Shown here in pieces: positions 1-64,000 of a stretch of 64,000 nucleotides of DNA (its first letter is position 1; every line of letters begins with the position of its first letter). The notes beneath the pieces are model-generated. The model was not told the DNA's origin. It made no database searches and was given only the letters and a program-made list of their open reading frames with translations. The position numbers were made by a program, and so were the translations under genes. The DNA is from Caulobacter vibrioides (GTDB lineage Bacteria > Pseudomonadota > Alphaproteobacteria > Caulobacterales > Caulobacteraceae): contig NZ_CP023315.3 of assembly GCF_002310375.3 (NCBI RefSeq), positions 372,001 through 436,000 of the forward strand, given 5' to 3'.

Positions 1-115
1 GGAAGTTCAGATAGGCCAGGACATTGTCGCCATAGGCCCGCACCGTACGCGGCGAGGCCCTACGCTCCAGCGTCAGATGATCCAGCCAGGCGGCGTAGGC
101 CTGGCGGGCGCTCAC
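1..115 (-). CDS. xerC: Tyrosine recombinase XerC, N-terminal fragment (runs off the window)
   Basis: Only the first 38 codons are present. They start at a GTG (115-113) that overlaps the stop of the DUF484 gene in a GTGA arrangement. The visible peptide begins VSARQAYAAWLDHL and contains RRASPRTVRAYGDNV, the usual N-terminal core-binding segment of XerC/XerD recombinases, which resolve chromosome dimers at dif sites near the terminus during division. A DUF484 gene directly upstream of xerC is a common proteobacterial arrangement and supports XerC over XerD. The catalytic domain lies outside the window. Confidence 0.8.
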   Translation of the reverse strand, partial: MSARQAYAAWLDHLTLERRASPRTVRAYGDNVLAYLNF

Positions 116-792
116 AGGACAGGCCAGCGTTCGGCCGTGCGCTCCACCACGCGGGCCAGGAAATTCACCAGTTCGGTCCCCATGTCTGGCGTGAAGCCCT
201 CGGGGTCGGTCGAGCCGAAGGCGATCAGCGCTTCGCGACGGGGCTCCCAGATCGCCATGCGGACGATGGCCATGCTGCGAATCGTCTCGGCCTTGTCGTC
301 GAACAGCGGCAGGGCCGGGGCGAAGAAGCCCATGCGTGCGATCGGCGCATCGCCCAGCAGCATGTCGACCTGGCTTTCGGCCAGGGCGCGCCAGCCCGCC
401 GGCACCCGGCTCGGGCCCTCGAGCGCGATCACCCCCGCGGCGTGTCCGAAGCGCAGCTGGGCCATTTCGTCGACGCGGCGGGCGAGGTCGGAGTGGTTGC
501 GGGCGTCGAGCATGTCGATCACCGCAGCGTGCGTCTGGGCCTGGGCGGAATAGTTAGCGCGGGCGTTGGCCTCGATGGCCTGCCGGACGCTGGCCTCGCG
601 ACGGTGCGCGGCGGCGGCCCGGGCCAGGGCCTTAGGGCCAAAGTCGATGACGTTCGCCGCGTCGACCCGCAGGCCCAGCTCGCCCAGCAGGTTCTCGTCC
701 TCGCGCAGGAACTCCGGTTCGGTGCGGAGGAAGTCACGCACGCTCTCGGCATCGACGACCGTCGTTCTGGTCGCTCGCGTTGCGTCGCTCAT
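112..792 (-). CDS. DUF484 family protein
   Basis: A 226-residue cytoplasmic protein of the DUF484 family, which has a GAF-like fold and no settled biochemical role. The N-terminal half contains the family-typical segment DFLRTEPEFLREDENLLGEL (about residues 20-39), followed by an alanine-rich helical stretch and a C-terminal GAF-like part. The start ATG at 792 is preceded by a good ribosome site (GGGGACGAG). It is translationally coupled to xerC by a 4-bp overlap, so an accessory role in the same operon is likely but unproven. A GANTC site (812-816) lies 19 nt upstream of the start. Confidence 0.8.
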   Translation of the reverse strand: MSDATRATRTTVVDAESVRDFLRTEPEFLREDENLLGELGLRVDAANVIDFGPKALARAAAAHRREASVRQAIEANARANYSAQAQTHAAVIDMLDARNHSDLARRVDEMAQLRFGHAAGVIALEGPSRVPAGWRALAESQVDMLLGDAPIARMGFFAPALPLFDDKAETIRSMAIVRMAIWEPRREALIAFGSTDPEGFTPDMGTELVNFLARVVERTAERWPVL

Positions 793-917
793 CTCGTCCC
801 CACCCGCTTCAGACTCAAGGCGACCAGATGAAGCGCCAAGACGGTTAACACCGGCTTGATGCCGTCGGCGCCCGACGCTCTCGACCTGGGGACGGTTTCG
901 CGGCAGAAGCTCACGCC

Positions 918-3077
918 ATGCCGCGCATTGCTTCCGTCCTGCTGCCGATGCCGTTGCCGGAGGCCTTCGACTACGCCGAGCCGGAAGGCCTTGGGCTGGC
1001 TGTTGGCGACCATGTGACCGTGCCCCTGGGGCCGCGCGTCATCCGGGGCGTGGTGACCGCCCTGCGCGATGGAACCGGCGGCAATCGGCCGCTGAAACCG
1101 GTGCTGGAGCGGGTCGACGATCCGCCGCTGCCGCCCGGGGCGCTGGCCTTCGTGGAGTGGGCGGCGCGCTACTCGGTCGATGTTCCCGGCTGGCCGCTGG
1201 CCATGGCCTTGCGGGGCCTGCGCCATCCGCCGCCCAAGCCCGACAAGGTGCTGGCGCTCACCGGCGCTCAGCCCGGGCGCGTGACGCCGGCGCGCCTCAA
1301 GGTCATGGCCGCCGCCGAAGGGACAAAGCTCTCGGGCGTAGCCCTGGCCTCTGTGGCCGGCGTCTCGGCGGGCGTGGTCAAGGGGCTGGTCGACGAGGGC
1401 GTGCTGGCCGTCGAGTTCGTGGAGCCCGAGCGCGGATTGGCGCAGCCTGACCTGTCGCTGCCGGCCCGCGCGCTCAATCCGGGCCAGGCCGCCTGCGTCG
1501 AGGTGCTGAAGGACATGCTGGACAGCGGCGGCTTCCAGGCCGCGTTGCTCGACGGTGTGACCGGCTCGGGCAAGACCGAGGTTTATCTGGAAGCCGTGGC
1601 CGAGGCGCTGAAGGATCCCGACGCGCAGGTGCTGGTCCTGTTGCCCGAGATCGCCCTGACCCAGGCGGTGATGGCGCGTTTCGAGCAACGATTCGGCGCG
1701 GTCCCGGCCGAGTGGCACTCAGGCGTGTCGCCGCCGCGCCGCAGGCAGGTCTGGGAAGCGGTCGCGGGCGGGAACGCGCGGATCGTGGTCGGCGCCCGCT
1801 CGGCGCTGTTCCTGCCGTTCCGCAAGCTGAGGCTGATCGTCGTCGACGAAGAGCACGACGGCTCCTTCAAGCAGGAAGAGGGCTTCATCTACCAGGCCCG
1901 CGACCTGGCCGTGGCCCGCGCCAAGATCGAGGGCGCAAGCGTGCTGCTGGCCTCGGCGACGCCGTCGCTGGAGAGCCTCTACAACGCCCAGACCGGGCGC
2001 TACCGCTGGCTGCGGCTGTCGGCGCGACACGGTGCGGCGCAACTGCCCGACATCGGCCTGATCGACATGCGCCAGACGCCGCCGGAGCCGGGGCGCTGGC
2101 TGTCGCCGCCGCTGATCAAGGCCATGGCCGTGACGCTGCAGCGCGGCGAGCAGGCCATGCTGTTCCTGAACCGGCGGGGCTACGCACCGCTTGTCCTGTG
2201 CAAGGCCTGCGGCGAGAAGATGAAGTCGCCCGACACCGACAGCTGGCTGGTCGAGCATCGCTATACCGGGCGGCTGGTCTGCCACCTGACGGGCTTTTCG
2301 ATGAAGAAGCCCGAGGCCTGCCCACACTGCGGGGCCAAGGACTCGCTGGTCTCGATCGGCCCCGGGGTGGAGCGCGTCGAGGAAGAGGCGCGGCACATCT
2401 TCCCCGACGCCCGCGTGGCGGTGTTCTCGTCCGATACGGTGATGGACGCCGAGGGCGCCAAGGCCCTGGTGTCCAGCATGGCGGCCGGCGAGATCGACAT
2501 CCTGGTGGCGACCCAGGCCGCCGCCAAGGGTCACAACTTCCCCAACCTGACCCTGGTGGGGGTGGTCGACGCCGACCTCTCGCTGCGCGGCGGTGACCTG
2601 CGGGCCGGCGAGCGGACGTTCCAGCTTCTGGCCCAGGCGGCCGGACGGGCGGGGCGGCACGAAAAGCCCGGGCGCGCGCTGCTGCAGACCTACGCGCCCG
2701 ATCACGCGGTGATGCGGGCGCTGGCGGCGCAGGACCGCGACGCCTTCGTCGAGGCCGAGATGGCGATGCGAGAGGACGCGGGCCTGCCGCCGTTCGGCCG
2801 ACTGGCGGCGGTGATCGCCTCGGGACCGGACGGCGCGGCGCTGGACGCCTATGTCGAGGCGCTGGCGGCGGTCATTCCCAACGCCGAGGGGGTCGAGGTG
2901 TTCGGCCCCGCCGATGCGCCGCTCGCTCTGGTGCGGGGGCGTCGCCGCAAGCGGTTCCTGGTCAGGGCCGAGCGCAATGTCGACCTCCAGGGCTTCATGG
3001 CCGCCTGGCGGGCGCGGGCCAAGGTTCCGAACTCGGTCCGGGTGGTGATCGACGTGGATCCATACTCGTTTCTCTGA
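918..3077 (+). CDS. priA: Primosomal protein N' (replication restart helicase PriA)
   Basis: A 719-residue superfamily 2 DNA helicase that reloads the replicative helicase at stalled forks. The N-terminal DNA-binding domain occupies about residues 1-100. The Walker A motif is GVTGSGKTEVY (near 215-225) and the Walker B motif is VDEEHDGSFKQEE (near 312). The helicase C motifs include ATQAAAKGHNFP and QAAGRAGRHE. The zinc-binding insert keeps Cys428, Cys431, Cys455, Cys468 and Cys471. Positions expected to be Cys are Ser437, Thr440 and Thr458, so one of the two zinc sites normal for PriA appears lost. Length is normal. It ends just before a bidirectional terminator. Confidence 0.96.
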   Translation: MPRIASVLLPMPLPEAFDYAEPEGLGLAVGDHVTVPLGPRVIRGVVTALRDGTGGNRPLKPVLERVDDPPLPPGALAFVEWAARYSVDVPGWPLAMALRGLRHPPPKPDKVLALTGAQPGRVTPARLKVMAAAEGTKLSGVALASVAGVSAGVVKGLVDEGVLAVEFVEPERGLAQPDLSLPARALNPGQAACVEVLKDMLDSGGFQAALLDGVTGSGKTEVYLEAVAEALKDPDAQVLVLLPEIALTQAVMARFEQRFGAVPAEWHSGVSPPRRRQVWEAVAGGNARIVVGARSALFLPFRKLRLIVVDEEHDGSFKQEEGFIYQARDLAVARAKIEGASVLLASATPSLESLYNAQTGRYRWLRLSARHGAAQLPDIGLIDMRQTPPEPGRWLSPPLIKAMAVTLQRGEQAMLFLNRRGYAPLVLCKACGEKMKSPDTDSWLVEHRYTGRLVCHLTGFSMKKPEACPHCGAKDSLVSIGPGVERVEEEARHIFPDARVAVFSSDTVMDAEGAKALVSSMAAGEIDILVATQAAAKGHNFPNLTLVGVVDADLSLRGGDLRAGERTFQLLAQAAGRAGRHEKPGRALLQTYAPDHAVMRALAAQDRDAFVEAEMAMREDAGLPPFGRLAAVIASGPDGAALDAYVEALAAVIPNAEGVEVFGPADAPLALVRGRRRKRFLVRAERNVDLQGFMAAWRARAKVPNSVRVVIDVDPYSFL

Positions 3078-3106
3078 GCGCGTCCGTCATGGTGCGCCAC
3101 AAAGCA

Positions 3107-3142
3107 AAACCCCCGGGGCTCGGCGCCCCGGGGGTTTCTCAT
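3107..3142. terminator. Bidirectional rho-independent terminator between priA and the TerC gene
   Basis: A perfect 13-bp stem (3107-3119 paired with 3125-3137) has a 5-nt loop. It is followed by TTTCTCATTTT on the plus strand and TTTTGCTTT on the minus strand. It sits between two convergent genes and can serve both. Confidence 0.9.
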
Positions 3143-3183
3143 TTTATCGCCCTCTGCCGAGGACTTCAGAAGTTGGGTCGCGG

Positions 3184-3972
3184 CTATGACGACTTCTTGG
3201 CGTCGCGTTTGCGCGCCAGCATGTTCAAGCCCTCGACCCCGGCCGAGAAGGCCATGGCCGTGTAGATGTAGCCCTTCGGCACATGGGCGCCGAAGCCTTC
3301 GGCGATCAGCACGGTGCCGATCATCAGCAGGAAGCCCAGGGCCAGCATGACGATGGTCGGGTTGTTGTTGATGAAGTTGGCCAGCGGGTCGGCGGCCAGC
3401 AGCATCACGGTCACGGCGACCAGCACGGCGACGACCATGATCGGCAGGTGATCGGTCATGCCCACGGCGGTCAGGATCGAGTCGATCGAGAACACCAGGT
3501 CCAGCAGGATGATCTGGAAGATCGCCGAGCCGACATTGTTGATGACGACGGTGGCCTTGTCCTTCTCGAGCACGTCGTCGCTCTTGCCGGGATCCACCGC
3601 GTGGTGAATTTCCTTGGTGGCCTTCCAGATCAGGAAGACGCCACCGGCGATCAGGATCAGATCGCGCCAAGAGAAGGCCGTTTCAAAGCCCGGTTCGCCA
3701 TGCGACCCGACCGGTCCGCTGATCCCAAGGTCAAAGACAGGCGCGGTGAGGCCGACGATGAAGGCGATGGTCGACAGCAGCACCAGGCGCATGATCAGCG
3801 CCAGCGAGATGCCGATGCGACGGACCCTCTGCCGGTGCTCCTCAGGGAGCTTGTTCGACAGGATCGAGATGAAGATCAGGTTGTCGATGCCTAGCACCAC
3901 CTCCATCACGACCAGCGTAACAAGAGCGGCCCAGGCGGCTGGGTCGACGGCAAGGCTAAGGATTTCGTTCAT
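3184..3972 (-). CDS. TerC family integral membrane protein
   Basis: A 262-residue membrane protein of the TerC/YoaE family. Members are linked to metal-ion (notably manganese) export and tellurium resistance. The family signature [20 protein letters not shown] lies near residues 29-48. About seven hydrophobic segments follow, with acidic residues inside several of them (VFSIDSI; GIDNLIF), as expected for metal handling. I chose the ATG at 3972 because GGGGA lies 4-9 nt upstream; longer in-frame starts have no ribosome site. Substrate is not predictable from sequence alone. Confidence 0.88.
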
Positions 3973-4096
3973 GGGTCCCCAATAGGGTTCTGGCGCCGCG
4001 CCTCCCCGCACGGAACCGTGATGGCGACCAAATGGGGGACGAACGCCCTGCTTGTCGAGACCTCGCGGATCGAAAAGCGACGCCGGAGGACGATTT

Positions 4097-5191
4097 ATGC
4101 CCGACGCAGCCCACGTAAAGCCGCTTACGGCCCTGAGGTTCTTCGCCGCTTTCTGGGTGGTGCTCTATCACTATTGGCCCAACCTCGACGTCGGTTTCAC
4201 CCCGGCGGTGGCGGCCAAGGGCTACCTTGGCGTCGAGGCCTTCTTCGTGCTGTCGGGCTTCATTCTTTGCCATGTTTATCTCGCCGGCTTCGGCGAGGGA
4301 CGCTTCCGATACGGCGACTTCCTGTGGAACCGGCTGGCGCGGGTCTATCCGCTGCACTTGGCGACGCTGGTCGGCGTAGGGGGCATGGCGCTCGCCGGAA
4401 CCCTCGCGGGGCTCGCGGTCGATGCGAACATCCTCTCGTGGCCGTCGCTGCCGGCGAACCTCTTGCTGGTCCATGCCTGGGGCTTGGCGCCGGTCGCGGG
4501 CTGGAATCACGCTTCCTGGTCGATCTCAGCCGAGTGGTTCGCCTATCTGACCTTCCCAGCCTTCGCTTTCCTGGCGTGGCGTTTGCGGGAGCGGCCGCTG
4601 ACCGCGGTGATGGCCGCCTTGGCGCTGATCGCCGTGGTGTATCCGGTGTTCGAAGCGCTGGCGGGGTTCTCCCTGACCGAGGCGACGATCCGCTGGGGCG
4701 CGCTGCGCATCGTGCCCTGCTTCGCCTACGGCTGCGCCTTGCACGCACTGTGGCGGTCGGGGCGCTTTCCGTCCCGACTCGCCGCGCCCGGCGCAGCTGT
4801 CCTGACGCTCGCGATTCTCGCCGCCATCGCGTTCGGCGCCCCGGATTTGAGCATCGTCATGCTTCTGGGCGGGCTGATCTTCATGCTCGCCAGTCTCGCC
4901 TCGGCCGGCTCGCGCTTCGCCAGTCAGAAGGTTTTCGTCTATCTCGGCGAGATCAGCTACTCGACCTATATGATCTGCATTCCCTGGAAGATCCTGGCGA
5001 TCAACGCCACCACGAAAATTCTCAATATCGATAGCGACAAGTTGTCGCTGCTGATCTGGATTTTGATTGTAGCGGCGCTTGTCCCGCTATCGGCGATTTC
5101 CTACCACGTCATTGAGAATCCGTGCCGTGAGCGCATGAAATCTTGGGCTTCAACGTGGCGAGCGCGTCGACTGGCGGCGGCGGGCGCCTGA
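4097..5191 (+). CDS. Acyltransferase 3 family membrane protein (OafA/YrhL-like)
   Basis: A 364-residue polytopic protein of the acyltransferase 3 family, which moves acyl (often acetyl) groups onto cell-surface sugars. The N-terminal segment [19 protein letters not shown] and the following [20 protein letters not shown] are classic family motifs; the His in the first is thought to be catalytic. About ten membrane segments follow, with none of the extra C-terminal SGNH domain. The ATG at 4097 has GGAGGA 6 nt upstream. It is transcribed away from the TerC gene. The acceptor (LPS, polysaccharide or other) is unknown. Confidence 0.87.
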
Positions 5192-5260
5192 TAAATACTC
5201 TTTTCACCAATCGCCGGTAGGGTTATCCCTTCACCCAGTGACGCGGGGAGTACCCACAGC

Positions 5261-5968
5261 ATGACGAAACGGACGAGGACCCTCCTGGGTTCCCTGGCCG
5301 CTGCCGCCATGATCAGCCTCGTGCCGATGTCCGGCGCGAACGCTGACGGCTACTGGCAGTGCGTCCCGTTTGCGCGTCTGATGTCGGGTATCCAGATCTT
5401 CGGCGACGCCCGCACTTGGTGGAGCCAGGCGGCCGGCAAGTACGACACGGGCTCGGCCCCGAAGATCGGCTCGGTTTTGTCCTTCAAGCCCACGGCCCGC
5501 ATGAACCTTGGCCACGTGGCGTTCGTCAGCCAGGTTCTGACCGACCGGGTCATCCAGGTCACCCACGCCAACTGGTCGGTCATCGAAGGTGATCGCGGCC
5601 AGATCGAACAGGACGTCACCGTCGTCGACGTCTCGCCCAACGGCGACTGGACGCAGGTCAAGGTCTGGTACGACCCGATCCGCGATCTGGGAACCACGGT
5701 CTACCCGACCAACGGTTTCATCTATCAGGACGCCCAGGCGATGAAGATCGCCATGGCCACCAGCAAGATCGCCATGGCTCAGAACGCCGTGGTCTCGGCC
5801 GCCAAGTCCGCCGCCAACCAGGTGGCCGCCTCGGTCCGCGCCTCGCCGCTGGACATCATCACCCAGGCCGCCGACTCGACCGACCGCATCGCGGCCCTGA
5901 TCGAGGCCGCCACCGGCGGTGGTTCGCCCCCCAGCGACACCAGCAACAAGCCGAACGCCCCGCGCTAA
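5261..5968 (+). CDS. Exported CHAP-domain protein, putative peptidoglycan amidase/endopeptidase
   Basis: A 235-residue protein with a cleavable signal peptide (about residues 1-28, ending SGANA). A CHAP-type cysteine peptidase domain follows directly. The proposed catalytic residues are Cys34 (WQCVPFAR), His85 (NLGHVAFV) and Asn104 (HANWS). The second half (from about 165) is an alanine-rich helical region ending in a disordered Ser/Pro/Asn tail. CHAP domains cut amide bonds in peptidoglycan, so a role in wall turnover is inferred. A GGGGAG ribosome site precedes the start. The gene stands alone. Confidence 0.82.
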   Translation: MTKRTRTLLGSLAAAAMISLVPMSGANADGYWQCVPFARLMSGIQIFGDARTWWSQAAGKYDTGSAPKIGSVLSFKPTARMNLGHVAFVSQVLTDRVIQVTHANWSVIEGDRGQIEQDVTVVDVSPNGDWTQVKVWYDPIRDLGTTVYPTNGFIYQDAQAMKIAMATSKIAMAQNAVVSAAKSAANQVAASVRASPLDIITQAADSTDRIAALIEAATGGGSPPSDTSNKPNAPR

Positions 5969-6141
5969 GGCGGGACGCGTTTCGATCCCTTGTTTGTTTC
6001 GCGCCTCGATTGTGAGCGCGCCCGTCGTTCATCGCCAATTGCGACTTTCTGTCGCGCTTTGAACGGTTGCTTAAGGCTGTCGTGGGACGTTCGGCGTCGT
6101 TCCCGCGTCATTTTGTCCTCCCTGAGCGACCGTTCCGAACG

Positions 6142-7377
6142 ATGCCGTCCGCCGCGCCGTCACGACCGAGCCTCATCCGTAACGTGCATCCTTCGGTGGT
6201 GCGCGAGCTGCTGGACGCGCACGCCCGCTATCTGAAGGGCGTGCCCAAGGGCCGGCGCGCGGTGCTGCAATACGTCAATCTCAACAACTACGAGCTGGAC
6301 GGCGCCGATCTCTCCGAAGCCGACCTGACGGGCGCCTTGCTGAACGGCGCGTCGCTGCGCGGTGCAAAGCTTAGTCGCGCGACGCTCTTCGGGACCGACC
6401 TTCGGGATTGCGATCTTCGCGACGCTGACCTGTCCCGGTGCGACATGCGCGGGGCGTGCCTGCGCGGCGCCAACCTCGGCGGCGCCAACCTTTCCAACTG
6501 CGACCTGCGCGAGGGCGTCACCGCCGTGCAGGATGAAGAGAAGGGTCTTCGGATCCTGGAGCACTCGAAACGACCGGGCGAGTTGGACTACGCCATGCTG
6601 CAGGGCGCCAACCTGAACGGCGCCCAGATGTCCTGCGCATTCGCCCGCCAGGCCGATTTCACGGACGCCGACCTTTCCAACGTCACCCTGCAAGGAGCCA
6701 GGCTGAACAACGCCGTGATGGACGGGGCCAATCTTTCGGGCGCCATCCTGCATAATGCGGACCTGTCCAGGGTGTCGCTTCGGCGAGCCGTACTGGCCGG
6801 CGCGGACCTGAGCGGCGCCGATCTGACGGGCGCGGACCTGACCGAGGTCCTTCGCGCCCCACCGCCGATCATCTATGTCGACGATCTGCCTCTGAACGAG
6901 GTGCTGGAGGCGCACGAGCTGTTCTGTACCTCGGAAGGCCGCGAGGGCAAGGTCGCGCGCGTCGCCGAAGTCGACTTCCGTCCCCTCCGCCGCTTGAAGA
7001 ACCGCCGTCTCAGCGGTCTGTCGGCGCCCAACGCGGTGTTCTTCGGCATGGATCTGGAGGGCGCGCAACTGCAGGGCGCCAATCTGGCCGGGGCCGATCT
7101 TCGCGGGGTCAAGCTGCGCGGGGCCGACCTGCGCGGCGCGCGTCTTGTGGGCGCTCAGCTGTGTCGGGCCGACCTCTCGGACGCCAAGCTGGGCCCGCTG
7201 AGGATCGCGGAGGATCGGGTGATCCGCACCGACCTCACCCGCGCCGCGCTGCGGGGCGCCAACCTGCGCGGCGCCAGCGCGCCTCGGGCCCGGTTCATCG
7301 AAGCCGATCTTTCCGGCGCGCGTCTGGACGGGGCCGACCTTAGCGGGGCCGAGATGCCGGTCGGCGCGGCCGTTTAG
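6142..7377 (+). CDS. Pentapeptide-repeat protein
   Basis: A 411-residue protein with many A(D/N)LXX pentapeptides, expected to form right-handed quadrilateral beta-helices. There are two blocks, about residues 50-240 and 310-405. They are separated by a non-repeat segment (about 240-305) that includes APPPIIYVDDLPLNEVLEAH and LEAHELFCTSEGREGKVAR. The first block is itself interrupted near VTAVQDEEKGLRILEHSKRP. No signal peptide or membrane segment is seen, so it is probably cytoplasmic. Some family members mimic DNA and protect gyrase, but nothing here assigns that role. I chose the ATG at 6142 over an upstream TTG at 6067. Confidence 0.85.
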   Translation: MPSAAPSRPSLIRNVHPSVVRELLDAHARYLKGVPKGRRAVLQYVNLNNYELDGADLSEADLTGALLNGASLRGAKLSRATLFGTDLRDCDLRDADLSRCDMRGACLRGANLGGANLSNCDLREGVTAVQDEEKGLRILEHSKRPGELDYAMLQGANLNGAQMSCAFARQADFTDADLSNVTLQGARLNNAVMDGANLSGAILHNADLSRVSLRRAVLAGADLSGADLTGADLTEVLRAPPPIIYVDDLPLNEVLEAHELFCTSEGREGKVARVAEVDFRPLRRLKNRRLSGLSAPNAVFFGMDLEGAQLQGANLAGADLRGVKLRGADLRGARLVGAQLCRADLSDAKLGPLRIAEDRVIRTDLTRAALRGANLRGASAPRARFIEADLSGARLDGADLSGAEMPVGAAV

Positions 7378-7482
7378 AACCGTCTGTCGGCGGAGCGCGT
7401 CTCAACTTTTAATTTCATCGTCACATCCGCGTCGGCGGCGGTCGCGTATACACGGGTTATCCATCAAGGAGTCCGGCAGATC

Positions 7483-8247
7483 ATGACACCTCTTCGCACG
7501 CAGGCCGCACTTAGCCTCTCGGCCCTGGGCGCCTTGGCGATCGCGACCTCGGCCGCCGCTCAGTCGCGGGCGCCGGATCGCGCGGTGGTCGGGATCGCCG
7601 CAGTCTATGCCCCCGCCTATCAGGGCGCGGACGACTATCGTCTGATGCCCTTCCCGGTGATCGACGTCACCTACGGTCGGTTCTTCGCCAGCGGTCGCAA
7701 GGGCCTGGGTTACACCGTGCTGGACGGGCCGCAGGTAAAGGTCAGCGCGGGCGCGACCTATGTGCCGGGCTATCGTCGACGCGACGCCCCGGTGGGCGTC
7801 GGGCGTCTTGATGGTGGCGCGGGGCTGCGGGTGGCGGCTGACATGCGGCTGGGCGAGGTGTTGGCGACCGTCAGCGCGACCAAGGTGGTGTCGGGGGATG
7901 TCGACGGCGCGCTGGTGGATGCGAGCCTGGCCTATCCGATCCGTGTGTCTGACCGTCTCAGCGTGACGCCCAGCGTCTCGGCGACCTGGGCCGACAGCCA
8001 GTACAACCGGGCCTATTTCGGCATCAGCGCCGCCCAGGCCGTCGCCTCCAAGCTTCCGGTCTATCGCCCCGGCGGCGGCGTCAAGGACGTCTCCATGTCG
8101 CTGAGCGCTAACTATCGCTTGAACGACAAGATCAGCGTGGGCGCGACCGCCAGCCTCAGCCGGCTGACCGGCGATGCGCGCAACAGTCCGATCGTCGTCG
8201 ACCCGACCCAGCCGTCGGCGGTGATGTCGATCGCCTATCGGTTCTAG
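7483..8247 (+). CDS. MipA/OmpV family outer-membrane protein
   Basis: A 254-residue protein with a signal peptide (about residues 1-26, ending TSAAA) and a beta-rich body matching the MipA/OmpV family: an early [20 protein letters not shown] motif and a C-terminal YRF ending in an aromatic residue, as in outer-membrane barrels. E. coli MipA scaffolds murein enzymes, but most homologues are uncharacterised. The ribosome site AAGGAG (7466-7471) overlaps a GANTC site at 7469-7473, so CcrM methylation falls directly on the Shine-Dalgarno coding DNA. Confidence 0.88.
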
Positions 8248-8255
8248 ACAGCGGC

Positions 8256-8286
8256 GCGGATCGGGGGCGTCGACGCCCCAAATCCG
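8256..8286. terminator. Hairpin downstream of the mipA-like gene, possible terminator
   Basis: GCGGAT and ATCCGC enclose the self-complementary GGGGCGTCGACGCCCC just after the stop codon. There is no T-run, so intrinsic termination is uncertain. Confidence 0.4.
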
Positions 8287-8371
8287 CCTGCGACCAAAGC
8301 CTAGTCTCGCACGAAGCCTTGCGGTGGGCGTCAACCTTGGTGTTGATGCAGCCGAACCGTGGGAGTCTTTG

Positions 8372-9793
8372 ATGTCGCGTTTGTCCTGGATCGCCGCCGC
8401 CGGCGCCTTGGCCCTGGCGGGCTTGGGCGGCGCTGCTCACGCCGCCGCGCCGCAGTTCAAGCCGTCGGCCTGCAAGGGCGACTACAAGGACGCCGCGCGG
8501 CAGGTGCGCTGCGGAACCCTGATCGTCGACGAGACGCGCGGCGATCCCAAGAGCCGCCGGATCTCGGTGGCGGTGGCCATCGTCAAGGCCAGCGCGCCCA
8601 AGGCGGGGCAGCCGCCGGTCGTCTATCTGCACGGCGGACCCGGCGGTTCGGCCGTCGGCGGCTTGCCGCGGATGCTCAAGAGCAAGGCGGCGCTTGAGTA
8701 TGTCGCGGTCGATCAGGACTGGATCTTCATCGACCAGCGCGGCGGTGGCCAGTCTGATCCCAACCTCGATTGCCCGGGCGCCAACCTAACCGACGCCGGT
8801 CCGCCCAGCGACAAGGACGCCCAGGCCATCATCGCCTGCATGAAGGCCTTCCAGGCCAAGGGCGTGAACCTGTCGCGCTACAACGCTGTCGAGGTCGCCA
8901 AGGACGTCCAGGACCTGCGCAAACTCTTGAAGCTGCCGCTGATCGACCTCTATGGCGGTTCGTACGGCACGCGCATCGAGGCGGCGATCCAGACCCATGC
9001 GGCCGAGGGCGTGCGCGCGGTGGTGCAAGACTCGCCTTGGCCGCCCGAAGCCGACTGGACCGTCGGCGGCCCGGCGATGGTCTCCAGCTCGATCGATATC
9101 GTCATGGCCAAGTGCGCCCGCGTAGCCGAATGCGCCAAGCGCTATCCGGACCTCAAGGCCAAGCTGGCCGTCGTCGCCGAGCGCTGGCTGGCCGGTCCCC
9201 AGACCATCAACGGCAAGACCTACACGGCCGATGATTTGGGCGGCTGGCTGATGGACGCCAGCTACTTCACCGCCGGCGTGCTGCCGCGCGATCTCTGGAA
9301 GATCATTGAGGGCGACGTCTCGCCGGTGGCCGAGTTCGTCGAGAGCCGCGACTACTACAGCGAGGGCCAGTTCATGACCCATCTGTGTAAGGAGGAAATC
9401 CCGTTCGAGGCCCGCGCCGCCGTGGCCGACGGGACGCAGAAGGATCCGATCGCCCGCCTGATGGTCGCCTCGATGCAGCGCATCCACGATGTCTGCGCGG
9501 CCATCGACTTTGGTCCGATCAACAAGGTCGAGCAGGCGCCGGTCAAGACCGCCATCCCGACCCTGTTCCTGGCCGCCGAGATCGATCCGGGCTGCCCGCC
9601 CGAGCTGACCCGCGCCGCCGCCAAGGGCTATCAGGGCTCGCAGGTGGTGATCGTCACCAACGCCACGCACGGCGTCTCGCGCAGCAGCCCGTGCGTTCGC
9701 AAGATGATCCGCAGCTTCCTCCTGGATCCGACCAAGCCGGTGGACCGCAGCTGCCTGCCGGCGGCGGATACGCCGATGGCGTTCATGTACTGA
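8372..9793 (+). CDS. Exported alpha/beta hydrolase with TAP-like C-terminal domain (S33 peptidase-like)
   Basis: A 473-residue secreted or periplasmic hydrolase. The signal peptide covers about residues 1-24 (ending AAHAA). An oxyanion motif HGGPGGSAVGG and the nucleophile elbow GGSYGTR follow. C-terminal acid and base candidates are Asp in AAEIDPGCPP and His in NATHGVSR. The layout matches proline-iminopeptidase/tripeptidyl-aminopeptidase-like enzymes with a TAP C-terminal domain. Several Cys (CDGC-like spacing near both ends) suggest disulfides. The ATG at 8372 is preceded by GGGAG, which is part of a GANTC site (8363-8367). The substrate is unknown. Confidence 0.88.
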   Translation: MSRLSWIAAAGALALAGLGGAAHAAAPQFKPSACKGDYKDAARQVRCGTLIVDETRGDPKSRRISVAVAIVKASAPKAGQPPVVYLHGGPGGSAVGGLPRMLKSKAALEYVAVDQDWIFIDQRGGGQSDPNLDCPGANLTDAGPPSDKDAQAIIACMKAFQAKGVNLSRYNAVEVAKDVQDLRKLLKLPLIDLYGGSYGTRIEAAIQTHAAEGVRAVVQDSPWPPEADWTVGGPAMVSSSIDIVMAKCARVAECAKRYPDLKAKLAVVAERWLAGPQTINGKTYTADDLGGWLMDASYFTAGVLPRDLWKIIEGDVSPVAEFVESRDYYSEGQFMTHLCKEEIPFEARAAVADGTQKDPIARLMVASMQRIHDVCAAIDFGPINKVEQAPVKTAIPTLFLAAEIDPGCPPELTRAAAKGYQGSQVVIVTNATHGVSRSSPCVRKMIRSFLLDPTKPVDRSCLPAADTPMAFMY

Positions 9794-9857
9794 GAGACGT
9801 CTTCGGCTTGACGTGAGCGGATCGCGAGCGCTTCCTGGGGTTGAGTGGGGGCGTGTG

Positions 9858-10265
9858 ATGCGGGCGATCATGTTGGCGGCAGCTTTGGCGGGCGGATCGG
9901 TAGCGCCCGCCGTGGCTCAGAATGCCGGGCCGCTGCCGGAGGTTAGCGACTCTCCAATCGGCTATCCCTCAGTGGCCGCCGCGCTCGCAGACTTGGCGGG
10001 GCGGCCCGATGTCCAGACGTCTGTCCAGGGTGACTGGACGATCATCGCCCAGCCGCAGCCTCGCACGCTCTGGTCATTTCCTGGCGCCAAGCATCCAGCC
10101 TATCCGGCCGCCGTCCGACGCGAGGTCGTCACGGGGCCAGACGGCAAGGTCTATGTGCAGATGCAGGTGCTGTGCGAAGCGTCGAAGCCCGCCTGCGACG
10201 ATCTTGTTCGATCCTTCCAGGCGCTGAACAAGAAGATCGGCGCCTCGGGGAAGCGCCGATCGTAA
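9858..10265 (+). CDS. Small exported protein of unknown function
   Basis: A 135-residue protein with a signal peptide (about residues 1-21, ending PAVAQ). The mature part is short and mixed, with two Cys (LCEASKPACDD) that could pair, and a basic C-terminal tail. I recognise no family. An in-frame upstream start would remove the signal peptide, so the ATG at 9858 is preferred. It runs convergently into the downstream dienoyl-CoA isomerase gene with only 6 nt between the stops. Confidence 0.65.
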   Translation: MRAIMLAAALAGGSVAPAVAQNAGPLPEVSDSPIGYPSVAAALADLAGRPDVQTSVQGDWTIIAQPQPRTLWSFPGAKHPAYPAAVRREVVTGPDGKVYVQMQVLCEASKPACDDLVRSFQALNKKIGASGKRRS

Positions 10266-10271
10266 TAGGCC

Positions 10272-11132
10272 CTACATCTTCTTCTTCAGCGGCAGCAGGT
10301 CCGGATAGACCGCGTCGCGCTTCTGGGCCTTGGCCGTGAAGGCCTCGGCCATGTGCGGGCCGCTGAACATGCCCGTCTGCCAGGTGGCGATGTAGTCCAG
10401 CGCGTCGGCGATCGAGTGGTCGCGGGCGTAGTTGATCATCACCTTGCTGCCGGCCACGGCCAGCGGCGACTTCTCGGCGATCTCGCGGGCGGTGGCCAGG
10501 GCGTGGGCGACGACCTCCTCGTGGGTGTCGAACACCTCGTTGACGAGGCCGATGTCACGCGCGCGCTGGGCGGGCAGGCGGCGGCCGGCATAGGCCAGCT
10601 CCCGCACCCAGCCCTCGGGGATCAGCTTACACAGGCGCGGGAAGGTGCCGACATCGGCGGTCATGCCGATGTTGATCTCCTGGATCTGGAAGAAGGCGTC
10701 GGTGGTCGCATAGCGGATGTCGCAGGCGCTGATGAAGTCGACCGCCCCGCCGATGCAGCCGCCCTGGATGGCCACGATCACCGGCATGCGCGCCTTGTCC
10801 AGGCAGCTGAAGGTGTCCTGCAGGTGATGCACGAAGCGGCGGAAGCTCTCGGCGGCCACCCAGCGGTCGGCGTCCTGGCGGGCGGTGACGCCCTCGTCGT
10901 CGGTGAACACCGACAGGTCCATGCCGGCGCTGAAATGCTTGCCGGTCGAGGAGATGACGATGCAGCGCGCCCGCGCATTGTCATCAATATCTTTTACAAT
11001 CGCGGGAAGCTCATTCCAGAACGGCCGTGTCATGGTGTTCATGGCTTCGGGACGCTTCAGCTGGATGTGCGCGACGCCAGCCTCGATCTCGACCTTGAAA
11101 CAGCTATAGTTCGCCTGATCCTGGTTGCTCAT
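10272..11132 (-). CDS. Crotonase family, delta3,5-delta2,4-dienoyl-CoA isomerase-like
   Basis: A 286-residue crotonase. The three residues that define mitochondrial dienoyl-CoA isomerase (ECH1) are present with the right spacing: Asp132 (GGAVDF), Glu152 (QIQEINI) and Asp160 (MTADVGT), i.e. +20 and +8. The oxyanion-loop segment is FSAGMDLSVF. This enzyme isomerises dienoyl-CoA intermediates when unsaturated fatty acids with odd-numbered double bonds are oxidised. The ATG at 11132 follows AAGGGAGG; a longer in-frame ORF extends upstream but crosses the divergent SH3 gene and is not real. It appears monocistronic. Confidence 0.85.
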   Translation of the reverse strand: MSNQDQANYSCFKVEIEAGVAHIQLKRPEAMNTMTRPFWNELPAIVKDIDDNARARCIVISSTGKHFSAGMDLSVFTDDEGVTARQDADRWVAAESFRRFVHHLQDTFSCLDKARMPVIVAIQGGCIGGAVDFISACDIRYATTDAFFQIQEINIGMTADVGTFPRLCKLIPEGWVRELAYAGRRLPAQRARDIGLVNEVFDTHEEVVAHALATAREIAEKSPLAVAGSKVMINYARDHSIADALDYIATWQTGMFSGPHMAEAFTAKAQKRDAVYPDLLPLKKKM

Positions 11133-11214
11133 GCTGGCCTCCCTTATGTTGTCCGCGACTATCGGACGGGGGGAGGGCGGCGACAACACTGACCCTACGG
11201 AAAAGGGAAACGAC

Positions 11215-12012
11215 ATGACGACGCGCAAGACCCCCGCCACCGCCCTGGCCATCGCCGCCGTCCTGGGCGCCAGCCTGGCGGCCGCGCCCGCGCCCGTGCT
11301 GGCCCAACAATCCAAGCCGCTGGGCGGCCTGTTTTCCTGCGAAGGCTCGGGCAAGAAGCAGGAAGGCGGCGCCCTGATCGGCGCGGCGGCCGGCGCTCTG
11401 CTGGGCAGCAAGCTGGCCAAGAACGAACAGACCCTGGGCGCGCTGGTCGGCGCAGCGGCCGGCGCGGCGGCGGGGGCCTATATCGGCTGCCGCATGCAGT
11501 CGACCGACGCGGCCCTGGCCGAGCAGGCCACCAAGAAGGCGCTGGAGACGGGCGTCGCCCAGACCTGGAGCAACAGCCGCACCGGCAATTCGGGGCGCAT
11601 CAATGTGGTCTCGTCCAGCTACGGGCCGCCGATCGATGGCCGCACCATCCGCTATGCCCAGGGCGTGCAGAGCCTGCAGAGCCTGGCCGCCACCCCGGGC
11701 GCCTATACGGCCGCCTCGACGGTGAACCTGCGCGCGGGCCCGTCGACCAAGACCGCCGTGGTCGGCAAGCTTTCGGCCGGTGAGACCTTCGACGCCATCG
11801 GCCAGGCCCCGACGGGCGGCTGGGTGCTGGTCGGCCGCAGCGGCTTTGGCGTCGGCTACGCGGCCGCCTCGCTGGTCCGCCCCGCCGGCCAGATGGCCGC
11901 CAGCTGCCGCGTCATCGACGCCGCCGTCTCGGGCGGCGGTCAGGCGACCTCGACCCAGCGCTACAGCGCCTGCCGCGACAATCGCGGCGAATGGCAGCTG
12001 ACCCAGGCCTAA
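11215..12012 (+). CDS. Exported SH3-domain protein with a glycine-zipper segment
   Basis: A 265-residue protein. A signal peptide (about 1-30, ending PVLAQQ) is followed by a glycine-zipper stretch rich in GAAAG motifs (about 45-85) of the kind that inserts in or lines membranes. A bacterial SH3-like domain comes next (STVNLRAGPSTKTAVVGKL, about 165-220), and a small Cys-containing tail (CRVIDAAV...YSACRDN) ends it. The combination suggests an envelope protein that contacts peptidoglycan or the outer membrane. Exact function is unknown. A good ribosome site (AAAAGGGA) and a downstream terminator frame the gene. Confidence 0.82.
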   Translation: MTTRKTPATALAIAAVLGASLAAAPAPVLAQQSKPLGGLFSCEGSGKKQEGGALIGAAAGALLGSKLAKNEQTLGALVGAAAGAAAGAYIGCRMQSTDAALAEQATKKALETGVAQTWSNSRTGNSGRINVVSSSYGPPIDGRTIRYAQGVQSLQSLAATPGAYTAASTVNLRAGPSTKTAVVGKLSAGETFDAIGQAPTGGWVLVGRSGFGVGYAAASLVRPAGQMAASCRVIDAAVSGGGQATSTQRYSACRDNRGEWQLTQA

Positions 12013-12048
12013 CGGCTAAAGCTTCGCGTTCCGCCAATGGCGGTGAAG

Positions 12049-12089
12049 AGGGGATCGTTCGTCTGACTTGGGCGGGCGATCCCCTTTTT
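12049..12089 (+). terminator. Rho-independent terminator
   Basis: AGGGGATCG (12049-12057) pairs perfectly with CGATCCCCT (12077-12085), followed by TTTTC. It lies 37 nt after the SH3-protein stop codon. Confidence 0.85.
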
Positions 12090-12215
12090 CATGTTCGCTC
12101 GCCCTGCCGCTCGAGGGGCGGGCGCGGCGCCGATCGTCACGCCCATGCCAAGCTCCATGGACGCGGCGGTGGGAGACGCCTACCTTACGCCTGATCACTT
12201 GAAGGGAGCCACGCC

Positions 12216-13106
12216 ATGGACGCGGCCGTTTTTCGCGAACCTCGCCGACGCGTCGTGGCCGTGCCGGGTGGTGAGATCGCCGCCCTGGAGTTTGGCCCCG
12301 AGGACCGGGCGATCGATATCGTCTTCGTCCACGCCAACGGCTTCAACGCCCAGACCTACCGCACACTGCTGTCGCCGCTGGCGGCGGGCCTGCGCATTCT
12401 GGCCATCGACCAGCGGGGGCACGGCGCCACCACCTTGCCGGCCGATCCTAAGGGCCGCCGGTCGTGGCGGGATTTACGCGACGATCTGGTCGGCCTGCTG
12501 GACGTCCTGAACGGACCGCCCGTCGTGCTGGCCGGACACTCGATGGGCGGCACGGTCAGCCTGTTGGCCGCCGCCGAGCGTGCTGATCGGGTCAAGGGCG
12601 TGCTGCTGCTGGACCCGGTGATCATGCCCTGGCTGGCCAATCTCTATGCCAAGGCCCCATGGACCTCCGGCCGAGGCTTCATGCAGCTGCCGATCGCCCA
12701 GGCGGCGTTGAGACGGCGGGCCGTGTTCGACAATCGCGAGGCGGTGTTCGCCGGCTATAAGGGACGCGGCGCCTTCAAGACCTGGCCCGAGACCATGCTG
12801 GCCGACTATGTCGCCGGGGGTGTGGTCGATGCGCCCGAGGGCAAGGTGCGCCTGGCTTGCGCGCCAGCCTGGGAAGCCTCGAACTACGCCGCCCAGGCGC
12901 ACGATCCCTGGCGCGCGGTTCGGCGCGTGACCGCGCCGGTGAGAATCCTCAAGGCCCAGAAGCACTCGACCTGCCGGGCCGGCGACGGCTTCGCGCGGCG
13001 GGGCCGCGACGTGCGGATCGAAACCGTGGACGGCACGAGCCACTTCCTGCCCATGGAGCGCCCCGATCTGGTGCGCGACGCCCTGTTCGAGATGGCGACG
13101 GCTTAA
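12216..13106 (+). CDS. Alpha/beta hydrolase
   Basis: A 296-residue cytoplasmic alpha/beta hydrolase. Visible features are an HANGFNAQTY oxyanion segment, DQRGHGATTLP, the nucleophile elbow GHSMGGT (near residue 109) and a terminal His in DGTSHFLPME. No signal peptide is seen. The ATG at 12216 is preceded by GAAGGGAG. The stop overlaps the convergent thioesterase stop by 4 nt. It could be an esterase, lactonase or similar; the sequence does not decide. Confidence 0.85.
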   Translation: MDAAVFREPRRRVVAVPGGEIAALEFGPEDRAIDIVFVHANGFNAQTYRTLLSPLAAGLRILAIDQRGHGATTLPADPKGRRSWRDLRDDLVGLLDVLNGPPVVLAGHSMGGTVSLLAAAERADRVKGVLLLDPVIMPWLANLYAKAPWTSGRGFMQLPIAQAALRRRAVFDNREAVFAGYKGRGAFKTWPETMLADYVAGGVVDAPEGKVRLACAPAWEASNYAAQAHDPWRAVRRVTAPVRILKAQKHSTCRAGDGFARRGRDVRIETVDGTSHFLPMERPDLVRDALFEMATA

Positions 13107-14050
13107 AGCGCCAATCCCGTGATCTCATGAGCGGCCAGAGCCGCGCGGGCCGCGTTGGTGACCGGCACCACCTTACGGGCGTCGAGATCAAAGGTGATGG
13201 CCACCGCCTCCGAGGTCCCCCAGGGCTGGCCCGTGGCCGGGTCCAGCATCCAGTGGACCACGCGCATGGTCCGGGCGTCGGTTCCCAGCAGGCCCGAGCG
13301 GATCTCGATCCGGTCGCCGGCGCGGGGCCAGGCCAAATGAACGATCCGGTACTCCAGCACCGCGCCGCCCATCCGCTGAGGCTTCTGGTCTGCGTGCTCG
13401 ACCACCAGGTCGCGGAACGGATGGATGAACGTGCCGATGCCGTCCGACACCCGGCCGATGAACTGTTCGGTGCGCATCCGTCCGAACACGTCGCAGTCCG
13501 ACGGCAACAGCCCGCCAAGTCCGATCCGCGCCAGACCCAGGGCCTCGGCGCGCGCCAGGTTGGCGGTGGGCGTGAACGGCGACAGGTCGATACTGCGGGC
13601 CTGGGCGCGTTCCGGAATCTCGACTTTCAGGGTCTCTGCGCGTTCGCGGGCGATCCTGGGCCAGGGGAAGGGCTGCCCATCGCGCGGCGTGGCGTGGACG
13701 ACCGTAGTCTGGAAGGTGGCCGCCAGTTCGCCAGAGGCCGGGTGGATCAGCAACTGCAGGATCCGCGCCTCGGTCTCGCCCATCTCGATCACACCGCCCA
13801 GCATGTAGAGCGGCGCGCCGGCGTGGGCCTCGCGCAGGAAGCGGATGTGCTGTTCCTTGACCAGCAGGGTCGCATTGGCGTGGGGCGAGAAGGCGTGCGG
13901 CAGGCCAAGCTCGGCCGCCATGCCGATCAGACCTTCCTGGGCGCGCACCACATAGTGGCGCACGTTCATGTGCCCCATCTCGTCGCAGTCCCAGGTGTTC
14001 ACCCCACCGCGCCAAATCTCGACGCCGGGTAGCGGCTGGGCGGTCGTCAT
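13103..14050 (-). CDS. Double-hotdog acyl-CoA thioesterase family protein
   Basis: A 315-residue protein whose N-terminal half carries the 4-hydroxybenzoyl-CoA-thioesterase signature WDCDEMGHMNVRHYVVRAQE (about residues 20-39, with the family Asp and His). The second half holds a degenerate hotdog repeat (FGRMRTEQFIGRVSDGI; GDRIEIRSGLLGTDARTMRV). It is probably a cytoplasmic thioesterase acting on an acyl- or aryl-CoA. A GANTC site (14057-14061) lies 6 nt upstream of the start codon. Its substrate cannot be told from sequence. Confidence 0.8.
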   Translation of the reverse strand: MTTAQPLPGVEIWRGGVNTWDCDEMGHMNVRHYVVRAQEGLIGMAAELGLPHAFSPHANATLLVKEQHIRFLREAHAGAPLYMLGGVIEMGETEARILQLLIHPASGELAATFQTTVVHATPRDGQPFPWPRIARERAETLKVEIPERAQARSIDLSPFTPTANLARAEALGLARIGLGGLLPSDCDVFGRMRTEQFIGRVSDGIGTFIHPFRDLVVEHADQKPQRMGGAVLEYRIVHLAWPRAGDRIEIRSGLLGTDARTMRVVHWMLDPATGQPWGTSEAVAITFDLDARKVVPVTNAARAALAAHEITGLAL

Positions 14051-14101
14051 GGTGAGGACTCAAGCGATGGTGAACGGTTGTTCGAACCTAGCGGGCTTTG
14101 C

Positions 14102-14587
14102 TCAGCTTCGGCAATCCGCGCACAGGCCGTGCGCCTCGATTGTCACGCCCGTCAGCGCATAGCCTGCGGCTTCGCCCGCGGCGATGATCTCGGCGCTGGC
14201 CTTGGGCTCGATCTCGCGGGTCGCGCCGCAGCAGTCGCAGATCAGGAAGGCCGCGGCGTGGCCGTCGGCCTCCTTGCGGCAGGCGACATAGGCGTTGAGG
14301 CTCTCGATCCGGTGGGCGAAGCCCTGCTTCTCCAGGAAATCCAGCGCCCGATAGACAGTCGGCGGCTTGGCCGGAGGGCCCTCCCCGCCGAAGGTCGAGA
14401 TCAGGTCATAGGCCTTCACCGGCTGGCCGGCCGTCAGCAACAGTTCAAGCACTCGGCGCCGAGGCGCGGTCAGGCGCTGTTCCGCCGCCGCGCAGCGCGC
14501 CTCGGCCGCATCGAGCTCGGCCGCGAGGGCCGCGCCGGCGACGCCGTGGTTGTGGTGGTCGTGTCCGCAGGAGGGAGCGTTGGCCAT
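14102..14587 (-). CDS. zur: Zinc uptake regulator (Fur family)
   Basis: A 161-residue Fur-family repressor. A His-rich N-terminus (CGHDHHNHG) precedes the winged-helix domain (RLTAPRRRVLELLLTAGQPVKAYDLI; TVYRALDFLEKQGF). The structural zinc site is formed by two CxxC pairs (ICDCC and LCADC). The His-rich start and lack of Fur-type iron residues favour Zur, which represses zinc import genes when zinc is plentiful. I chose the ATG at 14587 rather than the TTG two codons upstream. No Zur operator is evident in the window. Confidence 0.85.
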   Translation of the reverse strand: MANAPSCGHDHHNHGVAGAALAAELDAAEARCAAAEQRLTAPRRRVLELLLTAGQPVKAYDLISTFGGEGPPAKPPTVYRALDFLEKQGFAHRIESLNAYVACRKEADGHAAAFLICDCCGATREIEPKASAEIIAAGEAAGYALTGVTIEAHGLCADCRS

Positions 14588-14623
14588 GCCCAAGAGGTAG
14601 AGGGCGGGTGGCGCTGGCGCAAG

Positions 14624-15400
14624 CTACAGCAGAGGTTTGGATAGCGCCGCCGCCTCGGCCTCGCAGCGCTTGGCGTCCGGAGCAGGACCCGCTGCGCGCG
14701 CCGCATCGAGTTCGGCCCGGGCGGCGGCGAGGTCGGCCTTGAAGGCGTCGGAGCCCTTGAGCGCGGTGAACAGGTTCTCCGCGTTCATCCGCCCGGCTTC
14801 CACCGAGCTCATGTTGTGGACGCCGCAGATCATGCGGCTTTCACCGTACGCCTTGGCGCGGGTCAGGATCGCCTCCCGGCGGTCCGGCGCCAGTTCGGCC
14901 AGGACGAGACCCACGCTCCAGCCCCAGGTCGAGTGGCCCGAGGGATAGTCAGGCGACAGCGCCAGGCCCAGGCTGCGCTTGATGCAGATCGGGCCTTCCT
15001 CGCTGAAGTAGGGGCGGGGTCGGCGATACTTCAGTTTCGGGCCCGCGACGGCCGAGCGGACATCGCGGCTCATGCGCAGCAGGGTGGCGGCCAGCTTGGG
15101 GTTACGCTCGAACGACGGGGTGACGCCCAGCGCGCAGGCGTAGCCGTCTAAGACCCTCTCCTCGACATTGTCCTCCTGGGCCAGGGACCAGCGCGGCGTA
15201 TCCTTCAGCGCGCGGGTGGCGCGGAAGATCTCGCGGTCTCGCAGCGCGGCTTCAGACCCCTTGGGCGGCGGTGGCGGCAGGTGGTCGCGCGCGTCGAACA
15301 CGCCCTTGGCCAGATAGCGATGGCTGGGCGCGTCGCCGCTCAGCGTGGCGCAGCCGGTCAGCATCAGGGCGGCGGTGGTGACGAGCCAGACAGCGCGCAT
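14624..15400 (-). CDS. Lipoprotein of the class A acid phosphatase (PAP2) family, altered active site
   Basis: A 258-residue protein with a lipoprotein signal (lipobox LTGC, Cys17), so it is probably membrane-anchored in the envelope. PAP2/class A phosphatase motifs are present: Lys122-x6-Arg129-Pro130, Ser154-Gly155-His156, and Ser188-Arg189-x5-His195. The expected final Asp of SRx5Hx3D is Ser199 (VHNMSSVEAG). That Asp normally supports the nucleophilic His, so activity may be reduced or different. Its Shine-Dalgarno sequence (GGGGA) lies inside the terminator hairpin of the upstream DHS-like gene. Confidence 0.83.
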   Translation of the reverse strand: MRAVWLVTTAALMLTGCATLSGDAPSHRYLAKGVFDARDHLPPPPPKGSEAALRDREIFRATRALKDTPRWSLAQEDNVEERVLDGYACALGVTPSFERNPKLAATLLRMSRDVRSAVAGPKLKYRRPRPYFSEEGPICIKRSLGLALSPDYPSGHSTWGWSVGLVLAELAPDRREAILTRAKAYGESRMICGVHNMSSVEAGRMNAENLFTALKGSDAFKADLAAARAELDAARAAGPAPDAKRCEAEAAALSKPLL

Positions 15401-15401
15401 G

Positions 15402-15435
15402 AAAAAGGGTCCCCGAAATCACGTTCGAGGACCCT
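15402..15435 (-). terminator. Terminator of the DHS-like gene that overlaps the next gene's ribosome site
   Basis: On the minus strand CAGGGTCC...GGGGACCC forms a stem (15406-15417 with 15424-15435, one mismatch), followed by TTTTTC and then the ATG at 15400. The 3' arm contains GGGGA, 9 nt before that ATG, the only plausible Shine-Dalgarno for the phosphatase-like gene. Confidence 0.8.
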
Positions 15436-15478
15436 GCATTTTCAACTCCGGCCGATCAAGCCCGCCGGACCGTCAAGC

Positions 15479-16531
15479 TTACTTGCCGAACAGCTTGTTC
15501 CAGCGCGGCTTCTCGCGGCCTTCCCAGGCCTTGCGCCAGTAGGCGTCGCTGGCGATCAGCGGGACGACCGTGGTGGCCTCGGCGAACACCATCTGTTCGT
15601 AGGTGGTCGAGACCTTGCCCCACGAGGCGGCTTCCTTCAGCGTCGACGAGCTGCAGGCGCCGTCGCGCACGTCGGCGACCGTGATCTGGATGGCGTACTT
15701 GTGCATGTCGGCCTCGACGCCGAGGATCTCGGCGCAGACGACGGTGTCCTGGGCGAAGTTCTTGGGCACGCCGCCGCCGACCATGAACAGGCCCGTGGTG
15801 CCGGCCGCGATCTTGACGTCCGTCAGTTCACGGAAGTCGGCGACCGCGTCGATCATCAGGTAGGGCTTCTTCTCGGCGATCTTTTCCTTCTGGTGCTTGA
15901 CCAGACCGAAACCAGCCGAGCTGTCGACGAAGGCCGGGCAGAAGATCGGCACGCCTTCTTCGTAGCAGGTCTGGATCAGCGAGCCTTCCTTCTTGGCGTT
16001 ACCTTCCGCCAGCCACTTGCCCATCTCCCAGATGAACTCGCGCGAGGAATAGCCGCGGGGCTCCAGCTTGTTGCAGATCTCCAGGATCGTGTGGTCGCAG
16101 GCCTGCAGCTCTTCTTCGTCGATATAGGTGTCGTAGATGCGGTCGATGTAGTTGTCGCGCAGGACGTTGTCGTCGACCGGGCCGGCGGCCTGGTAGTGCT
16201 TGAAGCCCAGGGCTTCGAAGAAGTCCATGTCGACGATGCTGGCGCCGGTGGCGACCACGGCGTCGATCATGCCGTTCTTCACCATGTCGCGGTAGACGTG
16301 CATGCAGCCGCCGGCCGAGGTCGAACCGGCCAGGATCAGCCAGGTCGAGCAGCCCTTGTCGGCGAGCGCCATGTTGAAGATGTCGGCCGCGCGGGCGGTG
16401 TCGCGCGAGCTGAACGACATCTTGCGCATCGAGTCGATGATCGGGCGGGCGTCGTACGACGTGATGTCGACGTGCTCGACGACCTTCTGCAGCAGTTCGG
16501 CTTTTTGGTTGTTCGGAACGGGAGCGTTCAT
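15479..16531 (-). CDS. Deoxyhypusine synthase family protein, probable homospermidine-type polyamine synthase
   Basis: A 350-residue cytoplasmic enzyme clearly homologous to eukaryotic deoxyhypusine synthase: NAD-binding segments (LILAGSTSAGG; VATGASIVDMDFFEALG), the catalytic-lysine motif GGGVPK (Lys257) and DEAVSWGK-like KEAASWGK near the C-terminus. Bacteria lack eIF5A, the normal protein substrate. In several bacteria such proteins make polyamines by transferring an aminobutyl group to a small amine. The decarboxylase gene immediately upstream supports a homospermidine-type product. The exact substrate is inferred, not seen. Confidence 0.85.
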   Translation of the reverse strand: MNAPVPNNQKAELLQKVVEHVDITSYDARPIIDSMRKMSFSSRDTARAADIFNMALADKGCSTWLILAGSTSAGGCMHVYRDMVKNGMIDAVVATGASIVDMDFFEALGFKHYQAAGPVDDNVLRDNYIDRIYDTYIDEEELQACDHTILEICNKLEPRGYSSREFIWEMGKWLAEGNAKKEGSLIQTCYEEGVPIFCPAFVDSSAGFGLVKHQKEKIAEKKPYLMIDAVADFRELTDVKIAAGTTGLFMVGGGVPKNFAQDTVVCAEILGVEADMHKYAIQITVADVRDGACSSSTLKEAASWGKVSTTYEQMVFAEATTVVPLIASDAYWRKAWEGREKPRWNKLFGK

Positions 16532-16654
16532 CGCTTCGGTTTCCCTGACTTTGGACGCCCGTCGTTGAAACTAACCACCTGTCGGGACGGAGCGACCGAC
16601 CGATGGAAACAGATTTAGCGCCCAGCGACAGTGCTGAGCGGGGGCAAAGAGCAT

Positions 16655-16761
16655 CCCCCATTCCGATCTTCCCGGCGAATGCCGGGACCCAGATTCAGCC
16701 TGAGCTTCTCGTGGGTTTCACCTGGGCCCCGGCATTCGCCGGGGAAATCGGATCTATGGGG
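16655..16761. repeat. Long intergenic inverted repeat (GCGAATGCC family, copy 1) with a CcrM site
   Basis: Two ~30-bp arms (16663-16692 and 16722-16751) built around CCCGGCGAATGCCGGG face each other across a 29-bp spacer. A GATTC site (16692-16696) sits at the inner edge of the left arm. It matches the description of Caulobacter intergenic repeats associated with methylation sites. A second copy without GANTC lies at 44594-44724. Confidence 0.85.
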
Positions 16762-16787
16762 TCGGCATACTCAACAAAGAAGACAGA

Positions 16788-18047
16788 TCAGCGACGGCGC
16801 TTGCGCTTGCCGGCCGCGCCCTTGGGACGCGAGAAGCGGACGATCTTGCGCTCTTCCGTCTCCTGCCGGACGACCGGGATCGAACGCTTGGCCAGGCCGT
16901 ACATCGAGGCCATCGGCGCGTCCTGCACCAGGGCGGTGTCGGTCTCGCCAAAGCCGTTGAAGCGGGTGTTCATGGCTACGCCATAGGCGCCGAGCATGCC
17001 GATCTCGATGTAGTCGCCCTCGTCGACGCTTTCCGGCAGGTAGAAGGGGCCGGGCATGTGGTCGACGCTGTCGCAGGTCGGGCCATAGAAGCGGAAGGGC
17101 TTGAGGCCTTCTTCCACCACTTCGCCGCTCTTGCGGTACAGTTTGACCGGGAACGGCCACTTCATGTGCGCGGCGTCGAACAGCGAGCCGTACGAGCCGT
17201 CGTTCAGATAGAGCGCGTCGCCCTTCTTCAGCTCGACCTTGACCAGCAGCGACGAAGCCTCTGCCACCAGGGCGCGGCCGGGCTCGCACCAGAGCTCGGT
17301 GGTCTCGTGGACCATCATCTCGGCGAAGCCGCGGTCGATGGCCGCCAGATACTCTGAGAGATCCGGCGGGACCATGCCCGGATAGATCGACGGGAAGCCG
17401 CCGCCGACGTCGACGACATCGGCCAGCACGCCCGCACGAACCAGAGCCCGCGAGGCCTGGGCCATCGCCGCCTGGAAGGCGGTCGGGCGCATGCACTGGC
17501 TGCCCACGTGGAAGGAGACGCCCATCAGGTCCTGGGTCGCGCGGCGCGCGGCCAGCAGCAGGTCCGGAGCATTATGCATCTCGACCCCGAACTTGCCCGA
17601 CAGGCTGTAGGCCGCGCCCTCGGCCTGCACGCCCATGCGGACGATCAGGTTGAGGTCCTTGGCCTGGCCCGTGGCGTCCAGGATCTTGGCCAGCTCTTCG
17701 TGGGTGTCGAACGAGAAGGCTTTCACACCGTGGTCGAAATAGGCGGCGGAGATCGCCGCCCGGCTCTTGACCGGGTGCATGAAGGCCATGCGCGAGCCCG
17801 GGGCCTCGGTGGCCACGAGCTCGACCTCGTTCAGCGACGCGACGTCGAAGGATCGCACGCCGGCCTGCGCCAGCTCGCGGATCACCCACGGCGAAGGATT
17901 GGCCTTCACCGCGTAGAAAACGTCACCTTTAAATTCGGACTGGAACCAGCGCGCAGCTACGGCAACCGCGTCAGGCCGCACGAGTGCGACGGGACGTTCC
18001 GGTGACCGCTCACGGACCAGGTCCAGGGGCGAATGGTACGTGCGCAA
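16788..18047 (-). CDS. Ornithine/lysine decarboxylase, alanine-racemase-fold (fold III) PLP enzyme
   Basis: A 419-residue PLP-dependent decarboxylase of the fold III ornithine decarboxylase family. The PLP lysine is Lys48 (YAVKANP). Other motifs are FHVGSQ, DVGGGFPSIYPG, EPGRALVA and GPTCDSVD, whose Cys contributes to the active site across the dimer. It should make putrescine (or cadaverine) for the DHS-like enzyme encoded downstream. The C-terminus is unusually basic (GKRKRRR). The start is a TTG at 18047 preceded by GGGGG; no ATG gives the conserved N-terminus. Confidence 0.88.
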   Translation of the reverse strand: MRTYHSPLDLVRERSPERPVALVRPDAVAVAARWFQSEFKGDVFYAVKANPSPWVIRELAQAGVRSFDVASLNEVELVATEAPGSRMAFMHPVKSRAAISAAYFDHGVKAFSFDTHEELAKILDATGQAKDLNLIVRMGVQAEGAAYSLSGKFGVEMHNAPDLLLAARRATQDLMGVSFHVGSQCMRPTAFQAAMAQASRALVRAGVLADVVDVGGGFPSIYPGMVPPDLSEYLAAIDRGFAEMMVHETTELWCEPGRALVAEASSLLVKVELKKGDALYLNDGSYGSLFDAAHMKWPFPVKLYRKSGEVVEEGLKPFRFYGPTCDSVDHMPGPFYLPESVDEGDYIEIGMLGAYGVAMNTRFNGFGETDTALVQDAPMASMYGLAKRSIPVVRQETEERKIVRFSRPKGAAGKRKRRR

Positions 18048-18400
18048 TTCACGTAACCCCCTGTTGGAAGTTAAACCCAGGCCGGCGTTAGCAGCGTTTA
18101 GAGGACTTCGGGTCCGCCGGAGCCGTGCGAAATAGGGGCAATGATCCGGGATGTAAAGACCCTTTTATGGCCCCGTTTCGGGACGAATTGATCCAGGCGG
18201 CCGCATCGGGGGATCGCGCCCGCGTTTTCACCGTTCCGAAGGCCTCCAAGGCTGAAAATACAGGGGCTTTTCGTCACAGATGAGGCCCCGTCTCCGCCGC
18301 ATAAAACGCGCCTGGCCGTCACAAATGCGTTGCGTCCGACCCGCAAACCGGAGAACGCATTTCCCAACCTCTGAAACCACGTTAAGGATTCGCCCCGACC
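18048..18400. other. Intergenic region between the decarboxylase and phnC
   Basis: These 353 bp separate divergent genes and must hold both promoters. I see no ORF with coding character. A GATTC site (18387-18391) lies 9 nt before phnC and overlaps its AAGGA ribosome site. Two GTCACA hexamers (18273-18278, 18318-18323) are too far apart for a normal Pho box. Confidence 0.6.
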
Positions 18401-19213
18401 ATGACGTCGGACCCTGTTCTCTCGATCCGCGCCGCCTCGAAGACCTTCGGGTCTCGCCGCGCGCTGGACGCCGTCTCGCTCGATGTAAATCGGGGCGAGA
18501 TGATCGCGCTCATCGGCCCTTCCGGGTCGGGCAAATCCACGCTTCTGCGCTCGATCGACGGATTGCAGACCATTGACCCGCCTCGTGGGGAAAATGGGGG
18601 CGAGGGGACGATCACCGCGTTCGGCGGTCCGGTTCAGGCGCGTGGCAAGGTTTCCGACCAGGTGCGCAAGGCCCGGGTCCGCATCGGCTTCATCGCCCAG
18701 CAGTTCAACTTGGTTGGCCGCCTGTCCTTGTTCAGCAACGTGGCCCTCGGCTCGCTGGGGCGGATCCCGCTGATGCAGGGCCTTTTGGGCTGGTGGCCCA
18801 AGGAGACGCGTGAGGCGGCCATGGCGGCCCTGCACCGCGTCGGTGTCTCGGAATACGCGGCCCAGCGCGCTAACACCCTGTCGGGCGGCCAGCAGCAGCG
18901 CGGCGCCATCGCCCGAGCGCTGGTTCAGAAGGCCAAGATCATCCTCGCCGACGAGCCGGTCGCCTCGCTGGATCCCGTCTCGGCGCGCAAGGTCATGGAG
19001 ATCCTTCGTGACCTGAATCAAAGCGACGGCCTGACCGTCGTCGTCACACTGCACCAGGTGGACTACGCCCTGCGCTATTGCGACCGGGTCGTGGCCCTGA
19101 AGGCTGGCCAGAAGGTCTATGACGGCCCGGCTTCAGGCCTGAAGCGTGAAAAACTCATCGATATCTACGGCCCGGAATTCGAAGACGTGTTCTGGGAAGG
19201 AGCACCCCAATGA
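18401..19213 (+). CDS. phnC: Phosphonate-type ABC transporter, ATP-binding protein
   Basis: A 270-residue ABC ATPase. Walker A is GPSGSGKST (near residue 43), the signature is LSGGQQQRGAIARAL, Walker B is IILADEPVASLD, and the H-loop His is in VTLHQVDYA. The IGFIAQQFNLVGRLSLFSNV segment is typical of PhnC. It energises import of phosphonates or related phosphorus compounds with PhnD and PhnE. Its stop overlaps the phnD start (ATGA), so the three genes form an operon. No C-P lyase gene is in the window. Confidence 0.93.
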   Translation: MTSDPVLSIRAASKTFGSRRALDAVSLDVNRGEMIALIGPSGSGKSTLLRSIDGLQTIDPPRGENGGEGTITAFGGPVQARGKVSDQVRKARVRIGFIAQQFNLVGRLSLFSNVALGSLGRIPLMQGLLGWWPKETREAAMAALHRVGVSEYAAQRANTLSGGQQQRGAIARALVQKAKIILADEPVASLDPVSARKVMEILRDLNQSDGLTVVVTLHQVDYALRYCDRVVALKAGQKVYDGPASGLKREKLIDIYGPEFEDVFWEGAPQ

Positions 19214-20235
19214 TCAGCCGCCGTTCGGCTCTCGTGATCGCCGCCGGTCTCTCGGCCCTGGCCCTGGCTTCCTGCTCGGGCAAGTCGGACGCGCCCGCCG
19301 CCAACAACGAGGTGACCTTCTCGATCCTGTCGACCGAGTCGGCCCAGAACATGGAGAGCTACTGGACGCCGATCCTGAAGGACATGGAGAAGCAGACCGG
19401 CCTCAAGGTGAAGCCGTTCTTCTCGTCCAACTACTCGTCGCTGATCGTGGCCATGGGCGCGGGGCAGACGGATCTGGGCTGGTTCTCCAACCAGTCGGGC
19501 CTGGAAGCGGTGCGTCGGTCTAACGGCGAGGTCTTCGCCCGCACGTTCGATCCGTCGGGGACCGACGGCTACAAGTCGGTGATCATCGTCCCGTCCGACA
19601 GCAAGATCCAGTCCGTCCAGGATCTGCTCAAGTGCGACAAGACCCTGGACTTTGGCATCGGCGACAAGAAGTCGACCTCGGGCACGCTGGCCCCGATGAC
19701 CTATGTGTTCATCCCGGCCAACAAGAAGCCCGAGACCTGCTTCAAGACGGTGATCAGCGCCAACCACCAGGCCAACCTGTTCGCAGTGGCCAACGGCAAG
19801 CTGGACGCCTCGACCAACAACTCGACCGCCATCAACCTGTCGAGGGCCCGGGGCGAGGGCGTCACCGACAAGATCCGGGTGATCTGGGAGTCGCCGACCC
19901 TGCCGGAAGACCCGATCGTCTGGCGCAAGGACATCGATCCGGTCGTGAAGGAGAAGCTGCGTCAGTTCTTCCTGACCTACGCCCAGGGCGACACGCCCGA
20001 GGCCGAGCAGCAGCGTGGCTATCTGAAGCGGCTCTCGATCGGCGGCTTCAAGCCGGCCGACGACACCCACCTGCTGGTGGTGCGTGAGATGGAAGCGACC
20101 GAACAGTTGGGTCTGGCCCGCGAGGCCGGTGACCAGGCCAAGATCGCCGCCGCCCAGAAGGTCCTCGACGGCGTCAAGGCCGAGCGCATGGCCGCCGAGG
20201 GCAAGGCGGGCGTCGTCGCCCAGCCGACCAACTGA
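19210..20235 (+). CDS. phnD: Phosphonate-type ABC transporter, substrate-binding lipoprotein
   Basis: A 341-residue periplasmic binding protein of the PhnD/PtxB family. It has an N-terminal lipoprotein signal (LASC, Cys near residue 22), so it is probably anchored. FSILSTESAQNMESYW, FFSSNYSSLIVAMGAGQTDLGWF and GTLAPMTYVFIPANK match the family ligand-binding segments. It delivers substrate to PhnE; candidates are phosphonates, phosphite or phosphate. The C-terminus has a long helical extension (about residues 285-340). It is coupled to phnC by a 4-bp overlap. Confidence 0.92.
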   Translation: MISRRSALVIAAGLSALALASCSGKSDAPAANNEVTFSILSTESAQNMESYWTPILKDMEKQTGLKVKPFFSSNYSSLIVAMGAGQTDLGWFSNQSGLEAVRRSNGEVFARTFDPSGTDGYKSVIIVPSDSKIQSVQDLLKCDKTLDFGIGDKKSTSGTLAPMTYVFIPANKKPETCFKTVISANHQANLFAVANGKLDASTNNSTAINLSRARGEGVTDKIRVIWESPTLPEDPIVWRKDIDPVVKEKLRQFFLTYAQGDTPEAEQQRGYLKRLSIGGFKPADDTHLLVVREMEATEQLGLAREAGDQAKIAAAQKVLDGVKAERMAAEGKAGVVAQPTN

Positions 20236-20243
20236 GGTCCTTG

Positions 20244-21077
20244 ATGAGCCAAGCCGCCAAGATTGAAGGGGCGATTCCGCCGCCGCCCAAGCGGTCGACC
20301 TCGGCCCTGGCCTTCGACACCCTGCTGTGGGGCGGGGTGATCCTGCTGCTGATCATCAGCTTCCAGCCGGCCGAGATCGACAAGTTCCCGCAGCTGTTCA
20401 CCGACACCGAGAAGACGCAGGGCTTCGCCCAGCTGTTCTTCAAGCCGTTCACGGACCCGGCGCTGTTCATGTCGATGGATTGGAGCCTGTTCATCGGCAA
20501 GATGTGGCAGACCATCCAGATGGCGCTGTGGGGCACGGCCCTGGCGATTATCGTCGCGATCCCGCTGGGCCTTCTGGGCGCGCGCAACATCGCGCCCGTC
20601 TGGGTGCAGCAGCCAGTGCGCCGCGTGCTGGACCTGATCCGCTCGATCCCAGACCTCGTGGTGGCCCTGATCTTCATCACCGCCGTGGGCCTTGGCCCGT
20701 TCGCGGGCGTGATGTCGATCATGTTCAACACCGGCGGCGTTCTGGCCAAGCTGTTCGCCGAAGCCGTCGAGTCGATCGACAAGGGGCCCGTCGAGGGCGT
20801 GCGCGCCACCGGCGCGGTCAAGCTGCAGGAGATCGTCTGGGGCGTGATCCCGCAGGTGGCCCCGCTGTGGACCAGCTACGCCCTCTACCGCTTCGAGTCG
20901 TCGAGCCGCGCCGCCACGGTGCTGGGCATCATCGGCGCGGGCGGCATCGGTCAGATCCTCTACGACTCGATCAACGCGTTCCAGTTCGACCAGACCGGCT
21001 GCATCGTGCTGGTCATCGTGGTGGCCGTCTCGATGATCGACCTGCTGTCGCAGGTTATCCGGACTCGCCTGCTCTGA
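20244..21077 (+). CDS. phnE: Phosphonate-type ABC transporter, permease
   Basis: A 277-residue inner-membrane permease with about six membrane segments. The coupling-loop motif EAVESIDKGPVEGVRATGAV (the EAA loop that contacts PhnC) lies near residues 173-192. It begins 8 nt after phnD; the ATG at 20244 with TGAGG upstream is preferred over the TTG at 20241. The operon ends in a strong terminator. One permease gene is present, so it probably acts as a homodimer. Confidence 0.92.
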   Translation: MSQAAKIEGAIPPPPKRSTSALAFDTLLWGGVILLLIISFQPAEIDKFPQLFTDTEKTQGFAQLFFKPFTDPALFMSMDWSLFIGKMWQTIQMALWGTALAIIVAIPLGLLGARNIAPVWVQQPVRRVLDLIRSIPDLVVALIFITAVGLGPFAGVMSIMFNTGGVLAKLFAEAVESIDKGPVEGVRATGAVKLQEIVWGVIPQVAPLWTSYALYRFESSSRAATVLGIIGAGGIGQILYDSINAFQFDQTGCIVLVIVVAVSMIDLLSQVIRTRLL

Positions 21078-21131
21078 GGCGCGGCGGCGGTGGTCAGAGC
21101 CGCCGCACACGCCAGCATGGCTGATCCAATC

Positions 21132-21166
21132 ACGCCGCGGCTCTATGGGCCGCGGCGTTTTTGTTT
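21132..21166 (+). terminator. Rho-independent terminator of the phnCDE operon
   Basis: ACGCCGCGGC (21132-21141) pairs with GCCGCGGCGT (21149-21158), followed by TTTTTGTTT. Confidence 0.92.
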
Positions 21167-21243
21167 GTATAGTGGCGCGCCGGCCCCTCCCACGCGCCGG
21201 CCGCGGTCGCTGTCCGGCGACGCGTCCTTGACCCTGAAGGGCC

Positions 21244-22557
21244 ATGATCCTCGTCTCGCTCGTTGTCGTCTTCTTCCTCGTTCTGCTGAACGGGGTCTTT
21301 TCCATGTCCGAACTGGCCGTTGTCTCGGCTCGGAAGGCGCGTCTGCAAGGCTTCGCCGAGCGCGGCGACCGGGGGGCGAAGCTGGCCCTCGACATGGCCG
21401 AGCATCCGACGCGGTTCCTGTCGGCCGTGCAGGTGGGCATCACGCTGATCGGCATCTTCGCCGGCGCCTACGGTCAGGCCACCATCGCCGCCGCCCTGGA
21501 CGCTTGGCTGGAGGCTAGCGTCCCTGCCCTGGCCAAGTACTCAGAGGCCATCGCAACGACCCTCGTCGTCATCGGCCTGACCTATGTCTCGGTGATCCTG
21601 GGCGAGCTGGTGCCCAAGCGCCTGGCGCTGATCTTCCCCGACGCCATCGCCCGCCGCATGGCGCCGTTCCTGGCCATCGTGGCCACGGTGCTGCGGCCCT
21701 TCGTGACCCTGCTTACCGTCTCGACCGCCGCCGTGCTGCGCCTGATGGGCGTGCGTGACGAGCGCAACACCAGCGTCACCTCCGAAGAGGTCGAGGCGGT
21801 GCTGGCCGAGGGCGCCGACGCCGGTCTGATCGAGCCCGAGGAGCGCTCGATGATCCAGGAGGTGCTGCGCCTGGGCGATCGTCCCGTGCGCGTGGCCATG
21901 ACCCCGCGCCGCGACCTCTTCTGGGTGTCGCTGGCCGACGATACCGAGACCGTGCTCAAGGAGATCCGCGCCAGCGCCCACTCGCGCATCGTGGTCGCCA
22001 CCGAGGGTGACCTCGACGGCGACGTCGGCGTGCTGCTGAAGAAGGACCTGCTGGACGCCTGTCTCTCGGGCGAACCGCTGGACCTGAAGGCCCACGTCCA
22101 GCAGCCGCTGGCCATCCCCGAGACCATGTCGCTGCTCAAGGCACTGCAGCTCTTCAAGTCGACCAGCCTACACATGGCCCTCGTCGTCGACGAGTTCGGC
22201 TCGCTGCAGGGCGCGATCACGCCGCTGGACCTGCTGGAAATGATCGCCGGCGACTTCCCGGAAGATCACGACGACGACGAAAAGCGCATCATCCGCCGCG
22301 AGGACGGCGGCTGGCTGATCGACGCGCGCCTCGATATCCAGGAGCTGAACGACCACCTCGGCGAAAACTTCGAGGCCGAGGGTGGCTATCACACCGTGGC
22401 CGGCCTGATCCTCGACCGCCTGGGCCGCCTGCCCACCGAGGGCGAGCATGTCACGATCGGCGGCTTTGATCTGGAGATCGTCGACATGGACGGCTCGCGG
22501 ATCGACAAGGTCATCCTCAAGCCCACCAAGCGCAAGAAGGACGGCCAGGAGGGGTAG
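21244..22557 (+). CDS. CNNM/CBS-domain transporter-like protein (HlyC/CorC family)
   Basis: A 437-residue protein. The N-terminal DUF21/CNNM membrane domain occupies about residues 1-190 (LNGVFSMSELAVVSARKARL and GELVPKRLAL are diagnostic). A pair of CBS domains (about 205-330) and a C-terminal CorC/HlyC domain (about 345-430, GGYHTVAGLILDRLGRLP) follow. Such proteins are linked to magnesium or cobalt export and membrane stress. The older name 'hemolysin' is misleading. Spacing and terminator make it independent of phnCDE. Confidence 0.92.
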   Translation: MILVSLVVVFFLVLLNGVFSMSELAVVSARKARLQGFAERGDRGAKLALDMAEHPTRFLSAVQVGITLIGIFAGAYGQATIAAALDAWLEASVPALAKYSEAIATTLVVIGLTYVSVILGELVPKRLALIFPDAIARRMAPFLAIVATVLRPFVTLLTVSTAAVLRLMGVRDERNTSVTSEEVEAVLAEGADAGLIEPEERSMIQEVLRLGDRPVRVAMTPRRDLFWVSLADDTETVLKEIRASAHSRIVVATEGDLDGDVGVLLKKDLLDACLSGEPLDLKAHVQQPLAIPETMSLLKALQLFKSTSLHMALVVDEFGSLQGAITPLDLLEMIAGDFPEDHDDDEKRIIRREDGGWLIDARLDIQELNDHLGENFEAEGGYHTVAGLILDRLGRLPTEGEHVTIGGFDLEIVDMDGSRIDKVILKPTKRKKDGQEG

Positions 22558-22714
22558 GGGGTTCTGCGCGGCGCACAGATGTGTCGCCGGGAAGGTCGGG
22601 TTGAAGGCGTGAGGTTGGAAGCCGTTCCCGACCCTGGGCGGACGTCGTGCAAAACCCTCTCTCCATGAGAGAGGGATTCCTTGTGGCCGCTCACGACCCT
22701 GGGCGTACCTTGGC

Positions 22715-22829
22715 GCCGTGCGTCCTTCGAGGCGCGCTCAAGAGCGCGCACCTCAGGATGAGGTGTTCAGCAACAGACTTCCTCATCCTGAGGTGTGAGC
22801 CGAAGGCGAGCCTCGAAGGGCGCACGGCG
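22715..22829. repeat. Long inverted repeat, CCTCAGGATGAGG family, copy 1
   Basis: Left arm 22715-22763 and right arm 22781-22829 are near-complementary over ~48 bp around GCGTCCTTCGAGGC and CCTCAGGATGAGG, with a small internal hairpin (GCGCTCAAGAGCGC) in the left arm. Copies 2 and 3 are at 33942-34052 and 58177-58288. Confidence 0.9.
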
Positions 22830-22873
22830 GTAGAAGCCAGACCTCTCTGGCGGACGCCGGGGCCGAAGACCAA

Positions 22874-22986
22874 GATCCTCCCCGCAGAGGGGGAGGCGGC
22901 CGAAGGCCGGAGGGGGAAGTACTGCCGAGCCGGCCGCTTCCCCCTCCGTCGGCTTCGCCGACACCTCCCCCGCTAGGGGGAGGATC
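22874..22986. repeat. Long inverted repeat, GGGGGAGG family, copy 1
   Basis: GATCCTCCCC...GGGGAGG at the left and CCTCCCCC...GGGGGAGGATC at the right pair end to end. Each arm carries its own smaller hairpin (GGCCGAAGGCC on the left, GTCGGCTTCGCCGAC on the right). A related element lies at 27358-27478. Confidence 0.85.
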
Positions 22987-23016
22987 GGTCCGCACCCCAC
23001 CCCACCGCCCAAGAGA

Positions 23017-23055
23017 AAGGGCGCGGATCTTGCGATCCGCGCCCTTCGTTTTGTC
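23017..23055. terminator. Bidirectional terminator at the end of the atp operon
   Basis: A perfect 13-bp stem (23017-23029 with 23034-23046), loop TTGC. T-rich flanks lie on both strands (CGTTTTGTCT on plus, TCTCTT on minus). It closes the atp operon 29 nt past atpF. Confidence 0.85.
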
Positions 23056-23074
23056 TAACCGATGAGGCCAACTG

Positions 23075-23584
23075 CTATTGCAGCTTGGCCCCCATCTGGC
23101 TGATCGCGGCGTCCACCAGGCCGTCGGCCTTGGCGCCCGCGAGACGGGCGGCCAGGACGGTTTCAGCGGCTTGGGCGGCGAGATCCACCGCGGCGGCCTT
23201 CACGTCGGCGGCGGCTTGCGCCTCGGCCTGGGCGATCTTGCGTTCGGCCATCTCGGCGCGGCGCTTGATCTGCTCTTCCAGCTTTTCCTTGGCTTCCTCG
23301 GCCATACGCTTGGCGTCGGCCTTGGCGGCTTCCAGCATGCTGGCGGCCTGACGCTCGGCGTCCTCGCGCTGGGCCTTCACCTCCGCGAGCAGGCCTTGAG
23401 CCTCCTCACGCAGTTGCTGGGCTTCGTCGAGCTCGGCCTTGATCTTGGCGGCGTAGCCGTCCAGAGCGCCAAACAACGCGCCGGGCAGGACCTTCAGGAA
23501 GATCAGCAGGCCGAAGAAGATCACCAGGGCGCCCAGAACCCAGAACTCCGGGTTGCTGAAGCTGAACAGGGATTGGTGTTCCAT
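23075..23584 (-). CDS. atpF: ATP synthase F0 subunit b
   Basis: A 169-residue subunit with one N-terminal membrane segment ([20 protein letters not shown]) and a long, highly charged, alanine/glutamate-rich coiled coil (about residues 45-140). It forms the peripheral stalk with b'. It is the last gene of the F0 operon, 10 nt after b'. Calling this one b and its neighbour b' follows the usual alphaproteobacterial gene order and the longer polar N-terminus of the neighbour. Confidence 0.92.
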
Positions 23585-23594
23585 TGTCAGCTCC

Positions 23595-24131
23595 TTAGGC
23601 CAGGGCCGACTTCAGCTCAGTGGCCGTGGCCACCTTGCCCGTCAGCTTCTCGACGATCGCGCCGGCGGTTTCCTCGGCCACCACGCGGACCTGGCTCATG
23701 GCCTGGTCGCGGGCGGTCTGGATCGAAGCCTCGGCCGCGGCCAGCTTCTCGGCCAGCACGGCCTCTTCCTTGGCCTGACGCTCGGTGGCTTCGGCCGAAG
23801 CCTTGGCCTTGGCGTCAGCAGCGGTCTTCTGGGCCTTGGCGCGAGCCTCGGCGACTTCCGCCGCTGCGGCGCGAGCCTGGGCCTCAGCCTCGTCCTTCAT
23901 GCGACGGGCGTCGGCGATGTCGCCGGCGATCTTGGCGCCGCGCTCGTCGATCGCGCCGCTGACCCGGGGCAGCAGGCCCTTGGACAGCACCGCATAGAGA
24001 ACGGCGAAGATGATGAGCAGCCAGACGATCTGACCACCCCAGTGCTCGAACTGCAGCTGCGGAAGGCCGCCGCTTTCGTGCTTCTGGGGGGCTTCCGTCG
24101 TCTCGGTCGTGCCGTGATGTTCCGTCGCCAT
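23595..24131 (-). CDS. atpG: ATP synthase F0 subunit b'
   Basis: A 178-residue b-like subunit. The N-terminal extension is polar and His/Glu/Thr-rich ([19 protein letters not shown]), as is usual for b'. A single membrane segment ([22 protein letters not shown]) and a coiled-coil stalk follow. Paired b and b' genes are typical of photosynthetic bacteria and alphaproteobacteria. It is separated from atpE by 126 nt holding two hairpins, which may set its expression below that of subunit c. Confidence 0.9.
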
Positions 24132-24160
24132 GGGCGAGGGCGCCTCTCAGCTAGTGCGCT

Positions 24161-24248
24161 TGGAGCGGACCGTGTTCCGGCCCGCTCCAGGAAGCGCGAG
24201 AAAACAAAAGCATGGGGCGCGTCGCTTCCGATGAAGCGCCGCGCCCCA
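24161..24248 (-). terminator. Hairpin pair after atpE, probable attenuator
   Basis: Ten nucleotides past the atpE stop a strong hairpin (24213-24221 with 24240-24248, plus an inner GCTTC/GAAGC stem) is followed on the minus strand by ATGCTTTTGTTTTC. A second stem (TGGAGCGG 24161-24168 with CCGCTCCA 24182-24189) follows. The first looks like a leaky intrinsic terminator inside the operon. Confidence 0.65.
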
Positions 24249-24257
24249 GGGGTCGGA

Positions 24258-24482
24258 TTACGAGAACAGGATCAGGAAGGCGATAACCAGGGCGAAGATG
24301 CCCAGGGCTTCCGTCAGAGCCATGCCCAGGAACAGCATCGGGCGCTCTTGAGCGGCGGCGGTCGGGTTACGCAGAGCGCCTTGGAAGTAGTTGCCGAACA
24401 TCACGCCCAGGCCAACGCCCGCGCCGATCATGCCGAGCATCGCCAGACCAGCGCCGATGTACTTAGCAGCAGCAGCGTCCAT
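24258..24482 (-). CDS. atpE: ATP synthase F0 subunit c
   Basis: A 74-residue proteolipid with two membrane helices joined by a polar loop (RNPTAAAQERP). The ion-carrying carboxylate is Glu58 (ALTEALGIFALV), consistent with proton translocation. The N-terminal helix has the GxGxGxG-type packing run (GAGVGLGVMFG). It should be made in ~10-15 copies per complex, which fits a strong AAGGAG ribosome site. That site overlaps a GANTC (24489-24493). Confidence 0.97.
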   Translation of the reverse strand: MDAAAAKYIGAGLAMLGMIGAGVGLGVMFGNYFQGALRNPTAAAQERPMLFLGMALTEALGIFALVIAFLILFS

Positions 24483-24531
24483 GATTGAGACTCCTTAGGA
24501 AGGGTATGTAGGTTGAAAGACTAAAGGTTGA

Positions 24532-25293
24532 TCAGTGGCTGTCGAGGTGCACGACGTCGTTGATGTAGACGCAGGCAAGCACCGCGAACACGAAGGCCTG
24601 CAGGAAGGCCACCATGAACTCGAGGGCCGTCAGGGCGACGACCGAGGTCAGGGCCAGGGCCGCACCGGCCCAGCCCAGAACGCCGAGACCGCCCAGGGCG
24701 ACCACGAAACCGGCGAAGATCTTCAGCACCACGTGACCGCCCAGCATGTTGCCGAACAGACGAAGGCCAAGCGTGATCGGGCGGATCAGGAACGACAGGA
24801 TCTCGATCGGCACCAGCAGGAAGTACAGCGGCCACGGCACGCCCGACGGGGCGAACAGCTTGAAGAACTTGACGCCGTTCTTGGCGAAGCCGACGGCGAC
24901 CACGGTCAGGATGACCATCAGGCCGAGCGTCAGGGTCACGGCCAACTGCGAGGTGGCGGTGAAGACCAGGAACATGCCCTGCACGTTCATGAACAGCACG
25001 AACGCGAACAGCGTGAAGATGAAAGGCAGGAACTTCTTGCCGTCGTGACCGATGATCGACTCGGCCAAGCCGTCGACCAGCCCATAGAGCATCTCGCCGA
25101 CCGACTGCAGACGACCCGGGACCACGGCCTTCTTCGCCGACAGGGCGTAGAAGCCGATGATCAGCAGGGCGGCCGACATCATGGCGGCCACGGAGTTCGT
25201 GATCGACAGGTCGATGGCGCCGAGGCCAGGAACGGTCACGGTGGGCAGTTCCACGATCTTCTGGATCTGGAACTGGTGCATCGGATCGGCCAT
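24532..25293 (-). CDS. atpB: ATP synthase F0 subunit a
   Basis: A 253-residue inner-membrane subunit with five to six hydrophobic segments. The essential arginine is in LGLRLFGNMLGGH, the canonical motif facing the c-ring. It forms the proton half-channels. The start (MADPMHQFQIQKIVELP) and length are normal. It lies 5 nt downstream of atpI and 49 nt upstream of atpE. Confidence 0.97.
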   Translation of the reverse strand: MADPMHQFQIQKIVELPTVTVPGLGAIDLSITNSVAAMMSAALLIIGFYALSAKKAVVPGRLQSVGEMLYGLVDGLAESIIGHDGKKFLPFIFTLFAFVLFMNVQGMFLVFTATSQLAVTLTLGLMVILTVVAVGFAKNGVKFFKLFAPSGVPWPLYFLLVPIEILSFLIRPITLGLRLFGNMLGGHVVLKIFAGFVVALGGLGVLGWAGAALALTSVVALTALEFMVAFLQAFVFAVLACVYINDVVHLDSH

Positions 25294-25298
25294 CGGCC

Positions 25299-25679
25299 CT
25301 AGTCTCTCTTCTGCTTGGGGGCGGTTGACCCGCCTCCCGTGTCTTCGTCGGCATTCCCTTGTGGGGACGGCGCCGACGCCTGCGCGCTCAGTTTCATCGC
25401 CTTGCGGACGATGGAGAAAATAGCGAGCCCCAGACCGATCAGCAGACCGCCGACCATGCCCCAGGGCGTCGTGTGGGCATAGTGGTCGAGCAGCCAGCCG
25501 AAGCCGACCCCCACCAGTACGCCCCCGATCAAGTCCGCCAGCAGACGGTAACCGTCCTGCGTGGCCTTTTCGGACGTCGCCTTTGACGGCTTTTCCGCCG
25601 CCTTCTTCGCCTCAAATGCGGCGAGCCGAGCGTCCAGGCTTTCGATAGCCTTGTCGTTCGGTTCGTCGGCCTTGGGCAT
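25299..25679 (-). CDS. atpI: ATP synthase accessory protein AtpI
   Basis: A 126-residue protein with a charged N-terminal region (about 1-45, Lys/Glu/Ala-rich) and two membrane segments (LIGGVLVGVGFGWLLDHY and WGMVGGLLIGLGLAIFSIV). The C-terminal tail is polar. AtpI helps c-ring assembly and possibly magnesium supply. It is the first gene of the F0 operon; the F1 genes are not in this window, as is normal for split alphaproteobacterial ATP synthase clusters. Confidence 0.88.
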   Translation of the reverse strand: MPKADEPNDKAIESLDARLAAFEAKKAAEKPSKATSEKATQDGYRLLADLIGGVLVGVGFGWLLDHYAHTTPWGMVGGLLIGLGLAIFSIVRKAMKLSAQASAPSPQGNADEDTGGGSTAPKQKRD

Positions 25680-26099
25680 GGGAAGCGGCAGGTCCGAAAA
25701 CGCCGAGGACGCGCCAAAACGAGGCGCTTTTCCGGCCGGCTTGATCGGCGCGGAACCTATAGACCTCGCTGCGGTGCGTCAAGGCGAGCGATTTTCGGAG
25801 CAAGTCGCGGTAATGCTTAAGGATTTCGTCGCCGAGCTCAGGGAGGGGCAAAACCATCCCCTGTTCCCGCTCGCCGGGGGCGGCGCGTTCTGGGGAAGGG
25901 GGCCTCTCGAACCCCCGGCGGGGCGTTCAACCTCGTCATTTCGACGGGGCCCCTATTAAATGTCACACGCCGCCCCTATCTGGCCTGTGCCTTTTATACG
26001 TCGCTTCCCCTAGGCGAGGAGCGGCGGAGCCCGATGACGCATTGATTTTTTCGTCAATCTGGGCTTAAGAGCCGCCGCCTCCAAACAACACGAAGATTC
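25680..26099. other. 420-bp divergent intergenic region between atpI and the DUF6481 gene
   Basis: It should contain the promoters of the atp operon and of the DUF6481 gene. On the minus strand TTGACG (25782-25777) and TATAGG (25761-25756) are a candidate housekeeping promoter for atpI, though the 15-nt spacer is short. The leader holds a small hairpin (GCGCC...GGCGC, ~25711-25731). The DUF6481 side ends in GATTC directly before the ATG. No coding ORF is convincing. Confidence 0.5.
25756..25782 (-). promoter_or_regulatory. atpI: Candidate promoter of the atp operon
   Basis: TTGACG (25782-25777) is followed after 15 nt by TATAGG (25761-25756), about 80 nt upstream of atpI. The -35 hexamer fits the Caulobacter housekeeping consensus; the -10 is weaker. 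Confidence 0.4.
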
Positions 26100-26489
26100 A
26101 TGTCGCACCTGAAGAACACCGGATTCGCCGATCGTATCTCTGCCCAGCAGGAAGCCAAGAAGGCCATGTTGGCCAAGTTCAAGGCCAAGCCGACGGTCCA
26201 GGATCCCGATTTCGACAAGCGCGAAGAGCAACGCGCCGCCGAACTCGAGGTCGTCCGCGCCGCCCGCGCAGAAGCCAAGGAAAAGGCCCGTCTCGAAGCC
26301 CTGGCCCGCCAGGAAGAGCAGATGGCCGTCAAGCGCGCCGAGCGTAAGGAGCGCAAGGCGCTCGAAGCCGCTGAAATGCGCGTCCGCAAGGAAGAAAAGG
26401 CCAAGGAGCGCGACGAGCTGCGCGCCCTGGGCAAGACGACCAACAGCAAGGCCTCCCGCGCCCACCAGTGGGCCAGCCTGCTGGGCTAA
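26100..26489 (+). CDS. Small, highly charged coiled-coil protein (DUF6481 family)
   Basis: A 129-residue cytoplasmic protein rich in Ala, Lys, Arg and Glu, predicted to be nearly one long helix or coiled coil (about residues 15-110). The start MSHLKNTGFADRISAQQEAK and Ala/Arg/Glu core match the alphaproteobacterial family DUF6481. No function is known. The ATG at 26100 is immediately preceded by GATTC (26095-26099), a CcrM methylation site. A terminator follows the gene. Confidence 0.8.
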   Translation: MSHLKNTGFADRISAQQEAKKAMLAKFKAKPTVQDPDFDKREEQRAAELEVVRAARAEAKEKARLEALARQEEQMAVKRAERKERKALEAAEMRVRKEEKAKERDELRALGKTTNSKASRAHQWASLLG

Positions 26490-26497
26490 AGACGATG

Positions 26498-26524
26498 AGG
26501 GGTCCTTTCGGGGCCCCTTTTTCT
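26498..26524 (+). terminator. Rho-independent terminator
   Basis: AGGGGTCC and GGGGCCCCT form a stem with loop TTTC and one G-T wobble, followed by TTTTTC. It lies ~10 nt after the DUF6481 stop. Confidence 0.85.
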
Positions 26525-26571
26525 TTGCGCGCCTCTTTGCAACGACAGGCGAACGGGACCATGAGCCGTTG

Positions 26572-27351
26572 ATGGTTTCCCTGGACGTCATCGCCACCCT
26601 GTTCGTGGTCGCTGCGCTCGCCGGCGCGCTCGACGCCATCGCGGGCGGGGGCGGACTTGTGACTCTGCCGGCCCTGCTGCTGGCGGGCCTTTCGCCCGTG
26701 CAGGCGCTGGGCACCAACAAGCTGCAGGGCGCGGTGAGCGCCATCTCCTCGACCAGCGCCTTTGCGCGGCGCGGCCTGATCGACTGGAAAACCGCCTGGC
26801 CGGTCGCGCTGGCGGCGGCCGCCGCCGGCCTCTGCGGCGCGCTCTGCGCCAGCCTCCTGTCGCCGGAGGTGCTGCGCGCGATCGTGCCCGTGCTGCTGAT
26901 CGCCATCGCCCTCTATTTCGGCCTCTCACGCGCCATCAAGGGCGAGGATGTTGCGCCGCGCATGGCGCTGATCCCGTTCGCCTGCTTCGTCGCGCCGCTG
27001 ATCGGCTTCTATGACGGGATCTTCGGACCCGGCGCCGGCGCCTTCTACATGGTCGCCATCGTCACCCTGCTGGGCTACGGCGCGCTGAAGGCCACCGCCC
27101 ACACCAAGCTCGCCAACGCCGCCAGCAATCTGGGAAGCCTTTTGCTGTTCACGCTGAAGGGCGCGGTCGTTTGGCCCGTGGGCCTGGCCATGGCGGCCGG
27201 CGCCTTCATCGGCGCTCAGGTGGGCTCGCGCCTGGCCATGCGGTTCGGACCCAAGCTGATCCGGCCGCTCCTGGTGGTGATCTCGTGCGCCATGGCGGTG
27301 AAGCTGCTGGCCGATCCGGCCAATCCGCTGCGGATGGCGGTGGGGTTCTAA
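26572..27351 (+). CDS. TSUP family permease (TauE/SafE-like)
   Basis: A 259-residue inner-membrane protein with about eight membrane helices and the two family repeats: AGGGGLVTLPALLLAGLSPV near residues 25-45 and GFYDGIFGPGAGAFYMVAIV near 145-165. TSUP proteins move sulfite, sulfonates, acetate or similar organic anions. No sulfur-metabolism gene is nearby, so the substrate is open. The ATG at 26572 is preferred over the TTG at 26569. Confidence 0.9.
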   Translation: MVSLDVIATLFVVAALAGALDAIAGGGGLVTLPALLLAGLSPVQALGTNKLQGAVSAISSTSAFARRGLIDWKTAWPVALAAAAAGLCGALCASLLSPEVLRAIVPVLLIAIALYFGLSRAIKGEDVAPRMALIPFACFVAPLIGFYDGIFGPGAGAFYMVAIVTLLGYGALKATAHTKLANAASNLGSLLLFTLKGAVVWPVGLAMAAGAFIGAQVGSRLAMRFGPKLIRPLLVVISCAMAVKLLADPANPLRMAVGF

Positions 27352-27357
27352 GGCGAA

Positions 27358-27478
27358 GCGCCCCCTCCACCGCTTCGCGGTCCCCCTCCCCCGCTTTGCG
27401 GGGGAGGAAGATAGTCCTCCTCACCCGCGAAGCGGGGGAGGTGGCTCGGCGCGAAGCGTCGAGACGGAGGGGGCGCTT
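27358..27478. repeat. Long inverted repeat, GGGGGAGG family, copy 2
   Basis: GCGCCCCCTCC...CCTCCCCCGC (left) pairs with GCGGGGGAGG...GGAGGGGGCGC (right), with smaller hairpins (CCGCTTCGCGG, CCCCGCTTTGCGGGG) inside. It separates the convergent TSUP and smc genes. Confidence 0.85.
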
Positions 27479-27484
27479 ACACCC

Positions 27485-30400
27485 CTAAGCCGCCACCAGC
27501 TTCTCGGCCGTGCTCAGGTCCACGCTGACCAGTTGGCTCACGCCGCGCTCGGCCATGGTCACGCCGAACAGGCGGTCCATGCGGCTCATGGTCACCGGAT
27601 TGTGGGTGATGGCGATGAAACGCGTCTGGGTGCGGCGGCGCATCTCGTCCAGCATGTTGCAGTAGCGGTCGACATTGGCGTCATCGAGCGGCGCGTCGAC
27701 TTCGTCCAGCACGCAGATCGGGGCCGGATTGGCCAGGAAGACGCCGAAAATCAGGGCGCTGGCGGTCAGGGCCTGCTCGCCGCCGCTCATCAGGCTCATG
27801 CTGGCCATGCGCTTGCCGGGCGGGCAGGCGAAGATCTCCAGGCCCGCCTCCAGCGGGTCGTCGCTCTCGATCAGTTTCAGCTCGGCCTGACCGCCGCCGA
27901 ACAGGGCCTGGAAGAGGGTCTGGAAGTTGGCGTTGATCACGTCGAACGCGGCCAAGAGCCGTTCACGCCCCTCGGCGTTCAGCTCCTCGATCCCGGCCCG
28001 CAGCTTGGTCACAGCGCCCGAGAGGTCGGCGCGCTCGCTGCGCATGGTCTCCAGGCGGCCGGCATATTCCTGCGCCTCCTCCTCGGCGCGCAGGTTCACC
28101 GGACCGATCGAGTCGCGCTCGCGCTCCAGGGCGAATAGGTGGGCCTCGACCCCTGCGGCGTCCTTCGGCACGGCTACGGCCTCGCCAGCGACATGGCGGC
28201 CCAGCTCCTCGGGCTCCATGCGCGCCTGTTCGCGGATGGCCGAGGCGACCTCGGCGAAGCGCTGACGGGCGCCGTCCAGGTGCGCAACCAGGGCCGCGCG
28301 CTTCTCGCGCGCCTCGCCGGCGGCCTGCTCGGCGGCGCGGGCCGCGCGGTCGGCGTTCAGCCGGGTGGTCTCGGCGGTCTCCAGGGCGTCGCTGGCCTTG
28401 GCCCGGCGAGCCTCGGCGGCGGCGAACTCGTCGAGCAGCGCCACCAGCTTTTCCTGTAGGGCGGCGGGCGCCTCGCGGGCGGCTTCCAGGGCGGCGGCGG
28501 CCTTGACGCGGTCGCCTTCCAGAGCTTCGGACCGCTTTGCGGCGGCCTCGGCGCGCTTGCTCCAGTCGGCGCGGTCGCGTTCCAGGCTTTCCAGGCGGCG
28601 CTGGCGACCGGCCCGTTCGCGGGTCTCAACATCCAGGGCGGTACGCGCCGCGCCAGCGGCCTCGCGCGCCTGGGCGGCGGCCTGCCGCGCCTCGGCCAAC
28701 TGAGGTTGCAGGTCGCCGGAGGTCTGAGCGGCGGCGTTGGCCTCGCGGGCCTCACCCAAGGCGGCGTCGGCCTCGACCTTCTCGGCCTCGAAGCGGCCGA
28801 TGGTGTCGTCCAGCGATTGAGCTCGCGCCGCACGAAGCGCCTGTTCGCGCTCGAACTTGGCGACCTGTTCGCGCGCCTGGTTCAAGAGGCGCTCGGCGTC
28901 GGGCGGGCCCCGCCGCTTGTCGCGCAGCAGGTCCTCGGCCGCGCGCAGGCGATCGGCGGCGGATTTCAGCGCGATGGTCGTGGCTTCGGCGCGCGGGGCC
29001 ATGACGTCGATCTCGGCCTCGACCTCGGCCAGGCGCGTGCGCTGCTCTAGGCGGACGGCGGCGGGACGCGGCGCGTCGGCGCGGGCCACGAAGCCGTCCC
29101 AGCGCCACAGGTCCCCGTCCTTGGACACCAGGCGCATGCCCGGCTTCAGGTCCTTTTGCAGGCGGTCACCGTTGGCCCGGGTGACGACGGCCACGTGGGA
29201 CAGGCGGGCGGCCAGGGCGGGCGGGGCCTTGACCAGCGGCGCCAGGGGCTCGGCGCCTTCCGGCCATGTGGGCGCAGGCGCCTCGGCGCCGCCCCAGTAC
29301 GAGGGGGCCTTGGCGTCGAGCGCGGCGTCCAGATCATCGCCCAGGGCCGCAGCCAGGGCCGCGCCATAGCCCTTGTCGGGCGAGACGCTGTCCAGCGCCG
29401 GGGCATGGCCGCTCTTGGTGCGCGGCGCGGTCAGCTGCGCCAGACCCCGAGCCTCGGTCCGCAGGCGGCCCAGCTGGTCCTCGACGCTGCGCGCCAGCTG
29501 ACGGGCCTGGGCCTCCTGCTCGGCGGCCTTCACGCGCGCGGTCTCGGCTTCTTCCAGAGCGGCGCGGGCGGCGGCCAGAGCGGCCTCGGCGTTGGCGAAG
29601 CGCTGGCGCGCGTCGGCGGCGGCCGGGTCGACCTCGGGGCCGACAGCGGCGCGCTCGGTGCGGGCCTGCTCAAGCGCGCGGTTGGTGCGGTTGGCGCGCG
29701 CCTCGGACTCGGACAGGCGGGCGGCGGCGGCGCGGCCTTGGGCTTCTTCGGCGGCGACCCGAGCGGCCAGCTGTTCGACGGCGGCCTCGGCGGCGGCGCG
29801 GGCCTCCTCGGCGGCCTTGGCGGCGGCGGCGAGCTCCGGACCCCGCTCGGGCGCGGCGGCGACCAGGGCGCGGACCTCCTCCAGCTCAGGTTCGATCCGC
29901 GCGAGCGCGGCGGCGGCGTCGTCCTTGCCTTGCGCTTCGCGGGCGCGGTCGGCGTCGATGCGGGCCAGGTCGTTGGACAGGCGCTCGAACTCGGCGGCGG
30001 CCGCCTCGGCCTCGCGCTCGGCGCGGTCCTTCTGGATGGCTAGCTGGCCCAGGACCGCCTGGGCGATGGTGGCCTCTTCGCGCAGCGGCGGCATGGCGCC
30101 ATCCGCCTCGGTGATCGCCACCTGGGCTGCGGCGCTGGCGCGGGCGGTGTCCTCGACCAGACGCGCGGCCGCCGTGGCCTCGCTGGTCGTGCGCTCCAGG
30201 TGGTCGCGGGCCTCGGTCCAGCGGGCGTAGAGCACCGCCCCCTGCACCGCGCGGATCTCGGCCGACAGGCGCTTGTACTTCTCGGCCTGCCTTGCCTCGC
30301 GACGCAGCCGGTTCAGGGCGGTCTCCAACTCGCGGGCCACGTCTTCCAGCCGCGAGAGATTGGTCTCGGCCGCGCGCAGGCGCAGTTCGGCCTCGTGGCG

Positions 30401-30928
30401 GCGGGTATGGAGCCCTGAGACCCCGGCCGCCTCTTCCAGGATGCGGCGGCGGTTCTGCGGCTTGGCGCCGATCAGCTCGCTGATCTGGCCCTGGCGCACC
30501 AGGGCCGGCGAGTTGGCGCCCGTCGAGGCGTCGGCGAACAAGAGCTGGACGTCGCGCGCCCGCACCTCGCGGCCGTTGATCCTGTAGGTGGAGCCCTCGC
30601 CGCGATCGATGCGACGGACGACTTCCAGGATCGGGTCGTCGTTGAACTGGGCCGGGGCGGTGCGGTCGGCGTTGTCGATGGTCAGGGTGACGTCGGCGTG
30701 GTTGCGGGCGGGGCGCGCGCCGCTGCCGGCGAAGATCACGTCGTCCATGCCGCCGGCGCGCATGGCCTTGGCCGAGTTGGCGCCCATCACCCAGCGCAGG
30801 GCTTCCAGAAGGTTGGACTTGCCGCAGCCGTTCGGGCCGACGATGCCGGTCAGCCCCGGCTCGATCCGGAACTCCGTCGGCTCGACGAAGGACTTGAAGC
30901 CCGACAGGCGGAGGCGCTGGAACTGCAC
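27485..30928 (-). CDS. smc: Chromosome partition protein SMC
   Basis: A 1147-residue condensin ATPase that organises and segregates the chromosome with ScpA/ScpB. The N-terminal head holds Walker [20 protein letters not shown] (near residues 32-50). Two long Ala/Glu/Arg coiled coils flank a hinge (about 500-640, containing [20 protein letters not shown]). The C-terminal head has the ABC signature [11 protein letters not shown] and Walker [14 protein letters not shown]. Length is normal for alphaproteobacterial SMC. It is 21 nt downstream of a DsbA-like gene. Confidence 0.97.
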
Positions 30929-30949
30929 GGAGGCGGTCCCTTTCGATCC

Positions 30950-31558
30950 CTAGCCCTTCGCCGCCAGGGCGAAGATCTTGGACAGCGCGGCGAGATCGGC
31001 CTCGCCCTCATAGGGCGCGCCGTTGACGAAGAAGGTGGGCGTCACCTCGACCTGGTCCTCGCCGATCGCACGGCGGAAACGGGTGTTGACCCCCTCCAGC
31101 GCCTTGGTGTCGTTCATGGCGGCGGTGAACTGGGCTTCGGTCAGGCCGTATTGCTGAGCGATCGCCAGCAGGCCCTCCCACAGGCGGCCGCTCTCGAAGA
31201 TGGCCTCCCGCTTCTGGAAGACGGTCGTCAGGACGTCGAAATACTTGCCGGGCACGCGCCGGGCCAGCAGGAAGCCGGCGGCGGCGAACTCGTTGGGCGG
31301 CGTCAGGAATTCGCGGAAAACGAGGCGCACCTTGCTGGTGTCGATGAACGTCTTGCGGATCGCCGGCAGCTCGGTGGTCCACCAGTGCGCGCAGTGATTG
31401 CAGCTGGCCGAGGCGTAGACCACGAACTGGACGGGCGCGGTGGCCGCGCCCAGCACCATGTCGCCGGGCGCAGGCGGCAGCGACCGGCCGCGAGCGACCG
31501 AGGGCCCCGCCGTGAGGGCGAGGCCGCTGGCGATCAGGATGCGCCGGTCCAGGGTCAT
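30950..31558 (-). CDS. DsbA-family thioredoxin-fold protein, CNHC active site
   Basis: A 202-residue exported thiol oxidoreductase. Signal peptide about residues 1-22; redox motif Cys53-Asn-His-Cys56 (YASASCNHC); helical insertion; and the cis-Pro loop EVTPTFFVNG. It belongs to the group typified by alphaproteobacterial ScsC-like and BdbD-like proteins. It is the second of two paralogues whose stop and start overlap by one base (TAATG). The pair may act on different substrates or with different membrane partners. Confidence 0.87.
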   Translation of the reverse strand: MTLDRRILIASGLALTAGPSVARGRSLPPAPGDMVLGAATAPVQFVVYASASCNHCAHWWTTELPAIRKTFIDTSKVRLVFREFLTPPNEFAAAGFLLARRVPGKYFDVLTTVFQKREAIFESGRLWEGLLAIAQQYGLTEAQFTAAMNDTKALEGVNTRFRRAIGEDQVEVTPTFFVNGAPYEGEADLAALSKIFALAAKG

Positions 31559-32172
31559 TACTTCGAAGCTTCCGCGATCGCGGCGTCCAGCTGGGCCAGC
31601 GTCTGCTCGCCGCCTTCTTCGCCGCCCAGGCGCTTGCCGTTGACCTCGAAGGTCGGGGTGCCGCGGATGTTGTTGTCGGTCATCATCTTCTCGATGCGCT
31701 CAGCCGACTTGGCGGCGTTCTCATCGCTGAGGCAGCTATTGAACTGAGCTTCGTTCATGCCGGCGGCCTGGGCGATGGTCAGCAGCTCGCCGCGGATGTC
31801 GCCGCTGGTGAAGATGTTGGTCTGGGCGCGGTACAGGGCTTCGGTGACCTGGAAGTACTTATCCTTGCCGGCGCAGCGGGCCAGCATGGCGCCGGCGTTG
31901 GCCAGGCGCGGCTCGCCGGTCAGGGCGTCGCGGTGGACGTACTTGACCTTGCCGGTGTCGATGTACTTGGCCTTGAAGGCCGGGAACACTTCGGCGTTCC
32001 ACGTCGCGCAGTGCGGGCAGGCGACCGAGGCGTACTCGATGACCGTGACCTTGGCGTTCGGATCGCCCAGGACCATGTCCTCGGCCGTGACAGCCGTGCT
32101 CTTCGGCGAACAGGCTGCGAGGCTGGCCGCGAGGGCGGCGACGATGGTGACTCGGCTGATCAGCGAACGCAT
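31558..32172 (-). CDS. DsbA-family thioredoxin-fold lipoprotein, CPHC active site
   Basis: A 204-residue paralogue of the next gene. It has a lipoprotein signal (LAAC, Cys21), the classic DsbA redox motif Cys52-Pro-His-Cys55 (YASVACPHC) and the cis-Pro loop IRGTPTFEVNG. Two extra Cys (LARCAGKDK, FNSCLSDE) may form a structural disulfide. It likely introduces disulfides into envelope proteins. A cysteine-rich exported protein in the same window (51512-52861) would be a natural client, although that is only inference. Confidence 0.88.
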   Translation of the reverse strand: MRSLISRVTIVAALAASLAACSPKSTAVTAEDMVLGDPNAKVTVIEYASVACPHCATWNAEVFPAFKAKYIDTGKVKYVHRDALTGEPRLANAGAMLARCAGKDKYFQVTEALYRAQTNIFTSGDIRGELLTIAQAAGMNEAQFNSCLSDENAAKSAERIEKMMTDNNIRGTPTFEVNGKRLGGEEGGEQTLAQLDAAIAEASK

Positions 32173-32298
32173 GAAATGGCCCCTTGGCGGTCGTTGGAGA
32201 GGTTAAACGCGATTCTCGTTAGTCAGCGAAAAAGGCGCAACCGTGACTAGCGTCATGAGCGTGAGCGAGCCCGCCTTGTCAATGGTCCGATCCCGTCT

Positions 32299-32838
32299 CT
32301 AGCGATCGGAAGACAGGACCCCGCGACCCAGCTTGAGCAGGGCCTGCTTGAGCGCCCCGTCGGGCTGTTCGGCCAGGCTGTCGGCCAGTTGCTTTTCCAG
32401 CGCCGCGTCTAGCGGCGGCTTGCGGCGCAGGCGCGTCGACGGCGCGGCGGCGGGCGCCTTGACCGGGCCCTGCACGATGCGCAGGCGCGTGACCACGCCC
32501 TTGCCCAGCAGCATGTCGAGCCTGGCGGTGATCTGCGGCGCCTGGTGCTGGATCAGCGAGGCCACCGGCCCGTCGACCCGTAGTTCAAGAGCGCCGCCTT
32601 CGCCGTTGCGGCCCTTGATGATGCGGACTGGCTCGGTGCGCCGCGCCAGGGTGTCGCCGACGATCTCCTTCCAGCGGGCCTGCAGCGCGGCGGGACCCTT
32701 GCCGAAGCGGTCTTCCAGGTCCTTCAGCAGGGGCGCGAGGTTCTTGCCGGCCGGCGGCGGCGGACGGCGCTGGGGCTTCGTCCGCTTGCTGCGCAGGATC
32801 GCGATGGCTTCTTCCGGCGTGGGCAGGGGGCGACGCAT
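32299..32838 (-). CDS. dciA: DUF721 / DciA family protein
   Basis: A 179-residue protein with the DUF721 domain (about residues 40-120: LAPLLKDLEDRFGKGPAALQ; RWKEIVGDTLARRTEPVRI). Family members termed DciA load the replicative helicase DnaB in bacteria that lack DnaC. A basic, proline-rich N-terminus and a disordered C-terminal half frame the domain. It is divergent from mutY with only 47 nt between the starts, so the two may share a promoter region. Confidence 0.8.
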   Translation of the reverse strand: MRRPLPTPEEAIAILRSKRTKPQRRPPPPAGKNLAPLLKDLEDRFGKGPAALQARWKEIVGDTLARRTEPVRIIKGRNGEGGALELRVDGPVASLIQHQAPQITARLDMLLGKGVVTRLRIVQGPVKAPAAAPSTRLRRKPPLDAALEKQLADSLAEQPDGALKQALLKLGRGVLSSDR

Positions 32839-32885
32839 GCGAGGAAACTAGCATGCGGCCAGCGGTTCGCGGTAGGCGAAGGGGC

Positions 32886-33935
32886 ATGAAAGACCGTGAC
32901 GCCCTCCGCTCCGCCCTCCTGGCCTGGTACGACGCCCAGGCGCGTGATCTGGCCTGGCGCGTCGGGCCCGCCGATCGCCGCGCGGGCGTGCGCAGCGATC
33001 CCTACCGGGTCTGGCTGTCGGAGGTGATGCTGCAGCAGACTACCGTGCCGCACGCCACGCCCTATTTCCGGAGCTTCACCCAGCGCTGGCCGACAGTCTC
33101 GGACTTGGCGGCTGTGGAGGACGGCGACCTGATGGCCGCCTGGGCGGGCCTTGGCTACTACGCCCGCGCCCGCAACCTCTTGGCCTGTGCGCGAGCGGTG
33201 GCCAACGATCACGGCGGCGTCTTTCCGGACACCGAAGAGGGTCTCCGCGCCCTGCCGGGCGTGGGCGCCTACACCGCCGCCGCCGTGGCCGCGATCGCCT
33301 TCGACCGCGCGGCCAATGTCGTCGACGGCAATGTCGAGCGGGTGATGTCGCGGCTGTTCGCCGTCGAGGCGCCGATGCCCGACAGCAAGCCCGAGTTGAA
33401 GGCCCTGGCCGGCGATCTGGTCACCGACGAGCGCCCCGGCGACTGGGCCCAGGCGCTGATGGATCTGGGCGCGACCGTCTGTAAGCCGAAGGGCCCGCTG
33501 TGCGACCGCTGCCCGGTCTCGCCCTGGTGCGCGGCTTATCGGGGTGGCGCGCCCGAGACCTATCCGAGGAAGACCAAGAAGGCCGATCGTCCGCGCCGCC
33601 ACGGCGTGGCCTATGTGCTGACGCGCGGCGAAGAGGTCGCCCTGGTCCGCCGCCCGCCGAAGGGCCTGCTGGGGGGGATGCTGGGCCTGCCGACGTCGGA
33701 CTGGCGCGCCGCGCCCTACGATAACGCCGAGGCGGTCGCCGCTGCGCCGCTCGCCGCCGCCTGGCGCGACCTTGGCGCGGTCGAGCACGTGTTCACGCAC
33801 TTCTCGCTGACCCTGCGGGTGTTCGCGGCTGACGGCGCCAATGACGGCGACTTCGTCTGGACGCCGCGCGAGGGTTTGTCTGCGTTGCCCAGCGTGTTCC
33901 TGAAGGCGGCGATAGCGGCGCAGCGGCTGCTCTGA
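32886..33935 (+). CDS. mutY: A/G-specific adenine glycosylase MutY
   Basis: A 349-residue repair enzyme that removes adenine mispaired with 8-oxoguanine. The catalytic Glu is in SEVMLQQTTV. The helix-hairpin-helix is LPGVGAYTAAAVAAIAF with catalytic Asp in VVDGNVERV. The [4Fe-4S] ligands are C-x6-C-x2-C-x5-C in VCKPKGPLCDRCPVSPWC. A NUDIX-like C-terminal domain (about 235-349) recognises 8-oxoG. The ATG at 32886 is chosen for its GAAGGGG ribosome site. Confidence 0.95.
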   Translation: MKDRDALRSALLAWYDAQARDLAWRVGPADRRAGVRSDPYRVWLSEVMLQQTTVPHATPYFRSFTQRWPTVSDLAAVEDGDLMAAWAGLGYYARARNLLACARAVANDHGGVFPDTEEGLRALPGVGAYTAAAVAAIAFDRAANVVDGNVERVMSRLFAVEAPMPDSKPELKALAGDLVTDERPGDWAQALMDLGATVCKPKGPLCDRCPVSPWCAAYRGGAPETYPRKTKKADRPRRHGVAYVLTRGEEVALVRRPPKGLLGGMLGLPTSDWRAAPYDNAEAVAAAPLAAAWRDLGAVEHVFTHFSLTLRVFAADGANDGDFVWTPREGLSALPSVFLKAAIAAQRLL

Positions 33936-33941
33936 ACGACC

Positions 33942-34052
33942 CCGCGTCCTTCGAGGCCCGCTAGCGCGGGCGCCTCAGGATGAGGAACTCACGAGCCATC
34001 GACGGTCCTCATCCTGAGGTGCGAGCCGTCGGCGAGCCTCGAAGGACGCAGG
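33942..34052. repeat. Long inverted repeat, CCTCAGGATGAGG family, copy 2
   Basis: Arms 33942-33985 and 34006-34052, with CGTCCTTCGAGGC and CCTCAGGATGAGG facing their complements. The left arm has its own hairpin (CCCGCTAGCGCGGG). It fills the gap between convergent mutY and ccrM. Confidence 0.9.
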
Positions 34053-34055
34053 GCC

Positions 34056-35144
<1,089 letters not shown>

Positions 35145-35159
35145 TCAAGAAAGAGAGCG

Positions 35160-35171
35160 GAATCATGAGTC
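35160..35171 (-). promoter_or_regulatory. ccrM: Two GANTC sites in the ccrM leader
   Basis: GAATC at 35160-35164 and GAGTC at 35167-35171 lie 28-39 nt upstream of the ccrM start. Paired leader GANTC sites are known to make ccrM sensitive to methylation by its own product. Confidence 0.8.
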
Positions 35172-35202
35172 TTCCTGGTAAATCCGGTGTTGAGAGACGT
35201 GG

Positions 35203-35219
35203 TTAGCGGGCCGTTAACC
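35203..35219. promoter_or_regulatory. ccrM: CtrA-like binding box upstream of ccrM
   Basis: TTAG-N7-TTAACC fits the CtrA consensus TTAA-N7-TTAA with one mismatch, about 70 nt upstream of the ccrM start. CtrA control of ccrM is established in C. crescentus. Confidence 0.7.
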
Positions 35220-35234
35220 ACGGCCTTTCAGCCA

Positions 35235-35260
35235 CTTTTGAGTCTGATCAGACTCAAAAG
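35235..35260. repeat. 26-bp perfect palindrome holding two GANTC sites, between rnhB and ccrM
   Basis: CTTTTGAGTCTGA (35235-35247) is followed directly by its exact reverse complement (35248-35260). GAGTC (35240-35244) and GACTC (35251-35255) sit symmetrically. It lies 10 nt after the rnhB stop and about 16 bp upstream of the CtrA-like box. No T-run follows on the minus strand, so a plain intrinsic terminator is doubtful. Confidence 0.9.
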
Positions 35261-35270
35261 CTGAAGACGT

Positions 35271-35906
35271 TCAAAGGTCTAGCTCGCCGTTGACCGCCGC
35301 CGCCGCCAGAGCCGCCTTCACCGGGGCCCAGCCCAGCCGATGGATCGGCGAGGGGCCCAGGCGCCGCAGGCCCTCGACATGGATCGGCGCGTGGTAGCCC
35401 TTGTGGCCGGCGAAGCCGTAGCCGGGATAGAGCGCGTCGGCCTCGATCATGATCCGGTCGCGGGCCTCCTTGGCCAGGATCGAGGCCGCGGCGATCGAGC
35501 ACGACAGCGAGTCGCCCTTGATCACCGTCTTCACCGGGCAGGGCAGCTTGAAGGCGTAGTTGCCGTCGACCAAGGCGAAGGCCGGCGTCACCGCCAGCCC
35601 CTCGACCGCGCGCCGCATGGCCAGGCCTGCGGCGTGCAGGATGTTGAGCTGGGCGATCTCCTCGATGGAGGCCAAGCCCACGCACCAGGCGATGGCGACG
35701 TCCTTGATCTCCTCCTCCAGGGCCGCGCGGGCCTTGGCCGAGAGCTTCTTGGAGTCGTTCAGGCCCTTGGGGATGCGGTCGGGATCCAGGATCACCGCGC
35801 CGGCGCTGACCGGCCCGGCCCACGGGCCGCGCCCGGCCTCGTCCACCCCGCAGACAGGGGCCTGTCCGCAGGCAAGCTCCAGCGTCATGTCGGGTCCGGA
35901 CGGCAT
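35271..35906 (-). CDS. rnhB: Ribonuclease HII
   Basis: A 211-residue RNase HII that nicks RNA-DNA hybrids and misincorporated ribonucleotides. The start region [20 protein letters not shown] carries the first Asp-Glu of the active site. ALVDGNY and [17 protein letters not shown] supply the later Asp residues and substrate contacts. The terminal segment HRLGWAPV is typical. It is upstream of ccrM in the same direction, with ~140 nt between them that holds the ccrM promoter elements, so separate control is likely. Confidence 0.95.
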
Positions 35907-35992
35907 GGCGGCTGTTTAGGCCGGTTCGGCGCCAATGGGAATCAGCAAGGGCGCGGCTGGAGCGGTCCGGCTGATGCCGTTAGGGTTCTCCT

Positions 35993-36898
35993 ATGTCACG
36001 CCCTCTCGCCGTCCTTGCCGCATGCTCGACCCTGCTGGCCGCCGGACCCGTCCATGCCCAGGACAATTGGAAGCTGGTCTGGTCCGACGAGTTCAACGGA
36101 ACCGCGCTGGACGAGACCAAATGGACGTCCGCAATCGACTGCGGCGGCGGGGGCAATGACGAGCGGCAGTGCTACGCCGATACTCCCGAGACCCTGTCGG
36201 TCAAGGACGGCGCGCTGCGCCTGACAGTGATCAAGCGCAAGACGTGGGGGGTAGCCAATCCCTGGGCCGGACCGACGGGGCCGCTGAAGACCGGCGACTA
36301 CGCCTCGGGCAAGATCGTCACCCAGGGCAAGTTCAGCTGGCGCTATGGCCGCGTCGAGGCGCGGGCGCGGGTTCCGGGCGGGCAGGGCGTCTGGCCGGCG
36401 ATCTGGATGATGCCCGAGCTGTCGGTCTACGGCGGTTGGCCAAGGTCCGGCGAAATCGACATTCTGGAAACCGTCAATCTCGGGACGCCTTGCCCGCCGG
36501 TGGGCGAGGCCTGCGCGGACGGGCGCGAGAACCGCGTGTTCGGCACGATCCACTTCGCGGGCGATGCGACCGGCGCCCACAAGCAGGTCAGCGCCAGCAC
36601 GCCCCTGCCGGCCTCGCCCGACGGCTTCCATGTCTATGCGGTCGAATGGTCGCCCGAGGCGATCGTCTGGTTCCTGGACGGTCGGGAGTACGCCCGCGCC
36701 ACGCCGCAAGACTGGAAGCGGGACGACCGGCCGGCGAGCGCCGCGCCGTTCGACCAGCCCTTCCACCTGATCATCAACCTGGCCTTCGGCGGCCGCTGGC
36801 CCGAGAGCGTCAACGCCAAGGGGATCGACGAGGCCGCGCTGCCGGCGACGCTGGAGGTGGACTGGGTGCGGGTCAGCCAGCGGACGTCGCAAGACTAG
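35993..36898 (+). CDS. Exported glycoside hydrolase family 16 (laminarinase/beta-glucanase-like)
   Basis: A 301-residue secreted enzyme. Signal peptide about residues 1-22 (ending VHAQ). The GH16 catalytic motif is GEIDILE with nucleophile Glu154, Asp156 and acid/base Glu159. Upstream FSWRYGRVEARARVPGGQGVW and downstream FHVYAVEWSPEAIVWFLDG are family hallmarks. Endo-1,3- or 1,3-1,4-beta-glucanase activity is most likely. An MFS transporter gene begins 62 nt downstream on the same strand and may import products. Confidence 0.92.
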   Translation: MSRPLAVLAACSTLLAAGPVHAQDNWKLVWSDEFNGTALDETKWTSAIDCGGGGNDERQCYADTPETLSVKDGALRLTVIKRKTWGVANPWAGPTGPLKTGDYASGKIVTQGKFSWRYGRVEARARVPGGQGVWPAIWMMPELSVYGGWPRSGEIDILETVNLGTPCPPVGEACADGRENRVFGTIHFAGDATGAHKQVSASTPLPASPDGFHVYAVEWSPEAIVWFLDGREYARATPQDWKRDDRPASAAPFDQPFHLIINLAFGGRWPESVNAKGIDEAALPATLEVDWVRVSQRTSQD

Positions 36899-36960
36899 CC
36901 CTCGTTGCCTCAAGCGGCGCCGACTGGCAGGGTCCGGGCCTCGCCGTGGAGACGCGCTTC

Positions 36961-38280
36961 GTGACCCCGTTCCATCACCTGCTCGTCAACAATCTGGTCG
37001 CGAACATCACCAACTTCACGATCTGGTTCGCCCTGACCTTCTACGTCTATCTGGAGACCAAGTCGGTCTTCGCCACGGGCATGATCGCGGGCGTCTATCT
37101 GGTGCTGACGGCGGCCTGCGGCATCTGGTTCGGCAGCCTCGTCGATCATCATCGCAAGAAGCTGGCCATGGCGGGGTCGAGCCTCGCGTCGCTGCTGCTG
37201 TACGCTCTGGCGCTGGCCGTGCTGCTGCTGGCGCCCAAGGGCGCCATCGCCGATGTCGGGCGGCCGTGGCTGTGGGCGCTGATCGGGCTTTCGATGCTGG
37301 GCGTCATCGCCGGCAATATCCGCACCATCGCCCTGCCCACCCTGGTGACGCTGCTGATCCCCGAGGATCGCCGCGACAAGGCCAATGGCCTGGTCGGCAT
37401 GGTCAGCGGTGTCGGCTTCCTGACCACCTCGGTGATCAGCGGCTTTTTGGTGGCCTGGGGCGGCATGCTCGCCGCCCTCACCTTCGCTCTGGGCTTTACG
37501 GTCGCCGCCCTGATCCACCTGCTGACCGTTCCCGTCGATGAGCCGCGCGTCGAGGCGGAACATGGCGCGCCGGTCGCGCCCCGGCGGATCGACCTGGCCG
37601 GCACGATCAAGGTCGTGGCCGCCGTGCCCGGTCTCTTCGCCCTGATCCTGTTTGCGACCTTCAACAACTTCCTGGGCGGCATCTTCATGGCCCTGCTGGA
37701 CGCCTATGGCCTGTCGATGGTGTCGGTGCAGGCCTGGGGGCTGCTGTTCGGCTTTCTGTCGGTGGCCTTCATCATCAGCGGCCTGGCGATCAGCAAGACA
37801 GGGCTGGGGAAGAACCCCTTGCGCACCCTGCTGCTGGTCAACCTGATCTCTTGGGCGGTGTGCTGCGTCTTCCCGCTGAAGTCGTCGATCGTGATGCTGG
37901 CGATGGGCTGTTTTGTCTGGATGCTGCTGGGGCCCTATGCCGAGGCCGCCGAGCAGACCACCTTGCAGAAGGTGGTGCCGTTCGAGCGTCAGGGTCGGGT
38001 GTTCGGCTTCGCCCAGTCGGTGGAGCAGGCCGCCTCACCGTTGACGGCGTTCCTGATCGGGCCGCTGACCCAGTTCATCGTCATCCCGTTCATGACCCAC
38101 GGCGCCGGCGCGGCCGCCATCGGCGACTGGTTCGGCCGAGGCCCGGACCGGGGCATGGCGCTGGTGTTCACCCTGGCCGGCGTGGTCGGGCTTATCGTCA
38201 CCCTGCTGGCCTTCGGCTCCAAGGCCTACAGGCAGCTATCGGCGGCCTATGCCCAGGGCGAACCCGCCCCTGCGGCTTAG
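36961..38280 (+). CDS. Major facilitator superfamily transporter
   Basis: A 439-residue, 12-helix MFS protein. The chain begins VTPFHHLLVNNLVANITNFT and has the loop 2-3 region FGSLVDHHRKKLAMAG and a central loop near residues 195-215. I chose the GTG at 36961, which has GGAG 9 nt upstream; GTG 36946 is an alternative. The open frame runs far upstream, but that part overlaps GH16 in another frame and is a shadow. Substrate unknown; adjacency to a glucanase hints at a sugar. Confidence 0.85.
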   Translation: MTPFHHLLVNNLVANITNFTIWFALTFYVYLETKSVFATGMIAGVYLVLTAACGIWFGSLVDHHRKKLAMAGSSLASLLLYALALAVLLLAPKGAIADVGRPWLWALIGLSMLGVIAGNIRTIALPTLVTLLIPEDRRDKANGLVGMVSGVGFLTTSVISGFLVAWGGMLAALTFALGFTVAALIHLLTVPVDEPRVEAEHGAPVAPRRIDLAGTIKVVAAVPGLFALILFATFNNFLGGIFMALLDAYGLSMVSVQAWGLLFGFLSVAFIISGLAISKTGLGKNPLRTLLLVNLISWAVCCVFPLKSSIVMLAMGCFVWMLLGPYAEAAEQTTLQKVVPFERQGRVFGFAQSVEQAASPLTAFLIGPLTQFIVIPFMTHGAGAAAIGDWFGRGPDRGMALVFTLAGVVGLIVTLLAFGSKAYRQLSAAYAQGEPAPAA

Positions 38281-38864
38281 TGGCGGCCTAGCGCCTTGCA
38301 GTCCTCGTGGCGGAAGCAGGTGACCAGGTGGTCGTTGACCAGTCCTGTCGCCTGCATGAAGGCGTAGACGATCACCGGTCCGCAGAACTTGAAGCCCTTG
38401 GCCTTCAGCGCCTTGGACATCTCGACCGCCAGCGGCGTCTGGGCCGGGACCTGGCCCGCTTCCCACTGGTTCTGGATCGGTGCGCCGCCGACCATGTCCC
38501 ACAGGAACTGGCCGAAGTCCTCGCCCCGCTCGCGCATGTCCAGATAGAGGCGCGCGCCGGCGATGGTGGCGTCGATCTTGCCGTTCGAGCGGATGATGCC
38601 CGCGTCCGCCATCAGCCGGGCGCGATCGGTCTCATCGAAGCGGGCGACCTTCTCGGGATCGAAATTGGCGAAGGCGGCGCGGAAGGCTTCGCGCTTGCGC
38701 AGGATGGTGATCCAGGAGAGCCCCGCCTGGAAACCGTCCAAGACAAGCTTTTCCCAGAGCGCGCGGCTGTCCCACTCGGGCACGCCCCATTCGTGGTCGT
38801 GATAGGCCTCGTAGAACGGGTCTCCGTTCATGCCTTTCCAGGTGCAGCGGGCGATGTCGTTCAT
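38277..38864 (-). CDS. tag: DNA-3-methyladenine glycosylase I
   Basis: A 195-residue base-excision enzyme of the Tag family. RCTWKGMNGDPFYEAYHDHEWG opens the protein; Glu in DHEWG and the helix-hairpin-helix residues of GFQAGLSWITILRKRE are typical. Zinc-ligand candidates are the N-terminal Cys and His and C-terminal His/Cys (VTCFRHEDC). Its stop overlaps the convergent MFS stop by 3 nt. The ATG at 38864 gives the family start; the longer frame upstream runs antisense to the small repeat-protein gene. Confidence 0.93.
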   Translation of the reverse strand: MNDIARCTWKGMNGDPFYEAYHDHEWGVPEWDSRALWEKLVLDGFQAGLSWITILRKREAFRAAFANFDPEKVARFDETDRARLMADAGIIRSNGKIDATIAGARLYLDMRERGEDFGQFLWDMVGGAPIQNQWEAGQVPAQTPLAVEMSKALKAKGFKFCGPVIVYAFMQATGLVNDHLVTCFRHEDCKALGRH

Positions 38865-38993
38865 GCGGCGAAGCTGGCAGAAACTTCGCAGGCTGCCTAG
38901 AACTTTTCGGGAACATAAGGCTCGGGGCGACGGATTTCCGGATCTTGCGCGTGGAGTCTGGCGAGGGACGTTGGAGACGAGGAAAACGCGCCG

Positions 38994-39416
38994 ATGAAGC
39001 GCCTGAAGACCTTCGCCATGCTGGCCCTGGCGACGACCGCCTTGGCCACGACGCCGGCCCTGGCCCTGCACAGGGATCGCGACCACAACCCGCCGGGACC
39101 TCGCGGTGGTCCCGGGACCAACTGGGAGAATCCGCCGGGTTGGCGGGGCGGACCGGGTGTCTCGCCCGACCGCCGCTACTATCGCTGGAACGGCCAGCGG
39201 GTCGAGTTCCGCTATCGCGACGGCTACTATTACAACCACGCCTACGGCTACTATCACCCGGGCTTTGGCTGGTGGAACCAGGCCGGAAAGTGCTGGTTCG
39301 ACAACGACCGCAACCCGCCCGGTCCGCGCGGGGGGTCCGGCACGAACTGGGAGAACCCGCCCGGTTGGCGCGGCGGCCCGGGGGCGTCCCCGGACCGCTA
39401 CGGCCGCTGCCGCTAG
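38994..39416 (+). CDS. Small exported protein with a duplicated 29-residue Gly/Pro/Trp module
   Basis: A 140-residue protein with a signal peptide (about 1-24, ending ALA). Residues 32-60 and 107-135 are near-identical modules of the form NPPGPRGGxGTNWENPPGWR; only positions 40/115 and 56/131 differ. They flank a Tyr/Trp-rich centre (VEFRYRDGYYYNHAYGYYHP). The module codons differ at 14 synonymous sites, so the protein sequence is being kept. No family recognised. An envelope or surface role is likely. The stop codon is inside a long hairpin. Confidence 0.75.
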   Translation: MKRLKTFAMLALATTALATTPALALHRDRDHNPPGPRGGPGTNWENPPGWRGGPGVSPDRRYYRWNGQRVEFRYRDGYYYNHAYGYYHPGFGWWNQAGKCWFDNDRNPPGPRGGSGTNWENPPGWRGGPGASPDRYGRCR

Positions 39417-39465
39417 AGCCTGTCTGGTTTAGATGGAACCATCTAAACCAGATAAACAGGCTCTA
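39414..39465. repeat. Long hairpin overlapping the stop codon of the repeat-protein gene
   Basis: TAGAGCCTGT (39414-39423) pairs with ACAGGCTCTA (39456-39465) and CTGGTTTAGATGG (39424-39436) with CCATCTAAACCAG (39439-39451); a 4-nt bulge separates the two stems on the right. The TAG stop is the first three bases. Confidence 0.9.
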
Positions 39466-39477
39466 AAATCAAACACT

Positions 39478-39529
39478 TAGAGCCCTTTCAAACGCTTTAG
39501 ATGATTCCATCTAAAGCTAAAGGGCTCTA
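39478..39529. repeat. Second long hairpin with a CcrM site in the loop
   Basis: TAGAGCCCTTT (39478-39488) pairs with AAAGGGCTCTA (39519-39529) and GCTTTAGATG (39494-39503) with CATCTAAAGC (39508-39517). The loop region contains GATTC (39503-39507). It shares TAGAGCC ends and the TTTAGATG core with the hairpin 12 nt upstream. Confidence 0.9.
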
Positions 39530-39543
39530 GCAACGGCTTTAGA

Positions 39544-40425
39544 TCAGCCGGCCAGGAAGCTCTCGACCTCGGCCATGAACTTGGCCGGCTGATCGATCAT
39601 GACGAAGTGGGCCGCGTCGTCGATGCGCACCACCTTGGCGCCCTTCAGCGGGCCGTAGGCGGCCTGATACCAGCCGCCGAAGGTTGCGGCCGGAACCGGG
39701 ACGCTGCTGTTCCAGGCCCAGACCACGGTGGTCGGCGCGGTGATCTTGGCCAGTTCGGGCGTCAGGTCGGTGGTCAGCAGCTCTTCCATGGCCCGTCCGG
39801 CGACCTGCCGGTCGCTGTCGAGCGAGTGCTTGACGATGGCGGCGCGCGCGGACTCGGTGCGGACCATGCCGGTGATGATCTGCTCCTGCATCGCCTTGAA
39901 GGCCTCGGGGGGCGCGTCGGCGATCTGGGCGCGGAAGCCGGCGGCGCGCTGGGCGACCGACTCCGGCGACTGGCCAGGTCCGAAATAGGCCACCGCCAGG
40001 TTCGGGAACATGTCGACGACCATCAGCTTGCCCACCAGACCGGGGCTGCGCGCGGCCAGCATCATGGCGATCGTGCCGCCCATCGAGTGGCCCATCACGG
40101 CCGGCGACTTCAGGCCCTTAGCCTGGATGTAGCCCGCCAAGCCGTCGGCCACGCCCGCGGCGACCTTGCCCTCGGCGTTGCCCGCCGTCGGCGCGCCCGA
40201 GAAGCCGGCGACATGCACGAGGTGGACGCGGTAGCGGCCCTCCAGCGCCTGGGCGGTCGACTCCCAGATCTCCGGCGACGACGACAGGCCCGGGATCAGG
40301 ATGACGTCGGGGCCCTTGCCGCGAACCTTGACCGAGAAGCGATCGGCGCTGGCGGCCAGAACCGGTCCGGCCATGGCGGTCACGGCCAGCAGCGCGCCCG
40401 CGCCGAGAATTTTGCGACGATTCAT
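39544..40425 (-). CDS. Exported alpha/beta hydrolase
   Basis: A 293-residue hydrolase. The N-terminus MNRRKILGAGALLAVTAMAG looks like a signal peptide with a possible twin-arginine motif, cut near VLAAS. Catalytic features are the elbow GHSMGGT (Ser near residue 116) and His in DDAHFVMIDQP; an Asp in the following strand is not obvious (VVWAWNSSV), so the acid may sit elsewhere. Substrate unknown. Transcription is convergent with the repeat-protein gene across the two hairpins. Confidence 0.83.
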   Translation of the reverse strand: MNRRKILGAGALLAVTAMAGPVLAASADRFSVKVRGKGPDVILIPGLSSSPEIWESTAQALEGRYRVHLVHVAGFSGAPTAGNAEGKVAAGVADGLAGYIQAKGLKSPAVMGHSMGGTIAMMLAARSPGLVGKLMVVDMFPNLAVAYFGPGQSPESVAQRAAGFRAQIADAPPEAFKAMQEQIITGMVRTESARAAIVKHSLDSDRQVAGRAMEELLTTDLTPELAKITAPTTVVWAWNSSVPVPAATFGGWYQAAYGPLKGAKVVRIDDAAHFVMIDQPAKFMAEVESFLAG

Positions 40426-40522
40426 GTTTCCAGTGCCCCCTGAAGCGATCGCGGTCGCGGACTAAGGCGACCATCGTTCTCAAGTCTCTGCCCCGAAATG
40501 GGGACGCCCGCAACCGTAGGTC

Positions 40523-41314
40523 TCAGGCCACCCAGTCCGGTCGCTCGACCCGGACCGGACGTCCTTCGACGGTCAGCGCCACGCCCTCGATCCGATCCAG
40601 GCGCAGCAGCGCCATGGCCTGGCCGTCGCGGCCGCTCAGCACCTCACCGGCGCGCAGCTCGCCGGCCAGCACCTCGGCGCCGAAGGGCGGCGGCGGGCCG
40701 TCGAAGGTGATCGGCAGCATGCGGTTCTTGATTGTGCCGCGTCGCTTCATGCGGCTGGTGGTCTCTTGGCCGACAAAGCAGCCCTTCTTGAAGTCGATCC
40801 CCGCCAGCAGGTCGAAATTGGCCTCGATCGGATAGGTCGCCTCGCTGCCCCAGTCGCTGGGGCCGGGAACGCCAAGAGCCAGGCGATGGGCTTCATAGGC
40901 GTCTTCGTCGGCGTTGGTCGCCCGGTCGTTATAGGCGCGGGCGCCCAGGGCCGGCAGGCGAGGATCAGCGTACAGGCCCTCGCCCGACGCTTGGCCGCCA
41001 AACACCGCGATCACCGGCCGGTCGCTGGCCGCCAACTCCACCTTGGCCCGCAGCCGGTACATCGAAAGGCGCGTCAGGATGGCGTCGCGGTGCGCCGCCG
41101 CCACATCCAGCAGGGCGCCGTCCTCGGCTCCGGCCACGAACAGGTCATAGAGCAGCTTGCCCTGCGGGGTCAGCAGGCCCGCAAAGCGCAGCTCGCCGAC
41201 GGCCAGGGTCTCGACGTCCTGGGTCAAGAGGCCCTGCAGGAAGCTTCGCCAGTCCGAACCGGACACGGCGATGACGGCGCGGGAGGCGAGGCGAGCGAGG
41301 CGAAGTGCGGTCAT
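40523..41314 (-). CDS. ygfZ: Folate-binding protein YgfZ (GcvT-like, Fe-S cluster maintenance)
   Basis: A 263-residue GcvT-fold protein with the invariant YgfZ motif KGCFVGQETTSRMKRRG (near residues 172-188), including the functionally essential Cys. YgfZ uses tetrahydrofolate in the repair or assembly of some iron-sulfur enzymes. The chosen ATG at 41314 gives the conserved start TALRLARLASRAVIAVSG; the longer frame has no ribosome site. It is divergent from the glycosyltransferase gene. Confidence 0.9.
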   Translation of the reverse strand: MTALRLARLASRAVIAVSGSDWRSFLQGLLTQDVETLAVGELRFAGLLTPQGKLLYDLFVAGAEDGALLDVAAAHRDAILTRLSMYRLRAKVELAASDRPVIAVFGGQASGEGLYADPRLPALGARAYNDRATNADEDAYEAHRLALGVPGPSDWGSEATYPIEANFDLLAGIDFKKGCFVGQETTSRMKRRGTIKNRMLPITFDGPPPPFGAEVLAGELRAGEVLSGRDGQAMALLRLDRIEGVALTVEGRPVRVERPDWVA

Positions 41315-41417
41315 GAGGGCACATGTGGCGCCGTGTCGCGGGCGACGCCAGTCCTTGAGGTAACTCAAGTGTTAACGTGGGGTGCGCCGACTCACCGACC
41401 GGCCTATAGGTGGACCG

Positions 41418-42590
41418 ATGACACAGAGGGCCTTTCCGATCCTTTTCATCACGGCGACGCGTATCGGTGACGCGGTGCTGTCGTCCGGCCTGATCAAGAT
41501 GCTGGCCGACCAGATCCCCAACGCGCGCTTCACCATCGTCGCCGGCCCGCTGGCCGCGCCCCTCTTCGCCCACGTCCCTGGCCTTGACCGGGTGATCGTC
41601 ATGGAGAAGGGCAAGGGCAAGGGCCACTGGTTCAAGCTGTGGAACCAGGTGCGCCACAAGAAGTGGAGCCTGATCGTCGACCTGCGCGGCTCGGCCACGG
41701 CCCTGTTCCTGCGCCGCGACAAGCGCGCCATCTGGAAGAAGGTCCCCGGCGAGGTCGTCCACAAGGTGGTCGATGCAGCGCGCACGCTGAAGCTCGAGGG
41801 CGATCCGCCGCCGCCCTACCTCTACATCACGCCGGAGGTGCAGGCGCTGGCGGACGAGATGCTGGGCCTGAACGAGGGCGGCGATACGGGACCGATTCTG
41901 GCCGTGGGCCCGGCGGCCAACTGGATCGGCAAGGTCTGGCCGATTGAGCGCTTCACCCAGACCGCCGCGCAGCTGCTCGACAAGGACGGCCCGATGGCCG
42001 GCGGCCGGCTGCTGATCCTGGGCGGTCCGGAAGACACCCGCATGGTCGAGGAGCTGCGCATGGCCTCGGCGCGCGGGCGCACCATCGACCTGACCGGCAA
42101 GGTGGATCTGCTCACCGCCTATGCTTGCCTCAAGCGCGCCAGCCTGTTCATCGGCAACGACTCGGGCCTGATGCACATCGCCGCCGCCGCCGGGACGCCG
42201 ACGATCGGGCTGTTTGGTCCCTCCGACGAGCGCCGCTATGCGCCCTGGGGTGAGCGCGCCGTGGCCGTGCGCGGCCCGCGCGCCTTCGAACAGTTCCTGG
42301 CCATCGACCCGGACCTCTCCCAGGCCATCCGCCACATGAGCGACCTGCCGGTGGCCACGGTCTTCAAGGCGGCCAAGGCGCTGCTGGCCCAGGTGGGCGC
42401 GATCGCCCCGCCGATCCTTGTCGAGCCCGAAGAGGCCGCGCCCCCGGCGCCCGCCCCCGAAGCCGAGGGCGAGGCCGACACGGTTGCTGATCTGGTCGAG
42501 GACGCGCCTGCCGACGCGCCGTCAGAGGCCCCCGGTGAGGACGATGCGGAAAGCCAGCTCGAAGGCGCGGTTCAGCCCGAGCGCGACTGA
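41418..42590 (+). CDS. Glycosyltransferase family 9 (heptosyltransferase-like) with acidic C-terminal tail
   Basis: A 390-residue cytoplasmic GT-B enzyme of the ADP-heptose:LPS heptosyltransferase family. FITATRIGDAVLSSGLI opens the N-domain. VGPAANWIGKVWPIERFTQ and LFIGNDSGLMHIAAAAGTPTIGLFGPSDERRY form the nucleotide-sugar site. After about residue 335 comes a low-complexity Ala/Glu/Pro/Asp tail with no family match. It probably adds a sugar to the LPS core. The donor need not be heptose. Confidence 0.88.
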   Translation: MTQRAFPILFITATRIGDAVLSSGLIKMLADQIPNARFTIVAGPLAAPLFAHVPGLDRVIVMEKGKGKGHWFKLWNQVRHKKWSLIVDLRGSATALFLRRDKRAIWKKVPGEVVHKVVDAARTLKLEGDPPPPYLYITPEVQALADEMLGLNEGGDTGPILAVGPAANWIGKVWPIERFTQTAAQLLDKDGPMAGGRLLILGGPEDTRMVEELRMASARGRTIDLTGKVDLLTAYACLKRASLFIGNDSGLMHIAAAAGTPTIGLFGPSDERRYAPWGERAVAVRGPRAFEQFLAIDPDLSQAIRHMSDLPVATVFKAAKALLAQVGAIAPPILVEPEEAAPPAPAPEAEGEADTVADLVEDAPADAPSEAPGEDDAESQLEGAVQPERD

Positions 42591-42620
42591 ACCAACAGAA
42601 GCGCTGCCCAGGAGAATCCG

Positions 42621-43178
42621 ATGAAATCCATGATCGCCCTTTTCGCGGCCTTGGCGCTGGCGCCGACGGCGGCCTTCGCCGGAACCCCGGGCGAGCAGTT
42701 CTTCGACCGCCTGAGCGCGCTGTGCGGCAAGACCTTCACCGGTCAGGTCGCCGCCGGCGACGCGGCCGACGAGGCGTTCCGCAAGGCCGAGCTGGTCATG
42801 ACCGTGGCCCATTGCGACGCCCGGCAGATCCGCATTCCCTTCCGGGTCGGCGAGGACCGCTCGCGGACCTGGGTCATCACGCGGCTGGACAACGGTGGTC
42901 TGCGCCTGAAGCACGATCATCGCCACGCCGACGGCGTCGAGGACGAGCTGTCGCGCTATGGCGGCGACACGCTGGAGCCCGGAACCGCGCAGGCTCAGCG
43001 CTTCCCGGTCGATGAGGAGTCCAAGGCCCTGTTCACGCGGCTGAACCGGGCGGTCTCGAACACCAATGTCTGGGCTTTGGGGCTCACCGACAGCCAGTTC
43101 ACCTACGAGCTTTCGCGGCCGAACCGGCTGTTCCGCGTGGCGTTCGACCTGACGCGTCCGGCGCCCGCCGGCCACTGA
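42621..43178 (+). CDS. Small exported protein of unknown function
   Basis: A 185-residue protein with a signal peptide (about residues 1-20, ending TAAFA). The mature part has two Cys (ALCGKTF and AHCDARQ) that could pair. A conserved-looking ITRLDNGGLRLKHDHRHADG segment precedes a C-terminal strand-rich part. I do not assign a family with confidence. The ATG at 42621 lies 2 nt after a GAATC site (42614-42618) that abuts the GGAG ribosome site. It follows the glycosyltransferase by 30 nt and may be cotranscribed. Confidence 0.7.
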   Translation: MKSMIALFAALALAPTAAFAGTPGEQFFDRLSALCGKTFTGQVAAGDAADEAFRKAELVMTVAHCDARQIRIPFRVGEDRSRTWVITRLDNGGLRLKHDHRHADGVEDELSRYGGDTLEPGTAQAQRFPVDEESKALFTRLNRAVSNTNVWALGLTDSQFTYELSRPNRLFRVAFDLTRPAPAGH

Positions 43179-43258
43179 GGCGCATCAGCCGTCACGAAAC
43201 GGTTGCCTCCCGCGCGGGCCGGCCCTAGATCGCCTCAAACCCTCCCAGGAGCCGTCCC

Positions 43259-44593
43259 ATGACCCAGACCTTCGACCTGATCGTGCGTGGCGGCGAGGTG
43301 GTGAACCACGCTGGGCGAGGCTTTACCGACATCGGCGTGCGCGGCGGCAAGATCGTCGCGATCGGCGACCTCTCGCAGGCCAGCGCCGGCGAGGTGTTCG
43401 ACGCCACCGGCCTGACCGTGCTGCCGGGCGTCATCGACAGCCAGGTCCACTTCCGCGAGCCAGGCCTGGAGTGGAAGGAAGACCTGGAAAGCGGCTCGCG
43501 CGGCGCGGCCCTGGGCGGCGTCACCGCCGTCTTCGAGATGCCCAACACCGAGCCGACCACCACGGACGCCGACGCCCTGGCCGATAAGCTCTCGCGCGCC
43601 AAGGGCCGGATGCACACCGACCACGCCTTCTATGTCGGCGGCACCCACGAGAACGCGACCTTCCTGGGCGAGCTGGAACGCCTGCCCGGCTGCTGCGGCA
43701 TCAAGGTGTTCATGGGCGCCTCGACCGGCAGCCTCTTGGTGCAGGACGACGAGGGCGTCGAGAACGTGCTGCGGCATGTGAACCGCCGCGCGGCCTTCCA
43801 CTCCGAGGACGAATACCGCCTGGCCGACCGCCGCAGCCTGGCCCGTCCCGGCGACTGGACCAGCCACCCGGATGTGCGCGACGCCCAGGCCGCCCTGCAG
43901 TCGACCCATCGCCTGGTCCGCATCGCCAAAAGCCTCGGCAAGCGCATCCACGTGCTGCACGTGACCACCAAGGAAGAGATCGACTTCCTGGCCGAGAACA
44001 AGGACGTCGCCAGCGTCGAGGTCACGCCTCAGCATCTGACCCTGGTCGCGCCCGAGGCCTATGAGCGCCTGAAGGGCTTCGCCCAGATGAACCCGCCGAT
44101 CCGTGACGCCTACCATGTGGCGGGGGTCTGGCGCGGCGTCGACGTCGGCATCGCCGATGTGATCGGCTCCGACCACGCCCCCCACACCCGCGAGGAAAAG
44201 GCCCGTCCCTATCCGGCCTCGCCCTCGGGGATGCCGGGCGTCCAGACCCTAGTGCCGATCATGTTGACCCACGTGGTCGACGGGAAGCTCTCCTTGGAGC
44301 GCTTCGTCGACCTGACCAGCCACGGCGTGAACCGCATCTTCGGCCTGGCCGACAAGGGCCGCATCGCTGAGGGCTTCGACGCCGACTTCACCATTGTCGA
44401 CATGAAGGCCCGCCGGGTCATCACTCACGACTGGATGGCCACCCGCTCGGGCTGGACGCCGTTCGACGGCTTCGAAGCCAAGGCCTGGCCGGTGGCGACG
44501 ATCGTGCGCGGCATCGTGGTCATGCGCGACGACGAGATCATCGCCGAGGGCAAGGGCGAACCGGTGCGGTTCCTGGAGACCTTGGCGCAATAA
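43259..44593 (+). CDS. pyrC: Dihydroorotase-like amidohydrolase (PyrC-type), QxH variant
   Basis: A 444-residue cyclic amidohydrolase. GIKVFMGASTG contains the Lys expected to be carbamylated to bridge two metals. Other ligands are His in VLHVTT, His in VTPQHLT and Asp in GSDHAPHT. The family HxH motif before FREPG reads Gln62-Val-His64, so the first metal His is replaced. It could make dihydroorotate for pyrimidine synthesis or be a related hydantoinase-like enzyme; overall length and C-terminal GFEAKAWPVATIVRG favour a dihydroorotase class. Confidence 0.82.
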   Translation: MTQTFDLIVRGGEVVNHAGRGFTDIGVRGGKIVAIGDLSQASAGEVFDATGLTVLPGVIDSQVHFREPGLEWKEDLESGSRGAALGGVTAVFEMPNTEPTTTDADALADKLSRAKGRMHTDHAFYVGGTHENATFLGELERLPGCCGIKVFMGASTGSLLVQDDEGVENVLRHVNRRAAFHSEDEYRLADRRSLARPGDWTSHPDVRDAQAALQSTHRLVRIAKSLGKRIHVLHVTTKEEIDFLAENKDVASVEVTPQHLTLVAPEAYERLKGFAQMNPPIRDAYHVAGVWRGVDVGIADVIGSDHAPHTREEKARPYPASPSGMPGVQTLVPIMLTHVVDGKLSLERFVDLTSHGVNRIFGLADKGRIAEGFDADFTIVDMKARRVITHDWMATRSGWTPFDGFEAKAWPVATIVRGIVVMRDDEIIAEGKGEPVRFLETLAQ

Positions 44594-44724
44594 CCCCCGA
44601 TTTCCCCGGCGAATGCCGGGGCCCAGATCGTATGGCTTTGGGGTTGATGGGAAAAAGCGCGCCGCCAGCGTGAGCAGGCTCAGCGTTCTCCATCTGGACC
44701 CCGGCATTCGCCGGGGAGGTCGGG
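44594..44724. repeat. Long intergenic inverted repeat (GCGAATGCC family, copy 2)
   Basis: Left arm 44594-44628 and right arm 44692-44724 repeat the CCCCGGCGAATGCCGGGG core of the copy at 16655-16761. The spacer is longer (~63 bp) and no GANTC is present (the matching position reads AGATCG). The right arm lies inside the reading frame of the ECF42 sigma gene. Confidence 0.88.
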
Positions 44725-45954
44725 TGGTTTGTGCGTGTAGAGCATGTCGGCTCGTCTACGGATCAGCCACAGCCGTTCCGCGTCTCCCGGCGCCATCTCC
44801 ACCGCCCGGTCATAGGCCTCCAACGCCTCTTCAACGTGCCCAAGACGCGCCAGCAGGTCCGCCTTGACCGCGTGATAGGGCTGGAACCCATCCAGCCGGT
44901 CAGCGTCCAGCGCCTCGACCTCGGCCAGGGCCGCCGCCGGCCCTGCGACCTCCGCCTGCACGACGGCGCGGTTGAGGCGGACGAAGGGGTCATCCCCCGC
45001 CTCCAGAAGCAGATCGTACAGCGCCAGCAGCGTCTCCCAGGGCGGCGGTTCAGCCAGCGAACGTCGCAGCGCCCAGGCCCCGTGTAACGCCGCCCTCAGT
45101 TGACGCGGTCCCGGACGGTTCAGCCGCGCGGCGCGGCGCAGCAGCATGTCGCCGTTGGAGATCAGGGCGCGGTTCCAGCGCCTGGGATCCTGCTCGGCCA
45201 GCGGGATCATGGCGCCGTCGGCGTCCAGCCGGGCCGGCCGCCGCGCCTCGGCGAACCGCACTAGGGCGGCGAAGGCCAGGGCCTCGGGCTCGCCGGGCAA
45301 GAGGTCCGCCAGCACGGCGGTCAGGTCCAGCATCTCGCGGGCGTAGCCGGCGTGAGGGCCCGAGCCGGCGGCGTCTTCGTGGGCGCGGGCGTAGGCCACC
45401 TCCAGCGTCGACAGCACCGCCGCCATCCGTTCGGGCCAGGCTTCGGGCCCGGGAACCTCGAACGACACGCCGGCCTCCGCGATCTTCTTCTTGGCGCGAG
45501 TCAGGCGCTGGAACATGGCCGGCTCGGCGACCAGAAAGGCGCGGGCGATCTCGGCGACCGACAGACCGCAGACCAGGCGCAATGTCAGGGCCGCGCGCGA
45601 CTCCGGCGCGACGGCGGGGTGGCAGCAGACAAAGATCAGGCGCAGCCGCTCGTCCGGGATCAGCCGGTCGTCGGAGGTCAGCACATCCTCGGCCGACGGC
45701 TGTGGTTCGGGACGCTCGGGGACGGTTCTGTGACGAACATTCCGTCTACGGATCATGTCCAGCGCGCAGCGTCTTGCGGTGGCGTAAAGCCAGGCCGCCG
45801 GATCCAGCGGCGGCGCGGCGGGCCATACCGCCGCCGCCCGCGCGCAGGCCTCGGCATAGGCCTCTTCGGCCAGGTCGAGGTCGCGGAAGCCGGCGGCCAG
45901 GGCGGCGACTATCCTGCCGCCGTCCCGCCGCGCCGATTGCTCAAGCAGGCTCAA
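44680..45954 (-). CDS. ECF42-type RNA polymerase sigma factor with TPR-like C-terminal domain
   Basis: A 424-residue sigma factor. Regions sigma2 (about residues 15-75, WLYATARRCALDMIRRR) and sigma4 (about 105-165, LTLRLVCGLSVAEIARAF) are at the N-terminus. The long C-terminal extension (about 185-405) is the helical, TPR-like SnoaL-free domain of ECF42 proteins (NRAVVQAEVAGPAAAL; GHVEEALEAYDRAVEMAPGD). Its start overlaps the stop of the YCII gene (ATGA), the usual partner. The last residues (about 410-422) are encoded by a repeat arm. No anti-sigma gene is present. Confidence 0.9.
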   Translation of the reverse strand: MSLLEQSARRDGGRIVAALAAGFRDLDLAEEAYAEACARAAAVWPAAPPLDPAAWLYATARRCALDMIRRRNVRHRTVPERPEPQPSAEDVLTSDDRLIPDERLRLIFVCCHPAVAPESRAALTLRLVCGLSVAEIARAFLVAEPAMFQRLTRAKKKIAEAGVSFEVPGPEAWPERMAAVLSTLEVAYARAHEDAAGSGPHAGYAREMLDLTAVLADLLPGEPEALAFAALVRFAEARRPARLDADGAMIPLAEQDPRRWNRALISNGDMLLRRAARLNRPGPRQLRAALHGAWALRRSLAEPPPWETLLALYDLLLEAGDDPFVRLNRAVVQAEVAGPAAALAEVEALDADRLDGFQPYHAVKADLLARLGHVEEALEAYDRAVEMAPGDAERLWLIRRRADMLYTHKPPDLPGECRGPDGER

Positions 45955-46301
45955 TCTTCGTCGATGATCGGGCGCACCTCGACCGCGCCGTCGCCGGCGA
46001 AGGGGATGCGCTTGGCGATAGCGAGGGCCGCGTCGAGGTCGGGAACCTCGATCACGTAGAAGCCGCCCAACTGCTCGCGCGCCTCGGCATAGGGGCCGTC
46101 GTGCAGGGTGTCGACGCCGCGCGACTTGCGCAGGGTGGTGGCGGTGTCAGAAGACTTCAGACCCTGGCCGCCGCGCAGCACGCCCTGCTCGGCCAGCTCG
46201 GCCGCGAGCGCCCCATGGGCCGCGATGATGGCCTCCAGGCTCATGGCGCCCTCTTCGGCATAGACCGCTTCGTTCTCGTACAGCAGCAGGGCGTATTGCA
46301 T
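45951..46301 (-). CDS. YCII/DGPF-domain protein, partner of the ECF42 sigma factor
   Basis: A 116-residue protein of the YCII-related family. MQYALLLYENEAVY begins the domain and HDGPYAEAREQLGGFYVIE is the DGPF motif (here DGPY). Proteins of this type are almost always encoded next to ECF41/ECF42 sigma factors, probably as regulators or sensors. The ATG at 46301 has GGGAGACAAAC upstream. It is the first gene of the pair and is divergent from the CoA-ligase gene, 154 bp away. Confidence 0.9.
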   Translation of the reverse strand: MQYALLLYENEAVYAEEGAMSLEAIIAAHGALAAELAEQGVLRGGQGLKSSDTATTLRKSRGVDTLHDGPYAEAREQLGGFYVIEVPDLDAALAIAKRIPFAGDGAVEVRPIIDED

Positions 46302-46455
46302 GTTTGTCTCCCGTGAGCGCGCGACCATCGCAGCGTCTCGACCCCAGAGACGCACCAGCGCGGGCGGATTCGACAGCGGGCGCCAAAAAATGTCGAGAGG
46401 GGCGCTGTCGCGCCGCACGGATTGAACAGCCGTATGACCCGCGACATAACAGGTC

Positions 46456-48246
46456 ATGGACGGATCGACCCTGAATACAGCCCCCTTCCGTGACGCTCGC
46501 TACGCGCCCCGCGCGCTGGAGGTCGAGCGACAGGGTGAGACGCTGATCCTGCGCAATCCCATGGCCTATTCGGACGCGGTGCGAACCACGACCGCGCCGC
46601 TGGCCCGCTGGGCCGCGCAGGCGCCGGACCGGGTCTGGCTGGCCGAGCGGAGCGGCGAGGGCTGGCGGACGGTGACCTATAGGGACGCCAAGGCGCAGGT
46701 CGAAGCGTTGGCGGGCGGACTCCAAGGTCTGGGCCTGCGCCGAGGACAGCCGCTGCTGATCCTGGCGCGCAACGGGATCGACCACGCCCTGATCGCCTAC
46801 GCCGCCATGAGCCTGGGCGCTCCAGCCGCGCCGGTGTCGCCGCAGTACGGGTTGAAGGGCGCAGATCTCACCCGGCTACAGCACGCCGTCGAACGGCTGA
46901 AGCCCGCCGCCGTCTATGCCGACGACGCAGAAGCCTTCGGCGACGCCCTGGCCGCGCCGTTCCTGGCCGGACTGCCGGTGGTGGTCAGCCGCAATGCGCG
47001 CCCCGGCGACGTCGCGTTTGAAGCGCTCCTTAAGAGCGCGCCGCTGGCGCCCCTGGCCCAGCCGGACGATGTGGCCAAGCTGCTCTTGACCTCCGGCTCG
47101 ACCGGCAAGCCGAAAGCGGTGGTCTGCACCCACGCCAACATCGCGCTGAACGCGGCCCAGATCGAGGCCTGCTACGCCGACCCCGACCCGCCGGTGCTGG
47201 TCAATTCCGCGCCCTGGAGCCACAGCCTGGGCGCCAACGCCATCCTGCACATGGTGCTGCACCGGGGCGGCACGCTCTATATCGACGCCGGCCAGCCCGT
47301 GCCGGGGCGCTTTGGCGAGACGGTTCGGAACCTGTCCGAGGTGGCGACGACCTATCACAACATGGTCCCGGCCGGCTGGGCGATGTTCGTCGGCGAGCTG
47401 GAGCGTGACGAGGCCCTGGCCGCCAAGTTCTTCGAGAAGGTCCGCGTGCTGCAGTACGGCGGAGCCTCCATGGCCCAGTCGATCCTCGACCGCGTCCAGG
47501 CCGTGGCGGTGCGCACGGTGGGCGAGCGGATCACGTTCGCGGCCGGCTATGGCGCGACTGAGACGGGGCCCACGGCCTGCAACATCCACTGGCTGAACGC
47601 CCGCTCAGGCATGGTGGGGCTGCCCACGCCCGGCACGGCCGTAAAGCTGGTCCCGGCCGGGGAGGGCGGCAAGTTCGAGATCCGGGTCAAGGGGCCGCAG
47701 GTCTCGCCCGGCTATCTGGATCAGCCCGAGGCCACTGCCCAGGCGTTCGACGAGGAGGGCTTCTATCGCCTGGGCGACGCGGCGCGGCTGGCCGATCCGG
47801 AGGATCCCGCCGCGGGGCTGGTGTTCGACGGGCGGCTCGTCGAGAACTTCAAGCTGGCCAGCGGCACCTTCGTCGCGGCCGGGGCCCTGCGGGTGGCGGC
47901 GGTGTCGGCGATCGGTGGGGTGGTCTCCGACGCGGTGGTCTGCGGCGAAGGACAGGACGGCGTTGGCCTGATGCTGTTCCTCGACGCCAAGGCGGCCGAG
48001 CGTCTCGGGAGCCCCGAGGCAGTGCGCGCGGCGATCGCCGAGGGCCTCTCGCGGATGAACGCCTCGGCCAAGGGCGGCGGCGGCCGCATCGCCCGGGCCC
48101 TGATCCTGGACGGCGCGCCCGACGCGGCCAGCGGCGAACTGACCGACAAAGGCTATATCAACCAGGCCTTGGCGCGAGATCGGCGGCCCAAAGAGCTTGA
48201 GCGGCTGTTTGCTGAGGCGCCCGACGCCGGGGTGATGGTGTTCTAG
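46456..48246 (+). CDS. AMP-forming acyl/aryl-CoA ligase, feruloyl-CoA synthase-like
   Basis: A 596-residue ANL-superfamily ligase. The P-loop is LLLTSGSTGKPKAVV (near residues 213-227). GYGATETGPT and RLGDAARLADPEDP..FDGRLVENFKLASG carry the adenylate and hinge residues. The last catalytic Lys is probably in TDKGYINQAL. The N-terminal FRDARYAPRALEVERQGETL matches feruloyl-CoA synthases, which activate hydroxycinnamates. No vanillin-forming hydratase partner is adjacent, so the true substrate is unsure. Confidence 0.83.
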   Translation: MDGSTLNTAPFRDARYAPRALEVERQGETLILRNPMAYSDAVRTTTAPLARWAAQAPDRVWLAERSGEGWRTVTYRDAKAQVEALAGGLQGLGLRRGQPLLILARNGIDHALIAYAAMSLGAPAAPVSPQYGLKGADLTRLQHAVERLKPAAVYADDAEAFGDALAAPFLAGLPVVVSRNARPGDVAFEALLKSAPLAPLAQPDDVAKLLLTSGSTGKPKAVVCTHANIALNAAQIEACYADPDPPVLVNSAPWSHSLGANAILHMVLHRGGTLYIDAGQPVPGRFGETVRNLSEVATTYHNMVPAGWAMFVGELERDEALAAKFFEKVRVLQYGGASMAQSILDRVQAVAVRTVGERITFAAGYGATETGPTACNIHWLNARSGMVGLPTPGTAVKLVPAGEGGKFEIRVKGPQVSPGYLDQPEATAQAFDEEGFYRLGDAARLADPEDPAAGLVFDGRLVENFKLASGTFVAAGALRVAAVSAIGGVVSDAVVCGEGQDGVGLMLFLDAKAAERLGSPEAVRAAIAEGLSRMNASAKGGGGRIARALILDGAPDAASGELTDKGYINQALARDRRPKELERLFAEAPDAGVMVF

Positions 48247-48270
48247 TCCGACCTCCCCGGCGATCATTAT

Positions 48271-48385
48271 CTCGTCATCCCGGCCGGAAGCCCGCTTGCG
48301 GGCTGTAGAGCCGGGACCCAGGGGGAGCGGCAGTGCGGTTGCCCCTGGGTCCCGGCGTTCCGCTTCGCTGCAGCCGGGATGACGA
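48271..48385. repeat. Long inverted repeat, TCGTCATCCCGGC family
   Basis: CTCGTCATCCCGGC...CCGGGACCCAGGGG (48271-48325) faces CCCCTGGGTCCCGG...GCCGGGATGACGAG (48341-48385). The left arm has an inner hairpin (AGCCCGCTTGCGGGCT). A short CCTCCCCGGCGAT stretch just upstream (48251) resembles a remnant of the GCGAATGCC family. Confidence 0.88.
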
Positions 48386-48439
48386 GCGTTTTAGTCGTTG
48401 CAAGATCGAGGCTCTGGTCTCGGCAAGCGACCCCAGGCC

Positions 48440-49090
48440 CTATTCAGCCTCAGCGCGCTCCGCGTCCAACGCCCCCGCCACGCCCAGGCAGATCAGCAAC
48501 TGGCCGAAGTAGTAGAGCCCCCAGACGCCCAGACCTGTGGCCAGATTGTCGGGCAGCGGCCCCAGTCGGCCGAAGATCAAGAGGTCCGAGACCACGAACA
48601 TCAGCGCGCCCAGGCCCACGGTCTTGAACGGGAACCGGCTCATCAGGGCCGTGGCGGCCATCACCGCCAGGAACAGGCTGTAGAGCGCGATCCCCGGCGC
48701 GCCGGCGCGGTCGGTGGGCAGCAGGAACGACACGCCGACCACCACGGGAATCAGCGCCAGGGGCGTCAGCGAGACGTTCTTGCGGTGGCGAAGATAAAGG
48801 CCGCTGGCGACGAGGTGTCCCAGCAGGAACGAGATCGCGCCGACCGTGAGACCGTGAGTCTCCAGCAGCACGTCGCCGCCGGTCCCCAGGGCCATCACCG
48901 CCGCCAGCAGCCAGCCATCCAGCGATCGCGCCCGCAGCGCAGCATGGATCGCCAAGAGGCCGACGCCCGCGCCCTTCCAGGCCGTCTCGACGCCGGGCGG
49001 CAGGGTCAGGCCCCAACTGGCCACATAGCTGACCCCGGCGATTACGGACGCGATCAGCGTCCATCGCGCGGCCGCGCTCATTCCTTGCAT
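48440..49090 (-). CDS. YhhN/TMEM86 family membrane protein
   Basis: A 216-residue integral membrane protein with about eight hydrophobic segments and the YhhN-family signatures (MALGTGGDVLLE; AISFLLGHLVASGLYL; MFVVSDLLIFG; YYFGQLLICLG). Mammalian TMEM86 members hydrolyse lysoplasmalogen, but bacterial function is not established. Starts at 49090 or 49081 are both possible. It is divergent from the ThDP-enzyme gene. Confidence 0.85.
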   Translation of the reverse strand: MQGMSAAARWTLIASVIAGVSYVASWGLTLPPGVETAWKGAGVGLLAIHAALRARSLDGWLLAAVMALGTGGDVLLETHGLTVGAISFLLGHLVASGLYLRHRKNVSLTPLALIPVVVGVSFLLPTDRAGAPGIALYSLFLAVMAATALMSRFPFKTVGLGALMFVVSDLLIFGRLGPLPDNLATGLGVWGLYYFGQLLICLGVAGALDAERAEAE

Positions 49091-49220
49091 CGTCCTGTTC
49101 CCCCCGATTTTTCCGCAGACTGCGCCGCCCCGACCGCCTCGCGCAATCGGCTTGATGCGTCGCCGGGTTGGCGCAGACGGCGAAATGTCGGAAGGAAGAA
49201 GCACAGGTACGGAGAAGACC

Positions 49221-50762
49221 ATGAACGGCGCGGACGCCCTGATCACCACCCTGGCCGACAACGGCGTGACCGCCTGTTTCGCCAATCCCGGCACCAGCGA
49301 GATGCAGTTCGTCTCGGCCCTGGACCGCGAGCCGCGCATGCGCAGCGTACTCTGCCTGTTCGAGGGCGTGGCGACCGGCGCCGCCGACGGTTATGGCCGT
49401 ATGGCCGGCAAGCCCGCCTGCACCCTGCTGCATCTGGGTCCCGGCTACGCCAACGGCGCGGCCAACCTGCACAACGCCCGCCGCGCGTTCACGCCGGTGG
49501 TCAATGTGATCGGCGACCACGCCACCTATCACCGCGACTTCGATGCGCCGCTGAACAGCGACATCGCCGCCCTGGCTGCACCCAACTCGCTGTGGGTCAA
49601 GTCGGCGGAGACCGCCGACAGCGTCGGGCCGCTGGCCGCCGAGGCCATCGTCGCCGCTTACGGAACGCCGGGCGGCAACGCCTGCCTGGTCCTGCCCGCC
49701 GATGCGGCCTGGAACGAAGCCACGGTCAAGGGACCGGTGGTGACGCCGCCCGCCTTCGCCGCGCCCGATGCGGCGTCGGTCGAGGCTGTCGCCAAGGTTC
49801 TAAGCGACGCGATAAAGCCCGTGCTGCTGCTGGGCTCGGGCGCCTGCGGCGAGGCGGCGCTGGCGGCGGCCGGACGGCTGTCGGCCCACGGCGTGCGCGT
49901 ACTGACCGACACCTTTACGGCCCGCCAGGCGCGCGGCGAGGGCCGCTTCCGGCCCGACAAGCTGCCCTATTTCGGCGAGCTGGCGCTGAAGGATCTCGAC
50001 GGCGTCGACCTGATGGTGCTGGTCGCCACCCAAACGCCCGTGGCGTTCTTCGCCTATCCCGACCGCCCCAGCGTGCTGGTTCCCGAAGGCTGTTCTGTCG
50101 AGACCCTGTGCGGTCGCGAGGTCGATGCGGCGGCGGCGCTCAACGCCCTGGCCGACGCGCTGGGCGCGCCCGTCGTCGGCTCCGTCGAGACCTATGCCGC
50201 GCCCGATGCGCCGGCCGGACGCCTGGACGCCTGGGCCATCGGCGCGGCGATCGCGCGGCATATGCCCACGGACACCATCATCTCCGACGACGCGGTGACG
50301 GCGGGCCTGCCGATCTTCACCCAGACCAAGGCCGCCCGCGCGCACGACTGGCTGTCCCTGACCGGCGGCGCGATCGGCCAGGGGATCCCGTTGGCGATCG
50401 GCGCGGCGGTGGCCTGTCCGGAGCGCAAGGTGCTGGCCCTGACCGGTGACGGCGCCGGCATGTACACGGTCCAGGGCCTCTGGACGGTGGTCCGCGAAAA
50501 GCTGGACGTGACCGTGGTGGTCTTCGCCAACCACGCCTACCGCATTCTTGGCATTGAGCTGGGTCGCACGGGCGCCGGCAATCCGGGCCCCGCCGCCTCG
50601 AAGCTGCTGGACTTGGGCGATCCTCGCATCGACTGGGTCAAGCTGGCCGAGGGCCTGGGCATGGCGGCCGAGCGCGTCGCCACCGCCGAGGCCTTCGACG
50701 AGGCCTTCGCCCGCGCCATGGCCACGCCGGGGCCGCGCCTGATCGAAGCGGCGATGGGGTGA
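49221..50762 (+). CDS. Thiamine diphosphate-dependent decarboxylase/carboligase (acetolactate synthase-like)
   Basis: A 513-residue ThDP enzyme. N-terminal Pyr domain with the activating Glu in CLFEGVATGAADGYGR (near residue 52) and GPGYANGAANLHNAR. C-terminal PP domain with TGDGAGMYTVQGLWT...ANHAYRIL, the GDG-xn-N motif that binds ThDP through magnesium. It resembles benzoylformate-decarboxylase/acetolactate-synthase-like proteins with no FAD-domain hallmarks. The ATG at 49221 follows GGAGAAG. It is tightly followed by the IYD-like gene, so the two likely share a pathway. Confidence 0.85.
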   Translation: MNGADALITTLADNGVTACFANPGTSEMQFVSALDREPRMRSVLCLFEGVATGAADGYGRMAGKPACTLLHLGPGYANGAANLHNARRAFTPVVNVIGDHATYHRDFDAPLNSDIAALAAPNSLWVKSAETADSVGPLAAEAIVAAYGTPGGNACLVLPADAAWNEATVKGPVVTPPAFAAPDAASVEAVAKVLSDAIKPVLLLGSGACGEAALAAAGRLSAHGVRVLTDTFTARQARGEGRFRPDKLPYFGELALKDLDGVDLMVLVATQTPVAFFAYPDRPSVLVPEGCSVETLCGREVDAAAALNALADALGAPVVGSVETYAAPDAPAGRLDAWAIGAAIARHMPTDTIISDDAVTAGLPIFTQTKAARAHDWLSLTGGAIGQGIPLAIGAAVACPERKVLALTGDGAGMYTVQGLWTVVREKLDVTVVVFANHAYRILGIELGRTGAGNPGPAASKLLDLGDPRIDWVKLAEGLGMAAERVATAEAFDEAFARAMATPGPRLIEAAMG

Positions 50763-50767
50763 GCGCC

Positions 50768-51445
50768 ATGACCACCGAACATCCAAGCTTACCCCTACCG
50801 GACCGTTGGGCGCTCAGTGATGAGGTAATGTTGGCGCGGGCCGACACCGCGTTGGATCGCCTGCGGCGTCGGCACACCATTCGCGACTTCAGCGATCGGC
50901 CGGTGCCGCGCCAGATCATCGAACGCTGCATCGAGGCGGCGGCGACCGCGCCGAGCGGGGCCAACCAACAACCCTGGCGCTTCGTTCTGATTGGGAAGGG
51001 CCCTTTGCGCGAACGGCTGCGTGCCGAGGCGGAGGCCGAAGAGCGCGCCTTCTATGCCGGCAAGGCGGGCGAGGAGTGGTTACGCCATCTGGCGCCCCTG
51101 GGGACAGACGCGAACAAGCCGTTTCTGGAGACCGCGCCATGGCTGATCGCCATTTTCGGGCAACGTCATGGGCTCGACGCGGCGGGTGGCAAGATCAAGC
51201 ACTACTACGTGCCCGAATCGGTAGGCATCGCCACCGGCTTTCTGATCGCGGCGCTGAATGAGGCGGGCCTGGCGACCTTGACCCATACGCCGAGCCCCAT
51301 GGGCTTTCTCAATGAGGCCCTGGGGCGACCGGATCATGAGAAGCCCTACATTCTGCTGGTGGTTGGGCATCCTGCCGACGACGCCACCGTTCCTGCCGCC
51401 GCCAAGGAAAAGCTGCCCTTGGACGCCGTGCTCAGCCACCGCTGA
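50768..51445 (+). CDS. Nitroreductase-fold flavoprotein, iodotyrosine deiodinase (IYD)-like
   Basis: A 225-residue FMN enzyme. RRRHTIRDFSDRPV and APSGANQQPW bind FMN. Glu92, Tyr96 and Lys117 follow the E-x3-Y-x20-K spacing of the IYD residues that clamp the zwitterion of halotyrosines. KIKHYYVPESVGIATGFLIA and LGRPDHEKPYILLVVGHP also resemble vertebrate IYD. Bacterial IYD homologues reductively dehalogenate halotyrosines, so a similar activity is expected. A GTG at 50759 is an alternative start overlapping the ThDP gene. Confidence 0.85.
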   Translation: MTTEHPSLPLPDRWALSDEVMLARADTALDRLRRRHTIRDFSDRPVPRQIIERCIEAAATAPSGANQQPWRFVLIGKGPLRERLRAEAEAEERAFYAGKAGEEWLRHLAPLGTDANKPFLETAPWLIAIFGQRHGLDAAGGKIKHYYVPESVGIATGFLIAALNEAGLATLTHTPSPMGFLNEALGRPDHEKPYILLVVGHPADDATVPAAAKEKLPLDAVLSHR

Positions 51446-51458
51446 GGCCCAAAGAAAA

Positions 51459-51497
51459 AGCCCGCCCGGATCGCTCCGGGCGGGCTCTTCTTTGTCA
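51459..51497. terminator. Bidirectional terminator between the IYD-like and cysteine-rich genes
   Basis: A perfect 12-bp stem (51459-51470 with 51475-51486), loop TCGC. CTTCTTTG follows on plus and TTTTTCTTT on minus. It serves two convergent genes. Confidence 0.92.
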
Positions 51498-51511
51498 GGC
51501 CTTGGCCTGGA

Positions 51512-52861
51512 TCAGGCCTTCGGCTTGTTGGTCGGCAGCTTGCAGCCACCGCCGATGCCCTTGGCCTGGGCGCAGGAGAGGAACTCCTTGGCGGCCGGCT
51601 TGGCGACGCCGATCGGATAGCCCAGGACCCAGCCCGGCAGGCCGTCCGAGCAGGCGACTTCGATGAAGCCTTCGACGTCGGTCGAACCGATGATGCGGGC
51701 GTCCGAGACCTGGCACGAGGCCTTGTTGAAGCCGACGAGGTCCTTGGTCAGGCGGGCGTACTGCGTGTCCTTCTTGGTGAAGGAGCAGCGGTAGCCGTTC
51801 ATCTCGGCGGTCAGGCAGTCAAAGACCTTGCCGTCGGTGGCGGTGAACACGGCGATGCCGCCGACGTCGCTGCCCGTGCACTTCAGCTCGACGATTTCCT
51901 TTTTCGGGTCGTTGGTCGGCAGCATGCCGTACTTCTCGACGTCGCAGGGGAAACCGGCCTTGGTGGCCAGCTTGCTGTAGAAGCCGGCCTGTTCGGTCTG
52001 AGCGGCCACCGCGTCGGTCATGGTGCAGCCGCCGCCGACGAAGCCGGCCTGGGCGCACGGGATGGCGCGGTTGAAGGCCCCGCTGACCGAGGTCTGCTGA
52101 TAGATGTAGCCCTTGCCGTCGTCGCAGGAGACTTCGAAGTAGTTGTCGACCTTGGTGCTGAGGACGTAGCGCTTGTCCTTGATCGCGCACTTGGTGCCGG
52201 CGGCCGCAGCGGCCGTGTTCAGCGTGTCGACGATCTGCAGCTGGGTCTGACGGTTGGTCAGCTTGCAGCTGACATTGCCGCCTTCTTCGTACAGCAGGCA
52301 GCTGTTGACCGCGACTTCACCGGCGATGTTCATCGGCGCGGTGGTTTGGACGATGTAGCCCGAGCCGCCCTTACAGGCGACTTCGAAGTACGAGTTCTTG
52401 GCGCCCGAGCCGATGGCGCGGGTGTTCTCGATCTCGCACGAGGCGCCGCCCTTCTTGACGTAGGCGTCGAGGCCCGAACCGGGATTGGCGTTGCCCGGCA
52501 GGATGCAGGCCAGACCGCCGACCTTGCCATCCGGACCCGGCTGGCTCGTTTCGAGGCAGCTGTAGACCTGCGGCGCGGTGTCCTTCTTGGCGACGAGCGC
52601 AAAGCCCATGCCTTCGCTACACGCGACTTCGAAGTACTTGGAAGCCGCCTTCTTGTCCTCGCCGATATAGCGAGCGTCCGACACGGTGCAGCTGGCGCCG
52701 CTGGCCTGCACGATGGCCGGCGCTTCCTTCATGCCTGCTTCACGCGCCTTGGCGTCGATGGCGGGCTTGCCCTTCTGTTCCTTCTGCGCCGAAATGACGG
52801 CGGACGGAACGAGTACGGCGACCGCGAGGGCGGCCGTCAGGCCGATCGCGAAAGGCCTCAT
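51512..52861 (-). CDS. Exported protein of five tandem four-cysteine modules (unknown family)
   Basis: A 449-residue secreted protein with a signal peptide (about 1-25, ending VISAQ) and a short charged linker. It then has five modules of about 80 residues with Cys at 58/81/102/119, 142/163/188/199, 225/246/269/279, 306/328/349/359 and 383/404/430/440. All 20 Cys fall in this pattern. Modules share a CxVSDARxIG opening and YFEVACxxGxGF core. Probably a disulfide-rich repeat scaffold in the envelope. The ATG at 52861 has AGGAG 9 nt upstream; the earlier ATG (52870) directly abuts it. Confidence 0.85.
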   Translation of the reverse strand: MRPFAIGLTAALAVAVLVPSAVISAQKEQKGKPAIDAKAREAGMKEAPAIVQASGASCTVSDARYIGEDKKAASKYFEVACSEGMGFALVAKKDTAPQVYSCLETSQPGPDGKVGGLACILPGNANPGSGLDAYVKKGGASCEIENTRAIGSGAKNSYFEVACKGGSGYIVQTTAPMNIAGEVAVNSCLLYEEGGNVSCKLTNRQTQLQIVDTLNTAAAAAGTKCAIKDKRYVLSTKVDNYFEVSCDDGKGYIYQQTSVSGAFNRAIPCAQAGFVGGGCTMTDAVAAQTEQAGFYSKLATKAGFPCDVEKYGMLPTNDPKKEIVELKCTGSDVGGIAVFTATDGKVFDCLTAEMNGYRCSFTKKDTQYARLTKDLVGFNKASCQVSDARIIGSTDVEGFIEVACSDGLPGWVLGYPIGVAKPAAKEFLSCAQAKGIGGGCKLPTNKPKA

Positions 52862-53024
52862 GGGATACATCTCCTGGGTGGATTCCTCGCGCGGACATAA
52901 GCGCGTGCTTGCATCGGGGGTCAAGATACCGTCCGACCTAGGCGTGATCGTGACAGCCCCTAGGGGCAAAAAATGGGTAAGATCCGGAAAAAGCGTCGGT
53001 CAAAGGGCGCGCGGAGGGAGTGAA

Positions 53025-54122
53025 ATGCGCGACGGGTTCGAAGACGACACGACAGAATCGGTGTCGGAACCGAAGAAGGCCGGACGACTCGTCTATCCCT
53101 TCGAGACGGCGCCGGAGCAGGGCTCTGGCCAGGCGGTCGAGGTCGCGCCCGGCGTTCTGTGGCTGCGCATGCCGCTGGGCGGCTCGCTGCAGTTCATCAA
53201 TGTCTGGGCTATCGAGGATGGCGAGGGCTGGGCGGTGGTCGACACCGGCGTCCAGACCCGCGAGACCAGCCAGGCTTGGCGCGACGCCTTCGCCGAGGCG
53301 TTGGGCGGCAAGCCGATCACCCGCGTGATCGTCACCCACCTGCATCCGGACCATATCGGCCTGGCCGGCTGGATGACGCGCAAGTTCGACTGCCGGCTCT
53401 GGATGACGAGGCTGGAGTACTTCCAGTGCCGGATGCTGGTGGCCGACACCGGCCGCGAGGCGCCCGAGGACGGCGTTCGCTTCTTCCGCGCCGCCGGCTG
53501 GGACGAGGACGCCATCGAGAACTACAAGGCCCGCTTCGGCGGCTTCGGCAAGGCGATCTACGCGCTGCCCGACAGCTATCGTCGCCTGAGCGACGGCGAG
53601 GACTTCGAGATCGGCGGCCGCACCTGGCGCGTCGTCACCGGCCAGGGCCATTCGCCGGATCACGCCTGCCTGTGGTGTCCGGAACTGAAGCTGTTGATCT
53701 CGGGCGACCAGGTGCTGCCGCGCATCTCGTCGAACGTGTCGGTGTTCCCGACCGAGCCGGACGCTGATCCGCTGTCGGACTGGCTGCGCTCCCTGGCCAA
53801 GGTCAAGGCCACCGTGCCCGACGAGGTGATCGTGCTGCCCGCCCACAATGATCCCTTCGAGGGGCTGCACACGCGGATCGATGCGCTGATCTCCGGCCAC
53901 GAGCGGGGCCTGGCGCGGTTGGAGAAGAAGCTCGTTGAGCGCAAGCGCGTGGTCGACACCTTCGGCGCGCTGTTCGCGCGTCCCATCGGGCCTGACCTCC
54001 TGGGCATGGCGACCGGCGAGGCCCTGGCCCACCTCAACTGCCTGATCCGGCGCGGACGCGTGAAGCGCAAGGTCGATGGTGACGGGGTGGCCTGGTATGC
54101 GGCGAATTCTAGCGAAGCCTAA
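53025..54122 (+). CDS. Metallo-beta-lactamase-fold hydrolase
   Basis: A 365-residue cytoplasmic MBL-fold enzyme. Metal motif THLHPDHIGLAG (near residue 103), later His in GQGHSPDHACLW and Asp in LLISGDQVLP, plus His in LPAHNDPF. A winged-helix-like C-terminal part (about 265-365) is typical of LACTB2-like members. An N-terminal acidic segment (about 1-30) precedes the fold. It is 44 bp upstream of the MarR gene on the same strand. Substrate unknown; thioester or phosphodiester hydrolysis are both possible. Confidence 0.86.
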   Translation: MRDGFEDDTTESVSEPKKAGRLVYPFETAPEQGSGQAVEVAPGVLWLRMPLGGSLQFINVWAIEDGEGWAVVDTGVQTRETSQAWRDAFAEALGGKPITRVIVTHLHPDHIGLAGWMTRKFDCRLWMTRLEYFQCRMLVADTGREAPEDGVRFFRAAGWDEDAIENYKARFGGFGKAIYALPDSYRRLSDGEDFEIGGRTWRVVTGQGHSPDHACLWCPELKLLISGDQVLPRISSNVSVFPTEPDADPLSDWLRSLAKVKATVPDEVIVLPAHNDPFEGLHTRIDALISGHERGLARLEKKLVERKRVVDTFGALFARPIGPDLLGMATGEALAHLNCLIRRGRVKRKVDGDGVAWYAANSSEA

Positions 54123-54133
54123 AAACGACCGTT

Positions 54134-54159
54134 TGACATTTCGCATGTGAAATATACGG
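54134..54159 (+). promoter_or_regulatory. Promoter with a palindromic operator upstream of the marR operon
   Basis: TTGACA (54134-54139) and TATACG (54154-54159) are separated by 14 nt. The near-palindrome ATTTCGCATGTGAAAT (54139-54154, one mismatched pair) exactly fills the spacer, a good place for autorepression by the MarR protein encoded 8 nt downstream. Confidence 0.5.
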
Positions 54160-54166
54160 TTGGCGC

Positions 54167-54610
54167 ATGTCCACGCCCCCCAACCGTCGACTGGTCTTCC
54201 TGCTGAACGCCGGACACCGGCGCGTGCAGCGTTGGATCGAGGGGCGCATGGCGGCCGAAGGCGGGCTCACCGCCGCGCAGTCGGGCGTGCTGTTTTTTCT
54301 CGGAGAGCGAGACGGCGCCCTGATCGGCGAGGCGGCCGACGCGCTGGATCTTGCCCCCTCGGCCATGACCGGCCTGATCGACCGCATGGCCCGCGCCGAA
54401 CTGGTCGAACGCCGCGCCGACGCCAAGGACGGACGGGCCATGCGCCTGCACCTGACCGACAAGGGCCGCGCCGCGCGCGATACGGCCAAGGCCGGCCTGC
54501 GCGGCGTCAACGCCCAGCTCACCGAAGGCTTCACCGACGCGGAAATCAGCGTGGTCTCACGCTGGCTGACCAGTCTGCAGACCAAGTTCCCCAAGGGAGA
54601 TCCACAATGA
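54167..54610 (+). CDS. MarR family transcriptional regulator
   Basis: A 147-residue winged-helix regulator. The wing and recognition helix are in LTAAQSGVLFFLGERDGALI, IGEAADALDLAPSAMTGLID and RRADAKDGRAMRLHLTDKG. MarR dimers usually repress their own operon until a small aromatic or lipid ligand binds. The palindrome at 54139-54154 is a likely operator. The stop overlaps the start of the crotonase gene (ATGA), so both should be coregulated. Confidence 0.9.
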   Translation: MSTPPNRRLVFLLNAGHRRVQRWIEGRMAAEGGLTAAQSGVLFFLGERDGALIGEAADALDLAPSAMTGLIDRMARAELVERRADAKDGRAMRLHLTDKGRAARDTAKAGLRGVNAQLTEGFTDAEISVVSRWLTSLQTKFPKGDPQ

Positions 54611-55377
54611 CCGACCAAGTGACGGTGCAGATCGACGCCGGCGTGATGACCATCACCCTGGCGCGCCCGGAAAAGAAGAACGCGCTCTCCAACGCGATGT
54701 ACGGCGTGCTGGCCGACAGCCTGGAGGCGGCCGAGAAGGATCCGGCCATCCGCGTGGTGGTCTTCCAGGGCGATGGCGACAGCTTCACCGCCGGCAACGA
54801 CCTGCAGGACTTCGCCGCACAGGCCACCGGCGCCTTCAGCGGCGAGCGTCACGTGACCCGGTTCCTGAAGGCCCTGGCCCACGCCACCCGCCCGCTGGTC
54901 GCGGCCGTGCAGGGCCAGGCGGTCGGCGTGGGGACGACCATGCTGCTGCACTGTGACCTGGTGTTCGTCAGCCCCGACGCGCGGCTGACCACGCCGTTCG
55001 TGAACCTTGCCCTGGTGCCGGAGGCCGCGTCCAGCTGGTTGCTGCCGGCCCGGGTCGGCCACGCCCGCGCCTACGCGATGTTCGCCCTGGGCGAGGCGGT
55101 GGACGGCGCCACGGCGGTGGCCTGGGGCCTGGCCAACGGCCTCGTCGAGCCGGGCGATCTGCGGGCCCGGGCGCGCGCCGCCGCCGATCAGTTGGCGAAA
55201 CGCCCTCTCGGCGCCCTGACGGTCACCAAGCGTCTGATGCGCGACGCCGAGAAGATCGCCCAACTGATGGACACTGAGGGCGCGGAGTTCGCCGCGCGCC
55301 TGCAGACCGCCGAGGCGCGCGAGGCGTTCATGGCCTTCGCCGAACGCCGCGCCCCTGACTTCAGCAAGGCCGGCTAG
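54607..55377 (+). CDS. Enoyl-CoA hydratase/isomerase family protein
   Basis: A 256-residue crotonase. Visible motifs are LARPEKKNALSNAMY, the oxyanion loop FTAGNDLQDF, VQGQAVGVGTTMLLHCDLV and VNLALVPEAASSWLLP, where Glu is in the position used by isomerases and hydratases. It likely acts on an enoyl-CoA intermediate. It is translationally coupled to marR and followed after 3 nt by the DUF3995 gene. Confidence 0.88.
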   Translation: MTDQVTVQIDAGVMTITLARPEKKNALSNAMYGVLADSLEAAEKDPAIRVVVFQGDGDSFTAGNDLQDFAAQATGAFSGERHVTRFLKALAHATRPLVAAVQGQAVGVGTTMLLHCDLVFVSPDARLTTPFVNLALVPEAASSWLLPARVGHARAYAMFALGEAVDGATAVAWGLANGLVEPGDLRARARAAADQLAKRPLGALTVTKRLMRDAEKIAQLMDTEGAEFAARLQTAEAREAFMAFAERRAPDFSKAG

Positions 55378-55380
55378 GCC

Positions 55381-55797
55381 GTGCTGCTGGCCCTGCTACT
55401 GGCTGGGGTGCTGTTTCTGCTCGCGGGCGTACACGTCTACTGGGCGTTCGGTGGGCGGTGGCCGGGCCATGACGAAGCCTCGATGGTCGAGCATGTGGTC
55501 GGCCGCACGCGGGGCATGAAGGCGCCGAGCTTCCTCGCCGCCTTCGCCGTGGCCCTGGCGCTGATGGCGGGCGGGGGGCTGGTTCTGGCCTCCGCGTGGC
55601 CGCCCACGCCGCTGGAGCCCTGGCTGGACGCCGGCCGCTGGGCGCTGTTCGCCGTCTTCGCCGCGCGCGGCGCGGCCACCTATGTTCCGCGGATTTTTCG
55701 TTACGCCGAGGGCACGCCGTTCTGGCGTCTGAACCGGCGCGCCTACGGTCCGCTGTGCCTTGCGATCGCTCTGGGGATTTGCGCGATCCAGATGTAG
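55381..55797 (+). CDS. DUF3995 family membrane protein
   Basis: A 138-residue protein with four hydrophobic segments. LAGVHVYWAFGGRWPG at the N-terminus and VARGAATYVPRIFRYAEGTPF-like AARGAATYVPRIFRYAEGTP later match family DUF3995. It starts with a GTG 3 nt after the crotonase stop. Function unknown; its place in the MarR operon suggests it supports the same response. Confidence 0.78.
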   Translation: MLLALLLAGVLFLLAGVHVYWAFGGRWPGHDEASMVEHVVGRTRGMKAPSFLAAFAVALALMAGGGLVLASAWPPTPLEPWLDAGRWALFAVFAARGAATYVPRIFRYAEGTPFWRLNRRAYGPLCLAIALGICAIQM

Positions 55798-55833
55798 CGT
55801 AGCCGACATAACAACAAGCGGGAGGAAGCGGGC

Positions 55834-56805
55834 ATGAGCGGACGGATCACATCGGCCTTTGGGGCCAAGTCGACGGCGCGTGAGGTTGTCGCCGGGCATG
55901 ACCTTTCAGGTCGCGTGGCGATCGTCACCGGAGCAGCCACCGGCATCGGGGTGGAGACGGTGCGCGCGCTCGCCCTTGCTGGCGCGGAAGTGATCATCGC
56001 CGCCCGCAAGCCCGAGCTCGGCGAAGAGGTCGCCAACGCCATCAACGAAGAGGCTGGCTCCAAGCGGGTCAGTTTCGGCATGCTGGATCTCTCAAGCCTT
56101 GAGGCGATCCGCCACTTTGCCAACGTCTGGGGCGATCGCCGCATCGACATCCTGATCAACAACGCCGCCGTCATGGCCAGTCCGCTGATGCGCACCGCCG
56201 ACGGCTTCGAGATGCAGTTCGGCACCAACCATCTGGGCCACTTCCTGCTGTCGGTGTTGCTGGCCCCGAACCTGATCGCCGGCGCGAAAGCCAGCGGCAA
56301 GCCTTCGCGACTGGTCTCGCTGTCGTCGATCGGCCACCGGCGCTCGGGGATCCATTTCCACGATCCCAACTACACCACGCGGCCCTACGAGAAGTGGGAG
56401 GCCTATGGTCAGGCCAAGACCGCCAACAGCCTGTTCGCCCTCGGCTTCGACAAGCGCTTCAAGGACCACGGCGTCAACGCCAACGCCGTCATGCCGGGCG
56501 GCATCTTGACCCCACTGCAGCGCCACTTGCCGATCGAGGAGCAGCGCGCTCTGGGCTGGCTGGATGAGAACGACCAGCCGCGCGAGGGTTTCAAGTCGAC
56601 CGAACAAGGCGCGGCCACCAGCGTCTGGGCGGCGGTCGGCGACGAACTGGGCGGCGTCGGCGGGCTCTATCTGGAGGACTGCAACCAGGCGCTGCCGTGG
56701 AGCAAGGACAGCCCCTGGACCGGCGTCATGCCACACGCTCTGGACCCCGAGGCCGCCGATCGGCTCTGGGATCTGTCGGTCGACATCGTCGGGGCCGGCG
56801 CCTGA
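55834..56805 (+). CDS. Short-chain dehydrogenase/reductase (retinol-dehydrogenase-like)
   Basis: A 323-residue SDR. The cofactor motif VTGAATGIGVET is near residues 32-43 after a 30-residue N-terminal extension. NNAAVM follows, then catalytic Ser in SLSSIGH and the Tyr-x3-Lys pair YGQAK. The extended N-terminus and HLGHFLLSVLL resemble WWOX/retinol-dehydrogenase-type SDRs. GGGAGGAAG precedes the start. The stop and next start overlap (TGATG). Confidence 0.9.
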   Translation: MSGRITSAFGAKSTAREVVAGHDLSGRVAIVTGAATGIGVETVRALALAGAEVIIAARKPELGEEVANAINEEAGSKRVSFGMLDLSSLEAIRHFANVWGDRRIDILINNAAVMASPLMRTADGFEMQFGTNHLGHFLLSVLLAPNLIAGAKASGKPSRLVSLSSIGHRRSGIHFHDPNYTTRPYEKWEAYGQAKTANSLFALGFDKRFKDHGVNANAVMPGGILTPLQRHLPIEEQRALGWLDENDQPREGFKSTEQGAATSVWAAVGDELGGVGGLYLEDCNQALPWSKDSPWTGVMPHALDPEAADRLWDLSVDIVGAGA

Positions 56806-57320
56806 TGGAGCGGGCCACGACGCTGCGCCTGGCGGGCGTGGCGGTGCTGCTGGGCGTGGCGATCGACGTCGTCGCGCCCTTCCTGATCTATCCGCGTCTG
56901 GTCGAGCCCCAGCCGCATCTTGTCTATGTGCTGATCGATCTCCTGCTGCTGATCGGCATGCTGGGCGCGCGGGCCCTGACCGCCCGCGCCACCGGCCCCT
57001 TGGGCCTCGTCGGTTTCGTGGTGGCGATCCTGGGCGTCCTGCTGGTGCGCACCTCGCCTGCCGAGGTTTTCGGCCAGGCGTCCTACATGATCGCCTCGGC
57101 TGTCTGGTCGATTGGCATGGTGGTCTGGGCCGTGGACCTGTTGCGGGCGCGCGTGCTGCGGCTGGCGGCGGGTCTGTGGATCGCAGCCCTGGTCGTCGGA
57201 CTTGGCGGCCTTATGCTGAAGGACCACGGTCCGGTCGCCCACATGGCCAAGATGGCCTTCCTGCTCGGCTTCGCCGTCGTCGGCGTTCAACTGTTCAAAA
57301 CGCGTGGAGATCCCGCATGA
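56805..57320 (+). CDS. Small integral membrane protein of unknown function
   Basis: A 171-residue protein with about five or six hydrophobic helices and almost no soluble part. I recognise no family. It resembles small four-helix or DUF-type membrane proteins found beside lipid-modifying SDRs. Overlaps at both ends (TGATG with the SDR before, ATGA with the SDR after) mean it is translated with them. Confidence 0.7.
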   Translation: MERATTLRLAGVAVLLGVAIDVVAPFLIYPRLVEPQPHLVYVLIDLLLLIGMLGARALTARATGPLGLVGFVVAILGVLLVRTSPAEVFGQASYMIASAVWSIGMVVWAVDLLRARVLRLAAGLWIAALVVGLGGLMLKDHGPVAHMAKMAFLLGFAVVGVQLFKTRGDPA

Positions 57321-58174
57321 GCCTCAAGAACAAGACCCTGTTCGTCACCGGCGCCTCGCGGGGCATCGGTCTGGCCATCGCCGTGCGCGCCGCCCGAGAT
57401 GGCGCAAATGTGGTGATCGCAGCCAAGACCGCCGAGGCCCATCCCAAGCTGCCCGGCACCATCTACACCGCCGCCAAGGCGATCGAGGACGCGGGCGGCA
57501 AGGCCCTGCCGCTGGTGGTGGACGTGCGCGAGGAGGCCAGCGTGCAGGAAGCGGTCGACAAAGCCGTGGCCCAGTTCGGCGGCATCGACATCTGCGTCAA
57601 CAACGCCTCGGCCATCTCGCTGACCCCGACCCTGATGACCGATATGAAGCGCTATGACCTGATGCACCAGATCAATACGCGCGGCACGTTCGTCACCTCC
57701 AAGGCCTGCATCCCGCACCTGAAGAACGCCGAGAACCCGCACGTTCTCATGCTGTCGCCGCCGCTGGACATGTCGCCGCGCTGGTTCGGCTCACACGTGG
57801 CCTACACCATGGCCAAGTTCGGCATGTCGATGTGCGTGCTGGGCATGGCCGAGGAGTTCAGGCCCGACGGGATCGCCTTCAACGCCCTGTGGCCGCGCAC
57901 CGGCATCGCCACGGCGGCCATCCAGTTCGCCCTTACCGGCGAGGAGGGCCTGCGTCATTGCCGCACGCCCGAAATCATGGCCGACGCGGCCTATGGGATC
58001 TTCAACAAGCCCTCGCGGGACTTCAGCGGCAACTTCCTGATCGACGACACCTTCCTCTATGGCGAGGGCGTGCGCGACTTCAATCATTACAAGGTCGACC
58101 CGACCGCCAGCCTGATGCCGGACTTCTTCGTGCCCGAGAGCAGCGAGCCGCCGCCGGGGGTGAAGATCGGGTGA
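57317..58174 (+). CDS. Short-chain dehydrogenase/reductase (HSDL2-like)
   Basis: A 285-residue SDR. VTGASRGIGLAIA binds NAD(P), NNASAI follows, and the active site is Tyr-x3-Lys in YTMAK with Ser in MLSPPLDMSP one step before. KTAEAHPKLPGTIYTAAK and the C-terminal NFLIDDTFL place it with hydroxysteroid-dehydrogenase-like 2 proteins, probably acting on fatty-acyl or sterol-like substrates. It is the last gene of the MarR-led operon. Confidence 0.9.
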   Translation: MSLKNKTLFVTGASRGIGLAIAVRAARDGANVVIAAKTAEAHPKLPGTIYTAAKAIEDAGGKALPLVVDVREEASVQEAVDKAVAQFGGIDICVNNASAISLTPTLMTDMKRYDLMHQINTRGTFVTSKACIPHLKNAENPHVLMLSPPLDMSPRWFGSHVAYTMAKFGMSMCVLGMAEEFRPDGIAFNALWPRTGIATAAIQFALTGEEGLRHCRTPEIMADAAYGIFNKPSRDFSGNFLIDDTFLYGEGVRDFNHYKVDPTASLMPDFFVPESSEPPPGVKIG

Positions 58175-58176
58175 CG

Positions 58177-58288
58177 CCCTGCGTCCTTCGAGGCGCGCTT
58201 AAGAGCGCGCACCTCAGGATGAGGAGGACTTTGCTGGGTCCCTCATCCTGAGGCGTGAGGCGAAGCCGAGCCTCGGAGGACGCACGGC
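58177..58288. repeat. Long inverted repeat, CCTCAGGATGAGG family, copy 3
   Basis: Arms 58177-58224 and 58240-58286. GCGTCCTTCGAGGC and CCTCAGGATGAGG face their complements and the left arm has the inner hairpin GCGCGCTTAAGAGCGCGC. It ends 2 nt before the TfoX-like stop. Confidence 0.9.
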
Positions 58289-58289
58289 G

Positions 58290-58628
58290 CTAGCGCTTCT
58301 TCTTCGCGCCCGCCCGCGCCGCCACGGCCAGCGATTTCCGCGCCCAGTCCAGCAGGAGATCCTGGTCGTCCAGCGCCTCGGCGGGGGCGGTCCAATAAGC
58401 CATGGTCTTGCCGTCCTCGAACGGCGCGAAGGCCTGGGCGCCGGCGGCCTCGAACGCGACCTTCAGGGTCTCATCGCCCTTCAGATAAAGCACGTCGTCG
58501 TCGATCAGCGCGAAGAACAGCCCGTTCGCATAGACGCCGACTCCCCCGAACATCCGCCGGGCGCTGACCTCCCCCAACGGGGCCAGCAGCTCCAGAACGA
58601 AGTCCCTGTAGTCGTTGGATACCGCCAT
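58290..58628 (-). CDS. TfoX/Sxy N-terminal domain protein
   Basis: A 112-residue protein with only the TfoX N-terminal domain: MAVSNDYRDFVLELLAPLG, ARRMFGGVGVYANGLFFALI, LYLKGDET and FAPFEDGKTMAYWTAP. Full-length TfoX controls competence in gammaproteobacteria; single-domain versions are common in alphaproteobacteria and unassigned. The C-terminus is basic (GAKKKR). Its ATG (58628-58626) overlaps the ATG of the divergent GNAT by 2 bp. Confidence 0.85.
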   Translation of the reverse strand: MAVSNDYRDFVLELLAPLGEVSARRMFGGVGVYANGLFFALIDDDVLYLKGDETLKVAFEAAGAQAFAPFEDGKTMAYWTAPAEALDDQDLLLDWARKSLAVAARAGAKKKR

Positions 58629-59106
58629 GACCGTCTCCGTCCGTCCCGCCACGCCCGCCGACGCGGGCCTGATCCACCAGTTCATCCTCGATCTGGCCGA
58701 GTATGAGAAGCTGCTCGACACCGTCCAGGCGACGGAAGGCGACACGGCCGCGGCCCTGTTCGGCGACAAGGCCCGGGCCTTCGCCGACATCGCCGAGATC
58801 GACGGAGAGCCGGTGGGCTTTGCGCTGTGGTTCTACAACTATTCCACCTTCGTGGGGCGGCACGGGATCTATCTGGAGGATCTGTTCGTGCGGCCGTCGG
58901 CGCGGGGTTCGGGCGCGGGCAAGGCGCTGCTGGCCAACCTCGCCAAGCGGTGCGTCGACCAAGGCCTTGGGCGCCTGGAGTGGTCGGTCCTCGACTGGAA
59001 CGCCCCGTCGATCGCCTTTTATGACAGCCTGGGCGCCGCCGCGATGGACGAGTGGATCATCCGCCGCATGACCGGCGAGGCGCTGCGCAAGCTGGCAGGG
59101 GTCTGA
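58627..59106 (+). CDS. GNAT family N-acetyltransferase
   Basis: A 159-residue acetyltransferase: MTVSVRPATPADAGLIHQF begins it, and GIYLEDLFVRPSARGSGAGK (near 78-97) holds the acetyl-CoA motif, followed by LEWSVLDWNAPSIAFYDSLGA. This matches the spermidine/diamine-type and other small-molecule GNATs. The start codon overlaps that of the divergent TfoX-like gene, so its promoter must lie in the latter's coding region. Polyamine acetylation is conceivable given the polyamine genes at 15.4-18.1 kb, but this is only a guess. Confidence 0.86.
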   Translation: MTVSVRPATPADAGLIHQFILDLAEYEKLLDTVQATEGDTAAALFGDKARAFADIAEIDGEPVGFALWFYNYSTFVGRHGIYLEDLFVRPSARGSGAGKALLANLAKRCVDQGLGRLEWSVLDWNAPSIAFYDSLGAAAMDEWIIRRMTGEALRKLAGV

Positions 59107-59139
59107 GGTTTTCCTCTCCCGCTCAACGGGGGAGGAGGA

Positions 59140-60408
59140 CTATTCCAGCCGGTCGGCTTTGCGCAGTTCCGGGAACAGGAAGGCCCAGATCCCCGTGACC
59201 GCCATGGCCCCGACGCCGCCGAACACCGCCGCGCCGATCGGGCCCAGCAGCCAGGCCGCCGCGCCGCTCTCGACCTCGCCGAGCTCGTTGGAGGCGCTGA
59301 TGAACACGCCGGACACAGCCGCGACCCGGCCGCGCATGGCGTCGGGGGTCACGATCTGCACTAGGGTCTGGCGGACATAGACGCTCAGCATGTCGGCCCC
59401 GCCCAGCACCGCCAGGGCCGCCACCGACAGCCAGACCAGCTTGGAGAGACCAAAGACCACCGTCGCGAGGCCGAACACGGCGACGCCCGCGAACATGATC
59501 TTACCGGCGTGGCGGCGGATCGGGTTGGCCGCCAGATAGAGCCCCACCAGGCAGGCGCCGATGGCTGGCGCGGCGCGCAACAGGCCAAAGCCGCCGGGGC
59601 CGATGTGCAGCACGTCCTTGGCGAACACCGGCAGCAGGGCCGTCGCGCCGCCCAGGATCACCGCGAACAGATCCAGCGAGATCGAGCCGAACACGATCTT
59701 GTTGTTCCAGACGTAGGACAGCCCCTCCTTGATCAGCTCGACGCGCGAGCCGGGCTGCGGCTCGGGCTTGGTGGGCTTGCGGATCGACAGGGCCAAAAGG
59801 GCGGCGACCAGATAGAGGCCGAACGAGGCTCCGAACGCCAGGGCCGGCGAGTGGATCAGCAGGAGGCCGCCGAGCGCCGGTCCCCCGATCGATCCGGCCT
59901 GCCAGGACAGCGAGTTCCAGGCGATGGCGCGCGGCAGCAGCGGACGCGGCACCAGCATCGGCCCCATGGCGCTGCTGGCCGGCGAGAGGAAGGCGCGGCT
60001 GGCGCCGAACAGCACCGAGATCGCGAAGATCGGCCACAGCTGGTGCGAGCCCATCAGGGCCAGGACCAGCAGAACGCCAGCGCTGATGGCGTCCAGAGCC
60101 AGGGTGGCGGCGACGATCAGCTTGCGCGTCCGGCGGTCGGCGGTCTCGCCCGCCACCAGCGTCAGCAGGAACAGCGGCAGGAACTGCGCCAGGCCGATCA
60201 TGCTGACCAGGAACGCCGACTCGCCGACCGACTTGGTCATCCGGGCGATGGCGTAGACCTGCCAGCCCAGGGCCACCGACTGGATCTGCACACCCAGGGT
60301 GGAGACGAACCGCGCCGCCCAGAACAGAAGGAAGTCACGTTCCCGCAACAGGGCGCGGGTAGGGTTCTCGAGCGAAGGCTCGGACGGCGGGGCGGCGGTG
60401 TCGGACAT
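59140..60408 (-). CDS. MFS transporter (enterobactin-exporter/DUF894-like)
   Basis: A 422-residue, 12-helix MFS protein. The start FLLFWAARFVSTLGVQIQSVALGW and GETADRRTRKLIV match the EntS-like group. ALGGLLLIHSPALAFGASF is in the middle. Substrates of this group include siderophores and drugs. The ATG at 60408 or one 12 nt upstream (60420) may be used. A short palindrome (CCTCTCCCGCTCAACGGGGGAGGAGG, split here) sits just after the stop as a possible terminator. Confidence 0.85.
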   Translation of the reverse strand: MSDTAAPPSEPSLENPTRALLRERDFLLFWAARFVSTLGVQIQSVALGWQVYAIARMTKSVGESAFLVSMIGLAQFLPLFLLTLVAGETADRRTRKLIVAATLALDAISAGVLLVLALMGSHQLWPIFAISVLFGASRAFLSPASSAMGPMLVPRPLLPRAIAWNSLSWQAGSIGGPALGGLLLIHSPALAFGASFGLYLVAALLALSIRKPTKPEPQPGSRVELIKEGLSYVWNNKIVFGSISLDLFAVILGGATALLPVFAKDVLHIGPGGFGLLRAAPAIGACLVGLYLAANPIRRHAGKIMFAGVAVFGLATVVFGLSKLVWLSVAALAVLGGADMLSVYVRQTLVQIVTPDAMRGRVAAVSGVFISASNELGEVESGAAAWLLGPIGAAVFGGVGAMAVTGIWAFLFPELRKADRLE

Positions 60409-60610
60409 CGCGCCGAACATAGGGCCAAGTCGTCGCACCGCAACGTTATTGACCTCGCAAAGCCTTGGCCCTACAGCGCCGCATCTTCTGGAGGTTTTCA
60501 GGCATGCGACGCCTGCGACGAATGAAGCGCGAACGCGCCACGATCTGAAGCCCTCCCGCGCGCCTTCGTGTCGGGAGTCCCCGACGCTCTTTCGCATTTC
60601 TCGAAGGCCG

Positions 60611-61141
60611 ATGACCTCCGTTCACAAGTCTGCTTCTCCCGAGCCCTATCCGCCGCTGGTCCACGAGACCCCCGCGTTGGAGGCCGCCGTCACCGCCCTG
60701 ATCGACCGGGTTTTTGGCCCGGGACGTTTCGCCAAGTCGTCCGAGCGCCTGCGTGAGGGCAACACCTTGCTGGCCGACTGCTCGTTCGTGTCCCTGCGCG
60801 GCGGCGCGCCGGTGGGCTGCGTTCGCATGTGGCCCGTGACGATCGGCGGTGAGCCGGTCGCGTTCCTCGGGCCGCTGGCCGTTGATCCCGATGAGCGCAG
60901 CGCCGGCCTTGGCCAGGCGCTGGTCGAGGCCGCCTGCGAGGCCGCCCGCGCCGCCGGCTGGCGCGCGGTGCTGCTGGTGGGGGACGGCCCCTATTTCGGA
61001 CGCGTCGGCTTCACCAACGCTCATACGGCCGGCGTCGTCATGCCCGGACCGGTGGATCAGCGGCGCGTGCTGCTGTTGCCGCTGCGCGAGGGCGGGGACC
61101 TGGGGCTTTCAGGCCCCGTCGCCGTTGACCCTCAAGCTTGA
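60611..61141 (+). CDS. GNAT family N-acetyltransferase (YhbS-like)
   Basis: A 176-residue acetyltransferase. The acetyl-CoA site is LGPLAVDPDERSAGLGQALV (near 83-102), followed by LLVGDGPYFGRVGF, typical of the COG3153/YhbS-like group. LIDRVFGPGRFAKSSERLREG opens the domain. The ATG at 60611 is preferred; the longer frame upstream overlaps the divergent MFS gene. Substrate unknown. Confidence 0.86.
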   Translation: MTSVHKSASPEPYPPLVHETPALEAAVTALIDRVFGPGRFAKSSERLREGNTLLADCSFVSLRGGAPVGCVRMWPVTIGGEPVAFLGPLAVDPDERSAGLGQALVEAACEAARAAGWRAVLLVGDGPYFGRVGFTNAHTAGVVMPGPVDQRRVLLLPLREGGDLGLSGPVAVDPQA

Positions 61142-61173
61142 GCCGGAGCCCGCGACGGCCTAACTGAACGGGC

Positions 61174-61737
61174 ATGACCGACACGCCCTTCAAGTCTGGC
61201 CTGGATGGCGTCGCTCAGTCCGTGAAAGCGGCGGGCGAGCGCGGCCTGCCGCCCGTCCACCTCTGGAACCCGCCCCACTGCGGCGAGATCGACATCCGCA
61301 TCCGCAAGGACGGGGTCTGGTTCCACGAAGGCACGCCGATTGGCCGCGAGGCGCTGGTGCGCCTGTTCTCGACCGTTTTGCGCCGCGATCCGGACGGCTA
61401 TCACCTGGTGACGCCGGTCGAGAAGATGAAGATCACCGTCGAGGACGCGCCGTTCATCGCCGTGCGCGTGGATCGCGAGGGCGAGGATCTGGTCTTCCAG
61501 ACCAATGTCGGCGACACGGTCACGGCGAGCGCGGACAACCCGATCCGCGTCACGATCGATCAGGAAACAGGCGAGCCTCGCCCCTATGTCCACGTCCGCC
61601 GGGGCCTGGAGGCGCTGATCGCGCGTTCGGTGTTCTACGAACTGGCCGAGATGGCGGTGGACGAGGGCGGCGTCTGGGGCGTGCGCTCGGGCGGGGCGTT
61701 CTTCCCGATCGCCGCGCCCGGCAAGGGTCTGGCATGA
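61174..61737 (+). CDS. DUF1285 domain protein
   Basis: A 187-residue cytoplasmic protein of the DUF1285 family: PPVHLWNPPHCGEIDIRIRK, DGVWFHEGTPIGREALVRLFSTVLRR and YVHVRRGLEALIARSVFYELAEMA are the conserved blocks. Function is not established. The stop overlaps the start of the NUDIX gene (ATGA), and the CCA-adding enzyme follows, an arrangement conserved in many alphaproteobacteria. Confidence 0.86.
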   Translation: MTDTPFKSGLDGVAQSVKAAGERGLPPVHLWNPPHCGEIDIRIRKDGVWFHEGTPIGREALVRLFSTVLRRDPDGYHLVTPVEKMKITVEDAPFIAVRVDREGEDLVFQTNVGDTVTASADNPIRVTIDQETGEPRPYVHVRRGLEALIARSVFYELAEMAVDEGGVWGVRSGGAFFPIAAPGKGLA

Positions 61738-62384
61738 CCCGCGAAGAGCGCCGCGCCTGGATCACCAGCCGCCTGCACCCGATCGCGGGTTATGATCCGA
61801 GCCTGGCCAACCCGCTGCGTTCGGACTTCGATCTGAATCCAGGCCTGAAGGTCGACAATCCCCACGCCCTGCGTCCCGCCGCCGTCCTGGTGGGGCTGGT
61901 CGAGCACGACGACAGCCCGACCATCTTGCTCACGCGCCGCTCGGACACCCTGCGCAGCCACACCGGCCAGATCGCCTTTCCGGGCGGCCGCTGCGATCCG
62001 GGCGAGACGCCCTGGGGCACGGCCTTGCGCGAGGCGCAGGAAGAGGTCGGGCTGGATCCCGCCCTCGTGACGGTGGCCGGCCTGCTGCATGGCTACCAGA
62101 CCGTGACCGGCTTTCACGTGACGCCGGTCGTGGGCTTCATCGATCCCAAGGCGACCTTTACGCCCAGTCCCGAAGAGGTCGCCGACGTCTTCGAGACGCC
62201 GTTCGATTTCCTGATGGATCCGGCCAACCACCAGCGCCAGCACCGCGAGGTCCCGGGCGGGCCGCGCCGCCATTTCTACGCCATGCCCTGGAACGATCGG
62301 TTCATCTGGGGCGCGACGGCGGGCATGTTGCGGTCGTTCTACGAAGCCCTCCATGACGAAAGCGGACGGACCCCCTCCGAATAG
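61734..62384 (+). CDS. NUDIX hydrolase, CoA diphosphatase-like
   Basis: A 216-residue NUDIX protein. The Nudix box GGRCDPGETPWGTALREAQE, then EVGL, carries the metal-binding Glu residues (near 85-110). LLTRRSDTLRSHTGQIAFPG is the upstream UPF0035-like signature of CoA pyrophosphatases. It would cleave CoA or acyl-CoA to phosphopantetheine and 3',5'-ADP. It is coupled to the DUF1285 gene by a 4-bp overlap. Confidence 0.9.
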   Translation: MTREERRAWITSRLHPIAGYDPSLANPLRSDFDLNPGLKVDNPHALRPAAVLVGLVEHDDSPTILLTRRSDTLRSHTGQIAFPGGRCDPGETPWGTALREAQEEVGLDPALVTVAGLLHGYQTVTGFHVTPVVGFIDPKATFTPSPEEVADVFETPFDFLMDPANHQRQHREVPGGPRRHFYAMPWNDRFIWGATAGMLRSFYEALHDESGRTPSE

Positions 62385-62458
62385 GGCGTTTCTTGTCTGG
62401 CGAAGCCGGGGTCTCCTGGCCTAACAATGGCGCCCCTTCCTCGGAGGGGATCGCACGC

Positions 62459-63730
62459 GTGAGTGGGAGTCAGGCGTTGAGCAGTGAGACGATCGGCGAC
62501 GCGCCCTGGATCGCGCTTCCAGAGACCAAGGCGATCATCGCCGCGCTGGAGGCGCGCGGCTATGCCGGCTGCGCGCGGTTCGTGGGCGGGTGTGTCCGCA
62601 ATACGGTGATGGGCAAGCCTGTCGACGACATCGACATCGCCACGACCCTGACGCCCGACCTCGTCATCGACGCTCTGGAGCAGGCGGGCTTGCGCGCCAT
62701 TCCCACCGGCGTCGACCACGGCACGATCACCGCCGTGTCCGGCGGCCAGCCCTATGAGATCACGACGCTGCGCAAGGACGTCTCGACCGACGGGCGCCGG
62801 GCGGTTGTGGCCTTCACCCAGGACTGGAACCAGGACGCCGAGCGGCGCGACTTCCGCTTCAACGCGCTTTATGCGGATACGGACGGTCGGGTCTATGATC
62901 CCACCGGCGAGGGGATCCGCGACGCTCATGAAGGGCGGGTGGTGTTCGTCGGCGACCCGATGACGCGTATCCGCGAGGACTATCTGCGCATCCTGCGCTT
63001 CTTCCGCTTCCAGGCCTGGTACGGCCGGGGCGAGCCGGACCAGAAGGCCCTGGCCGCGTGCAAGGCGCTCAAGGGCATGGTCTCTGGCCGCGCCGCCGAG
63101 CGCACCCAGAAGGAACTGATGAAGATGCTGGCGGCGGAGGATCCGCGTCCGGCCTTCCGTCTGATGGCCGCCACCAGCGTGCTGTCCTCGATCCTGCCGT
63201 CGGTGAAGTCGCTGGCCCGCTTTGAGGCCCTGGTCGGCATCGAGACCGAGCAGCTGTTCGAGAACGATCCGGACCTGCGCCTGGCCGCCCTGATCCCGGA
63301 TGACGCCAAGGTCGCCGAGCAGTTGGCCGAGCGTCTGCGCCTGCCTAACAACGTGCGTGACCGCCTTGTCGACGCCGTGGGCAAGAACCCCCGGGTCGTC
63401 TCGTGGATGAGCCCGCGCGAGGCGCGTCGGGCGGTCTATGGCCTGGGGACCCGCACCTTCTGCGACCGCGTCAAACTGGCCTGGGCGGGCTCTGGCCGCG
63501 ACTCCACAGCGCCGCAATGGCGCGCCCTGCTGGCCCTGGCCGAGACCTGGACCCCGCCGGCCTTCCCGCTGTCGGGCGAGGAAGTGATGAAGGCGGGCGT
63601 GCCCAAGGGGCCGATGGTCGGCGAGGTCATGCGCGAGATCGAGCTCTGGTGGATCGACCAGGACTTCATCGAAGACAAGTTCAGCGCCATCGAACGCCTG
63701 AAGGCCGTCGCCCAGGGCATGGTCTACTGA
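62459..63730 (+). CDS. cca: CCA tRNA nucleotidyltransferase / poly(A) polymerase family
   Basis: A 423-residue class II nucleotidyltransferase that completes tRNA 3' CCA ends. FVGGCVRNTVMGKPVDDIDI holds the GG...DxD catalytic motif (near residues 42-61). TLRKDVSTDGRRAVV and EDYLRILRFFRFQAWYG are further family motifs, followed by a helical tail. I chose the GTG at 62459 because GGAGGGG lies 9 nt upstream; a TTG at 62393 is an alternative. Confidence 0.92.
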   Translation: MSGSQALSSETIGDAPWIALPETKAIIAALEARGYAGCARFVGGCVRNTVMGKPVDDIDIATTLTPDLVIDALEQAGLRAIPTGVDHGTITAVSGGQPYEITTLRKDVSTDGRRAVVAFTQDWNQDAERRDFRFNALYADTDGRVYDPTGEGIRDAHEGRVVFVGDPMTRIREDYLRILRFFRFQAWYGRGEPDQKALAACKALKGMVSGRAAERTQKELMKMLAAEDPRPAFRLMAATSVLSSILPSVKSLARFEALVGIETEQLFENDPDLRLAALIPDDAKVAEQLAERLRLPNNVRDRLVDAVGKNPRVVSWMSPREARRAVYGLGTRTFCDRVKLAWAGSGRDSTAPQWRALLALAETWTPPAFPLSGEEVMKAGVPKGPMVGEVMREIELWWIDQDFIEDKFSAIERLKAVAQGMVY

Positions 63731-63735
63731 CGGCC

Positions 63736-64000
63736 GTGACGACGCGCGTCTTGAAGATCGGCCTGCTGGAAACGGGCGAGCCTCCTGGCCCGCTGAAGAC
63801 GACCTACGGCGGTTATGGCGCCATGTTCGAAGCTCTGTTGGGCGACGCGCATGCCTACCGCGCCTACGACGTTCAAGGCGGGGAGCTGCCGGCGCATCCG
63901 GCCGAGAACGACGCCTATGTCATCACCGGCTCCTCGGCGGGGGTCTATGACCCGCTGCCCTGGATCGAACCGCTGAAGGCCTTCCTGCGCGCGGCCCGGA
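63736..64000 (+). CDS. Type 1 glutamine amidotransferase, N-terminal fragment (runs off the window)
   Basis: 88 codons are visible from a GTG at 63736. KIGLLETGEPPGPLKTTYGGY and NDAYVITGSSAGVYDPLPWI match the N-terminal half of class I glutamine amidotransferase proteins of the GuaA-like YfeJ group. The catalytic Cys-His-Glu lie beyond the window. It starts 5 nt after cca, so it is probably cotranscribed. Confidence 0.8.
   Translation, partial: MTTRVLKIGLLETGEPPGPLKTTYGGYGAMFEALLGDAHAYRAYDVQGGELPAHPAENDAYVITGSSAGVYDPLPWIEPLKAFLRAAR

Follow-up and report, generated by a model that had tools for sequence, protein, structure and literature searches.

The Five-Module Gene and Its Gene Neighborhood

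The window analyzed here is a stretch of 64,000 nucleotides from Caulobacter vibrioides, and all coordinates refer to it. A gene on its minus strand encodes a protein that is composed of a leader followed by five modules of about 77–84 residues, with 20 cysteines (Table 1). The module HMM boundaries show that the modules abut and are joined by short linkers. The leader resembles a signal peptide that lacks a lipobox cysteine, and residues 1–31 have a pLDDT below 50 in a full-length model; judging from the look of the N-terminus, we infer that the protein is exported. Comparison with five relatives gives dN/dS values of 0.24, 0.24, 0.26, 0.29, and 0.56, from which it follows that the five-module gene is under purifying selection.

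Table 1. Coordinates of the five-module gene, its parts, and flanking elements in the window
Feature	Position	Strand	Details
Coding sequence, five-module protein (predicted to be exported), 449 aa	51512..52861	-	ATG at 52861; stop ends at 51512
Predicted signal peptide, residues 1-25	52787..52861	-	MRPFAIGLTAALAVAVLVPSAVISA followed by QKEQ; by inspection
Module 1 (M1), residues 44-126	52484..52732	-	Cys 58/81/102/119, Glu78; module HMM
Module 2 (M2), residues 130-207	52241..52474	-	Cys 142/163/188/199, Glu160; module HMM
Module 3 (M3), residues 213-286	52004..52225	-	Cys 225/246/269/279, Glu243; module HMM; modeled alone
Module 4 (M4), residues 294-367	51761..51982	-	Cys 306/328/349/359, Glu325; module HMM; most diverged
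Module 5 (M5), residues 370-446	51524..51754	-	Cys 383/404/430/440, Glu401; module HMM
AGGAG ribosome-binding-like site	52871..52875	-	9 nt before ATG; kept in 15/15 aligned Caulobacter upstream regions, window included
Promoter-like pair, TTGACC - 18 nt - TTATGT	52895..52924	-	read by eye
Terminator-like 12-bp stem, 4-base loop	51459..51486		between the five-module gene and the convergent nitroreductase gene

The upstream region of the window was aligned with those of 14 loci out of 25 that were found in a named collection; the 25 loci are from Caulobacter, including C. vibrioides strains, besides bins labeled only Proteobacteria, Caulobacterales, or Alphaproteobacteria. The TTGACC half of the promoter-like pair is identical in 15/15 aligned loci and the TTATGT half differs in four of the 15; a sigma-70 consensus scan returned no promoter-like site at this position. 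The conservation of TTGACC and of the AGGAG site suggests that the five-module gene has its own promoter. On the other side of the gene, the terminator-like stem has a T-run on its minus-strand side, and the scan found three such sites versus 1.5 expected.

A divergent gene for a metallo-β-lactamase-fold hydrolase adjoins the five-module gene (open frame 52686–54122, plus strand) and is followed by genes encoding a MarR-type regulator, an enoyl-CoA hydratase, a DUF3995 protein, and a short-chain dehydrogenase. In a neighborhood comparison of 21 loci, one of which (L156) lacks the anchor, the gene cluster that contains the metallo-β-lactamase-fold protein of the window is present in 10 and the cluster that contains its enoyl-CoA hydratase in 14; these two neighbors may be only syntenic. 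The comparison yielded no clear partner gene, the neighbors being the hydrolase, the hydratase, and other metabolic enzymes. None of the eight window neighbors scanned is a two-component gene, and no plasmid record matches the five-module protein.

A Five-Fold Cysteine Repeat

The preliminary description of this gene listed 20 cysteines in a five-fold periodic pattern. All of them lie exactly at the residues listed, with C1–C2 spacings of 23/21/21/22/21, C2–C3 spacings of 21/25/23/21/26, and C3–C4 spacings of 17/11/10/10/10. The period is not due to chance, given that placing the 20 cysteines at random never (0 of 20,000 trials) leaves as low a residual once a period of four is removed, and permuting the observed gaps does so in only five of 100,000 trials. 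The modules also resemble one another in sequence: every pairing of modules 1, 2, 3, and 5 (six in all) has an alignment z score of 9.8–15.9, and 0/500 shuffles reach the score of any of them. The motif CxVSDARxIG, reported as common to modules 1 and 5, is present in both. Module 4 had been singled out as the most diverged and is so, since the four pairs that include it have z scores of 0.2–5.1 and their scores are reached by 1 to 201 of 500 shuffles. A family profile scores all five modules, module 4 included, at 70–81 bits, these same modules being among the sequences used to build the profile.

Searches for Known Families

The family had not been recognized from the sequence, and no significant match was found in Pfam, NCBIfam, PHROG, PADLOC, or PDB sequences. 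By the preliminary description, a known Pfam domain of assigned function on each module would have spoken against a disulfide-rich repeat domain that is new; none was significant on any module, and that guess stands. The sole row obtained with hmmscan against Pfam-A at E values up to 10 is Inhibitor_I69, the Spi inhibitor (PF13734; E 0.13, 13.2 bits vs. a cut-off of 25); a faint match to the same family occurs in 3 of 28 family members (best E 0.0063), and 14 other Pfam families match the 28 members as faintly. In the same search, PepSY (PF03413), PepSY_like (PF11396), and BLIP (PF07467) gave no match to the window protein. One sub-threshold PepSY_like match is found in the genome from which L031 derives, on another contig and not in the module gene. 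Neither the protein nor the module profile matches PDB sequences (best E 0.79), and 0 PADLOC families of anti-phage defense were found at E values up to 1. A literature search returned no description of the five-module protein, although papers that use a locus tag could be missed. Very probably, the protein represents a family of exported tandem repeats that has no relative in the searched libraries.

Phylogenetic Distribution

A protein search in genomes at least 90% complete found a match in 319 of the 322 genomes of the taxonomic family of the window, covering 21/21 genera. We take this family to be Caulobacteraceae on account of the Caulobacter loci in the named collection. The genomes without a match in this search are G004, G192, and G202; the module profile detects three modules in G202 and still none in G004. 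None of the 24 genomes from other families of the order matched in the protein search, and with the module profile 121/398 genomes of the order match, 120 of which belong to the family of the window, the other being a weak match in G909 (E 6e-4). At the level of the class, the full-length profile matches 5/387 genomes and the module profile 7/387, namely four in the family, G625, and weakly G525 and G700. At the level of the phylum, 13/299 genomes match, ten of them in the family and the others at E values of 5e-4 or worse (G1137 at 0.003). The out-of-family searches scored a limited number of candidates, and distant single modules could be missed by them. The five-module family is core to the bacterial family of the window and rare outside it.

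The match in G625, from family f17, is a three-module protein (M1-M2-M3) outside the family of the window, in a genome listed with 5% contamination, where a stray contig is possible. In this protein (L139:182–1264, identical to L237:182–1264), about 45 glycine-rich residues are inserted between C1 and C2 of module 1, whose spacing is 69. The G525 match (L225:1507–1938, minus strand; E 0.003) is a frame with a four-cysteine spacing of 25/22/10 in which valine replaces the invariant glutamate described below; it may be a distant single module and may hint at a wider, diverged family. The G700 frame (L226:1456–1755, plus strand; E 0.009) has a cysteine spacing of 22/25/16 with the glutamate and glycine in place, no visible leader, and no Pfam match, and it directly precedes a frame for an AraC-type regulator; either kinship or chance may account for it. 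The G525 and G700 frames hint that distant single modules exist outside the family. Matches in G1094 and G1163 look like chance on reading.

Conservation of Cysteine and Glutamate Residues

The 20 cysteines are invariant in an alignment of 28 family members, which comprises the window protein and 27 others that are 25–65% identical to it; the other invariant columns are the five glutamates located three residues before C2, G86, N124, G151, G251, and V324. In an alignment of 77 sequences, some of which are fragments, every cysteine column contains only cysteine where a residue exists, apart from a single sequence at each of the positions Cys81 and Cys102. The proposal of a repeat domain is borne out by a survey of 130 distinct proteins, which contain one to five copies of the module: all four cysteines are present in 550 of 557 modules, the glutamate in 556, and a glycine five residues after C2 in 544. 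The modules short of four cysteines comprise five matches that stop before C4, one partial match in the G625 protein (L139) with its long insertion, and one module in L201 with serine at C1. These losses are too rare for cysteine pairing to be read from co-loss. All 91 five-module proteins have exactly 20 cysteines in the module region, and their median cysteine gaps are within three residues of those of the window protein; single gaps vary widely among them (e.g., 10 to 34 for C3–C4 of module 1).

The even number of four cysteines per module fits disulfides. The 20 conserved cysteines would also be expected of a thiol-based protein, in which reduced cysteines bind a metal or buffer the redox state, but this reading is very improbable given the predicted export leader, the lack of histidine anywhere in the mature protein, and, in the window protein, the distance of 10–27 residues between neighboring cysteines, none of which form a CxxC pair. 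The invariant glutamate is located in strand 2 of the predicted fold, where it alternates with flanking hydrophobic residues and cysteine. This alternation suggests that the glutamate probably lies on the opposite face of the sheet, perhaps exposed or engaged in a polar contact.

Module Number and Order

The 130 proteins comprise 91 with five modules, 21 with three, 12 with two, three with four, and three with one, two of the 130 being cut by contig ends (L050 and L055). Where uncut, the 39 proteins with other than five modules have a hydrophobic leader and extend no more than about 13 residues beyond the last module match; six module-number variants that were scanned returned only a sub-threshold PsbQ match (E 0.07). 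Position profiles, trained on two thirds of the five-module proteins, read M1 to M5 in order in 31/31 held-out five-module proteins (155/155 modules), which are close kin of the training set. The same profiles read M1-M2-M3 in 21/21 three-module proteins, M1-M2 in 12/12 two-module proteins, including L055 with its contig-end cut, and M1 in 3/3 one-module proteins, some of these calls on short proteins being made by narrow margins. L160 reads as M2–M5, and L100 is too diverged for a clean assignment. The nested series of M1, M1-M2, M1-M2-M3, and M1 to M5 suggests that modules were either added to or lost from the C-terminal end step by step.

The genome of the window has a single copy by both protein and module-profile searches. 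A second copy with two modules (M1-M2) is present in 11/37 genomes of the same genus (L183–L193); in G002, G007, G021, G034, and G036 it is located on the same contig as the five-module gene at a distance of about 21–25 kb. In genus g16, four one- and three-module copies (L199, two genes of L201, and L204) share the motif PxRxxxSRxEMNRGR between the leader and the first module, and this motif is absent from all others of the 130 proteins.

The arrangement of the modules bears on the main rival to the binding array that we propose below, namely that the protein is a structural or spacer component of the envelope, a rod of modules that holds or coats peptidoglycan, the outer membrane, or a surface layer without inhibiting anything. 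Modules that abut with short linkers would suit such a rod, as would a conserved gene and upstream region, the core status of the gene in its family, and the lack of a linked partner gene. However, the strict positional identity of M1 to M5 and an invariant polar glutamate at every module position exceed the apparent needs of a spacer, and versions with one, two, and three modules exist. We consider a purely structural role unlikely.

Predicted Fold of the Module

Module 3 modeled alone with AlphaFold2, using 107 module sequences, has a pLDDT of 92 and a pTM of 0.84, and its predicted order is a helix (residues 2–18) followed by strands at 25–33, 37–44, 49–55, and 61–66. In the full-length model (pLDDT 75, pTM 0.48), all five modules have a helix followed by four strands. 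In both models the secondary-structure order matches the helix-plus-four-strands plan of the BLIP-like/PepSY domain.

Five modules could instead be taken as the five blades of a β-propeller, as Foldseek lists propellers first for the full model and single modules superpose on propeller blades with Z scores up to 5.0. We reject this arrangement as extremely improbable: the best 50 Foldseek rows have TM scores (query) of 0.10–0.19 and rmsd values of 15.8–22.2 Å and are not meaningful, a helix is part of the module, which on its own is modeled at the high confidence given above, and proteins with one to three modules exist.

With the M3 model, Foldseek returned nothing significant (best E 0.45). 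A Foldseek search against viral predicted structures had no significant match (best E 0.21). A second structural aligner placed a designed protein best (Z 7.8), with no match at Z of at least 8, a size below which scores may reflect only a common arrangement. Monellin variants (8zxj, 1fa3) align at Z 7.1–7.5 over 70 residues with 6–7% identity, followed by 19 rows, mostly antibiotic phosphotransferases, at Z 5.5–6.5. YpmB (2gu3) aligns at Z 5.5 with an rmsd of 2.5 over 58 residues and 9% identity, with 23 rows of other folds above it, and CD1622 (4exr), which we take to be kin to PepSY, at Z 5.2. BLIP is not among the best 50 matches listed for the M3 model.

Monellin has a cystatin-like fold in which a helix is wrapped by a sheet, and kininogen and plant multicystatin are multi-headed protease inhibitors. 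The monellin matches, the tandem array with four cysteines per module, and the faint Spi-inhibitor matches would agree with a protease inhibitor proper, of the cystatin type or another multi-headed kind. Cystatins are marked by a QxVxG hairpin motif and a PW motif, but these occur in only six and five of the 557 modules, respectively, the Spi match of the window protein is below its cut-off, and the 28 members match other Pfam families as faintly as they match Spi. A strict protease inhibitor of this type is improbable.

Profile comparison with hhalign, in which PepSY was represented by 16 domains of 22 matches (six partial or sub-threshold matches were left out), gave a weak match to the module profile (probability 2.1%, P 0.023) that registers the yEV strand of PepSY with the EVAC strand of the module; 0/150 column shuffles, a lenient null, reach this score. 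As published, the BLIP-like superfamily comprises exported bacterial proteins with a helix-plus-four-strands domain, including tandem domains, and with proposed inhibitory roles (PMC2954215). The same paper reports that members of DUF2874 combine a signal peptide with one to four domain copies and lack further domains, and that BVU2987 aligns with YpmB at Z 5.2 with an rmsd of 2.9 over 58 residues and 9% identity (PMC2954215). The similarity of M3 to YpmB is at about the level of that between BVU2987 and YpmB (Z 5.5 vs. 5.2, both over 58 residues). Unrelated phosphotransferases outscore YpmB, which somewhat lowers the odds of a BLIP/PepSY-like fold of the module; we consider this fold rather more probable than not. 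Because the predicted fold resembles the BLIP/PepSY plan, the module as modeled is a new variant on a known architecture and not an unprecedented fold. We keep the family out of PepSY, PepSY_like, and BLIP because those Pfam models do not match it; the module family would act like, and possibly belongs near, the BLIP-like superfamily.

Proposed Function

We propose that the gene encodes a soluble exported protein built solely of five tandem modules, each a helix and a four-stranded sheet that is probably closed by two disulfides within the module. In the periplasm or in secreted form, it would serve outside the inner membrane as a multivalent binding array in which each module position from M1 to M5 would have its own fixed surface, conserved by position. 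This array would inhibit or regulate an exported partner, for example, an envelope protease, an enzyme, or a sensor domain. We favor a binding array because the protein appears to be exported, repeat-built, cysteine-closed, and positionally conserved and contains no recognizable catalytic or partner domain, and we lean toward a binding or regulatory rather than a catalytic role.

BLIP is reported to inhibit β-lactamases (PMC2954215), PepSY has been linked to the inhibition of proteases and to metal binding, and DbfQ, a PepSY protein of Vibrio cholerae, is reported to bind directly to the sensory domain of a kinase (PMC12714742). By analogy with these three, the inhibition or regulation of an exported protein would be the most likely action of the array. 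The reading as a whole, that is, a BLIP/PepSY-like, disulfide-locked binding array that inhibits or regulates an exported partner, has in our estimate about even chances of being right; that the protein is the inhibitor of a particular exported protein is doubtful. We can also speculate, although we deem it quite unlikely, that the protein is a lineage-defining, disulfide-locked, multi-headed extracytoplasmic inhibitor or receptor, with ordered BLIP-like modules gained or lost at the C-terminal end and each position binding a different exported partner, that would be needed in the wild by this bacterial family though hardly any other bacteria have it.

Comparison with Known Systems

A gene that is kept by nearly every sampled genome of the family of Caulobacter, a leading cell-biology model, and that matches no searched family is a gap in the description of the envelope. 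Four conserved cysteines and a single invariant charged residue mark its module, which is predicted with confidence as a clean unit, and the nested series is a readable record of the growth or shrinkage of a repeat protein. The features that go beyond the preliminary description are the invariant glutamate, a distribution nearly confined to one bacterial family, the ordered series from M1 to M5, and the BLIP/PepSY-like predicted fold.

DbfQ is a small exported PepSY protein that exemplifies action by binding to a partner; unlike the protein described here, it has a single domain and is encoded beside its two-component system (PMC12714742), whereas no such gene is located among the eight window neighbors. 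The monellin/cystatin fold is matched at Z 7.1–7.5 over 70 residues, but identity is only 6–7% and the cystatin motifs are missing in nearly all modules. YpmB, a PepSY-domain protein of Bacillus subtilis, superposes on M3, but with low identity and at a Z score below 8 that can reflect a common arrangement.

A further close parallel is the BLIP-like/PepSY superfamily, whose members are exported, have a helix and four strands, occur as head-to-tail copies, and have a proposed function in binding and inhibition (PMC2954215). DUF2874 in particular shares with the Caulobacter family the lack of any domain besides the repeats (PMC2954215). In contrast to the BLIP-like superfamily, the Caulobacter family is nearly restricted to one bacterial family, does not match the Pfam models of that superfamily, and has four conserved cysteines per module together with an invariant glutamate in strand 2; its proteins have up to five ordered modules, compared with the one to four copies given for DUF2874 in that source (PMC2954215).
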